Assembly: GCA_947561715.1 (NCBI GenBank)
Contig: OX387205.1
Location: forward strand, 8,499,001-8,563,000
From: Ascidia mentula
Lineage: Eukaryota; Chordata; Ascidiacea; Phlebobranchia; Ascidiidae
DNA length: 64,000 bases
Reading direction: 5' to 3'
Position numbers and translations under genes: made by a program. The notes beneath the pieces are model-generated. The model was not told where the DNA came from. It searched no databases and worked only from the letters and a program-made list of their open reading frames with translations. Positions 1-64,000 of this stretch are shown here, one piece after another (positions within the stretch are counted from its first letter, which is position 1; every line of letters begins with the position of its first letter).

Positions 1-3000
1 TTATGCGGCTTGGAAGTGCGAATTTCGAATTCAATCAGCTTTGTGAGAAAATCTTCAATATTGTCGCAACAATATGGTACTTGTGACATACTTTTTTATT
101 TGCTTTGTTTGAAATATTGAATTGTTGTATTTTTTCCTTCAGGTTGTAAAACCAGCTGTTAAAACAACACTGGGTTCTGAAAAATAGTATGACAATTTCG
201 CGTACAAGCCTGTGTGCTCGACAGTATATCTTGTTAGACCAATATTTAAGCAGTTAGTTTACCACGTTGTAAAACCAACTCCGGCGCCAACCGAAAAACA
301 CACTTCCGAAAATCGTTGAAGCCCCAGGGGGTCCCAAGAAAACCACTGACGAATTACGGCGAAAACAAAAAGTTATTCGTTATGGTTGTAACTGAAGACT
401 TGTTTCACGTGCGAACGAAATTGAATTGTCCTTACTTTTTGCAGGTGTGCATTGAAGAGCTATCTGTAAACTTGTTTTGTGCGTGCTTGACGTTGAATTT
501 CAGACAGCTAAAACTATAAGTATCGTGCTCACTACGCTAAGGTGATTGCCAGGTGTGCATTAAAGACAGTAAAATTAAGCTACACAAATTGAAAATTTCG
601 CCCCTACATACCCCAAGACTTTAAACGGATTTCAGTCAACGACCAAAAATATACAACTTAACACAAAGGAAATAGGTCAAATTCAGCATCAAAAGACTTT
701 TTTCATGGAACGAGCACGAAAGCGATCTGTGTAACTTCCTGCACATCGCTTGTATTTCAACCCGCCATATATTACCATTTGCAATATGATGTCATGCACG
801 GGTATCTGCACCACATGTACACGTTAGTTGCAGCTAACATGACGTGCGCTGGCCATTAAGTTGAAACTTAAAACTGAAATCGGGGCCCGTCCGTTAAACT
901 TTAGCAGTGTTATCTGCGATAAAAACGTCTTTTCTTACACCAGTTTTAGGTTTGGAAATATTGTGGGGGTAATTGACACATCCATGTACAAGTAGGTGCA
1001 ACTTTGCAAATAGTTTAACCCTTTAATGCTCTGCAATAGCTGGGTGCAAAGTTCAGTGGTAAAAATACACACTTTCCCTTCGTGTCGTGTCCTGTGTATG
1101 GAGGATACTGATTTCATGATTAGGCATGCTAACGTATCTGCCTCGTTGCGTATATAATCCCTGCAACTTGAGGTTTGCAGTTTGACCTGACAAGCGCATA
1201 ATCTCATGTTTTTGACCGCACAACTCCGTTTTAGCCAATTATCATACTTGTCCGCACGTGACAAACTGCTCACTGACCCATGGTGACCTTCGTTTGGGGT
1301 TGGTCGGGAGTGGTTTACTTTGGCCGGGTGCCGGACATACTTCACCCTGCGAAGACCAGCTAGGAAATAAATTGCCTTCGTACGTCGCCCATGGACGACT
1401 TGTTTACTCGCCTACTTATCGTTAGGGGCTATTAGCGTCTGTCTCGAAGATCCAGAGACACTGGGTGCCACGTAATGGTCTGTCCATGGTGTTATTCGGT
1501 TGTGTGAAGCAGCTAAAGAAGAAAAGAGTTGACTTGGCTTTAATAAACATACATTTATTTGTTCAACTCTTTTCCAACGCGTTTACTACAATGCCGAAAA
1601 CGACCCGGCGTTAACATTAATTTAGGCCTTTTTCCGAACAAGTAAAAAGTCGCGGACCATCTTGCCTTAACAGTTGCTGTTAGTCCAACGCATGTTTAAT
1701 TACAGAAAAGCATTGTTAGAATGGAAAAGCCGGTGTTGAAATGCGTGTACACGGCACCAGCCCCGAAAGCAAATTGCGCGAGGCCAAAGTTTTGACACCG
1801 AACCACATTGGTCGGTGAACTATTTATTTCGTGTACCTCGATGGGGCGGGAGTGTTTGCCCGGACCAACCCATCGGATGAAAGATAAAGTCATTATCACG
1901 TCACAGGTGCGCAGCGCAATGGATTGTACTAGTTCGTGACAACTACACAACTGCGGTGTGAAGTAAATCACGTGTCCACAACCGCAACGCAAAGTTCGGT
2001 TGCATTTGACTGTCTCAAATATGCGAGCTAAGTGCCAGAGATGTGTTTAGAGTAAATGCATTAACGCTCGTTTGTCATTTTTCAGTGTATTTCAGTCTTT
2101 CAATTATTTCTTTTTTCGCTCGTTGGCTTGGGTGTGTAAATGAAATTGCCTTTGACAGACGTCTTTCTTCAGTTTACTTCCTAGGGTCTCCAATGATTGT
2201 TAGCATAGCTCTTACCTTTAAAGGAAAATCGAAGAGAAAACATCCAGGTTTATCCAAACTTTGATGGGATTTTTGTCGGATTTCATTAAACGAGAGGTTT
2301 TACAAGAAAAAAAAACGCGTTTCGGTATCCATGCGATCAAAAAAGTTCCAACCCATATATGTACAATGATATGTTTCCCTCAAAAACCCGAACCAATGTT
2401 GCACGTTTGTCCAAACCAATGTTTATTGGATCGTGCCCCATCACTGCCGGATATATATATCGGTATGTATACACCAACAGGTGTTTTAAATGTCTTTGTA
2501 AAAAAGGCAATTTTGGGTTCCTAATCTTTTGCCCTGCCATTTTTTTCAATAAACAGATTAATCGAATGATCGGTATGTTTAAACCATACGGGTGGTGGCA
2601 AGTGTAAACACTAACCGTACCTACTTGAAGTTCAAACAAGGTCTATTGGTGCTTCTTGGATAGCTAACTTTTTCTCCGAAAACGTTTTGAAGTTATGAAG
2701 TTTTTATTACGCGCGTGTGACGCTGACTGCGGTTAAATTGTAATAAAGTGTTGTTTGTGTTTTGTGGGTTGCGGTAATTCATGCGTTGTAGTAATTTGCT
2801 TGAAGTGTGTATGTTTTGCTACATAAAATTTATCATATTTTTGACATCAGGAAAGGTATGCCCATTATGTTATTACACACTGTTAGGCACTTAGAGGAAA
2901 TGACCGGATAACATTAAGAGAGACGTTCAAAATATCCTGGCAAAAATGTGGTTTCATATTACGTATTTTACACGGAATTGACATGATGTGCTTTTACTGG

Positions 3001-4497
3001 TTATACTCGGTGAGATCTTCGTTGTCGCAACAAAACAATTTGTAAGTTGAAAACTACGTTCTTCTTTAAACTCTTCGGAATCTTAGGCATCCACACCTAC
3101 GTTTAGGGCTCGTTAAATCTTGACGACCTAAAAAAATCCCGAAGATTTCAAGTATGTTAATGTTTTCGATATCGATGAAGAGTCGGCCTTTACTTTGCTT
3201 ATCGTGTTGCGCAAACGACCCCTATTGGTGTGATAGTTGCTCTGGTGGCGACCCCGATTGTCAGCTAATAGCATAATGAGCTTTGCAGATGGTCGAGTGG
3301 CTTGGGGGATAGGTTAATGTCAACCTGTGCCCTGGTAGATTCTCGCCCGTCATTATTGTGAATTATGCTGCAAGTAAATTCCAACTGTATTTTTGTGGCT
3401 AACATTTTGGTCAAGGCTGTACTATAAATAGCATTAAATTGGTCATTGCAGCTGCCCTTTTTTGGGCATAACCATACCCACATAAACGCCAAACTTTTTC
3501 AAAATCCTTTTATCTGCAATTTTTTTTTCTTTTTGCCTAAAATAATTAAACGATTAAATCACTCGTCGCTTGGATTAATCTAACAATAGGTTGTAGTATT
3601 GAATGTAGGTTTGCTGACTTGATGAACAAGTATTTTTGAAAAAGTTTGTTGCTACGTCGCCGGGTAACAAATTTTGTTGTTACGTCGCCGGGTAACATAA
3701 TAAAACGTAACAAATAATTACAACAAAATAAGGAATAATTTGCCCTGACTCCATAAAAGAATGAATGTCGGACACAACTTATCACATCTGCTCCAAAGTC
3801 CCTTAAACAAAGAAACAGGTTTCACCAAAATTGCTTTAAAAACACCGAAGTACCATAATGTGCGTCATCAGTCTAAAATTGCTTCAACCCGGGTTCAGTA
3901 ACAACAAATCCAACTTCTTATAACCGCAAGGTGATTAGCATTACCGCAATTGCAGAAATAACATACTCCAAACTGCCCTTATTGATAGATAGCGTTGTTG
4001 TGCTAGGAAATACCAGAGATTGAAAAGCAATTAGAGAAGCGCTGGGTCGCTCAACAAAAACAGCTTGATTGACACGTTAAGGTTGCTTAGGTGAAGAAAA
4101 GGGTGGGCCAGATGTCAGGATGTGATGATGAAAAACGTAGTTTGTTTAAATTTGTACTCAATCAACTGTGTTATATTTGGCGCATGTTTCATGGTGTTAG
4201 AAGATACTTGTTTGATCGTGTTTCCAAAATATACGACAGATAAGAGCGATTGGTTTTGTCCACGAAGTAAATCGGCAATTACAGTGTTAAGTGCTCAAAA
4301 TTTAAGCGATACACCATGATATACAGTTTAAAAAAAACAACTTTATTCATGTATTGGTTTTAATTATTTCCTTTAGAAAAATGGAATTAAAAATCCTTCA
4401 AAAATGTTTTTTTGCAGACAAAGTGTGCAACAAAACCTTAGCTGTATGAAGGTTGGATTGCTTCCATGACTTTTATATACCATATTGGATCACTTAC
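1..4497. other. No gene recognised; presumed intron or 3' part of the minus-strand coiled-coil gene
   Basis: Short open frames occur on both strands, but none has a recognisable domain or convincing splice-site-bounded exons. If the coiled-coil gene whose last visible exon ends at 4498 encodes an angiopoietin-type protein, its fibrinogen-like C-terminal exons should lie to the left on the minus strand. I looked for the conserved Gly-Gly-Trp-Thr region of that domain here and did not find it, so those exons are probably beyond the left edge. Sequence is CpG-rich compared with 20.6-40 kb. Confidence 0.5.
3645..3698. repeat. Two-copy direct repeat of about 27 bp
   Basis: Two adjacent near-identical units share the core TACGTCGCCGGGTAACA, differing mainly by one C/T change just before the core. 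The core is itself partly palindromic (GTTAC...GTAAC). It could be a paired protein-binding site or a chance tandem duplication. Confidence 0.7.
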
Positions 4498-7400
4498 TTG
4501 TGTAATCCTGATCATCCTCCTCTACCTCCTCTTCCGTCCTCTCATCACAAGGTGGCGCAATGGATGTGGCTGTAAATAATAAAATTATTACATAGGAAAT
4601 TTTTAATTGTGCGCTGATTAGTGCCCGTTTTACTCTATATGTATGTACATTTACAAATACACGACAGACCATAACAGACATTGTGTTAGCTTTACAGTCG
4701 ACAAGGACATTTGAAATAAATATCGCTGGGAAAAAAACGAACTTATTATGTTTAAAGGAGAGTGGTCGTGCGCTGCCTGACTTTTAAACACGTAGTTTGT
4801 CTTTGATGAATCGATGTTGAAGAATTGTGAGTGGGTGGAGAGGAAAGGGTGTGAACGCAATTTTACCAATATGCTTTGATTCCGTTTACCATATACATTT
4901 ATGGTGATCTTTGTAGACTACTACTTAAACAGTTGTAGTTGTTTTGCTTTACTGATAATTTACAATTGCTGAAATCGATTTCAGCGCTTCAGCCTGACTT
5001 ATGCTGTCTGTATATATATAATATATGTGTTTATCGGGGCATGTATACATGCTTGTGGTTGAGTGCTCTGTTTGGGAGTCAAACTTTGCTATTGACTTTA
5101 CGTGTAACAAACAGCTTGGCGAAATGACTTTTTCATTATTGAAAATTTTAATAACCTGCCGTAGGTAGATGTTTTGTTCCATAAAACTAAACATGTGCGA
5201 ATTACGTTTTCTGTGCAATCCAACAAAGCGTTATTCTGTGAACGCGTTTGACTATTGTGTTGAACGAAGATTGATCACACCGATAAGAAGATTGTAACCG
5301 AAATCGACAAAAACGAAATCAACAAGAGCTTGCCAGTTTATGGTCTCTTTCATGTGACCGCAACGTGATACAATAACGAGATATGCTCCTTTCATCGGTG
5401 ACTTGGAGTCGAGCGAATAGCAGGTGTGCATACAACACCAGTGCTCGACGGCTAATTCTCCAAACTGAATGAAGCAATATGTGGTCAAAGGTAAACATAC
5501 AAACGATGTGTAATTGTTTGCCCCCAAAGATATAAGAAAAAGAAAGCAGAAAAAAGGTGCGAGCACGAATGCGATAAACAGGTACCAAATAATCCTGTGG
5601 TAACAAAACAGATTTGACAAACAAGTTGTTTTTTGAAAAAGATTTGCAACAATATATCTTGTTTGTTTCGTACAATTAACAGACAATTATGATCCTTCTG
5701 CTTTCAGTCAAAATACTGATAACAATTCCCGTTTTAATCAAACCAACATGTGCATTGCTGCAGTTTCTCTCACACACAAGAGAATACGAAGCAATGCGTT
5801 CCGGTTTCAGGTGCATTCGCTAAAGTGCACTTCTCCACTATATTTGAGCTCCGTTAAGCCTCGGTTCAAACGCTCCATAAGAACTGCGATACGACTGATC
5901 AGCGCGTTAACCATGCAGCAAAATTGGAAAAGCCTCGCAGTATTTTGCACGCAATATGCTTGCTAAACTTTAGAAAAGTAAAAAATCATTGGTGCTCAGT
6001 TCATCAACAAAACATTTTTATCAATTCCAAATGGAATGCCTTGGATGGAATAAATTGTCCCTTTTGTAGTGTACCCTTTAGGTTTGTCATAAACATGTCG
6101 TAAACGTAACACCAGTGTGCAAGTCTGGCGACATTTAAAATCTAAATGGCAAATCGATTGTGACACAACAACAGATTGCAGGTTGGTGAATATCAAAACT
6201 TCAAGTATTCAATTCAAAATGCCAAAAGACTTAACATGACAAGAATCACACAATTGACTTTTTTTTATAAATACCATCGGATGCTGGAAAAATTTAACCA
6301 TCAGTTTAACATTTTTAATCACAATCATTTAACCTTTTCAATACGGTTTCCATGGATATTAAAACCGGTGACATTTGTTTAATTCATCCCCATGCCTTCA
6401 TAACAGTTTGTATTTTCTGCATCACTTGGCATAACACAATAGACGCAAATGATTCTGGTTTCGCCTTCCGGTAGCGTATATCCACTCGTGCCGAAACAAC
6501 CACAGCATTAACCATGGCAACGACACCAATATTATATACGAAGTCTTAAACAAGAGGAATCACTTCCCACAATCTGCGATAAATTTGTCAGTGGCAACCT
6601 GTTCTGTACGAAAACGGCATGTCAACGGAAAGGAACATAAACAACAGAAATGTGTCAAAATCACGGCCGAGCATACGGCGCTGCGGGCACCGTTGCCAGG
6701 GTAACAGGCTGATGTGGTTTGTTTATCGATCCCGTCGCACGATTTAACTGATTTCGGTGGCAAAACACACAGGTATTGGGTAAATGCTAAAACAATTACC
6801 CGTGTCCTCTTGCTATTTACGATCTAGCGTCGGCGTGAAAATGTTTTGACTTCAATGCAATGACAACGATGCTTTCCTAGCTAATGGCAATGCAAACAAT
6901 TTTTAGTTGCGCTGGGGTCGATAGGTGAAGCAATATTTTTACAAAATTGGCTTGATTGGAGGTCTAGAAAATTAACTGTGCTCTCAACCACATCATTATA
7001 GCTCAAATTTTCATAAAACATGGCGTTTTTTGACAAAATTGGCCGAAATATTGGTTCAACGTACACATTGCAACTTGCATGCATATTAACGAATTAGGTA
7101 CCCTACTCATCTGGCATGTTTGAGGCAAAATTTGCACTCATACAAGACACTGACAGATCACTTTCCTTTCAGTTAAAATGAAATTCCACTTTCGAAGTCA
7201 AACACAACACTTCAGTTAAAATCACTACCTGATCCCACCCATACACAACTAAATCCATATTGTGAGTAGTTAAGTGGTTTGGCTTAACACTACGAAATTA
7301 ACCCTGTGTCAACAGTTTGAAGTAATCCTTCGCTCCACTCTCTCGATGACGTGGGCAGCAAAAAATCATTGGTCCGCGCAGCATAACAAAATTGAATTCG

Positions 7401-10400
7401 CTGTGGTCAAATCAAAACATTTTACGTGGAACTTGAAGCGCTTGTGATTAATGTGATTGTGACGACACAACCTTAAAGAAACGACGCTTATTGGCAGCAC
7501 GTTTTGTGGCTTCATACAATTGCTAGTCGAATATGGTTTATTAAGATACAAAGCATTTGAAATCGAACATTACTGAACAACGAGCATTCCACCATCTGAG
7601 CAAGCAACAGTTCGTGCGTGTATAAGCTTACTTTAAGCTGCAAACGCAGTTCAAGCATTCCCGAAACTCGTGCGGTCCATGCGAGAACGGGCGAAATGCA
7701 CGTGTTGTTGGTTTTGGAATCACCTTTTATCTTGTAATCTGGGCTTACGGTAACTTTTCATCCTGACAGTTCTTGTGATACAGTTTTGCTGTAAGTTCTT
7801 GGTGCAACTCGTTTCATTTAGTAGGCCAAAAGAGTTTTAAGGAATGTTTTCAATTCTACTTTGTGCTACCCAAATATCGCTATGTGTACTTACAGTCTGC
7901 GGATTATTTTAATCTTGTCCATAATGGAATGATAACAAACAAAACGATTTCCTAATAAAAAACTCACAAGAAATTCAGGATTGCCCAAACAACAACAACA
8001 ACAACAACAACAAATAAAACACTTTTATCACAACGCACCAACCGCTATGCGTTTCGCACGAAGGCGCCATATCTTATTCGCACCCTCTTAGCACCGCGCG
8101 ACCATTTATCAAGGAGTCATTTCGCTTTAAGGGGACGAATGTATCTTAAACTTAATCCGGTCCTTAATCTCCCAGATTGATTTAAACCAATGCCCCAAAC
8201 CGGCGCCGAGCCGCTCAATTGACGCAACTATATATACAGAGGCATGGCGGTAACCCGACAGGCAGGCAATCTCGTATCTTCCACCGTCAACCAACAGACC
8301 TGTTTCAATAACAAGAAAACCGTACAGGCGCCAGTCCCCTTCAGATCGTCGCACGCGAGACCCGATTGTGTTGTACAAACGGTCATAAAGTGTTCGGCAT
8401 TGGGATTTCGTAACTCAGAATTGTGGCGAGAACCACTTTCATAAAGAAATTGTCGTTGGTAAATTAATATCTCAAATCTAATACTTGTCAAAGGCGTAGC
8501 CTACTGAACTTGCTGCTTATACTTGATTTTGACGTTCCGTAATATTCTCATATCGGTAATGTTACAGGTACTGGCAAATAAAAAGTATACTGTTACATAC
8601 AAATACCGTACAAGCCTAATTTAATCCTTTTTGGCGATGTGTGCAAGAAAAATGTGGGCATCATATGATAAATGCTCTGCTGGTATAAATATTACAATAT
8701 TGCCTGTTTCAAAATATTTGAAGTGCGAAAGATTTTTTTGAAATTTTAATATTTATACAGGCACCTATTTATAACGAATTAGTTTGTTTGCGATGTCACG
8801 CGAAACACTACTCAGCGCCACGTTTGACATTTTAGGTTCGTCGCTGAAAAAAATTGCTGCTCGCCGCTTCACAATATACATGCGGTCGCGCCACGTTTCC
8901 TAGGGGCTTTGCCTCAAAAGCGCAACAACATTTTTACGACCCAAAGGTCAGGTTTGTAGCTGAATTTATTAACAATTCGGGTTCTTTGGTTGCATTCCTG
9001 CGTCAAACAATCCTTCCGAAAAGGGCGGTCTCGAATTGATTTGTTGACTCAATAACACGCGCAATGGAGGGTGTAGTTGGTAACAACTTTAACTTAGTAG
9101 GGGTTGCCCTTCTCAGACGTATGCAGGTATGCAGTCTTTGACGACTTTTTTGCTTGAGGTAAAGGTCAATGATTTTGTTTTTATGGTTTGGCAAAGCCGA
9201 TTAAAGCAGTGAACACAACGCTAAACGATTGGCTACTTGAATGCGGACAAACGACATGGGTTAATAATGTACGGAATGTCCTGCATCATTGCAGGTAAAC
9301 CGCTTTACTATAGTTTCCATATTTGCTAAATCTCCTTCTTGAAACCAAAACGCAACCTCTGTGTTTAAATGAAATTGTCAAAAGACATTAATGCAAAAAT
9401 TTAAATTGCAGCTGATTACTAAAATTAAACAACACCCAATGCACAATCTAAAATAAAATCTATATCATTTACTTTAGGCGATATTTTCATTGTATAGAAA
9501 CTCGTATTTGCCTGCATTAAACATTAAGTTAAAGGAACATAACCGCTTTGCACACAAGTGGCGTTTCCTCGGTATTTTATCAATTTACATTTTTCGTACA
9601 TTCATGGTTTCGCTGTCGCAATGCAGATGGATCGGCAAATATGACCCAAACTGCAGCAGTTGCTACAAAATTCCGATTGTGTCGTGTGTGCCTACGCCTA
9701 ACACCATCGAATTCGGTCAAATAGCAAACGTAAAAGCCGACAATACACACGAAGCAAGTGAACCACCTTCCAATATTAACCATCGCTGATATTATAGCTA
9801 AACTAAAGGGTCGACGAGATGGGATTATTTACCCTCGGCGTCCCTCAGAAGGCCGTTACCTTTGAAGACAGCGGCAGGTTTTACGTTTTACAACAACAAA
9901 CACTCTAGACGATTTCTTGCAAGATCCGCCTTTTGCAAAGTCGTTCAGAAAGGTAGAAACCGCTATAAGGCGACCGAATCGAAGCCAAATTTACTTTACA
10001 TGCCTTAACTCCGATCTTCCCGGTTCGTTTTCCGTCTCATGTGGACCCGATGTGTTATCAGCAGTCATTCTGTTGACAGAAACGCGCTGTACAAACGTGA
10101 GCAAGAGGCCCGATCCCAAAACTTGGCTCAAGGGTCCAAATCTCACACCCTGAAGGGTTTAATTCGAACCAATTCAAACCAGGCTCCCAAAAAACATAGG
10201 TAATGACGAAGTGGTCAGTCGTTGCAGAGGAAAGTATCAGTTTGTCCTGGACAATATATTTAAACAAAAGTCTTTGCATATAAATAATACTTGACTGCAG
10301 GATGTTATTTCGTTTTACCACAAGTATCTTTATCTTTACCACAAAGCGTGGTTACCAAAACGAATTGTGTAACGAGATGTCTTACGCGATGGGTGTTTGT

Positions 10401-13400
10401 GTTAAAACTTTTTTCAAAACAAAGATCGTCGAATTGGGAGCTACATACCATATTCGTGTATTTTATAATTGTTGATGAAATTGGGTAAATTAATGCGGCA
10501 ACACTTGTCAGTCTGTCGCAGATGCAGAGCAATCGCAAGAAAACGCGTGTTTACCAGATGCCGTCATTTGCAATAAGACAGGCGATTTCGTGTAACTCTG
10601 CACTTAATTGTCAACGGCAATGCAAACAGTTCATGCTTTCCGCAAGCCTCAAGCACGTATGGGCATATTTGTCTAACCATTACCTCGAGCGTCTTGTGTA
10701 TTTGATATCTTGCACACGCCAACCGGTTTTCCAATAAATCCCGTTTTTCGCCTTCAGCCAAACCGCAACGACTTCGCACCCTATCGTTTGAAGTACCCGG
10801 CCGAACTTTCGGAATCGCAGGTGTGACGTAAGTGTAGTGACGTAAAGCACGCGAGGAATACATTTGTCAAGTGTCGCGGCAGTGCTGTACCCTGTTATTG
10901 CCCAAGTTTTGCATCAAACAAACGGCCCTGGGACGGAAAAGATCTTTGCGCTGCTTGATGAGGAAAAATCACGCGTGGTGTAAGAATTGAATGCGACAAA
11001 AAGATAAATGTGTTCTTTAACTTACAGTTTCCGTTTCGCTGTTGTACTTCCGCAAGAGCGCGCTCTAATTCGCGGACCTTCCTCGTGGCGTTTATGTGGC
11101 GGTTCTAGAAGGGTAAACAATTACGGGATGATTTCAAATAAACAGTTTAACAATATAACAAGACGAGTAGAAAACGGGATATTATGAATTGATGTTTAGA
11201 GTAGAGTTTAGAGCACTTTTCTTTGCCGTTTCAAATTATTCAAGCATAATTTAACAATTTGAGTTTTATTTAGAAACAAATTTTATCTTAAGATTTTATG
11301 TTAAACTAAAATAAATAATTTATTTTGTGTTTGAAGAAGGGAGACCGAAGTAAATGAATCAGACCAACCTCCCAAGTATCCTTATCAATGAGCAACCTCC
11401 CGATCTCATCCCTCTGTGTTTGTATGGTGGCCCGGATGCCTTTGTTCTCTTCCGTGAGATAGGACGAACGTTGGCTTAGGAGGTCATTGGCATCAGAGAG
11501 TCGTTGTTTTTCAGTCGTCATGGTTCTCTGGCTCTGACGCAGGACCTCATTTTCACGCAAAGCCAGGTTTAAGTCCGATTGAAGGCGGTTTGCATCCTCC
11601 TGCAGTGTTTGCTCTGATGCGGACAATGCGTCAAGATTTTGACTGGCATTTTGTAGGGTTTCGGTTAGATTCCGGTTCTGTAAAATTAGCGCCGTACGTT
11701 CTGCTTCTACACCCTTGACGCGCAACTGAAGACGAAGTAGTTGTGAGTTGAGCTGACCAGCCAAGTCCAAGAGGGCATCAGCTGCTCCAAGCTCCTCGTC
11801 GGCAGAGACAGGCTGCAGGAAGCCACGGGATGATATTAATTCCTCCTCTCTGGAGTCGCTGGAGGAAGATGACAAAAAGAAATTCTCAGTGTCAAGCGCC
11901 TTGTTTAAGCGTCGAATAAACGTCTCTGTGGCTTCTAACCGATTTCTCTGCCCCTCCAGCTTTGCCTCGAAGCCAGCAAAGGCGTTGTACAGCTCCGAAA
12001 CTTTGGCTTCAACCAACGCAGAACTGCATTGGGGACCTGTGGGCACTGAAAAAACGTACTCGCACTTCTCTTCCTTGGCCTGCGACTTAGCGCCAACGTT
12101 GCCCCTCATGAGCACCGATTCCCCTTCCAGTGCAGTGAACGCGTTTAGCACTGCTGGTTGAGGAACCCTGGCAGCAGCTTCCCCTCGTCTAACCGGTTCT
12201 GCCGGCGGAGGAGTTCGTACAACAACCGAAGGATGAACTTCTCCTGCGACGATACGAGAAATTGCTAAAATGCGCGAAAATCGGATGGAAATGATATAAC
12301 TTCGCTTATATGCTTGAAACAACTGATGTACAATAAAAACTCAAAAATATTAACGGATACAGAAGTGTAATTACGTTACATTGCAAGAAACTTTTTGCTG
12401 CAGGGCGAAAATAAACTGTTGCAAAATATTATTGGATTGGGATGCCAAGAACCAGGTGGTGGTAGTAAACACGACCTCTTCCGAGAATTGAGAAACCTTT
12501 TAGTGTTTATTTCGAAAACACATCCCCCTCAAGGTTGTCTAAAGACCATGAAACTGTGGAAAGACGGGCGTAGGAAAAGGGTGCGAAAATTCCTTTTTAG
12601 CTTACGACGTTTCAGTGCCCTCTTTCATCGCCCAGTCGTTTATTTGCTTAGCTGAGCGCTGGAGAGGCCAAGATGCGCGGTGGTGCTCGAAAGGCCATTT
12701 TCGGGCGCGGAAAATATGGATTAGACCCCGTGTCGGGATATTTTCGGCGTTGAGTAGGGGCTTATTGCAATGTTAACCTTTTCTGCGTGCCCCTAATCGG
12801 CGAGCATGACGACAACAGCGTGTGTGCATATTTCGCTCAACAAAAGGTCATCTCTCAGCATCATCTACATCTGCGCACGTCTTGTTAACCTTGTAGTACG
12901 CTTGACGCCCCGTTTCGCGCGGTTATCGCTGTTGTATCTGAGGTGAGATAATGTTGCGATTGGGCGAGGGATTTTAGGTTCAATCTCGAACCAGTGCTTT
13001 CCGCCATCACGAAAAATTTACACGGAAAATCAGCCTAAATATATGGAACATTCCTGAAATGTTTTTTTACGGAAATAACAACAACCCACTTGCTTGTAAT
13101 CTACACACTGTAGATATCAGTGATTTAAAGTCACGCAGCATGAATACTACTGCTTCAAAACACTTGGTCACGATTACTTTAGCAAATATACAGCAGTGTT
13201 GTACGCCTCATCAAGCCGCCGCGAAAGTTACAATGAACTTTAACACCACGATACACCATCCGTCAAACACGGTAGCACTTGGGAACGGCAACCAAATACA
13301 CATAACACTCCCACGTTCACGTGACTTCTCTACAAACAAAGTATTGTATTTTAATGGGAACAAACCTTGGAAGGCATTTTCGTCGCTTTGGATATCGTCT

Positions 13401-13543
13401 GCGTTGTGAGATTGTCCCCCTGAGTCAACGACATGGATGCTTCGCGTCACTTCGTCTGTTGCCACTTCTTGGGTGGAGATTGTATGCACTAGACCGTTCG
13501 TAAGCACACAGTAAAACGTCACAAGTTGGTGTGGACGTAACAT
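4498..13543 (-). CDS. Secreted coiled-coil protein, angiopoietin-like N-terminal part (partial gene)
   Basis: Four exons join in frame: 13543-13366 (phase 1 end), 12264-11369 (phase 0), 11104-11026 (phase 1), 4569-4498 (phase 1, then GTAAGT); the gene continues beyond the left edge. The start MLRPHQLVTFYCVL gives a plausible signal peptide. Residues 127-139 read CEYVFSVPTGPQC, matching the Cys-x-Tyr-x-Phe-x-x-Pro...Cys element just before the coiled coil of angiopoietins. A long heptad-rich Glu/Gln/Arg/Leu segment follows, ending with exon 3 (ELERALAEVQQRN), then an acidic linker with one Cys (CDERTEEEVEEDD). In that family this layout leads to a fibrinogen-like receptor-binding domain, not visible here. 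A poly-Ser stretch lies in the coiled coil. Splice-phase agreement supports the chain, but exon 1 and the 6.4-kb intron before the acidic exon are less certain. Multimerin or olfactomedin-like proteins are alternatives. Confidence 0.5.
6508..6521 (-). promoter_or_regulatory. X-box-like (RFX) site, imperfect
   Basis: Minus strand reads GTTGCCATGGTTAA. The left half-site and spacer match the RFX X-box consensus (GTTGCCATGGTAAC type); the right half is off by one base insertion. Its interest is the better match 170 bp away. Confidence 0.3.
6692..6705 (+). promoter_or_regulatory. X-box-like (RFX) site
   Basis: GTTGCCAGGGTAAC has two six-base inverted half-sites (GTTGCC / GGTAAC) with a 2-bp spacer, the arrangement bound by RFX factors in promoters of ciliary genes. 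No ciliary gene start was recognised nearby, so function is unproven. Confidence 0.35.
7988..8013. repeat. (AAC)n microsatellite
   Basis: About eight uninterrupted AAC units, presumably intronic. No open frame makes it a coding poly-Gln or poly-Asn tract. Confidence 0.9.
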
Positions 13544-16500
13544 TATCCTCTTGTTCGCACAGTTCGTTCTAATTCAACCTTATCGGTGCAGGTTACCATT
13601 ATATGCTGCATAGAAATCATTCAAAAGTTATTTTGGCAGAACCATTGATTTGGGAAACAATTTTTCATCACTTTAATCAAATTCAAATACATAAATCACA
13701 AAGACGAAACAACTTGCAAAGAATATACGTCCCTTGTTTGATTTCTATTTTACCTCGATAAATATGCGGGAAGTTCCCGTTAGTCCCAAGTCCACGTGTT
13801 CGGTCTGTACTTTGTAGTGCATAAAATTTTCGCACTTGATATGAACCGGAGGTGCGATACGAAAGCAAATTTGCCCGGAGACCACAACACGCATAAGCAA
13901 TGATCGGCGCTTGAGATAGAAGCCCGCCCCCAAGAATTGAACGTGAGTAAATAAGGCGATTTGGCCGCCGGGCTTTCGGTTTGTTTGTTGTTTTGAATTC
14001 TATAGTATAGGTGGTTATGCATGACAATGACATTTTTTATTTATATATTTTTCTGCCATTTTTATGTTTTTGTTTTAATAATCCGTCATAATAAACCAAC
14101 AAACAAATAAATGTTTTCCAACAAGATAAAAATGTCAACCAGTGTTGGACGGAGTATTTGTTATTGCCAATATAACTTCTTTGTACGGCATTTACTGGTT
14201 AGATTTGGGAGCTGCAAAATACGAAGCTCGAAAAAATATTCTGAAGTGTTTGTGCATTCCTCCATGCTGATATAACAAGCACTTTGGTGCAAGTCAGTAC
14301 TTCAACTAAATTACGGTGTCAGCATGGTAAGGTTAGTTACTGCGATTTTGCTTACCAGTAAAAAACCTATAATGCATTCGCTTACTAATTGTGAATTGCG
14401 ATTAAATCAACAGAACCATTCTAGAGTTTACCCACATTTCATCCTTTTTAAATGAAAGCCTTGAGATAGGCAGGTTTTGCGCTAATAGGTCTTGATTTGC
14501 TTTAAATGGATTGAAAAACCATGATGTATGTACTGCTTCATACCACATAGTAGTTTTATGTACAAGAATTTGAACTACGGCAAAAACTAACAACAAGTGT
14601 ACCCTACCGTATGACCCACATACACAAACCTACACCACCTTAACACGAAGGCATTCTGCGCAGTTAGCTCTAAAACGGTTAAGTAGGCTATACGCGGTAA
14701 ACACACGACAGGGTTGTTCTGCCGGTCACCTAAAGCTTTCTGCCTTTCCTTGCAATGATAAGCAACTCAAGCGTTGGCGGTATCCAGCTTTGCGGCGTAC
14801 GGAACGGCTCAAATTTCGGCACTGAGCCGTTGTGATCTGCACGGGACCGGTGGAAACCTCCAGTCTGCGGTTTCTTCTATACCTGGTCCCGTGCTTGCGA
14901 AGATTAGTACTAATTTTATATCTTGCAACCTTAGAAATAGTTCAAAGTTCCGATTTAATGATTTTTTTGGAGCGAAAAACTTTGCTAAACGGTGTAGCTT
15001 TGAAAAGAGTTTATTTTGTATTCTTCTTCAAGTCGACCTTTTGTGGAAAGTGTGCTGCGGCAAACCGGTTCAATCATTATTTCACAGCGCGACGTAAAAA
15101 CTTAAAATCCTCAGTGGACAATAAACGGCGCGTAATTTTACTACTCAGCACCCACGCACTGTGTACATTTGCACTATTACGCAAACCTTTAACTTACATT
15201 CACGCATACCAACCAACCCAGCCTCGCGACGGCTTTGAACAAGGCAGTAAAATTTCCAAACTCGCCTACAAATGATTATACTGGGGCCAGGCGCATCACT
15301 TTACCCTGTTTGATCTGTGAGCAGTTGCTCGGTCACGCTTCGCTCGTAGCGATTAGTCGGCAAAGCTAGAAATTTTGCTCGTTCGTAAGGCTACGCGTTT
15401 GCTGATAAGGCACGTACGAGCAATTAACTCGTGGTAGCAACGGCACGTGAGCTTTGTTTATCTGTGCACCAAAGACACACTGCGTTGCAATACTAACAGG
15501 CGTGTCCGTGTTTGTCGGCAAATTTCAGTTTTTTCGCTGTGACAATTACGCACGAAAAGCTTCATCAAATGCCTTCACTAATGTGCTTTTGAAAAGGTCC
15601 CATCGCAAGCAACACCCCAGTCCACAACACGGCAATCGGAGGTAAACATGCAAAACAAATGTCAGACCTGCTACTGTTCGACTGCCCGACAACCAATCAC
15701 GCACCTTCAGTGTATATAGTGTAGCACAATCTAAGCTGTCTCCAGTCCAGACTGGTCTGTGTGGATCAACAACACTGCAAGGAATATATCGTCGCTGACG
15801 GCTTTTTTCTCGAGGAGACTTTTTTCTTCGTATGACACGTTCCCCAAGGCTCGGAATAATAAAGGGAAACCCAAGCATCCAAAACAGTGCCTCGTTGTCA
15901 TTGGTTTTTATATCTTTTGCTGTATTTTGAGGGTGTTGCTAATGGTTTGCAATGTACATGTATTTTTGTTTTAATTTGGCCACGAAACTGATTGTTTTTT
16001 TATGTTTCTTTGTAAATGCTAGTGAAACAAATGTGTTTGCTCTTAGCAATATAGAATGCTTCCACACATACGCAAGAAAATCCAAAGGGTTCTATTTTTA
16101 CTGATTTGAACAAATAACGAGTCTCCATTCATTAAAATTAAAGCAACCCGGTGAAGGTTTGCGCCAGGATAGAAATATTACTTCGAGACCGCAAAGAGCC
16201 CCCAGCTGAGTTGGTCGCACGCGAGTTCTGTGTTTGTACGTCACTTTATGGAAGATTGAAAGCGTTGGTGCTCCTGAGTTCCATCGGAATTAATGCCCCT
16301 TCGAAAAATATGACTTCTCTCTTAGCCTCGACAATGGGCGCGCGACAAGCGGTTTATTTCACGCCTCGGCGCCAAAGAATGTCAGTCAAATACAGTGGAT
16401 GTGGAGATTTCGTGCGAGGGATGAATTATTTAACTCCCGTAGAGCTGATATGTCAGCCCAAGTGAATGCAGTTGGTATTGTCGCTGGCGTATTCGAGTGT

Positions 16501-17578
16501 GCGGTAAAGGAAAGAAATAATTCCCCTTCAAGTATGTGTAAAAGAACATTTTGGTACAAAGGCTCTGATATAAAAACAAGTATATCTGCCCCCAAGAGCA
16601 CAAGGAACAATTCAAAGACATTCGACACATACTTAATTAATTACAAGCAACAACGTAACAAAGCATGAATCACTTTCTAAATTCTTTGCATAGTTGTGAG
16701 TAAGCATGGTGCTCTACAACCTATAATTATTTGTTGACAACGAGCAACAATTAAATCTACAGGTCCAAAGAATTTAAATGATTTAAGCACTATGAAAAAC
16801 TCATGTAACTTCCCATTTGGCCACAACACTCTAGCCCAGTTAACTCTACTCGTATAGCTACCTTTATTCTACAGCTTTAGTCCAAAAGCGAACTACAATA
16901 GTTTAAAAAGCCTTTCGTTGTCTAACTGGTAATTGCGCAGCCTGCAAATCAGATCGACCAACTGACATCAAGGGTAACGAGTCAAGGAAAGCTTTCAATC
17001 ATACAAGTTACAGTTGAGGAATATTGGATAAACGTTATTTATAAAAAAAAACTATGTTTTTTAATCCTCCGCTTGATTCCCAGGCGTCACTTTGCCAATA
17101 ATTGCCTGAAGAATGTCTTAACAACGCTTAACAGGGTAATTACCATCTCATTATCCTGCACTAAGACAGCATTATGGGTGGCAAGCTTTGCTTTAACGAA
17201 AGCCGCTGATCCACTGAATTGACCAAGAAAAACGTGCGCCCATCTTTCAAACTGTGATATTTTGCAGAACTCTAATTGGGGTTTATTGCGTTGGGCAGTT
17301 GGTTGAAGCTATGGTTGATTGATGAATGTTTCTTTGATTAAAGAGAAAACACGTGTTTAGGTTGTTTTAACAAGGCGGTTTGTCGGGACTTTACAAGCCC
17401 CAGCCAGCGGTTTTGAGCGAAGTGGACAAATTCGGTTGATGCTATGATTGATTAACAAATAGTTCTACGAGTTTTTCAAGGACATCTTTTGGTTGTGGAC
17501 GCTACAACGAAAACACACGTGTAAAATCAGACGGCATCCATGAAAATGCGGCGCTCTTTTTTAGATAGCTGAATATGA

Positions 17579-17741
17579 AAAGCAGCAGACAAAGTGTGTA
17601 CACGCACTATTTCGACCTGTAAGGTCTCATCAGTGAAGCTGTTGACAGTGGCACTGTGCTAGCTTTTACACTAGCGGGCACACTATAATTTCCACTTTGT
17701 GGCACCTTTCGGTCAACGTCGATCCGATGGGTACCCTATAC
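17579..17741 (-). mobile_element. Damaged copy of the hammerhead-bearing inverted-repeat element
   Basis: Aligns by eye with the left 165 bp of the intact element at 33060-33354, including GTGTGTACACGCACT, CGACCTGTAAGGTCTCATCAG, the GCTAG/CTAGC hairpin and a diverged TCGATCC segment, with scattered substitutions and small indels. The right half, with the second inverted repeat, is absent or unrecognisable. Strand is given for the ribozyme-bearing orientation. Confidence 0.75.
17581..17640 (-). ncRNA. Candidate hammerhead ribozyme motif (decayed copy)
   Basis: On the minus strand the order is stem I strand AGCTTCA, core CTGATGA, stem II GACC-TTACA-GGTC, core GAAA, then AGTG...CACT able to form a stem III hairpin, then GTC, then TGCTGCT. 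All core residues are present. Stem I has two internal mismatches, so cleavage by this copy is doubtful. Confidence 0.45.
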
Positions 17742-20537
17742 TTTTTTGCACATATATATGAAAAGCTATATCAAATTAAAAAAAATGAACCGTGTAACAC
17801 TTTCAGGCAGTTGCCTTCGTATAAAACAAACTGATATGTTTAATTTCCTTTCGCAAAACCAGTCTACAAGTATAGTTCCATTAGTACTCACCAAGCCGCA
17901 GTCTATTTTGCCCAAAATGTCTGACATACCTGCCTTTCATGTAGTAGTAAGTGTCTAATGGCAAATGGAGATGAATTGTTTGCGTACATTGAAATAGGGA
18001 TAGGGCGAGGGAATGAGCTTTGCCAACGAGCAGGCGATTTATTCCCATCAATGAAGACAGATGACTTTTAAATCCCGATGTCTGCGTCTGTCGTTTTGTT
18101 AAAGCTTGCAGAAATTTGCTTCAGATCACAGCTTGGGGCGTCAAATAGGTTTGTGGAGTCTTATCTCTGTCCAAACCAGGCAGGAATTTTGCGAATGCAG
18201 AACGGAGGCCAAAAATAGAATTTTCACTTCTATTCTGCTGTTCTTGCGGTGTTACAAGTTTTACGAGGTTTGAACACTGGAGAAATATAACCTTTTATAA
18301 AACACCATATTTGTTCACCCAAAGAACGACGCTGAGTTGGGTTGCCTTTGTTTTTATAAGACTAAAAGGGTCTTGTAAAAGATTACAAACCGCATCCATA
18401 AATTTTGAAAAGAAGAATCGTTTTACGACTGAAGATCCCAATGTTAGTGGAGGGTCTGAAAAGTGCGGTTTATGTAATATGTTTAACAAGAAAAAATGTT
18501 TCCACAAAATGATACCAAAAATAAATGCAGTATATATATATATACATGGGTATATGAGTGAAGCGCTTTGACGAATTTTGTTTAAATCATTGATTTTTTT
18601 TCAACACCGGGATATCCTGGGCACGTTGGGCGCCTGAACAACGCTGAAAAAAATATTTACAGCTCCAGACGACATCGTGCGGAGTGGGAAATCATTAATC
18701 GATCTAATAATTTAAACCAGGCAGGAATTCTTGTTTTAAAGACTGAAATATTACATATGTTTATCAAGCTGTCGAAGATAATTTTTTTATTATGTTTCTG
18801 TTTCCGGTGTCAAATCTCAAAATGAAATGATAATTGTCGAAGTGAGCTGTAGACGGGGTCACTATTTTGACCAACCAGTGCAGTTTGGTGCAGATTGTTT
18901 GCTCTAGTGCCTACTCCTATATGAATTTCGTATCGGTTTTTCAGCAGTTGCTTGGCCGCATTGTGTCTTTCCTGGGTTTGTTTCTGGTGGTTTGAACCTA
19001 TGTCAGCGATTAAAAGTCAATATATAACGTGGAAGCCTTTTCCGGGCTGTTCGGCATTTCTTGTGCTCAGATCTGTGACTTGCAACAAAGGCTGATATAT
19101 TTATGCTGGGTAGGGTCACAACTGCCAGCCTTTCTTTCTATTAAGTCCCTGATTTACACGTTTGCATAGGACCTCCATTATTGGATAGCCTACATCTTGG
19201 ACGGAAGTCGGTAACCCACGGTTTCGGTGCCACATGTGGTTCTTTCAAGTACGCAATTTCACGTGTAGCTTCTGGTAAATATAGTGTTACGTAATTCCAA
19301 TACCACGCAGTTATGTATCAAATGATTCTTTTATTTTAAGGTTATACACGCATTCTTATTCATCTATTCTATAGAATTGAGCATGATTATCCGCACTAGC
19401 AAGTACTACGAGATAAAATGTCATAATAGTATACTATGATTTAAAAACGGGCGGCTGGAATCTTAATATTTGAAGAAACTGCATGTATCTCTTTATTCTT
19501 TCGACTAAATATCGTTAAGCATAAACATGTTTGGTTGAAAATGAACATATTTGTACATTTGTACAACGCCGCCAATTAAGCAAATACGCCACATATATAA
19601 AATTTTGAAGGTTATGATGACGTCATGGTAACAAATTATGACGCAACAATGTTGCCGCCCACCATATCAAACGCACATAACTTTGCCGTTTTTTCAATGG
19701 ATTTCGATGAATTTTGCACAAGTTGCATAGAATGGCACGTAAAAATGAAAATTCCATCAATTTTGAGGACAAATATTTTTATATATTGCCATAAATCGGC
19801 CATAACTATTAGGACATTACAGAATTATTTCGCGTTTCTACGAACAATACGTAAATTAATGACGTTCGAATTTTTTTACCTTTGAATTTTTATTGGTAAT
19901 TCTTCATAAACTGTGAAGAAAATTGGGTATAAAAGGACTGGGTCGTGTTCAAAGTTTTGTGGACCGGAAAAGGATGATGTAAATACATGTACGTAGCTCT
20001 CTGCGCAGTGTGTTTGTTACCCTTTTACAAAGGTGTTTGCAGGCAGATTTCGCATATATGTGTGAAGAAATATTGGTAAAATTGGATTCTACGAGTACGA
20101 TGACCCACAACAATATAGTCAAATTTTATTGTGGTTGTGGTAGACGCGTTATTACGGAGACCAGCAAAAAGGAAAAATGAATATAGACAAAGGAGAAAAG
20201 CTTTTGTAATTATTTTCAGCCTTGTCATGTGAGGAGCTGGTTTGACTCAGTTCCGAAACCATCTTCCTTGATAAACGTTACTCCTGTCAAAAGACTGATA
20301 GACAGGAGAGGAAATTAGATTTACCGGAAAGTGCAGATGACATAACTTCAAATTCTAATTTATTAACTGCAAGACAGGATGCAAATCATTTTTATCCAAC
20401 CACTCGCAGTCTGACAACTTGGTTTTTAATACAGCATGAAAAAGGATAGGCCCATTGTTTAGTTTAGGGGAAATAAGCTTTGTCTTCCAGCCACAGAAGA
20501 TATCTTTGAAAGTTACCATTTTATAATGTAAATTTTA

Positions 20538-20548
20538 ATTTTTTACAG
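20538..20548 (+). promoter_or_regulatory. Possible splice or trans-splice acceptor ahead of the copper transporter
   Basis: A pyrimidine-rich run ending TTTTTTACAG lies about 85 bp upstream of the proposed start codon. If the organism is a tunicate this could accept a spliced leader. It could equally be an ordinary 5' UTR intron end. Not testable from genomic sequence alone. Confidence 0.3.
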
Positions 20549-20632
20549 GCCTAGGGATGAACAACCATAGATTCTAATATGATTTAGTGCTGTGCATTGA
20601 TGCTGTAAGTTTATTTGTTGAAGATTAGTGTG

Positions 20633-21946
20633 ATGGAGGTATGTTATGGTGGTGTGTCAATCTTGTTTGCTTTCATTTTGTTATTCTTTTTTCTAGGAAT
20701 ATTTTTCCTGGTGGAATCTTCCTTTCCAGTTTTTGTTTTACAGTTGGGAGGTTTCTTCAACAACCGCATTAGTTTTTACTTCCATTGGTATATAAACAAA
20801 TGACATAGTAAATGGTTCCATGTTGCTCAACTTGCTTTTATTGCTCATTTTTAGCTATCTTCTGTGTTGCTATCCTGTATGAAGCGATCAGGGTGATCAC
20901 CCTTTTAATTCACAAAAAACATTTTGCTCTGCCCTTAAAAGTTGTTGCAACTGAAGAACAGAGTGGAGGAGATGATCTGCCTGTTGATCAGATTGAAGTT
21001 CCAGACAGTGTAGAGTTTGTGAAATGTCAAAGGTGAGTACTTGTTTGGGTCCATACAAAAAATTGGTATATTTTGTACCCAAATTTATTATTATGTTGTT
21101 TACTTTCGTCCAGTTTAGTTGAAATATGATTTGGTGATTGTCAAAACTGTTTCTTGGGTTTGGTGATTACTTTACTACTTTGCCTGGAAACATTTAGGGA
21201 AAGAAGTAAACTTACCAATCTTGATGGTTATGTACATGTATCTTCACCATCTATCCCCCTGATTCCTAACCTTTTTTACTTGTTCCCATCGCGGTCCATC
21301 TTGCCATTCACTGTGACATTTTTTTAGCGTATACACTCTCTTTCCAATTTATGCATTGGCCTGGTGTTTGTAAAGGAACTAGACTATTTTATCAGGTCCT
21401 GGGACTTCCATTAAAGGCCGATACGGTTTATCTATCAAGGCCACAATGTTCTTTTACTGCCATTCAGTTTCAAATTGATATGTTACTATCACCAATCTGA
21501 ACTATAAGATTGGATATTGATGGAATTTAATATATATGTATATTTATATAATCAATTCCAATGATTCAAAATCCCCGCACCCCTGTGGCCTATCTGAATA
21601 TTGTGTTGTTCCAATATTTTTCACATTACAATGTAACTATTTGATTTATTATGTGCTTGTACATTTCAGAAAGAAAAACCACTATCTTCAAACACTTGTT
21701 CATATTTTCAAAGTAATACTGAGCTATGGATTGATGCTTGCAATAATGACATTTAACGGCTATATTGCGATGGCTATCATTTTGGGTGCAACCTTTGGAT
21801 ATTATATCTTTTGTCATAAGCTGGAAGATCTGGTTCCCACAGAAACCACTAATGAAGAGGATTCCTTTACCAGAAGCACAACAGCAGTATCCCCTGACCC
21901 ATCAATACAATCTTTAATACCGGGGCCATCTTCTGCACAAACTTAG
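20633..21946 (+). CDS. CTR-family copper transporter (SLC31-like)
   Basis: Exons 20633-20638, 20697-20787, 20855-21032 and 21670-21946 join in frame. CTR proteins are trimeric membrane channels importing Cu(I) at the plasma membrane or releasing it from endosomes and lysosomes. TM1 contains SWEVSSTTALVF...AIFCVAILYEAIRV. A variable hydrophilic loop follows. TM2 contains the copper-selecting MxxxM motif (LMLAIMTFNGY) and TM3 the packing motif GxxxG (GATFG). The N-terminus is short, begins MEEYFSWWN and lacks the Met-rich extracellular motifs of CTR1, and its length up to TM1 matches SLC31A2, so I favour a CTR2-like member. The first coding exon is only six bases (Met-Glu), so the start is the least certain part; an upstream coding exon could replace it. 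The C-terminal tail is acidic, Ser/Thr-rich and lacks the HCH motif of CTR1. Confidence 0.85.
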
Positions 21947-22135
21947 TTTCAAGAATTATTGGGCAGGCATATCAAAAAGCCATTACCTAAAAATTGCAAC
22001 ACATGCTTCATATGTTTGTTGGCTTGTTAGATGCCATGCGTTTGGATATATCATACTTTCATTTTTATTTTGCACTGTGATATTTACTGTTATAATGCAG
22101 TGCTGTTCTGCGTTTAGTTTGCACTCCATCCATGA

Positions 22136-22141
22136 AATAAA
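22136..22141 (+). other. Poly(A) signal, copper transporter
   Basis: AATAAA about 190 bp after the stop codon at 21946, the first canonical hexamer on this strand. Confidence 0.5.
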
Positions 22142-22650
22142 TTTTTACAATGATGGACACTTGCAAATGGTAAAACCAAATATTGTTTGCTTGCATTATC
22201 AAATTATCCTATTCCTGCCCTCAGAGATTTTACCAAGCAGTCATTTATTCTTGAAAAAAATTTTGTTCTTATATTATCAACTTGTGATGTTTTATTTATT
22301 TATCATAGTGTGGTATTTATTATAATGTAAAATTGTTTTGTGTGAAGTTTATTGGTTCCAACTACAATGATATTTTCTCATCATTTGTGGTTTTAATTTT
22401 TGAAGTACATTAGATTGGATCCACTGAAACATTGTTTTAAATATACACTAGTTCTTTTCAAATGAACAAAAAGTTTCTTAAAGGTGCCCTTATTCAGATT
22501 GTTATTTAGTGATAATGCTTGTCATGTAATACTGTTGATGTCTCTTTGGCCTGTCATCCTCTGCCATCCACCATGTATACAAAAACTATATCTTTGGTTA
22601 AATTTTTCACCAATAAACAAACTATCATGCAATTTTGTACTATATGTGAC

Positions 22651-22656
22651 TTTATT
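22651..22656 (-). other. Poly(A) signal, ELP2
   Basis: AATAAA on the minus strand, about 30 bp beyond the ELP2 stop codon. Implies a very short 3' UTR. Confidence 0.55.
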
Positions 22657-22684
22657 CAGTTTTGTCAAAGGTATTGGGGAGCAA

Positions 22685-25117
22685 TCAACGGAGGGAAAAT
22701 TTAAATATTTTAACTTGGTGGTCCTGACCACAAGATGCCAAAAAAAGATCATTTGGGTTGTTTGTGTCTTTTCGTGGTCGCCATTTAAGTTGTTTTACAG
22801 CAAGACAGTGCGACATGTTAGCATCAAATGTAAACAAATCAACAAATGCATTGTTACTTTCCCCTGAAAATGAGACAATTTTTATTTTTCCGCTCTCAAG
22901 TCCAACAGCTAATGTGTAGTCTTTCAAGGTGGAAAATTTGGGTGTGAATGCAACGGCTGTAACAGGTTCTTGGCAGTTGTTTACTGATTGCCTTCGAACT
23001 TTAACCTCACAAGCAGACTTGTTTTCTTCCACTAATTCCCATACCATAACTTTTTTATCTCTAGAGGCTGTTGCAAAGTAGATATTATCAAATGACCATG
23101 AACAGGACCAAATAATTCGAGCGTGGCCTTGTTTCTTTTCACTGACTGCTGCAATCTTTGTTCTGAGTCCATCTGGGGTAATTTCAATGCTGTGCAAAAT
23201 CCATGTGCGATCTCTTGAAACAGAAAGCAAATATTTGTCATTAGGTGAGAACTCCATCTGCGTTACAGTTAACACATGTCCTGGCAAAGATGCCACCTGC
23301 TCCCATGTATCTATACCCCAGAGTATAATCTCAGAATACTTGGGTTGTGAAGATTTTGCAGCAGAGGCAATTAAAGTGCCAGCATGGTTACTTGTGACAC
23401 AGAACAACTCATACACATGACCATAAAGCTTTCTGCATTCAGGCCAAAGACTGTTTTGAGCCAAATGTGTTTCAGGAGGTGGTTGCCTCAGTTCAACAGG
23501 AGTAAACAGGTTTTCTACATATTGATCACTGCTACGCTTGTCTTCCACTTTCGCATCTTTTACGCTGTCATTGGAGTACACACTTTTGTTTGAAAGACCC
23601 AATGCAGGAACAGAAGCACCCATTGGGGCTTCAGAGATGTTATCTGTAATGTTGTGCAATGTCAATTTACTGAAATTAGTAAGAAGGTTTTGTGGTGCAT
23701 CAAACACACGCAACACTTTTTCATCAGCTCCAGATACAAATCTAACACTGCTGATAGCATGTATACAGTTGAGGTCATAACCATGAATTTGTGGTCTGGC
23801 AATCTCATGCCAGGTCTTCATCCCTTCTGATGATTGCCATTCTGAAAACAGACGTGTTGTTTGATCCTCACTTGTGCTTAACAAATACCTTCCATATACG
23901 GGCTCCCAACCAATACCATTCACTGTGGATGCATGACCACTGACTGTAATGGCAGGTTTCCATTCTTGTTTTAACTGCCTTTTCCATGCATGTAATGCAC
24001 CATTAAAGGTATGTGAAATAATGTAAGTTGCATCATGGTTAAAAAACGCTCCATAAAACCCTAAAGTATTTCCGCCAACTTCTCCCATACGTACTTCGTC
24101 CAGCCAAACTTTTTGTTCATCATTATATTCCCAGATGACAACAGTTTTGTCCATTGATGCTGAAACAAGAGACAAGGTGCCCAAATTGCCATTCAACGAG
24201 CTCCACTGCACAGTGTTAACCCAGTTTTCATGGCCTGAAAGCACTGCATCAATCATGACGGTGTATTTTGTAATAATACCATCACTAGCAACTGAGGAAA
24301 AATTGTGCTGCTTTAGTCTCAAATCAAAGGATTCATTCTTTTCTTCGGTTTTGTTTGAATCTGTCTTGTAAATTTTCCAGATTCTAATATATGAATCTTG
24401 AGAGCAGCTTGCCAAAAGGATTTCGTTGCCAATTGTGGTAAAATTAACCCCTCTTACCCAATCCTCATGTCCTTTAAGATTTAAAATATTTTCACACTGT
24501 GTACTTGCAGAGCTTCCTTGAAATGTGTACAACTTTACTAAGAAGTCATCACATGCACATGCTATTATTGGGACATCACTTAACGGCAATACATGAATGC
24601 CGAGTCCAAGAACAAAGCCAAAGCCGAACTCAAATGTTTGAAAACACTCAAGGTCATTAAAACTGTTGCAACTTCTCCATAGTTTCAAATTTGAATCGGC
24701 ACCAGCTGAAACAACTATAACAACATCATTGTTTCCAACTTGTAACATAAGTCCGTCAAGGCACATGACACCTGCTTTATGAGCTTTAAGCTCTTTAGTG
24801 AAAGTTAAACTGTCATTGCCGTCACTTTTCCAACAAATAACTGTTCCATCATTTGACCCAGAAAGCAAAACATCTGTCTTTTTAAGAGTTTTATTTATCT
24901 GATTTTGCTTTTTTGCCCACTTTATCGAGATAACTTTTGCATTGTGTCGGTTTAAAGTTTGAATTCTCTGTCTTTGTTTGCAAATAATAGGTTCATACAA
25001 TACAACAGATGTGGAACAGCCGAAAGAAATTCTCCCATTTGGCCCAATGTCAAGCGAATTATGAGTACGATTTGCACTGGCAAAAATATGTTCCAATGTT
25101 ACTTTTGAAGTTTCCAT
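22685..25117 (-). CDS. ELP2: Elongator complex protein 2 (WD40 protein)
   Basis: An uninterrupted 810-residue frame. ELP2 is the two-propeller WD40 scaffold of Elongator, which modifies wobble uridines in tRNA anticodons and is tied to transcription elongation. WD repeats are visible throughout, for example GHEDWVRGVNF, SGHENWVNTVQWSS, SMDKTVVIWEY, SGHASTVNGIGWEP, PGHVLTVTQMEFSPNDKYLL and SRDKKVMVWEL. The ELP2-specific stretches RPQIHGYDLNC, FVSGADEKVLRVFDAP and VPALGLSNK between the propellers make the assignment firm. Length equals the usual 800-830 residues, so the gene is complete. It has no introns, while its neighbours are intron-rich. It converges on the copper transporter (738 bp between stops) and is head-to-head with VARS1. 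CpG is low in its coding sequence, as expected for a broadly expressed, body-methylated invertebrate gene. Confidence 0.96.
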   Translation of the reverse strand: METSKVTLEHIFASANRTHNSLDIGPNGRISFGCSTSVVLYEPIICKQRQRIQTLNRHNAKVISIKWAKKQNQINKTLKKTDVLLSGSNDGTVICWKSDGNDSLTFTKELKAHKAGVMCLDGLMLQVGNNDVVIVVSAGADSNLKLWRSCNSFNDLECFQTFEFGFGFVLGLGIHVLPLSDVPIIACACDDFLVKLYTFQGSSASTQCENILNLKGHEDWVRGVNFTTIGNEILLASCSQDSYIRIWKIYKTDSNKTEEKNESFDLRLKQHNFSSVASDGIITKYTVMIDAVLSGHENWVNTVQWSSLNGNLGTLSLVSASMDKTVVIWEYNDEQKVWLDEVRMGEVGGNTLGFYGAFFNHDATYIISHTFNGALHAWKRQLKQEWKPAITVSGHASTVNGIGWEPVYGRYLLSTSEDQTTRLFSEWQSSEGMKTWHEIARPQIHGYDLNCIHAISSVRFVSGADEKVLRVFDAPQNLLTNFSKLTLHNITDNISEAPMGASVPALGLSNKSVYSNDSVKDAKVEDKRSSDQYVENLFTPVELRQPPPETHLAQNSLWPECRKLYGHVYELFCVTSNHAGTLIASAAKSSQPKYSEIILWGIDTWEQVASLPGHVLTVTQMEFSPNDKYLLSVSRDRTWILHSIEITPDGLRTKIAAVSEKKQGHARIIWSCSWSFDNIYFATASRDKKVMVWELVEENKSACEVKVRRQSVNNCQEPVTAVAFTPKFSTLKDYTLAVGLESGKIKIVSFSGESNNAFVDLFTFDANMSHCLAVKQLKWRPRKDTNNPNDLFLASCGQDHQVKIFKFSLR

Positions 25118-25965
25118 GTTTTGCTATGTGCGTATTTAGAAATCTAGAAAGGTAATAAAATTTTATCACGTACTATAAGTACAGAGACTATATACTAATT
25201 TTTCAATAGAGCATCAGCTTATTTATGTTAATTAAACTACTAAAAATATCCATTTTATAGCCATGCCCTGCTTTACCAAACAAAATTACCCGTTTTTAAA
25301 GGTAATCACAAAAACGAGGGCAAGCACAAGTCAACGGTGTAACTCGTTACAACGGAAAATTTAGTGTTCATTGATCAATTTAACAAATACAATGAAAACT
25401 TATACCATAAAGGTTTAAAATTATACCAGTGATAACATTTTGGTGAGGTTGCTGACTTTGATAATGGGTGATGGCCTGCATTTACACACGTTACTCTACA
25501 CTCCACACTTACAAGGTTGGTACAGAAAGGGGAAATCACCTGGTTGACTCCTCTTAAAACGTGGAAATTATTTTATTTTCACATCGGTAGCAAACTAATT
25601 TACATGTTCACCAGTGCCGCAACGTTTTACAACTGTTCAGTCTTTCGCTATAAAATTTCAAAATCTGCCTGACTTAGGCCCCAAATTGACCGCGAAGCCA
25701 GTGTATGGTATACATGGTATTTAACATGTCATGAAATTGAAACTGGATCGGATGTTGCATCATGCAGTTATTAAAATGTAATATTATTTGGCTTGGGTAG
25801 ATTGTAAACACAAATAAGTCACCGTTTCCTCGCCTTGCATCAGCTGGTATTGATGAATTTAAATTCGGTCGTCGTTATGAGGGCGTATCTCTTTTATATT
25901 TGGTCCGACGTTAACATTAAACACTCTTGTTGAAGGGGTCTATACGTACTTCTGCTGATGACAGA
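25118..25965. promoter_or_regulatory. Shared divergent promoter region of ELP2 and VARS1
   Basis: 848 bp separate the two start codons on opposite strands, so both promoters and 5' UTRs must lie here unless an upstream non-coding exon is spliced in from elsewhere. No clear TATA box was seen for either gene, in keeping with housekeeping promoters. No other gene is apparent. Confidence 0.6.
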
Positions 25966-28900
25966 ATGTCAAAACTGATATTACCAGAGCATAAAACAAA
26001 TTACTTTTGCCTGAAAGTTTGTGTTGCTGCCAATTTTAGTAAAAGAGAAGTCGCCTCATGCACAGAAACTTTCAGCAAAGGTTGCAGAATCCCTAGGTAT
26101 TTTGAAAGTTAATTGTTTGTTGTCTCTGCTCTTTCTGAAAAAATAACAAATTGTGGTTTCTATTTTAGATTGGAAGAAAATGGTGTTGTACTCACAGACA
26201 CCAATGCAATTGCAAAGAAGCTTAGCAATAACTTGTTTTGGGGAACAACAGAAGAAGAACGAGCCCAAATCTATCAATGGAATGAGTTTGCTGACAGGGA
26301 GCTCAACCCTCTAGTCTGTATTTGGGGGTTTCCTTTTCTTGGTCTAAGAAATTACAACAAACAGGTAAGATATTCTTTCTTTGATTTTGTTGTTCTTGTG
26401 AAATGTTCAAATCACTCAAAACATTTTAACTTTATTGTCTGTATAAGCTGTTTTTCCATTCTATCTTTTCTATTGAGCAGGAAGTGGAAAAGGCAATATC
26501 TCAACTGGATGTTTACCTTAAAATATTGGATGATCATCTTTTACACCACATGTTTCTGGCAGCTAATCGAATCACCCAAGCAGATGTATCATGTGCTGCT
26601 GCATTGTTTCTTGCATATCAACTGGTAAGCTGATACCAATTAGCATTATAAAAATGAGCATTTTTTGTAACTTATTCTCCACAAATAATATTTTGGCAAT
26701 CTGTGATTCCAGCTGATTGATCCGGAAAAGCGATGTCGGTTTATGAATGTGACAAGGTGGTTTCGAACTGTTGTGAATCAAGACGAATTCCGCAAAGAAG
26801 TGGGAAACCCTGCATGTGGGGATGGGGCAGAGGAAGTCCCCCTGTGCAAAGAAACTCCAAAATACAACAAGGAAATTGTTGAAGAACTGAAACAGAAACT
26901 CAGCCAAGTTCAGTAAGTTTTATTTTGCTTCGCTAAAATTTTGTGGTGCTTAGAGAAATAAAACACAAGCTTTTCTTGTCAAGACCAAACAATAGCAACA
27001 ATGCTTCAGCTACTGCTAAGCCCAAGTCAGCTGCTCAACTCAAGAAAGAAGCCAAGAAAAAAGAAAAGATGGAAAAATTTAACAAAAAAATGCAAGAGAA
27101 GAAAAATGCTCCCGAGGTTAGTTTAAAAACGGATAAAGGAATATTTTTGTGTACTATAAATTAATATACACATTGTGTTGCAATATTACAGCCTAAAAAG
27201 AGCAAAACAAGTGACAAAGCAGAGAAAAAGGTTACCATAGTTAAATATGAAAAAGACACCCCACCAGGAGAGAAGAAAGACATCAGTGGTATTTCATTGT
27301 TTTAACATAAGCCAACATGTAAAGTTTAACTTTCCATTTGCTTTCACAGACCCTTTACCTGATAGCTACAGTCCACAATACGTTGAGGCTGCCTGGTATA
27401 CTTGGTGGGAAAAGGAAGGTTTTTTTAAACCAGAATATGGTGTAAGTTTTGTCTGTATATTTTAAATTTTTTCTTTATTGTCATTATTTCATCTCATTGC
27501 ATCACTCTTACATCATGCCTTGTATTATCAGTCCTATCATGTATGTTTAAGGTTTTTTTTACTTTGACACAAATTTATTTTTAGCGTGAAACACCATATG
27601 ATGACAACCCTATTTTTATGATATGTTTACCTCCACCTAATGTCACTGGGAGCCTTCATCTTGGCCATGCTTTAACGAACACTGTTGAAGATGTCTTGTC
27701 AAGGTAAAATTTACACACTTTTAAAATATTTGTGACGTTTTAAAAAAGGAATTAAATGAGGCAAGACACTGAAAAACTGAGTTTTCACAGGATAAGGCAC
27801 TATTTGGCATTTGGTTTTTCACAAATAGTTTTGCAAATAAATTCAACTCTTGAAATGCAAAAAATCCATGTTAATATTTGGTCAGGTGGCACAGAATGAT
27901 GGGGAAAACAGTGTTGTGGAATCCAGGCACAGATCATGCTGGTATCGCTACTCAGGTAGGGGGAAATGTTCAGCTGCATCACCTAATCTTATATTTCCAC
28001 ATACTTGGTAATGTGTAAAAAAGGGAAAGAGGAAATATTTTTAAGGACAAATACTTGTATTCTGGCATGGTTGTAGACTTCTACTTTATACTAATGTTAA
28101 CTTGTTATAAAAAGACATCTTATACCAGTTGCCTAGACACAAAAATAACAAAAAAGAATTGTTTGCTTACAGGTTGTTGTGGAAAAGAAATTATGGCGTG
28201 AGAAGAAGTTATCAAGGCATGATATTGGGAGAGAAGCATTTGTTGAAGAAGTTTGGAAATGGAAAAGAGAGTAAGTTACTAAAATACAAGAGTTTTGATC
28301 GATACAATATAAAAAAGATGATACCATAAATATCTATGGTTTGTATCTAGTAAATTTGTTGCAAGTTCAATGGTTTCAGGAAAGGAAACAGAATCAATGA
28401 CCAGCTCCGTAGGCTTGGATCGTCCTTGGATTGGAGCCGAGAATTTTTCACGATGAATGATCGATTGAGTAATGCAGTCAAAGAAACCTTTATACGTTTG
28501 CACGACCGGGGAATCATTTTCAGAAGCAACCGTCTGGTGAATTGGTCTTGCACACTTAAGTCTGCAATATCTGATATCGAGGTACATTTCCTTTGCCAAA
28601 TAGTTGCAACATGCCTACTTTTTAGGTGAAAGTTATACAAATTACATATTGATTGAATTTTTATGTTAGTAGGAATTTTCATGACAGGCAAATTTTACTT
28701 GGTTAATAGTTAAGAATTATTTTTTGGTTAATATTTGTCACTGTATAAACAATTTGTATTTCATAACAAAAAAATTATTTCTGTTTAAAAACAAGATTAT
28801 TCTCTGAAACAAAAAAAAAATAAATACATTTTTATGTAAACTTTAGGTGAACAAACAGGAGTTGTCTGGCCGAACCATGTTGTCAGTTCCTGGGTATGCT

Positions 28901-31900
28901 GAAAAAGTAGAATTTGGTGTTCTTGTTTCATTTGCCTACCCAGTTGTGGATGGCAACCCAGGAGAGGAACTGATAGTAGCAACCACTCGTATTGAAACGA
29001 TGCTCGGTGATTCAGGTGTCGCTGTACATCCTGAAGATGACAGATATAAGGTAGTTAGGTTATTTTTCTTATGTGAACTGTGACGTGGAATATGTTTTTC
29101 CAAACCAGTAAGCTATTTATTTTATTACATTTTATTTTTAACAAAACAACTTGATACATTCTTTAGTATTAAACATTTCCTGGAAAACAATACTTTGGGG
29201 TGTATAATAATCGCTGCAGGAAATGCAGCTGCTGATAGTTTTGCTGTGAATGTTTATTTTGTAAATTGTTTATCAGCATCTACATGGAAAGAAAGTCCAG
29301 CATCCATTTTGTGATCGTCAACTACCCATTGTTTGCGATGAGATGGTGGAACGGGATTTTGGAACAGGGGCAGTCAAAATCACTCCTTCCCATGATCCTA
29401 ATGATTATGAATGTGGCAAGGTACTTTTATTGTGTTTTTTACCTTGGAAACTGATTGTAATCTTGAAGTGCACATTTCCATAAATGTGGACTTTGCCTTG
29501 AATGCACAGGCTTTTTGAACAGCAAACCAAAACACTCTCTCTGTTTTAATTTTGCAAGTGGTTGTTATAAATAGAAACATGTTAAGGCACAAATCATACA
29601 CTTGATGTGTTAGTTTTTTATACTGCTTGACATGTTTTGGGGCAAATAAACATAAAGGCTGCATTTCAAAATTGTTTGATAAGTATATGCGTTGTATTTA
29701 AAATGTTTGACATTGTTTTATCTTCACTTTTAACAGCGTCATAGTTTGTCCTTCATCAATATCTTTACTGATGACGGCTTTGTAATAAACACAAACACTG
29801 AATTTGATGGAATGAAGAGATTTGATGCCAGGAAAGCAGTTCTTAAAGCCTTGCAAGATAAAGGGCTTTACAAGGAAACAAAAGAAAATCCTATGGTTGT
29901 TCCCATTTGCAGGTAGTTGAATTCCCAAAAATGCCCTTTTCAAAGGTATTTGGAAAAATCTCTCCTTTGCTTTGCATTTTTAGTCGATCAAAGGATATTG
30001 TTGAACCACTCATCAAACTACAGTGGTTTATGGATTGCAAAGACGTTGCTAGACAGAGTGTTGAGGCAGTGCGGAATGGGGAATTGAAAATAATTCCTGA
30101 CATGCATTGCAAAACATGGTATGAAACTTTAAAAAACTTAAAATGTATGTTGTAACATGAAACAGACTAATTTTAATACAGTATGTACAAAACATGTTTA
30201 TGTAATGTTTTTTGCGCTTACTTTTGAGGCTGGTTTTAAGATGACAATCAGATTTGGTTTCCAATATTTCTGTGTAATAAAGGTACCATTGGTTGGAGAA
30301 CATCCGAGATTGGTGCATTTCACGTCAGTTGTGGTGGGGACACAGAATACCTGCTTACTTTGTCACAGTGGATGACCCAAGTGTACAACCTGGAGAGGTT
30401 AGTTTTGTAATGTGTAGATTTTTGGCTCGGGTTTGAGTTTTTGATTTTCTTTTGCATTTAATTGAATAAGGGTTTTTGTAGCAAGGTATGTTTTGGTAAT
30501 ATTTCACTTACATACCTTAAATGGTGAATATGCTTTGATGCCACTTTTATTGCCGTTTTTTCTAAGTGCAAATTAGCACAACATTGTATTTTAGTAGCAA
30601 CTCATTAAGTACTTGTGAAGTGATATGTGATACTTACGTGTAAAATAGTTGGAACACTTTAAATATATGTTTTGAGTCATGGTCACACCATCTACTTTAA
30701 ATTAGCAAGTGAAGGTGTGACCATAACTCAAAAATATTTCATTTACTTGAAGGAAGTCGATGGAAAATACTGGATATCTGGTCACAATGAGGAGGAAGTT
30801 CGTGCAAAAGCAGCTGAACGGTTCAATGTTTGCCCAACTAAGATTTCACTGCGTCAGGATGAGGATGTTCTGGATACTTGGTTCTCTTCTGGTCTTCTTC
30901 CCTTCTCCATATTTGGTTGGCCAAATGAGGTATATCATTCTACATATGATTTTTTTATGTCCTGCGTATAAAAAGAATTTTATTGCTTGTAAAAACACAA
31001 AATGGAGGTTAACAACTATTTCTATGATACCCATATGTGTCAACATCTTTTCTGAAAAATTCTGAATATAACTGGATCAAATCCAAATGTCATACATATG
31101 TGCTTTAGTACGATCAAAACCTGTATCAAAATCATGACAAAACCATTACCCTGGCATTCTGTGCTGTACCTACTGAGGACAGATATTCACCAGTCTGTGA
31201 ATGTAATGATTTTGTTACACATGTGCTGAAGAGTACATTACACTGCTTAGGGGCTTCAGTTTTTTTTTAACCAATTAATTTTTCTTTTTACTTGCAGACG
31301 GAAGATTTGAAGAAATTTTTCCCTGGAACTCTTCTTGAAACTGGCCATGATATTATTTTCTTCTGGGTGGCCAGAATGGTGATGTTTGCACTTGGCCTGA
31401 CAGGTAGATCTAACAATAGTAAAGTGCAATTAAATGTAATACTAAATATATTGGTGTGGTACAGACTGATGGCAATTTTTTTGAAAGGTTGGCCCAATTA
31501 TTTTATGTTGCAGGTAAACTTCCATTCAAGGAGGTTTATTTTCATGCTATGGTACGTGATGCTCATGGTAGAAAAATGAGCAAATCTCTTGGAAATGTCA
31601 TTGATCCTCTTGATGTGGTGGCTGGTATCAGTCTAGAGGTAAATATTTATTCCACAGAAATATTTCATGTTTTTCGCTAATGTCTTTCTCCATTTGCATT
31701 TTTTGAAAAAAATAAGTTTTTACCAGCATAAGGTTACAATTAGCTCATGAGTAATTGTGGAATGGAACAAATATTTTTTTTGGTTGTTCATATCACAACA
31801 TACATAGTATACCAACCAAATTCTCCAAACACTTATACTTCTATAATGTTTCAGTTGCTGCCAGGCATATTGTAGTTTAATAGTCTGGTGATGGTATTAC

Positions 31901-34900
31901 CCTGAAGTATCTTTGTTGGATAACAGGCGAAACGTTGGTTAATAAAGTTTGGTTTTTATTGTGCCAGAAGAACAAACTATTAAATAACTTATACTTCTAT
32001 TTGAAGTATTGTTAAAAGCAAAACAACTCTAGAAAACAGTATTTTGTTATTCTGAATTGTAGGAACTTCACAAAACTTTGCTGACTGGCAACCTTGATGA
32101 AAAAGAAGTAGAAAGAGCTAAAGCAGGACAGAAACAAGATTATCCAAATGGAATTCCTGAATGTGGAAGTGACGCCCTGAGATTTGCCCTCTGTGCCTAC
32201 ACCTGTCAAGGTGTGACACTAATTGTACCAAAGCTGCTTATTTAGCGACTTTAAAACAAGCTCATTATTGGAAGATAACATGTTTGGTTAAGTTCACAAA
32301 CTGTTTGAAAGCAGTACCAATGGAGAATGTTGACCTATAGTAAGCTGTATTTTTGGTTTGTAGGGAAGGATATCAATTTAGATGTGAACAGGATCCTTGG
32401 CTACCGACACTTCTGCAACAAATTGTGGAATGCATTTAAGTTTGCTATGAGAGGGTTGGGTGATAATTTCTCACCCAATACAACACCAGCAGTAAGGAAT
32501 TCAATTTCTTTCTTTTGTTTTCATGTTTATATTTTTTTGCATGTTTGTTTATCGATCGAAATATATATTATACCAAAACAATCATTGAAATTGATTATAT
32601 TTGTCATTTGTGTAAAAAAATACAAACAAGTCTGTTAAGAAAAAACACCACAAGCACCAAAAAATGAAACTCCTTATCAAATTGCAGATCTCAGGCAGTG
32701 AAGGCCTTGCCGATCGATGGATTTTAAGCAAATTAGCGAAAACCATTCAACTTTCCAGTCAGGGATTGGAAACATACGAGTTTCCTGTATACACAACAGC
32801 TATTTTTAACTTTTGGCTTTATGAACTGTGTGATGTTTATCTGGTAAGATTTAGTAAATAAATTGTTTAGTACTTTATCTTAATTGCAAACTGTTCCTTG
32901 GTTAAGTCTACCCAAATGCAAATTATCAACAAACATTTTGAGTTTTTTCCCTAATATGGCATACCAATGTTTGAATTGACTTCTTTTGAGAACATATTTC
33001 AAAACAGTATTTTATTTAGTGTATGAAATAAGATACTAAAACACCAATAAAAAATATTCTGGAGAGCTGCAGACGGGGTGTGTACACGCACTGTTTCGAC
33101 CTGTAAGGTCTCATCAGTGCAGCTGTTGACAGTGGCACTGTGCTAGCTTTTACACTAGCGGGCACACTAATTTCGACTTTGTGGTACCTTATAGTCAAAG
33201 TCGATCCGTTGGATACCTAGACTGGTACCAAACAACAGTGACGAACCACTGTAGAGCGCACTATGGCCAAACGGATCTGCTTGGTAACCGATAGTGCTAA
33301 AGGCAAAAACACCAATGCAATATAATGCACACACACCTTGTCTGCAGCTCTCCAATATTGTGGATTTTTTTGCACATATAAAGTTTATTCTATTTTGTAA
33401 AAATTAAGGCTATGCCTCACAAGTCATTTTTTATCTCACTGTATCTCTATAACATTGCAGGAGTGTTTGAAACCAGTGTTTGCTGGAGAGGATCAACAGG
33501 CAATCAATATATCACGCAATGTTTTGTATACTTGTCTTGATGTTGCTCTTCGCATCACGCAACCACTCATGCCATTCATTTGTGAGGAACTGTGGCAACG
33601 GTTACCACGACGAGCTGATGACACAACACCCAGTGTTTCTGTGTCAAAATGGCCCAATGCCGATGAGGTTCATTATATTTACACTAAACCTACTTAATTG
33701 CTCTTTATTATTAAATAGTAAAGAATGCGTGTGCAGCAGTTTCAAAGTACATCACACATTGTTTATTGCAAATTCTCTGATTTCAGTTTTGTTATATGGC
33801 GTTGAAAAGTTTTTTAAGTGTGATTAACTGGCGTTTTGATCTGTTAAAAGCTAAATGTTCTTTTAGTTTCACTGATATTTGAAATCTTTTGCAGCACAAT
33901 TGGTTTGATGAAGCTGTAGAGGCAGAAATGGATTTTGCAATGAACATTGTCAAAGTGACACGATCATTACGTGGAGAATACAACCTCACTAAGACCAAAG
34001 CTGATTGTAAGTTGCTTGTTACTCCATACTTGGTGAAGTAAACACATTCTGTGCAACATCAACTTATGTTGTTTTTATTTATAGTGTATGTTCATTGCAC
34101 TGATGGTAAAAAAGTAAAGGGGGCAACCGACTACTCCTCCATTATTCAAACCCTTTCGTATTCATCAATGGTGAAAGTGATCAGTGGAGAGGAAAGGCCA
34201 CCACCGGGCTGTGCTGTTGCAATTGTCAATGACAAATGTGACATCAACCTTATGTTAAAGGTAAGCAATCTCAAAGTCAATGCCTCTTTCCTTGCAAATA
34301 TAGATGTTGTATTGATATAGTTTCTGCGTCCATTGTTAACCTATATATGTCGCTGCCAAAATGTTACAGTTATAATATTTTCACAGCATTATTTTGTGGT
34401 TGGTATGTTTTCATAGTTTGAGATTTTAACTGTGATAAACAATTACTTCATGTCAGTCATATAATGACTATCTATTACAGCAGAGTTGTGTATCCAATTG
34501 ATGCTGCTGTTGTGCAAATTAATATTACAAACTAATCTTGCATAGAATCTGCTTTGCAGGGAATTGTTGACTTTGATAAAGAAGTAGCAAAACTTCGTAC
34601 CAAGCAAGCAGAACAAACAAAAAAATTGGAAAGCCTGAAGACAAAAATGTCAAAGCCTGAATACCAAAATAAGGTTCCAGCAAACATCCAGGCTGCAGAT
34701 GCTGAAAAGGTAAAACTAATATCTTTTTTTATCAAATTGTTTAGAGAGATCCCACACAAAAGTGGTTTCTACGCTGGTTTACAAAACTATTTGAAACTCC
34801 CTAAAGTTTTTTTCAATTGTTTGACTTTATTTTCTTGTAAAAAAAGTCACGCAATAAGATTGCTTAGATTTATATCTTTATTTAACACACATTTAAAAGA

Positions 34901-37900
34901 CAAAACATAATTAATGTGTATGTAAAAACATTTAAATGCAACACAAAATTACTTAGAAACATGACAATTACAGAAAAAAAAATACACTTTTAGAGTCGAA
35001 TTTTAGGGGTTTGGGTTCATCACCCTTCCGATAAACAAAAAGGTCTGAGTTGTTTTCTCGTACAAAATGTAGTGAAATGGTTTGTACAGTACAACATTCA
35101 GTCGACCGCTCAGCACACCAATATTAGCTCCAAATGCAGCTGCAGCTTCACTACCAGTTTCATCCACCTAATTTAGGCAACATTAACAGGGCAAAATTAT
35201 GTGCAAGCGTTTTTAAAATACTCCTTGATCAGGAAAGTTATTTTTTCTACTAGGCAGAAATTTAATATTTGCCAAGAAATAATTGAGAAAATTATCCTTT
35301 TATTGGAAATTTTTCCTAAGATTAAACAATTTTTTATCAATACAATAACAAAAAAAACTTGATTGAGATTGGGATAAAAATGTGTCAACAAACTTACGGT
35401 GTAAAGTGTTTTCCTACTATAATGTCCAACAATAAAAACACTTGCCTTTAAGAGGGTCTTTTGCTTGACATCATTGACAAACAAATCATGTTGTCCATTA
35501 ATTCCGTAAAGATTTGCCCCACCCTGTTGAAAGAGCTTGCCAAAACCCATTTCCTGTAAGTGTGGCTTCAAATCATAGTCACCTTCAATTCTAAACTTGG
35601 GCATTCTTACTGATACCTGCAAGAAAACATTAGCAATTTAAATAGGGCTTCCGAAACTGCTGGTCACAATCATGTAGGGGGTCATACGTCGAACCTTAGG
35701 GCTTGCAAAAAATACAACATTTAGTTTTTCATGAAGTATGTTCTTCTTGACATTTCAGTCTTTCATTGCAATTATGTATATTGTCCAAAATTTAAACAGT
35801 TTTTCCCATAAACTTTTTTCCCATATCAATCAAGAAATAACAAAGTATAGCAGTTACTTGTTTTGGTTGGGAGCGTAAGAGATCTTTAATTGTTTTATGA
35901 AGTGAAGCTGTTGTCCATCTACTCTCAACTTCCTCGAAACCAATTGAATAATAATTGGGGATGACAATTAGGCTAACCTCAAGTTCACCTAAAAGTATAT
36001 ATTCTGGTGATTTGATCAAATATTCTATAGAATCTTGATTAAAACATTGTCCATACAGCAGACGAAACACTTTTACATGCAATGTAACCTTAGGTGGAAG
36101 ACAATATTATTTAAATGATAAGTGTTTCTTTGTGTAATAATAAGTAAAGTTACCATTTAACACGGCATATACCTGGAGATGATGTGTACGGAAGTTCGAG
36201 AAGTTCCATGTCTGCGTCATAGTCATACAAATATCTTGTTTCGATATCTTCTTTCATGTATGTGGTCTCAACTGTTACGTTCTCAGAAATTTGAAAAATG
36301 CCAGTTTTCAGTTTTGAGAAAGGTGTTACCCATGTGCCCTACAATAATAAAACCATATATCATTGAACAATTAAATACTAGTTGTTTGTTTTGGCTGCCT
36401 GAGGCTCACTGACCATTGTTGCACAAACCACAAGCATTGATTTCACTTGAGATAATGCACACGATAACGTTTTTTTCTAAAGTATGATTTGGAAACTGAT
36501 TGGATTGATAATAACATTACCTTGAAGTAAAGGGCTGTTGCCATAACAAGTTTAGTAAGGGAATCAATTGATCCACTGGGAAACATGTTGTTTATCAGAT
36601 TTCCAGTGTTTTGGTAAACCCATGTATTAATAGTGTTGCGTGCAGTTTCTGGATCAGATTGAAACTCTACCTGAAAACAATTTGTGGTTGAATTGGCAAA
36701 AAATTGGGTGGCTGCCAACTTTTTATTACATTCCCTATTATTGTTTTGTGCTTACCTCTTCCATTTTGGAGCCAAAGAACCCTGTGGATTTTCGAAATGT
36801 TGCATCTATATTTTCATCACTGTTAACAAACAGTTTACTGGCAAGGTGAAGCGTCATTGGGGAGTTTGGTGAAATTTCTCGGTATTTGTTAAAAATGCAA
36901 GATATTTCTTCTTTTTCTTTCTCTCTGAAACAAAACAGAAATTACATAGCAAAGTTAATGGAAACTAAAAAAAACTGTAGAATGTTAAAGCAGTTTAGTA
37001 GAAATGCTTATGGCTTTGTAATATCACACAAGAAAAGTATAAGTGAGTCATTTCCAAGTTTCCAAAATGGTGTTGAGACTTATTTATTTGCTTTATGTTG
37101 CTTTATTGGTGTGTTTGTTATTGTATTATTACTCAAGGTTAAAAAGACTATTTCCAACCCTAACTATCATATGTGTTATTTAGAGCAGGGGTACCCTTGA
37201 AAGAAGTTGTTGTAGAACATGGCACTCAGCATGTCTTTCTCAGTCTCGTTTGCTGCTCCCATTAGTAACATCGAAAGGCCCATGTTTATAACCACAGGTG
37301 ACAAGACCACATTCTTGTCTGCTCCCTCGCTACGTGACACTTTTTTATAAAGCTCCAGGGCAAACTTACGCTGGATCTCTGCAAGGTCGTTTATTCTACA
37401 AAATATATATACAATATATACAATGAAAATTTTGCCATAATTGGCTTTTTATTAGTTTACACAGTTTTTTATCAGATAGATTATGACATCAGCTCCAATT
37501 TTGAGTGTAAAAACATTGTTTCTAATCTTTTTAGTATTTTTTCTTGTAAACTTGCTTACCTAAATGTGTCCAGGATTTTTTAATAGAATAATTACCTGCA
37601 TTCCCTGTGGGCTAGGTTGTCATGGACAAGAGCAAAGTTTCCATTGGTGATTGACCACCCAGCCACAAACAAAAACAAAGCCAAAAGTTTGGTCATTATC
37701 CGAGGGCTAAATTCGCTGTACTTATCGAAAATTGACAAACTAACATTTATGCAGCTATTTGTCACAGATTTTATTTAAATACATTTGTCAGTTTACATTT
37801 TTATCTTTTTTTTAAGCCAACTCAAGCACTTCACACATGCTTTCTTTAAGAAAACAGAAGCATAAACCCTATAATGCTAAACTAACCCTTTTGCAAAACT

Positions 37901-38855
37901 CTTGGAATCCACAGCGGTCTGGCCAACTTTCAGTCTGACTTTCCATGTTAACATGTTGACTGACATGCAACTTTACTTGCCCGGGGCATTACTTTATGTG
38001 TGGTTAGCTTCTCATGTTTTCATGTGTTGTGCAGCGATGGCCGCTGCTTGTTCCATTGGCGAAAACAATTTTTCATAGAGTGCTTTGCAAAATGTGTATT
38101 CTGGTTATAAACATGTAAAGTATAATGTTATCTATGTTTCCTTTCTAAATTTCAAACATACAACACTATTTGATTACAAAATCAAGAAAATTTTATGTTT
38201 GTTCTTTTGAATATTTTCCCTACAAAAATCTAACATGTTTTTATATCAAGTCTATGTGAGTTGAAATTTTACTTCCTGTTTTGATTTGGCAGACAAAAAA
38301 ACTTCTTTTCATGTAACTTTAATAAGTCTATTCACTTAAAAAAGATTCTGCCAAAACTTATTTTGTAACACAACATTTGTTTAAAATAGATTAGGTCAAC
38401 GTCTCAAACTGGATATCACCGTCTAATTTTACAAAAAAACAACATTTTTTAGACAGTCTCCCACCTCTTAGGCAATCGCACACAAATCATTGTCCATATA
38501 TGTATGACATAAGCCATTACATGACAAAAATCATGTCACTAATATAGGTTCCCAGTCGTGGATATGCAAGAGAAATATCAGAAATGTTGCTAAACTTGCT
38601 TGCAGAACATAAATGCACAACCTGTTTGATAGACATAATGATAAAACTGGGTTTGATTTGTTTAGGTTCATGTTTTTGAAAGTTTTGCCTTCAGGTTAAG
38701 GCATTGACATATGTAACTTTGGCATCGTACAAACAAATAAACTTTAGCCACAAATTATCTCCTATATAACATTGTTTCAGGTGCAGCAAATGGAAACAGA
38801 AATTGCAAAGATGAAGCACGCAGAGGATGAATTTCTTAGAATGTTAAATGCTTGA
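25966..38855 (+). CDS. VARS1: Valyl-tRNA synthetase, cytosolic
   Basis: Charges tRNA-Val with valine. 27 exons join in frame to 1271 aa (human about 1264): 25966-26096, 26169-26364, 26481-26624, 26713-26912, 26984-27116, 27192-27288, 27350-27441, 27585-27703, 27886-27955, 28173-28270, 28380-28581, 28847-29050, 29277-29420, 29737-29912, 29984-30118, 30283-30397, 30753-30929, 31298-31403, 31514-31638, 32063-32210, 32364-32491, 32688-32843, 33461-33667, 33895-34006, 34085-34260, 34560-34709, 38781-38855. The N-terminal GST-like domain (eEF1-complex docking in animals) spans about 1-190, followed by a Lys-rich linker ([15 protein letters not shown]). The class I HIGH motif is HLGH (356-359), KMSKS is at 867-871. 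The editing domain has [10 protein letters not shown] and [16 protein letters not shown]. The anticodon-binding part has LADRWILSK and [10 protein letters not shown]; a coiled coil ends the protein. The last intron (4071 bp) holds an antisense serpin gene. Confidence 0.97.
31831..32000 (+). mobile_element. Short retroposed insertion with 14-bp target-site duplication
   Basis: The 14-bp direct repeat ACTTATACTTCTAT occurs at 31831-31844 and 31987-32000, flanking a 142-bp insert. The insert contains CTGGTGATGG...GGCGAAACGTTGG and ends in an A/T-rich tail (CTATTAAATA). Long target duplications plus an A-rich 3' end are typical of LINE-mediated retroposition, so this is probably a 5'-truncated LINE or SINE tail. 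It sits in VARS1 intron 19 and has no coding capacity. Confidence 0.6.
33060..33354 (-). mobile_element. Non-autonomous inverted-repeat element (MITE-like) carrying a hammerhead ribozyme motif
   Basis: The ends are inverted repeats of about 23 bp: left GGAGAGCTGCAGACGGGGTG, right (reverse complement) GGAGAGCTGCAGACAAGGTG. Flanks read ATATTC and ATATTG, a possible imperfect target duplication. The interior is highly structured, with inverted repeats GCTAG/CTAGC (33142-33146, 33155-33159), CGACTTTG/CAAAGTCG (33174-33181, 33196-33203) and ACAGTG/CACTGT (33235-33240, 33247-33252). There is no coding capacity. It lies in VARS1 intron 22; the ribozyme orientation is antisense to VARS1. A second partial copy lies at 17.58 kb, so the family is repetitive. 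Whether it moves as DNA (MITE) or RNA (retrozyme-like) cannot be decided from one window. Confidence 0.75.
33065..33124 (-). ncRNA. Candidate type I hammerhead self-cleaving ribozyme
   Basis: Minus strand, in order: stem I strand AGCTGCA (33124-33118); core CTGATGA (33117-33111); stem II GACC, loop TTACA, GGTC (33110-33098); core GAAA followed by C (33097-33093); a stem III arm with a short self-complementary GTGCGTGTACACAC; the cleavage triplet GTC (33074-33072); and stem I partner TGCAGCT (33071-33065), a perfect seven-base match. All invariant hammerhead residues are present, and the A15.1-U16.1 and C-G pairs at the base of stem III can form. Predicted cleavage falls between 33072 and 33071. 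Open ends on stem I make it type I, as in Penelope-like elements and retrozymes. Activity is inferred, not shown. Confidence 0.7.
34877..34882 (-). other. Poly(A) signal, nested serpin
   Basis: AATAAA on the minus strand, about 120 bp past the serpin stop codon and still within the VARS1 intron, so the serpin transcript can end before reaching the VARS1 exon at 34560-34709. Confidence 0.5.
35003..37696 (-). CDS. Secreted inhibitory serpin nested in the last VARS1 intron
   Basis: Eight exons join in frame to 417 aa: 37696-37596, 37395-37195, 36924-36756, 36670-36521, 36338-36173, 35988-35858, 35616-35446, 35167-35003. Serpins trap serine or cysteine proteases through their reactive-centre loop. 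The protein opens with a signal peptide ([14 protein letters not shown]). Conserved serpin stretches include [66 protein letters not shown] and the terminal [10 protein letters not shown]. The hinge is of the inhibitory type, EVxG-like ETGSEAAAA from Glu366 (P17), which places P1-P1' at Leu382-Ser383, suggesting chymotrypsin- or elastase-like targets. One intron (35445-35168) has a GC donor. No ER-retention signal ends the chain, so it is probably extracellular. The whole gene lies antisense within VARS1 intron 26. Its subfamily is not assigned. Confidence 0.95.
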
Positions 38856-38889
38856 GCTTGTTGCTTTTTATAGTTAGATCACTTGCCAC

Positions 38890-38895
38890 AATAAA
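38890..38895 (+). other. Poly(A) signal, VARS1
   Basis: AATAAA 35 bp after the VARS1 stop codon. Another AATAAA lies near 39009 and could be an alternative. The convergent MED31 stop lies at 39262. Confidence 0.55.
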
Positions 38896-39261
38896 GTCAC
38901 AAAGTGCGTTTAATTCCTATGATGTAGTATTGGTGAACATGTTGGTGTTGCAAAATTGTTGGATTGTGATATTGCTTTCTCCAAAAATATCATGTTGTGG
39001 TTTTGCAATAATAAAGAAAAATTCCTCTAATTGCAAGAAAATCAACAGTAAAATCATATGCAGTAATACACCACAACATTGTATTCTAAACTTGCACATT
39101 AGGTAACAAAAAAACCTGCTTTTCTTCAAAGTAATGAGCCCATATACAGTATGCTTAAGGACAGCAATAGAAAAATAACAATCTCATTTTCTTTCACTTG
39201 ATAATTCTTGCTCTTGGGTTGCAGCAAAAAAATAGGTTCAATCCCCAGCACATAATGTGAG

Positions 39262-40253
39262 CTAGGACTTTAGAGCAATGTTCACTGTCGAAGGATTAGT
39301 TGAGACACTTGTGCTTTCAGTGCTGCTCTGTGCCTCCTGACGCTGTCTAATTGCATCCATCATGGCTTGCTGCATACGGATTCGTTTTCTTGTATAGAAT
39401 TGCCAATGTAGAAGCATTTGATCTTCAATAAATTTGGCACAGGGAGTGTTTACTAGTTCTGTTCGAAATTGTTTGTACTGAAGCAGCTCGAGCATGTAGA
39501 TGCATTGTGGGTAGCGTAGGTACTTCACATACTCTGGTTCTTTCCAGTAGAGGAGATATTTAAGATAGTTGATGAAATTTGTTTCCTGAACAAAATTGAC
39601 AATGTTTTTTTGCAAGTAAAGGATGTCATCAACTGACAAAAACTATGTTTTAATGGGTTCTTTTTTTTATGCATTTTATTAGAGGTTAGCGACGGGTTAA
39701 CCCCAATTGCTAACACTAACCTTGCCAACCCAGTTTTTTCAAGTGACCACTTTAAACCCTACACATCCAAACTGCAATGCTTCAACACAAAGCTTTGTAT
39801 ATCTTTCACATAAGTTATATGTATAGGTACAAAAAAATTGAGTAGATTATCATTAATTTTCACAAAACACAATCATTTTTTTAAATCTGGTAAAGTATAG
39901 TGCTTAGGAATTTGTCTTATCAGTAACATTCACAAATGCTTTTTCCTGGTAAAATTTTAAGTCCTAAATTACTTCCAAAAGCTTAATTCAAATGTTGGCA
40001 GACATGTGAAACAATTTAAAATCACAACCGCTCCCTTGTTATCTGATAAGAGAAAACTTGATAAACACCAAGAAAAGACAAACGAAACAAAACATATGTT
40101 TACCTTTAAATATCCGTGTTGGGCAAGAAAATTCAGGTAATTAGGGTTAGCAAGACATTGTACGAACTCCAATTCCACTTGGAATCTTACCGACTCGTCG
40201 TTCAAAGAAGGATTTTTTTGGCCCAGAACCCCAGGAATTATTTGTTGTGACAT
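39262..40253 (-). CDS. MED31: Mediator complex subunit 31
   Basis: Two exons, 40253-40104 and 39585-39262, give 157 aa. MED31 (Soh1) is a small middle-module subunit of Mediator, which bridges transcription factors and RNA polymerase II. The near-invariant family core is complete: FQVELEFVQCLANPNYLNFL in exon 1, then NYLKYLLYWKEPEYVKYLRY, PQCIYMLELLQYKQFR and CAKFIEDQMLLHWQ in exon 2. The tail beyond the helical core is Gln/Ser/Thr-rich and divergent, as in other animals. Start codon choice: MSQQIIPGVLGQ is the only Met in frame before the core. The intron of 518 bp falls directly after HGYLK. The gene converges on VARS1 with 406 bp between stop codons and is followed upstream by the MMP on the same strand. 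Confidence 0.96.
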
Positions 40254-41446
40254 GTTTACAGATTCCGTTTACTGTAAACAGTCTTGCATTTGGAATAAAT
40301 GTTATAAGTTTTGAGTAGGTGTTTTATTTTTACGAAAGTAGTCTGACTCTGTACCTGTACGCTCATCCGATCTTAAAAAATAGGGGTATTCCCGAAAACT
40401 GTCATAAACTTTTTTTTCGAAATATTATGTGACCATTGTCAAAATGTAGCAGTAAAACAATAATTAAAAGGTGTGAAGGTACTAAAGAAACTCCTCTTTC
40501 ATGTTTTGAATTTAAAACTAAACCCCAAAGTGGTTATGTAACAAAATTAGAGAGAAAAATGAAGATATTATTGCCGGTAGCATTTTTTTCATGATTTCTA
40601 ATATTTATTTTCTGCAAAACGGTGGACAGCAAAATAGACCAAATTCGTCCAGGTGAGTTGTCATGTAAGACTGCAGGAATACTATCTGCTAGACAAAACT
40701 AATATTTCTATACAAAATGATTATGCGCTGCTCGTCTGCCTCTCTTTTCGTGTTGATTGTGTAAACAAAATGCGTGCACTTCTCTGAGTGTTCGACGCCC
40801 ATTTATATACATTTATAAGATAAATAGAAAAAACGCTGACTATACGCTGGTTGTGCCCTGGAAATTATCAATTTCCATATATTTTTATAGCCATATTTCT
40901 GCCTTTTTCTCTGGATTGCCTATTTTTATACAAGATAACATAAGAGTTAATTGCGAATTTGTATTAAACAAAAACGATTTTGTACAAAACGTAAGTAAAT
41001 AGGTATAAAAAATGCCAGAACATAAAACAGCTATAAAAAAGTTTTCCTATCACAAAGGAAAAGCTGAGGAAACAATAAATACGAAAAAGTGGTTGACGTT
41101 AAATATTATGCAAAATACGCTCATTATTTCATCGTGGAAAACAGCATTGCATTTTCTCTACAATGCTATGATGCCATCCTTAAATTGCGTACGATGAATG
41201 TGATGTATCATGACTGTGCAACAAAGCTTACACCTTGACTTAAAAGAGGTTGCTATGTGCTCTAGTCATTCCTCGTTACATCGGTTGGCTGGGATTGCAA
41301 TCTGGCAAGAATAGGTCGCTTTTCTGCAATACAAACACGGATATTTGCATTTCTTTCTTATGCGTGAAAAACTAGTTTTGCATTGCTTTCAAAAAACTTT
41401 ATCAAAGATGTTTGGAACAAAAAATATTCCATGTGGTTAGTCGGGT
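40254..41446. other. Intergenic: MED31 promoter and MMP 3' flank
   Basis: 1.2 kb between the MED31 start and the MMP stop, both on the minus strand. No gene is recognised. The sequence changes here from CpG-poor to CpG-rich. An additional MMP 3' exon (for a membrane anchor) could in principle lie here, but none was recognised. Confidence 0.5.
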
Positions 41447-48441
<6,995 letters not shown>

Positions 48442-51400
48442 TTTCTGTGATTTTTGGCGTTCCTTTGTTAAGATCTTGTTGTGTTTACGAATAATGTTCT
48501 AACGTTGGAAGCTCTTACGTTGCAGTTGAGTTTTGCAAGTATAAAATTTTTTCGCTTTAAATCTGCAAAATTAGAAGAAAAATTGATATAACACATTTCA
48601 AATAACATCATACCCGGCTGCGCCCAAAGCAATTATTAACGAATTTTGCGAAAAGCTGTTAGCTCAACTATCACAAAACAAATACGCGCAACAATGTTAA
48701 ACAAAGGCCTGTTTCTAACAGCAGGCACGTCAACTTGAAGCACAACCAACTTCCTTTATCATTTACAGTTTCGAAGTGCAGTAACACCTGCTTGCTTTTT
48801 CCTCAACTTCTTGTTGAAGCTCGTCTACACTGTTCCCAACACCCCGCAGGGTCCGCATTTTATAGCAAAGCTGGTCGTGATCCTACAAAGCACTCTGTGA
48901 CGTAACAGTCGCGTTCCGTCAGACAAAACCTCCCAACGTCAGGTGAGTGGGTTTCTAGCCCGTCACGATCGTCACCTCCCGCAATTCGAAAAGCTTTCCT
49001 TTTTTACTGAGATATTGACTTTGTATTTCTAGGTGTTTCTCCTCACCCGTAACCTCGGATATGGGTGAAAGCACGTAGTTTGTGCGGTGTACGACGGGCA
49101 TTCGAATTACTGCAAATGTGGTCTAGACGTTGCATGTTTCGGTGTCTTTTGCGATTAATTATGGTGGAGTTGTTTGTCAGAGAAACGGAAGTAGTTTACC
49201 GATAGGCAGCACATACCACCAATCGAATCCGGTATCGGTAAACAAGTTCTACATGTGCAAGAATCCATTCGAGTCAATGTCAAATCGTTTCTAAAGCAAG
49301 TTGATATAAACATATCACAAGCATATGTTAACTTAGTTTAACGTATTGCATGCTTTACGCCCACACGTTGTTGCTGGGCATTTCGAATTTATAAATGTAA
49401 ATTAGTAAACTTGACTTGTGCAAACCACACTTTATTTATAATCTACACATTTATATTTAAGTATATTCGCCATGATACATTCTATTTTGTAACTGCCGAA
49501 CGCATTTTCTTCTTCCGCATTTCCCTGCGGAGTCGCTTTCTCCAAACCCGTACGCCTGGCACGAGTTCTCTTAAATTTCAGGTGTTCGCAAGTAAATATT
49601 TCGTTATTTGCATGGTTTGCTAAAAATTTCGCCGCGGCCCCGTGTATTTTCCAGGAAATAATGTTCGTGTTACGTATAGTGGTTTTAAAATAAACGCAGG
49701 GTTGTTTGTTACATTAACGCGCCGAACATTTCAAGTGACACAAATATGTGGGATATTTGTAACAGCTAATTATTTGTACTTGGCCTCTTGAGATCCTTTC
49801 CAATAACTTTTACTTTCCTTATATGGCAATGGAGTCTTGTTATCTATGGCGTAATAATGACTGCGCAAACGAGGCAAAATGATTGGAGCATTGACCGCAA
49901 AATACGGCATAGTTTCGAAACTAGAGCTTTCGAGAAAAATTTTGCTTTCGAGAAAAAATGCTGACTACGCATATTGTTGTTTTGAGAGATTATGAGAAAC
50001 GGTATTGAAACAACAATCGCTACCGAAATTCAGGAAATTCGCTTTCTCTTGTGAATACCAAAGTTTGGTTTGCCGGGTTCCTGATTTTCGCTACCGAAAC
50101 CCATAAACGAGCAAAATTCAAGGAACTGTGGATTTATGGGTTTCCTACTTGAGTGAACAGCATAGGGGAGCAGACAAAGCTTCGGAGTCCCTTTACGTGC
50201 TTAAGGTAGTTGTTAATACATAATTAGGCGACCCACTCACATTTTCAGGTTGAAATAATTTGGGGTTAAGACGCAGAACATTGCCGTGCTGGGAGTATTG
50301 AGGAGGAAATGAATAAGATCGAATTCTCGACTGCTAACGAATGTGACGTCACAGTAACGTAGTGCTTACGTCATGAATGGGCCATTAATTGGCGATGTCG
50401 AATCCTGATAGATGGCCATCGCATAGCGGACTAATCGATGTGTTTTGTAGGAAACGCCAGTGAACTGAATCACTCGCGGATAATTTTGTCTACGTAAAAC
50501 ATCGCGATTGTGATGTAACAGAATAGCGCAGCACGCGATGTCGTTTGTTTTTTTCGTATTTCTGAAGTACCGGTAAGCCTTTCTCCTATATATCTTGTGT
50601 CGCTGAATAAGGAAATGGAGTTATTGACAAATAAGTTATGGGAAACGCGCTAATTATGCAATTAGGTTATTTGCTTTGCGAATTCGTGCGCGAACTGTTG
50701 CAATTTGGACCCACATTATAGCTCGTACTTCTGTGCCAAGGTGGAGATAATTTCCGAGCGCATTAACCTGCAAACTATCTTGCCATTTCCCAAACATTTC
50801 AAAATAAAAATAAAAACTATACCTGCAAACGTAGTTCGTTTGTAAGTCACTAATTCGACAGTTTAGTTTAACTTAGTTATTGGAAACGTCGTTAAAAGCT
50901 GCGGGTGACAAATTCAGTTTATTGTGTAAACTCGTTACGACATGTGGGCTTGTCTGGAAGGTGAGGTCAAATTATGAGCTGTGCAATTTTTTGCTCCGAC
51001 GGAGGGTCCCTGCCTCAGAATGTTTGGTGTGTTATGCTTCAATACAAGTTATCTCTAATTCAAAGTAATTGTGTGACCAAAACTCTGTTATAACTTAATA
51101 TCTCAATCACAGTTATACATTCTCAAAAACACTGCTGTTTCGAGTGAAGATGAGCAAGATTCCAACTCCCATCAATTTATTTACGACTGTGTTAACAGTA
51201 GCCACGCTTCAGCAGACAACAATGGAGCACTACGCCAAATTTCCGTTCCCTGGACATAAAATTCGTCACAACATTCCCGTGAAATCTGAATTGACGCAAT
51301 TTCAAATCGAAATTCCCATTGAAATCGAATGCCGACCCCATGGCTCATATCCAGCCCGGACAATTTGTCTTCCTATTTGGTCACGCTTATAGGTTTTACG

Positions 51401-52603
51401 ATATTTTATTACGTCACAAACACCCCGTTTCGCACGAACGGCTACGAACTACGACCACAGTTCGCAAAGGTTCAGTAAGAAGGCGAATTAGTGTGTTGTC
51501 AATTGATACACGGCTTATGGCACGACCATTGCCACTCTTGTTTGACACTTCTTTCTATAGCGACAAAATCGAGCTAAATTTAACATCGCCATGACAACGC
51601 TGTGTGACAAAAGTACGTTGTGACGTTCCGTGATCTGAAATAGAAGAACAAGTGATTAATTTGTACCGGGTGTTTCACCTGACAACTGATTAGTAATCAC
51701 GCATGGTATTTTCTCAATGTTCGTGGCTTTATGCAGTTTATAGCTGGTGACATTTTTGCACTCGTATAAGACTGAAATTCACAGTTGCTTGTAATCACCC
51801 TAATTTTTTCGGTGTCACAACAAAAAATTAAAAGCTGACATATTTAAATTATTTTGGTAACCGCGTAAACATGCATATATTTCAGAACGCAATTGTGCTT
51901 CAACTCTCACGCACAAATACCCGAAACATTCCTGTTAGACATTCCATTCCCAATACATACATATATATACATATATATATATGTAACTATATATACATTG
52001 TCCAGATGTGAACGGACAAACAAGTGTAAAGGGATGTCGTCCATAAGAGAAACCCTATATGGAATTTAAAATCGTCTAAACGCGACGTGACTTCCATCCA
52101 GATATCATCACAACTAATTTTCTTCCAGGAACGTTAAGTGTTTTCTTCGTGGACTTCGAACTAACTGTAAAATAAGTTTGTTGGTTGCCTCTCGAATTAC
52201 ATGTGAGTCATAGACTAAGGAAGGGAAAATTTTTGATGTCGTATTATCGGAAGTCGAAAGTCGCCGGTTCAAACACCACGTAAGATTATCGCAACAATCA
52301 AAGACATAAACAAAGTTTCTATGGTTTCCTGGCTGTTCCACAACTCCCTGATCCATTTTTATATAATCTCACAGTTTCAACCCAATGCAAGATTTAGGCT
52401 GAAAGAAGGTGAATAAGATATATCATCCAGTTAATGTTAGTTGGTTGATTTATTTTTATAAAGTCAGTGACATATGCGGCGGTATTTGTTTTGTTCAATA
52501 GAAAATCGCGTCATCATCTTCCCACACCTAATGCATTAAACCAACGTGCCTCAATCATGGCATAGTTGTCGCATGTTATTTGTTTAATATACCATCGTTT
52601 CGT
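48442..52603. other. MMP upstream region and intergenic DNA
   Basis: No gene recognised in 4.2 kb. The first 420 bp contain the likely MMP 5' UTR and promoter: a good acceptor (TTTTGCAG on the minus strand near 48564) suggests a 5' UTR intron. Further right are only short open frames, including an 82-residue one at 51144-51392 without recognisable motifs, and an alternating TA/ACATA tract near 51955-52005. Confidence 0.5.
48858..48864 (-). promoter_or_regulatory. TATA box, putative MMP promoter
   Basis: Minus strand GCTATAAAATGCGG is a near-perfect TATA box about 420 bp upstream of the MMP start codon, oriented correctly. With the acceptor-like site near 48564, it would fit a short non-coding first exon near 48.82 kb. 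Confidence 0.45.
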
Positions 52604-53070
52604 AACCTTTTCAGGCTTTTCCTGTGATTATTTTTCTCCAACATACTGTTCACGAACTATGGAAATAATTTCTTTTTCCGGCCATGTTCGCATACTAGTC
52701 ACAATCGACAGTGTGTATTTTCCATGGCCTTGTTGACAATTTGTGGTTTCGGTTCCAAGACTCTCAACGCAGATCGGATTTCATTCTCAAGTTGTGGCAG
52801 TTTGTTTTTACCCATAATCAATTTGACAAAATCATAACTGTTGTGGCAGAAGCCAAAACAAGGTGGCGAGGTGCTTGCGGCTCCACACATTCTTTCGCCG
52901 GCTCATTTGGGTCCGCACACTATAAGAGTCTTTATCGTTTTCTACTCGTAACTACTTTTATCGTTTTCTACTCGTAACTACAACATTGGTAACTTTCATG
53001 TAACCCATATGGGAATTTATCAAAACAAATTCGCGGAAATGATTACATTTCCTCATTGATTGTTTAAGCT
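52604..53070 (+). repeat. Duplicated 5' module of GNAT gene 1
   Basis: Two segments recur elsewhere. 52604-52930 matches 58568-58870 (shared CCTTTTCAGGCTTTT, CAAAATCATAACTGTTGTGG and GGTGGCGAGGTG...TGCGGC...CTCCACACAT, ending CCGCACACTATA). 52965-53070 matches 55660-55765 ahead of GNAT gene 2 (AACTACAACATTGGTAACT, CCCATATGG). The conserved CACTATA(A)GAGTC at 52917 could be a core promoter. The module lies about 500 bp before the start codon. Confidence 0.65.
52931..52982. repeat. Perfect two-copy tandem repeat, about 26 bp
   Basis: The unit TTTATCGTTTTCTACTCGTA plus ACTAC is repeated back to back with no mismatches, so the duplication is recent. It is located between the two duplicated promoter segments of GNAT gene 1. 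Confidence 0.8.
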
Positions 53071-53426
53071 TTGATGTTTTGCAAAAAAGTGTGAATAAAA
53101 CAGTTTGAATGGAGATAGTAGAAATATTTTTTGTCATAATGGCTGCAATGATTCTGAAATGAATCGCAAAAACATAATAATCTTGGTTTTGACGTTGAGT
53201 GTTCGTACATGTGCACGACAATGTAAGATAATACAGATATCGGTTTTCGTTTCTAACCAAGTATGTACAATTTTATGTAAAGTCAAATTTATAGCCATAT
53301 GCAAAGACGTTTATTCAAAATAAGTGTTTTGTTTTGATGTTCCACGTTGTTTATCGGGTTAGTGTGATGGAGCTGTTTTTTGACTTTGTTTTTCTTACAA
53401 AGTTTGAATGATTTTCAAAGTTCCCA

Positions 53427-54257
53427 ATGCTGCATTTGCATTCAATCAAACAAACAGTTTATCTCTGTGGAGGATTCAGGATTCGAAATGCTTGCGAATA
53501 TTCAACAAGCAAGTCGAGGATATCCGTAAAATTAGTGAGAATTGAAGAAACCAACACGGAAGAAGCCCAAAAATTGGTTAAAAACCATTATCTGCCCAAC
53601 GCAATTTTTCTCAAGAAATCTACTTTTGAACGTACCAAAGTAGAAGAACTATTTAATCACGTCATCGCCAGAGATCTTAAAGCCAATTCATCATTCGGTA
53701 AGAGGACGATAGAAGGCCTAGCTACTAACCATCCACATTTTTGTGTATTAAATATTATATATGTTTGACATTGTTTTTCACAATTAAACTAAAATTACAA
53801 CTACTTTTCAAAAGGTTATCGTCTCATTTCAACTGGAGAGCTGGTAGCTTGTAGCTGCTCCTCGCCAATCAATGTCGACAAACCGGTCGATGAAGAGGCT
53901 TACAACGTTTTGCCGGCATACGTTAGGTTCAAGTCGTGGTGTTTGCGGGATCTCCACGACCAACTCAACACTGATACATATGTGTACGTTGGGAAGACAA
54001 CAGTTCACAAAGAGTTCACAGGTTTGGGATTGGCTTCCACGCTTGTATCAGCTTGTGAAACCAGTGCCAAGGAAAAGGGTTACAACCACGTGGTAACAGT
54101 TCACTCAATGGCACTTGGTAAAAGTGTGACGCTGGGTTATAATACCTTGCAAAAATTTCGTTTTGTTGACTACGTTGACCCGGTTACTGGTTCTAAGCCT
54201 TTCCCGATGGACCATCCACCACATAATCACTGCACCGTTTTACACAAACAATTATAA
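53427..54257 (+). CDS. GNAT-fold N-acetyltransferase, tandem copy 1
   Basis: Two exons, 53427-53697 and 53815-54257, phase 1 junction (Gly codon), give 237 aa. GNAT enzymes move an acetyl group from acetyl-CoA to an amine. The overall shape (N-terminal KLVRIEETNTEEAQKLV, later TTVHKEFTGLGLASTLVSAC and AKEKGYNHVV) resembles arylalkylamine-type N-acetyltransferases. The acetyl-CoA pyrophosphate loop reads EFTGLGLA, where the family normally has Arg or Gln at the first position. The C-terminus is a conserved-looking PVTGSKPFPMDHPPHNHC segment. Substrate unknown. The start at 53427 is chosen because the paralogue keeps the same frame from the equivalent ATG, with a one-codon indel. An upstream ATG at 53408 opens a different, short frame. 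No targeting signal is obvious. Confidence 0.8.
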
Positions 54258-55659
54258 AAGCAATAAGAATTTGTGACTTAAAAGATTGACCTTCTTTCTA
54301 TTAAACACGCTGTGGCATTAAAAGTGTGAACTAGGTTTTCCTATTTTTCTTTGTATTAATTAGCCGCACTGAGTGTATGTATACAAAATAAGAAATTTTT
54401 TATTTTGTGTACACAGTTATGTCTTTTAATATTAGTTTGGTTAATATTTTGATTCTTCTGTACAAAATATACTCGATGTCGTGTGTTTTTGTGAGTTGCT
54501 ATAGTTGCCGAAGTCCCAATAATTAGCTTGGAACGTTTTCCTGCGAAATTAAAACAGCAACAGATGTAAATAGTGATGGGATTCAGCTGGTAAGCGTTAA
54601 TAGCCCTAATAATTGTAATAACGTTGCAACTTACAAGCACGCTTGTTCATAACTGTTTGTGCAGTGACAATACAGCAAATCTCGCATTTATCCCAGTGTT
54701 AAACGGTTCCGTTTATCATTGCACAGAAATCGATTATTGACTGTGCAGTTGCTAATATTACACAAGAAGGAGTGTGTTATTCTTTGGGTGCTAACTAAGT
54801 ACTTCAATTACGCTCGGTCGCTTTGGATCCACGACAACGCCATCGTTTTGCAACTAAACTATATCACCCGAGTGTTTGTACCAAAACCGCTTCGTATTAA
54901 AATATTGTACATGTTGCATTGCATTTCTATAGCATCAAACAAATGCCCCCAGTTACGTCTGGAAGCCGCGTACCAAATGTTATGCTAATACCAAGAATTT
55001 TGTAAAATGCTTCACAACATAAACAATACAGAAGTTAGTGGAAGACATTTAAGTCCTGGGAGCGCATGTGAACTATGCTGGACATTTCTTAACAAGATGT
55101 CGTTATTTTGTGTAAATTTGTTGACGCACATTCAAAGTACCGTACATGCGTCGATTTGAGTCTATGGAAACAACACCACATCAGCGCACACCATTACATG
55201 AAAGATATTTTTACCATTGGAGGATTTCCCACAACCAATGTGAATGGCAATATGTACCACAGTTCACGTCACAAAGTTTTTGTACCAAGTTGGATATTCG
55301 TGTCATATTACCTCTGTTTCATCCCGCTGCGAACAGAGAAGCAGCATTTAAGGGTGCAATGCAGAAAATTTGTGCGGGAGGGAAGACAACAGGAGATGAT
55401 CTTACTGCAGCAACATGACGTTTCATGACCATGTTCGATATACGCCTCATCCAGCGCTAAAATTCAAAATTATGCCGAAATTCTACATGCTGGTCGTCAA
55501 CTGCGATCCTTGCTGTCATTTTTTGCACCGCATCACAACAGAAATCATCAGCATACGTCAGATATGGAGCAAGTGATGCAAGTATATGTGCGGGCTACTG
55601 CGCGTCGCGGCCACAATGATTACCCGGCAAAATTATTGGGAATTTATCGTCTTCTGTTT

Positions 55660-55765
55660 GTAACTACAACATTGGTAACTACATTGTATATATCCCATAT
55701 GGAATATCGTCAAAACAAACCGGCGAAAATGATTATATTTCAGCATTGATTGTTTGATCTCAAGC
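55660..55765 (+). repeat. Duplicated segment upstream of GNAT gene 2
   Basis: Diverged copy of 52965-53070: shared AACTACAACATTGGTAACT, CCCATATGG, AAAATGATTA and CATTGATTGTTT. It lies 1.5 kb before gene 2 but only 0.36 kb before gene 1, so unrelated DNA has been inserted in or lost from one unit since duplication. Confidence 0.65.
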
Positions 55766-55891
55766 TTTGATTTCAAAAAAAACATTAGAAATATTTGTGT
55801 CACATTGGTATTAATCTTGTTTTTTACAACCTAAGATTAAACAAATATTGATTTTGTTTTTAGTAAAAGAATGAAACGATATAGAATAGAC

Positions 55892-55930
55892 CAGTGCTTT
55901 TCAACCTTTTTACAGACTGCCCGCACTTTT
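55892..55930 (+). mobile_element. Possible hAT-type transposon end
   Basis: CAGTGCTTTTCAACCTTTTT followed by CCCGCAC resembles the terminal inverted repeat shared by many animal hAT elements (CAGNGNTTCTCAACCT type). The matching right end was not found within the next kilobase, so this is a fragment or a chance match. Confidence 0.35.
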
Positions 55931-57235
55931 GTATGTCACGAAAGTTTCATCCGCACAATAGCGCCAAACGCATTAAATGGTATTTTGTAACTACCCGTAC
56001 TGTCTGCTGCTATATCACAAAGAAAATTTCAGTAACGCAGAAGTGTTTCATTGGAAATTTAATTCTGAAGAAATTAGAGCTTAAATTACTATCAGTTTAT
56101 AGATTGAGTTGTGATCGGGCCAAACATAGCACGCTCGAACCCAAAAGATTATGTTAAGCCCAAACCACGCCCGAAAAAGATTAATTCAACCATAACGCAC
56201 TAACATGACCCGAGCAGCCAGGCACTTCATAGGCCTAAAACTCTTGGTACAAAAATGCATCATCTTGTGTTTAACAAGTTGGGTATGCATCAGAGGTAAA
56301 GTACGACCCGGATTATGATTTTGTGCGGTGTGCGACATAAATGCGTCAAAACGATTCCTTTATGTTAGTTAGGTCGCCCAGTTCGACTATAGCAAAATTA
56401 TATGCGCTGATTAGACACATAACTATATTATATTATTTTACTTAAATGCCGTGACTAACGAATCCAAACTTTTGAGAACCGGTGATGCACTCAAAAACAA
56501 AATTTTGCGCTCAAAATTGTCGATGTGTTTTGTCTTTTACTACATTTCCATGGACACTTTTTTTGTATAGTACTCTATAGGCTCCAACGATTTTGGTTTT
56601 GCTGATGTTGCAAGTGTGCATGTCTAGTGGTGATAAGAATTATGTCTACGAATAGCGTGCTTGCAATAGTGGTCTGCGTAGTAACATTTTTTGAAAAATA
56701 AGTGCTCTGCAAGTAGACAAAACATGTTATTAGCCATTTGCAAAAATGCAATAAAACTGAATGTGGTAGACATGCAATGCAGCAGGCAGCTGATAAAATT
56801 AGAAAAGGGCACAGTTTTAGAAAGGGCACTGAATTAGCAATGTCAGATTTGTTGCTTTAAGTCACTGGAAACAATTATGATGGAATCTGTAATGTGTGCA
56901 TCTGTTTTAAGTTTCGTTTTATTTTTATGTGCTACGGGACTCTTTACTTGGAGTTTCTTAGGTCCAAATGCACAGCAAGACGGTTATTCGTATTTACCAC
57001 AACATGCGTACGCCTGTCCGGTCACGAAACTGATATGGAAACGCTAGCGGTTTTGCGACGATTCGTTCACATGGCCAAGGAAACATAGTATTTGAGTATT
57101 GGAACGTTGCAGAGATTATTGTTTATAGCTTAACATAACGAGTTCTTACGGTTACCAAGGCTTATGTGCTATTTGGTTGCTTTGGTAGCGTGTAACTCTT
57201 TTCTTATAAATTGTGAATGATTTTAAAAATTCCCA

Positions 57236-58067
57236 ATGCTGCATTTGCATTCAATCAAACAAACAGTCCTCTGTGGAGGATTCAGGGTTCGGAATGTTTA
57301 CGAGTATTCAACAAGCAAGTCGGGGATACCAGTAAAATTAGTGAGAATTGACGAAACCAACACGAAAGAAAGTCAAAAGCTGGTTAAAAACCATTATCTG
57401 CCCAACGCAAAATTTCTTCAGATATCTTCTTTTAAACCTGCCAAAGTAGAAGAACTATTTAATCACGTCATCGCCAGAGATCTTAAAGCCAATTCATCAT
57501 TTGGTAAGAGGACAGTAGTAGACTTAGCTACTTAACATAAACATTTTTTGTGTATTGAATAATATATAAGATTGATATTATTATTTTCCACAATTCACTT
57601 GAAATCATGACTACTTGTTAAAAGGTTATCGTCTCAATTCAACTGGAGAGCTGATAGCTTGTAGCTGCTCTGCGCCGATAAATGTTGACAAACCGGTCAA
57701 TGAAGAGGCTTACAACATTTTTCCGGCATACGTTAGGTTCACATCGTGGTGTTTGCGGGGTCTCCACGACCAACTCAACACTGATACATATATGTACGTT
57801 GGGAAGACAACAGTTCACAAAGAGTTCACAGGCTTGGGATTGGCTTCCACGCTTCTATCAGCTTGTGAAACCAGTGCCAAAGAAAAGGGTTACAACCACG
57901 TTGTGGTAGTACACACAATGGCACTTGGTAAAAGTGTGACGCTGGGTTATAATACCTTGCAAAAATTTCGTTTTGTTGACTACGTTGACCCGGTTACTGG
58001 TTCTAAACCTTTCACGATGGACCATCCACCACATAATCACTGCACCGTTTTACACAAACAATTATAA
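57236..58067 (+). CDS. GNAT-fold N-acetyltransferase, tandem copy 2
   Basis: Exons 57236-57503 and 57625-58067 give 236 aa with the same phase 1 junction as copy 1. It differs from copy 1 by one missing codon near residue 12 and scattered substitutions. In exon 2, I count 13 differences over 146 residues, several conservative, while the acetyl-CoA loop (EFTGLGLA) and the tail GYNTLQKFRFVDYVDP are identical. Both copies are uninterrupted, so both are probably functional. Relative to copy 1, the propeptide-like N-terminus (FLQISSFKPAKVEE against FLKKSTFERTKVEE) has diverged most. Reaction and substrate are as uncertain as for copy 1; the pair looks like a lineage-specific expansion. Confidence 0.8.
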
Positions 58068-58379
58068 GAAGAAAAAGTATTTGGCGCCTGTTTTCGACAG
58101 TATAAACGCCCCACGTTATCAAAAGCAACTGAGATATTCTTGAGATAGTCACAGATATTTTAATCAGACGTTCCTGTGCATATTGACAATGTAATATACT
58201 CGGTGTATTGTGTCATATACATGTATTTTTGTAGTTTCCTTATCGCTATAAATATGATGGTACATATAATATACATGGAAGTCGTGTCATTTTGTGAGTT
58301 GCTGTAGTTTTTGTCAAAACTCATTTTTAGCTTTAACTGTAAATCAAAAACCTGCAGCGATTTTTTAGGAACTGATGTT

Positions 58380-58435
58380 TGAGGCACAGCGAATGCTTTC
58401 AGATATTTCTAACTGTCCATATGTTTGTTAAGCTA
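58380..58435 (+). repeat. Short dispersed repeat, copy 1
   Basis: TGTTTGAGGCACAGCGAATG followed by an AGATATTTCTAA-like stretch recurs at 59390-59450 with a few changes. It lies in the 3' flank of GNAT gene 2. Confidence 0.6.
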
Positions 58436-58567
58436 TAATGTGATAAACAAAAAACAATGAAGGCGCACGAAGTAAAGTCACAAATATATTTTGAAATATT
58501 GACTATTTACGCTTTTCAAGCTTGCTGTAGTTGTTTTAGTTGCTAATTGTGTAATGGTCGCTTTCTT

Positions 58568-58870
58568 AACCTTTTCAGGCTTTTGAGCAATAAATTTTTC
58601 CAACATAACTTTTCATGAAATAATTTCCTATACGGTCATGTTTGCTAGCTAATCACAATTGACGGTGTTAATTTTCCAAGTTGTAGTTTTAATATCGGAG
58701 CCAAGACAGTCAGCTCGGATCTGATTGCATTCTCTGGTTGGAGTTAGATGTGGCTAATCAACATGACAAAATCATAACTGTTGTGGCAGCGGCCCAAACG
58801 AGGTGGCGAGGTGTTTGCGGCAACTCCACACATTTTTGTGGCAACCTATTTAAATCCGCACACTATAGAG
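58568..58870 (+). repeat. Orphan GNAT promoter module
   Basis: Diverged copy of 52604-52930, including the terminal TTTAAATCCGCACACTATAG. It is not followed by a GNAT coding sequence within the next 1.1 kb. This suggests a third tandem unit once existed and lost its gene, or that a rearrangement separated the two. Confidence 0.6.
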
Positions 58871-59987
58871 TCGATAAAAAGTAACACCGTTACAGACAGA
58901 CGAAGCATCGTTGAGAATCGTTTTTGTTTACTCTCTTAGGAGTAAACCGAGTTGACGTTTGTTAAGCCAGCACCACAGCCGGACGGCCTCCTTGGCTGTG
59001 ATCAAACGAATGGTGATTCTTCGCATGGAAATCATATTCCCGTTACCCCCTGGCCCGATAGTCCTAATGGCTTTATCAGTTTCCTTCAAAATTTATGTTT
59101 CTTGTTCATTGTTCGCAGTAAATTTGGTTGCCAATTCAAAGTGATGAATATTAAGGCCTCTTTTCAAAGAAATCCGCTTGACGTCGCCCAAGCGCAAGTC
59201 TGGCAAGCTCTTTCCACATTAGGTGTTTAGAATTGTTCGTTAAATACACGGCAGCGAATTTACAAATACGCATATTTCAGCCATTCTCTGAGAGCACTAG
59301 AATAGGGTTGTTTTGTTACTAATTTTTAGGAATGTGAAAAAGGATTTTCCTTAATTGCATATACAACGGAATTTTAACCATAACTTAGAAATGTTTGAGG
59401 GACAGCGAATGCTTTTTGAGATTTCTAATTCTCCATTGCTCTGTTAACTTTCATTTTTTATACAAAATTATTTTTAAAATATTGAATATGCTGAAGAAAA
59501 TAAAAATAATCGTAATAAAAATAGTACTCGAATTTAATATACATAAACCAAAAAACGTCAGCAAACCAACTCCGAATATTAAAAACTTATTTACAAATTG
59601 TGATGATATCACAATAAGTAAAAATATAACAAGATTGAAGATTGAATCAGATATCTTTCTCAACAAAATCCACTGTAGATTCTTTAGACAATTGACCATG
59701 ACGAGGCCTAATAATATTTTGGAAGCAATCGTTCGTTTAAAACTCATGCCGGGCGATTTGTTACAACTGAACAGGGGACACCAAACAACTGAACGTTTTT
59801 AACATTTCAATTAATTACGGTTCTGCTGCTTTGTTTAAAGGCCAAAAGTCAATAATTGCACAAAAGTCATGAATCAGTCATCAAACTGGGCTATTTGCAC
59901 ATTATTAACTATTTAAAAATAATAAAAAATGCATTGTGTGTTTTGTTTTCCTAAAGTGAAAGTCTTTCGAGTCACAATTATTTTTCT
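58871..59987. other. Intergenic region between the GNAT array and annexin 3' end
   Basis: No recognised gene. A plus-strand frame (58952-59230) encodes a Pro/Asn-rich then hydrophobic 92-residue peptide ending ALSTLGV. It has no known motif and could be a gene relic. A second AT-rich frame (59395-59802) looks non-coding. The second copy of the short dispersed repeat is at 59390-59450. Confidence 0.4.
59390..59450 (+). repeat. Short dispersed repeat, copy 2
   Basis: Matches 58380-58435 (TGTTTGAGGGACAGCGAATG, then AGATTTCTAA). The 1-kb spacing equals the distance across the orphan module, which suggests that a local duplication included this stretch. Confidence 0.6.
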
Positions 59988-62900
59988 TTAACCTATAATC
60001 GCCAAGAGAAGTTTTTTGAACTTGGCATCGCTTGAAATTTGTGCTTCCAGAACATCAACCAAAGCTTTGTTGGTAAGTTGGAAAAAAGCCCTCTTGATGT
60101 TGAAAAGGTCAATCTAAAACAACATCAACACACGTAAAGATGGCTGGAAAACAAAATCATTATTATTAAATTCCTTATATTTTTTAATTTGTTCAAGTTT
60201 TAGCCCATACTTTTATAAACAAGTTAAACAAAAAATTCAAATTATCGAGTTAAACAATTGCTTCTAATTTTATCCATAATTGATGCTCGAGAAAAACAGA
60301 AACCTCAGATCTTGATACAACAATTCTGGAGATTCGGATATCATTCCTCGCCAGTCCCTTAAGAGCGCTTTGAAGTCGAGACGCGAAGTAAGCGTTTCTG
60401 TCTCTGACTACATCCACTATTGCCATCAAACATTCTCCAGCATCCCCAGCAAACTCAGTCTTAATCACAGTCCGAATATCTTTGTTCGCAAGCTGTAATA
60501 CAAAGACTCAAGTCTAAATTGTTTATACGCAGGGTTGCCATTGATCCGAACCGAAAATAAAGACGACTGTCGCATCTTAACAAATTCCATATACCTGTTT
60601 ATGCTGCGATATATAATGAACTTATACATTGTTACGCGACTAGCTCGTGTACGCTAACATATGATTGAAAAAGGAATACGATCACCCCTGCCAATAAGTT
60701 ATATGGAATAAAACAGGAGGTTTGTGATGCGGACCAGATTTATTGAGTTGGCCAACATAACATTTTTTCGCAGTTCAAAAGTAATCACTTTGTTAATGTC
60801 TAGATATAATTGCCACGGCAAAATCAACATTTTGCGGGTCACATAACGGTAAGGCAAACCGGATTTTGCCCACCAGCGTCCAGTTTTACACCCTTGGCTT
60901 AAAAGTCACGTCAGTTATCCGTATGTTTCTTCCCAGGAAAGATACTCTCTTTCAAACCTAAGTAGCCATTGAAACATTATTGCACCTTTTCAAACGCATG
61001 GAAAACGGCCTTCAGCTGGGTAAACGACTGAGAAGCCATAATGGAGGCAAAAGTTTCCTCGTCTGTACCGTATTTCGAAATCCCAGCTCGAACAAGAAGT
61101 TCGGCGTCTTTCACAGCTTTTGTCAAATCGACTTCTGTATCTTCTTTCCTCTTTCCCTGAAATATAATGATGCGAAATCCCAGAACATTAACTTTGTTTG
61201 AACATCTACCAGTTATAAATTCAATTCGTTGAACAACATGCCATTGAATACAGCAATACTCCATTAATATGAACTGCCTGAAAATGAAGCAGTTATTTTC
61301 AAAGGTCCTACATAAGATTGTTGGTATGTGGCCATAGTTAATTCGGAAAATACTTGTTGGTCAACTTTGACAATCGTGTTTACCCATAAACTATATGCTT
61401 GGTAGTATCGATCCTCAGAATATCATAGATTGACTTAAAATAATCAATTAATACATTAAGTTTTGGATTGTAACTGCCCTTTTGTCAATACAATTATCAA
61501 TAGATCATGATGAATGGCTGATAACATTATTTGTCAATTTTCACATCGGGAAATTGATAGGTTTGCTGCATTATGGTTGAAAGGACTGGAGATAATTAGT
61601 GTAGCTAATAGGCAATGCATGCGGGCAGTTTCAAAAAATTCAAAAAAAAATCAAATGATTAAAACAAAGATGCCAAAGCACCTTCTTACTTTCCAAGTTG
61701 CCGTATACTTGTAAAAGGTGCAAGGTTTGAGGAATTGTTTAGAAAGCAAACGTCTTCAGTGCTATAAATCATCAAACTGTTGTTCTATCAAAACTTTATT
61801 TCGATGGTTATACTACTTTCCACAAGTTAGACGACCGGACGGTGAAAATACGTCTACATTAGGTTTCCTTGCGCTTAAAAAACCCAACTTTGCGTAAGTG
61901 CGTTGTGCACAGCCACGCAAACGCATCCGGCGTTTGACCTCTTTTACGCTATTAATGCAAAAACAGTTCTAGGCTCTTTAGTAAGGTTAAAAGGCAAAAT
62001 AATAGGATTTTTCAGATGCTCACATTTGCAAGAGCCACCAATAGGTGCCTAAAATCGCCGCTGGTATCAGACTTTATATCTTCTTCCAACTCGTTTCCAT
62101 ACTTTTCTTTGTACGCCTTCTTTATTTCAATTATGTCACTATTACTGCGGGTGACCAAAATCTCGATGAGAACCTGAGAAAATACAATAGTCTTCAAGCT
62201 TCTGGTCAAAGACGTAGCCGAAAAACATAGAAGCAAAAACATGTGTCCAATTTGGGGAATTCCCATTTCTGCAGGTTGCAATAGGCTTTCGCGAAGTTTT
62301 ACCAAACAAATAGGCTTAAATGCAGTGAAACTGGAGCAACGAAGTGGCAACTAGAGAAACGCATTTTTATTGCTGTTATCAGACAAACACAATCTAGAAA
62401 ATTGCTGATATTAACCACGCCAAAATTAAAAAAAGGAAAAAAAGATGCATTTGGCGAACATTGTTTTGTAAGAAAACTTACTGACTCAGTTGTTCCCAAA
62501 CCAATCATGGCCTTGTGCAAGCAGTAGGCGTCCAGCTCGCTTGGTTTCATTAGCAAAGCTCTAACCAAAATCTCAAAATTTCCAGACAAACATTTTTTAA
62601 AGTCTTCGTCGAGGTCCTGAAATAAGGTAAATCGAAAGAACTTTAGAATGAGTCTTTTTTGTCACAAAATGATGTTCTTACGCACAAAAGTAGTGTATGG
62701 TCAATGCAAGTAATTACGAAAGTGTATTTTACTCAGACAAGCATTGCTTACGCGTCCGTAGGCTTGCTTGTAGTGGCATTTTATCTGTTGGCGTTTTTCG
62801 TTTACAGATCTAGCAAGTATGTCCGTAATGACGTTAGTGTCTGGATCTGCAAAAATGAAATAAATTTAGACAAGAACTTGATAGTTGTTTTATTGTCAAA

Positions 62901-63089
62901 ACTAGAAACCATTCTTAGCTTTACAAGATTCTCCATTTGAATTTACGTTGTTGACGTGAGTGTAGCAAAGGCCTTACTTTCCTTTGCAGAAAGCCTGAGT
63001 GCCCTTGCTTCATCTTCCACGCAAAAATGTGTGTCTGGTTTGATGGTACCACGAAGAACAGGCTCCTTGTCAGATTTGTCGAAGTACAT
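59988..63089 (-). CDS. Annexin (four-repeat calcium/phospholipid-binding protein)
   Basis: Seven exons join in frame to 325 aa: 63089-62978, 62846-62752, 62616-62482, 62173-62024, 61156-60986, 60492-60304, 60113-59988. Annexins bind acidic membranes in a calcium-dependent way. The start gives [20 protein letters not shown], a short head then the typical annexin entry. All four repeats are visible: repeat 1 ([17 protein letters not shown]), 2 ([10 protein letters not shown]...[10 protein letters not shown]), 3 ([17 protein letters not shown]) and 4 ([20 protein letters not shown]). The type II calcium loop (GxGT-D/E) is kept in repeats 2 and 3, but replaced in repeat 1 (KENPDTN) and repeat 4 (GLARND), so calcium binding should be reduced. 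The frame stays open upstream to an ATG at 63212, but an acceptor-like TTTTCAG near 63107 argues for a 5' intron. Length is normal, so the core is complete. Subfamily is not assigned. Confidence 0.93.
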
Positions 63090-64000
63090 TACGTCATAGA
63101 GCAAAATGTTTACATAATACAGAACGTCTGAAAATGCACACAGCTCCAGCTCACCGAAGTATTCATCAAGTAGTTGCCCAGAAGTTTTATGATGCCCCTT
63201 TATGAGCCTCATAACGAGTACATTTTACCACGATAAAAACGCTATTCAGTGCAATACATTTGCCGCAACTGTGAGTAATTGCCGTTTTTGACTTTACAGC
63301 TGCTTTTCACTTTTTTGCGTTGCAAAAGTGTGTGTGCATTGCTGTGTGCCATTAAGTCTTAGTAAACACATACTGACATTTACGCACTGTAGCTGGCTAA
63401 CATGACTTGGCTGTTAACGTAAACATAGACGTGTTCTATAAGCTGTTGAACAACACCGATGAACGTTGGGAAGTGACAATCAAAAACTGTACAAGGGACC
63501 TGTCGACACACAACAATGACCCTTGGTTTGTGAGGTCACCTTGTTTAGAACCTTCATTTCTTTGTTGTGAATTGTGGGTTTAACTGAGTAGGAAAAGTTA
63601 ATTGCAATATTGAACAGAGTTTGCAACATAAGGCATGTTTCCTAATTGAGTAGACTAAAGGGACTGAAGCTTACAATAAAAGTTCTTTCCTTGCTCGCGC
63701 CTTGACAATGTTTGCTAACATTTTGTATCGCACAATAGTGCAACTAACGTCCTATGAAGCATATTTTAAATAAAACTGAAACTTCCGCACGTGTTCTGCT
63801 GGAACTGGCAGCTAATATAACCACATCCTCAGCAATTGTCCGCTGCACTACCGCGAAAATCTACCATAAATGTTCGAGCAACAATATACTGCACGTTACG
63901 CAAACAAACTACCCAGTAGCAATTCTTGTGCCTGGCCTGCTGATGCATTTAAACAGACGACTGTTTCCTCTAATCAATCAGCAAATGAGCCGCTACACCC
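63090..64000. other. Annexin upstream region
   Basis: Contains a possible N-terminal extension or 5' UTR to 63212 and presumably the promoter. Nothing else is recognised up to the right edge. Confidence 0.45.

What the first reader, a model, noticed from the sequence alone, without database searches (positions are those of the whole stretch)
33060..33354. Hammerhead ribozyme embedded in an inverted-repeat mobile element
The minus strand of this 293-bp element shows CTGATGA, a perfect 4-bp stem II with a 5-base loop, GAAAC, a GTC cleavage triplet and a perfect 7-bp stem I. These are all the invariant positions of a type I hammerhead. Such ribozymes are established in Penelope-like retroelements and retrozymes, but those are not bounded by terminal inverted repeats. 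Here the stem I partner TGCAGCT is part of the terminal inverted repeat, so the predicted cut falls 11 bases inside the element end. Because both ends carry GTC-TGCAGCT on opposite strands, cleavage could define RNA ends of a transposing or circular form. That last step is inference.
Basis: partly seen in the sequence, partly recalled or inferred. Interest (0 to 1): 0.9.

Follow-up and report, generated by a model that had tools for sequence, protein, structure and literature searches.

The report
Ribozyme retroelement with Penelope insertion marks
This is an old copy of a small animal retroelement that carries a self-cutting RNA (hammerhead ribozyme), and the way its copies are inserted looks like the work of Penelope-type reverse transcriptases, which would point to the long-suspected helper of such elements.

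Summary
The hammerhead motif is real: the minus strand of 33061-33128 holds a complete type I core, which recurs in a dispersed family. The element is not an inverted-repeat DNA transposon. It is one insertion of a roughly 290-bp non-LTR retrozyme, a known animal kind (PMC7229834), in an unnamed Wnt-bearing genome. Relatives form head-to-tail tandems (280-304 bp periods in 7 of 8 loci chosen for this). The "terminal inverted repeat" arises because copies meet head to head (30 of 46 mapped loci; none tail to tail), so both outer ends show the same sense 3' end. Of 20 non-redundant head-to-head insertions with an 8-14 bp target duplication, 17 have one end 9-15 nt and the other 35-45 nt past the predicted ribozyme cut (L070 partly by mapping). 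Seven without a clear duplication were set aside; one fits. Penelope-like elements (PLEs) of the same genome share the layout: 11-14 bp duplications, one short and one long end, in 5 of 5 arrays with a clear duplication of 8 examined. A PLE enzyme is known to prime both strands from two internal start sites (PMC11167929). I infer PLE mobilisation. The window copy itself is decayed and probably inactive.

The parts
33047..33059 (.). left target-site duplication ATAAAAAATATTC (13 bp, imperfect)
   Evidence: 10 of 13 match the right copy; placed by eye, not picked by the automatic finder
33060..33377 (-). the whole insertion (318 bp): retrozyme unit with its sense strand on minus, plus a short inverted piece
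33060..33324 (-). main retrozyme unit; its sense 3' end faces left and stops 12 nt past the predicted cut (short end)
   Evidence: unit mapping (L001 1501-1775, unit 38 to 20), end distance
33061..33128 (-). type I hammerhead ribozyme with flanking nucleotides
   Evidence: model R1 97.9 bits (this copy is in the training set)
33118..33124 (-). stem I, 5' strand AGCTGCA
33111..33117 (-). CTGATGA catalytic core
33098..33110 (-). stem II GACC-TTACA-GGTC
33093..33097 (-). GAAAC
33075..33092 (-). stem III and its loop; contains the copy-specific C that breaks a family-wide A-U pair
33072..33074 (-). GTC cleavage triplet; predicted cut between 33072 and 33071
   Evidence: cut position by the known hammerhead rule (recalled)
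33065..33071 (-). stem I, 3' strand TGCAGCT
33331..33377 (+). inverted (head-to-head) piece of a second copy; its sense 3' end faces right and stops 35 nt past the cut position (long end); no catalytic core
33378..33390 (.). right target-site duplication ATAAAGTTTATTC
17584..17755 (-). second insertion of the same family in the window (172 bp, truncated), with 11-bp duplications ATATGAAAAGC at 17573-17583 and 17756-17766 (placed by eye)
   Evidence: (75.8 bits, not in the model's training set)

Best explanation
The feature is one old insertion of a non-autonomous, non-LTR retrozyme family of roughly 290-bp units, each with one type I hammerhead ribozyme. Proposed working: transcripts of tandem copies cut themselves at each GTC^TGCAGC, releasing unit-length RNA that can be closed into circles; a Penelope-like reverse transcriptase/GIY-YIG endonuclease nicks both strands of the target about 12 bp apart and primes reverse transcription from both nicks, one at a start site about 12 nt and the other about 38 nt past the ribozyme cut; the two cDNAs, sometimes more than one unit long, meet and are joined head to head. 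This yields a duplication of about 12 bp, a short and a long outward-facing sense end, and the apparent terminal inverted repeat. Shown from sequence: the ribozyme motif, tandem units, head-to-head layout, duplications, the two end positions, and PLEs with the same geometry in the same genome. Inferred: RNA cleavage, circles, and mobilisation in trans by PLE proteins.
For: Tandem periods of 280-304 bp in 7 of 8 loci chosen as likely tandems. Of 46 mapped loci 30 are head to head with outward sense ends, 16 single-orientation, 0 tail to tail. Duplication score of at least 9 in 25 of 46 loci (19 after merging duplicated loci) against 2.8% of 600 mismatched left/right pairs. One short (+9 to +15) and one long (+35 to +45) end in 17 of 20 duplication-bearing non-redundant head-to-head insertions: 16 measured by script, L070 with its long end from the mapping; at independent even odds 17 or more has probability 0.0013. 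The 20 duplications are 77% A+T against 63% in the surrounding loci L001-L030. PLEs of the same genome: 5 of 5 arrays with a clear duplication have one flush end and one 27-43 nt longer, with 11-14 bp duplications; RT plus GIY-YIG above cut-off in 3 of 4 frames scanned. Hammerhead 57 of 60 identical between one copy each of subfamilies A (L082) and B (L071) against 177 of 226 ungapped columns elsewhere, Fisher p = 0.002. The isolated 68-nt hammerhead is the minimum-energy fold in 3 of 4 variants. PMC11167929: a PLE enzyme cuts and extends both strands and starts RT at two adjacent internal sites that explain the 30-40 bp genomic tail.
Against: No covariation (0 of 18 pairs; 3 of 18, as in shuffles). 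No Rfam match at gathering; a whole-genome search with RF00163 found nothing, though no control genome responded either. No sequence shared between PLE units and the retrozyme in loci L031-L070 at E 1e-3, apart from what look like retrozyme pieces near them, so the specific helper is unidentified. The retrozyme tail (22-34 nt) is shorter than most PLE tails seen here (27-43). Three of the 20 do not fit strictly: W17 (short end +4 to +11, depending on microhomology), L003 (+19 and +10), L020 (+29 and +12). Of 7 further head-to-head insertions without a clear duplication only 1 (L027) fits; L015, which I merged with L030 because they share internal junctions, has both ends mapped to the long position and no duplication. 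In a 124-nt context only L071 of 7 informative copies has the ribozyme junction as its minimum; four, the window copy included, prefer a competing GCACUG/CAGUGC helix. In PMC11167929 hammerhead activity was not needed for insertion in vitro. RNA activity is untested here.
Confidence: 0.77

Rival explanations
1. A miniature inverted-repeat DNA transposon that happens to contain a hammerhead; the repeats are real TIRs cut by a transposase.
For: 24-nt inverted repeat at 92%; several relatives end in the same sequence on both sides.
Against: Outer ends are asymmetric, one about 12 and one about 38 nt past the cut; duplication length varies (8-14 bp); direct tandem arrays exist; single-orientation inserts with duplications lack the second end (L072, L073, L078); in relatives the second arm is only the outward end of a longer head-to-head copy (L071, L076, L028, L030).
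Confidence: 0.04
2. A retrozyme mobilised by a LINE or other non-LTR enzyme, the inversion arising by twin priming as in L1.
For: Inversions and 10-15 bp duplications also occur with L1-type twin priming (recalled); LINEs are named as possible helpers in PMC7229834.
Against: Twin priming starts the inverted part at variable internal sites (recalled), whereas here both outer ends sit near two fixed sites in 17 of 20; no A-rich tail is seen at the ends printed; PLE arrays in the same genome have the same geometry.
Confidence: 0.13
3. The ribozyme is vestigial: the family spreads as SINE-like, PLE-dependent repeats from linear transcripts, and conservation of the hammerhead reflects binding of PLE protein rather than cleavage.
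For: PLE insertion in vitro did not need hammerhead activity (PMC11167929); no covariation; competing fold in four of seven informative copies in 124-nt context; tandem arrays could come from linear multimers.
Against: One intact ribozyme sequence recurs in 12 segments of subfamily B, and the commonest differences between subfamilies lie in loops or just outside stem I, although stem positions 9 and 19 vary too; the isolated hammerhead is the minimum fold in 3 of 4 variants; animal retrozymes with this plan are cleaved and found as circles in coral, mussel and axolotl (PMC7229834).
Confidence: 0.15

Closest known systems
Metazoan non-LTR retrozymes (Cervera and de la Pena 2020, PMC7229834; parts 1-4 of 6 of the text read)
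   Same: 170-400 nt unit with one type I hammerhead, direct tandem copies, no LTR, duplications longer than 4 bp; G+C of five units here 46-48% against <50% in their text (<45% in their Figure 1 legend).
   Different: The paper describes direct tandems and suggests PLEs as helper from shared hammerheads, tandem habit and co-existence; the parts I read do not describe head-to-head insertions with a short and a long end.
Penelope-like elements, EN-containing (PMC3846280, passages; PMC11167929, parts 1-2 of 4)
   Same: Head-to-head or inverted outer repeats, optional 30-40 bp tail at one end, short duplications, tandem units; PLEs are reported to carry hammerhead motifs.
   Different: The retrozyme has no comparable ORF and has a hammerhead with a real stem III, and it shares no detectable sequence with the PLE units examined.
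Newt satellite, Schistosoma and cave-cricket hammerhead repeats (named in the introduction of PMC7229834)
   Same: Hammerhead repeats of animals; about 330 bp in newts.
   Different: Their insertion-end geometry was not compared here.

Membership tests
Hammerhead ribozyme, type I | Conserved core, GUC triplet and three stems with stem I open | tested here: met
   sub-gathering Rfam scores
Hammerhead ribozyme, type I | Compensatory changes in the stems | tested here: not met
   0 of 18 pairs in 22 copies; 3 of 18, no more than shuffles, in 40 matches; low diversity limits the test
Hammerhead ribozyme, type I | Self-cleavage | not testable with these tools
   needs an in vitro assay; the window copy has a stem III mismatch
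Hammerhead ribozyme, type I | Loop 1 / loop 2 arrangement of canonical type I | tested here: inconclusive
   native L071 folds with an internal loop and distal helix in stem I; the six other informative copies do not give the ribozyme junction as minimum (an eighth, L002, was cut from the wrong place)
Metazoan non-LTR retrozyme | Tandem units of about 170-400 bp, one type I hammerhead each | tested here: met
   the window insertion itself is a single unit plus an inverted scrap
Metazoan non-LTR retrozyme | No coding capacity, LTR, PBS or PPT | tested here: inconclusive
   no ORF over 62 aa overlapping 33060-33377; PBS and PPT were not searched for
Metazoan non-LTR retrozyme | Target-site duplications longer than 4 bp | tested here: met
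   8-14 bp in the 20 insertions; control
Metazoan non-LTR retrozyme | Expressed as linear and circular RNA | not testable with these tools
   no RNA data
Penelope-like element (as relative, not as member) | RT plus GIY-YIG coding frame | tested here: not met
   no long frame in the retrozyme; PLE frames lie elsewhere in the genome
Penelope-type insertion signature | Head-to-head ends, short plus long (tail) end, short duplications | tested here: met
   17 of 20 with duplications, 1 of 7 without, compared with PLEs
TIR DNA transposon / MITE | Two equivalent terminal inverted repeats and fixed-length duplication | tested here: not met

The most novel reading that the evidence does not exclude
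Each head-to-head insertion is the footprint of a single two-armed PLE complex working on retrozyme RNA: its two active sites sit on two adjacent start sites of the RNA at the same time, so that one nick receives the short start and the other the long start. The retrozyme would then be a true PLE parasite whose two start sites lie just past the ribozyme cut, and the short/long pair would be a genomic readout of a dimeric double-priming reaction that can be tested in any retrozyme-bearing animal.
Probability: 0.35. Interest if true: 0.75.

Novelty: new variant of a known kind. Interest (0 to 1): 0.6.

Why it matters
Which enzyme moves animal retrozymes is open: published texts name PLEs, Terminons or LINEs as candidates from shared features and co-occurrence (PMC7229834, PMC7761336, PMC11722881, PMC8969392; sections or passages seen). 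Insertions whose ends carry the PLE double-priming mark give a sequence-level test of that proposal, and the one-short-one-long pattern adds a constraint on how a PLE complex primes both strands.

Tried and rejected
TIR transposon reading: rejected on end asymmetry, tandems and single-orientation inserts. Covariation as proof of structure: tried on two alignments, no signal. Rfam RF00163 on the genome: no match, but no control responded, so uninformative. Competing GCACUG/CAGUGC helix as a regulatory switch: seen in folds; only one sequence (shared by L010, L011 and L012) changes on both sides of one pair of it while several change on one side, so not claimed. Shared sequence between retrozyme and PLE ends: none in the loci held apart from retrozyme-like pieces near PLEs. 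Two PLE loci with a divergent hammerhead at the same offset (L032, L039) proved to be near-identical duplicated DNA (98-99%), so this is not evidence of a hammerhead shared by independent PLEs. One fold was placed across an inverted junction by mistake and is not used; one of the eight folds (L002) was cut from the wrong place.

Rows dropped or merged before counts. Non-redundant head-to-head insertions: 23 from the 30 after merging L006/L009/L010/L011/L012/L020 (shared flanks), L025/L026 and L015/L030 (shared internal junctions), plus W17, L085, L086 and L088, giving 27. A second head-to-head cluster in L023 was not counted. Set aside for want of a clear duplication, 7 of 27: L007 (short plus about +29), L024 (other plus long), L027 (short plus long), L074 (long plus other), L079 (long plus about +23), L080 (about +4 plus short), L086 (both long). 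L015 taken alone would be an eighth misfit (both ends long, no duplication). Of the 20 duplications kept, 14 come from the finder at score 9 or more (some trimmed by me), L022 and L028 from the finder at scores 8 and 7, and L001, W17, L085 and L088 were placed by eye. Among the 14, 12 fit (L003 and L020 do not; chance of 12 or more at even odds 0.006). For PLEs I looked at 8 arrays (L061+L062, L063+L064, L065-L070), chosen mainly for minus-then-plus runs: 5 had a clear duplication; L061/62 and L063/64 look short-plus-long by eye without a clean duplication; the ends of L067 were not determined.

Full report
What is there. Rfam sees it only weakly: RF00008 33.8 bits, E = 1.3e-5, in a 421-base search, and nothing at gathering in the window. 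In 14 of the first 30 loci hammerhead families appear below gathering only. That genome has 36 places matching the Wnt family, with no match in the 14 control genomes of the tool, which where named are prokaryotes; Wnt being animal-specific (recalled), I take the host to be an animal. The element lies just upstream of a plus-strand coding stretch (33455-33694) that matches the anticodon-binding domain of tRNA ligases; upstream plus-strand frames look to me like parts of the same synthetase, but I did not test them. I therefore take it to be in an intron (inference), where the host pre-mRNA would carry the complement of the ribozyme.

A dispersed family. A search with the element found 80 places among the 40 best-scored of 1782 first-look candidates; a search with a second subfamily found 143 places among 40 scored of 1978. 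The candidate numbers are not validated copy counts. Eight loci that looked tandem were measured; 7 show direct repeats with periods of 280-304 bp. The ribozyme region of 74 aligned segments (55 distinct) shows core and stems largely kept; the commonest differences lie in loop II, the loop of stem III and just outside stem I, but stem positions 9 and 19 also vary (46 of 55 each keep the common base). Between one native copy each of subfamilies A (L082) and B (L071), 57 of 60 ribozyme positions are identical against 177 of 226 ungapped positions elsewhere (Fisher p = 0.002); this is one comparison, not a genome-wide one. Covariation gives no support.

The inverted repeat explained. Mapping 46 loci onto tandem units gives 30 head-to-head, 16 single-orientation and no tail-to-tail arrangements (main cluster of each locus): where two orientations meet, the sense 3' ends face outwards. 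The window insertion is 33060-33377 with an imperfect 13-bp duplication (10 of 13) that I placed by eye; the automatic finder did not choose it. Among 46 loci, 25 (19 after merging duplicated loci) have a duplication score of at least 9 against 2.8% of 600 mismatched pairs. The 20 duplications used below are 77% A+T against 63% in L001-L030.

Two favoured end positions. For 20 non-redundant head-to-head insertions with a duplication I measured the distance from the predicted ribozyme cut to each junction. In 17 one end lies at +9 to +15 and the other at +35 to +45: 16 by script, and L070 with its long end from the mapping. W17 is a near fit (short end +4 to +11 by microhomology, long end by mapping). 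L003 and L020 do not fit. Seven more without a clear duplication were set aside and only L027 of them fits (details under tried and rejected). If each end were short or long independently at even odds, 17 or more of 20 would have probability 0.0013.

The same geometry in Penelope-like elements. A GIY-YIG search of the genome listed 150 matches, many in long open frames and several in minus-then-plus runs. Four frames were scanned: three have both RVT_1 and GIY-YIG above cut-off; the fourth has RVT_1 just below cut-off and no GIY-YIG at E 0.001. Of eight arrays fetched, five have a clear duplication of 11-14 bp, and all five have one end flush with the inverted repeat (0 to -7) and one end 27-43 nt longer (from the self matches). 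Published work fits this: a purified anole PLE protein cuts and extends both strands and starts reverse transcription at two adjacent internal sites whose spacing is the genomic tail (PMC11167929, parts 1 and 2 of 4 read); bdelloid Penelope elements have inverted pseudo-LTRs, a tail at one of them, 8-10 bp duplications in the cases I read (some have none), and head-to-head as the most frequent inverted arrangement (PMC3846280, passages).

How it probably works. Transcription of tandem copies, self-cleavage at GTC^TGCAGC, ligation to circles (known for animal retrozymes, PMC7229834), double-nick priming by a PLE enzyme at two start sites, and joining of the two cDNAs. The steps from RNA cleavage to PLE use are inferred. 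The particular helper PLE is not identified, and the retrozyme tail (22-34 nt) is somewhat shorter than the PLE tails seen. In the anole assay hammerhead activity was not needed for insertion, so the ribozyme may serve unit-length or circular RNA rather than integration itself.

State of the window copy. It is a single unit with one core, so it could not release a unit-length RNA by itself. It has a stem III change that makes the ribozyme fold no longer the minimum, and in 124-nt context it prefers a competing helix. Of eight copies folded in that context one (L002) was cut from the wrong place; of the other seven only L071 (subfamily B) gives the ribozyme junction as minimum. Circular folds of five native units are more stable than dinucleotide shuffles (z -2.7 to -3.6).

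Literature check. Searches of the held open-access library with retrozyme, hammerhead and Penelope terms listed no paper that I could see to report Penelope-type ends on retrozymes; I judged by titles, abstract starts and the passages I opened, and long lists were cut. Two relevant papers, PMC4209133 and PMC8557442, are not held, so prior description cannot be excluded.

The end-position count was lowered from 18 to 17 of 20 because W17 fits only loosely; I lowered the main confidence slightly and the odds of the boldest reading from 0.4 to 0.35 for that and for L015.

Noticed in passing
window 17584-17755: A second, truncated insertion of the same retrozyme family with 11-bp duplications, not part of the finding I was given.
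   Followed up: yes
window 42273-42303: A weak model match (22.7 bits) holding GAGCTGCAGAC without a core; probably a retrozyme scrap or chance.
   Followed up: no
L025:2377-2435, L022:934-995, L064:9823-9886, L068:102-157, L050:685-747, L032:940-998, L016:2665-2724: Divergent hammerhead-like matches with much the same stem I but other stem III loops (32-49 bits): older or sister retrozyme families in the same genome; L025 and L032 share 79 bp at 82%.
   Followed up: partly
L061-L064: Nearly identical tandem and head-to-head PLE arrays (units of 2870 and about 3490 bp, 99-100% identical, frames of 886 and 943 aa), suggesting recent activity.
   Followed up: partly
L067: A PLE locus embedded in a tandem repeat of about 138 bp.
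   Followed up: no
window 22685-25117: An 810-aa uninterrupted frame of WD40 repeats.
   Followed up: no
window 36443-36718 and 42628-43131: Frames matching serpin and matrixin (Peptidase_M10) families.
   Followed up: no
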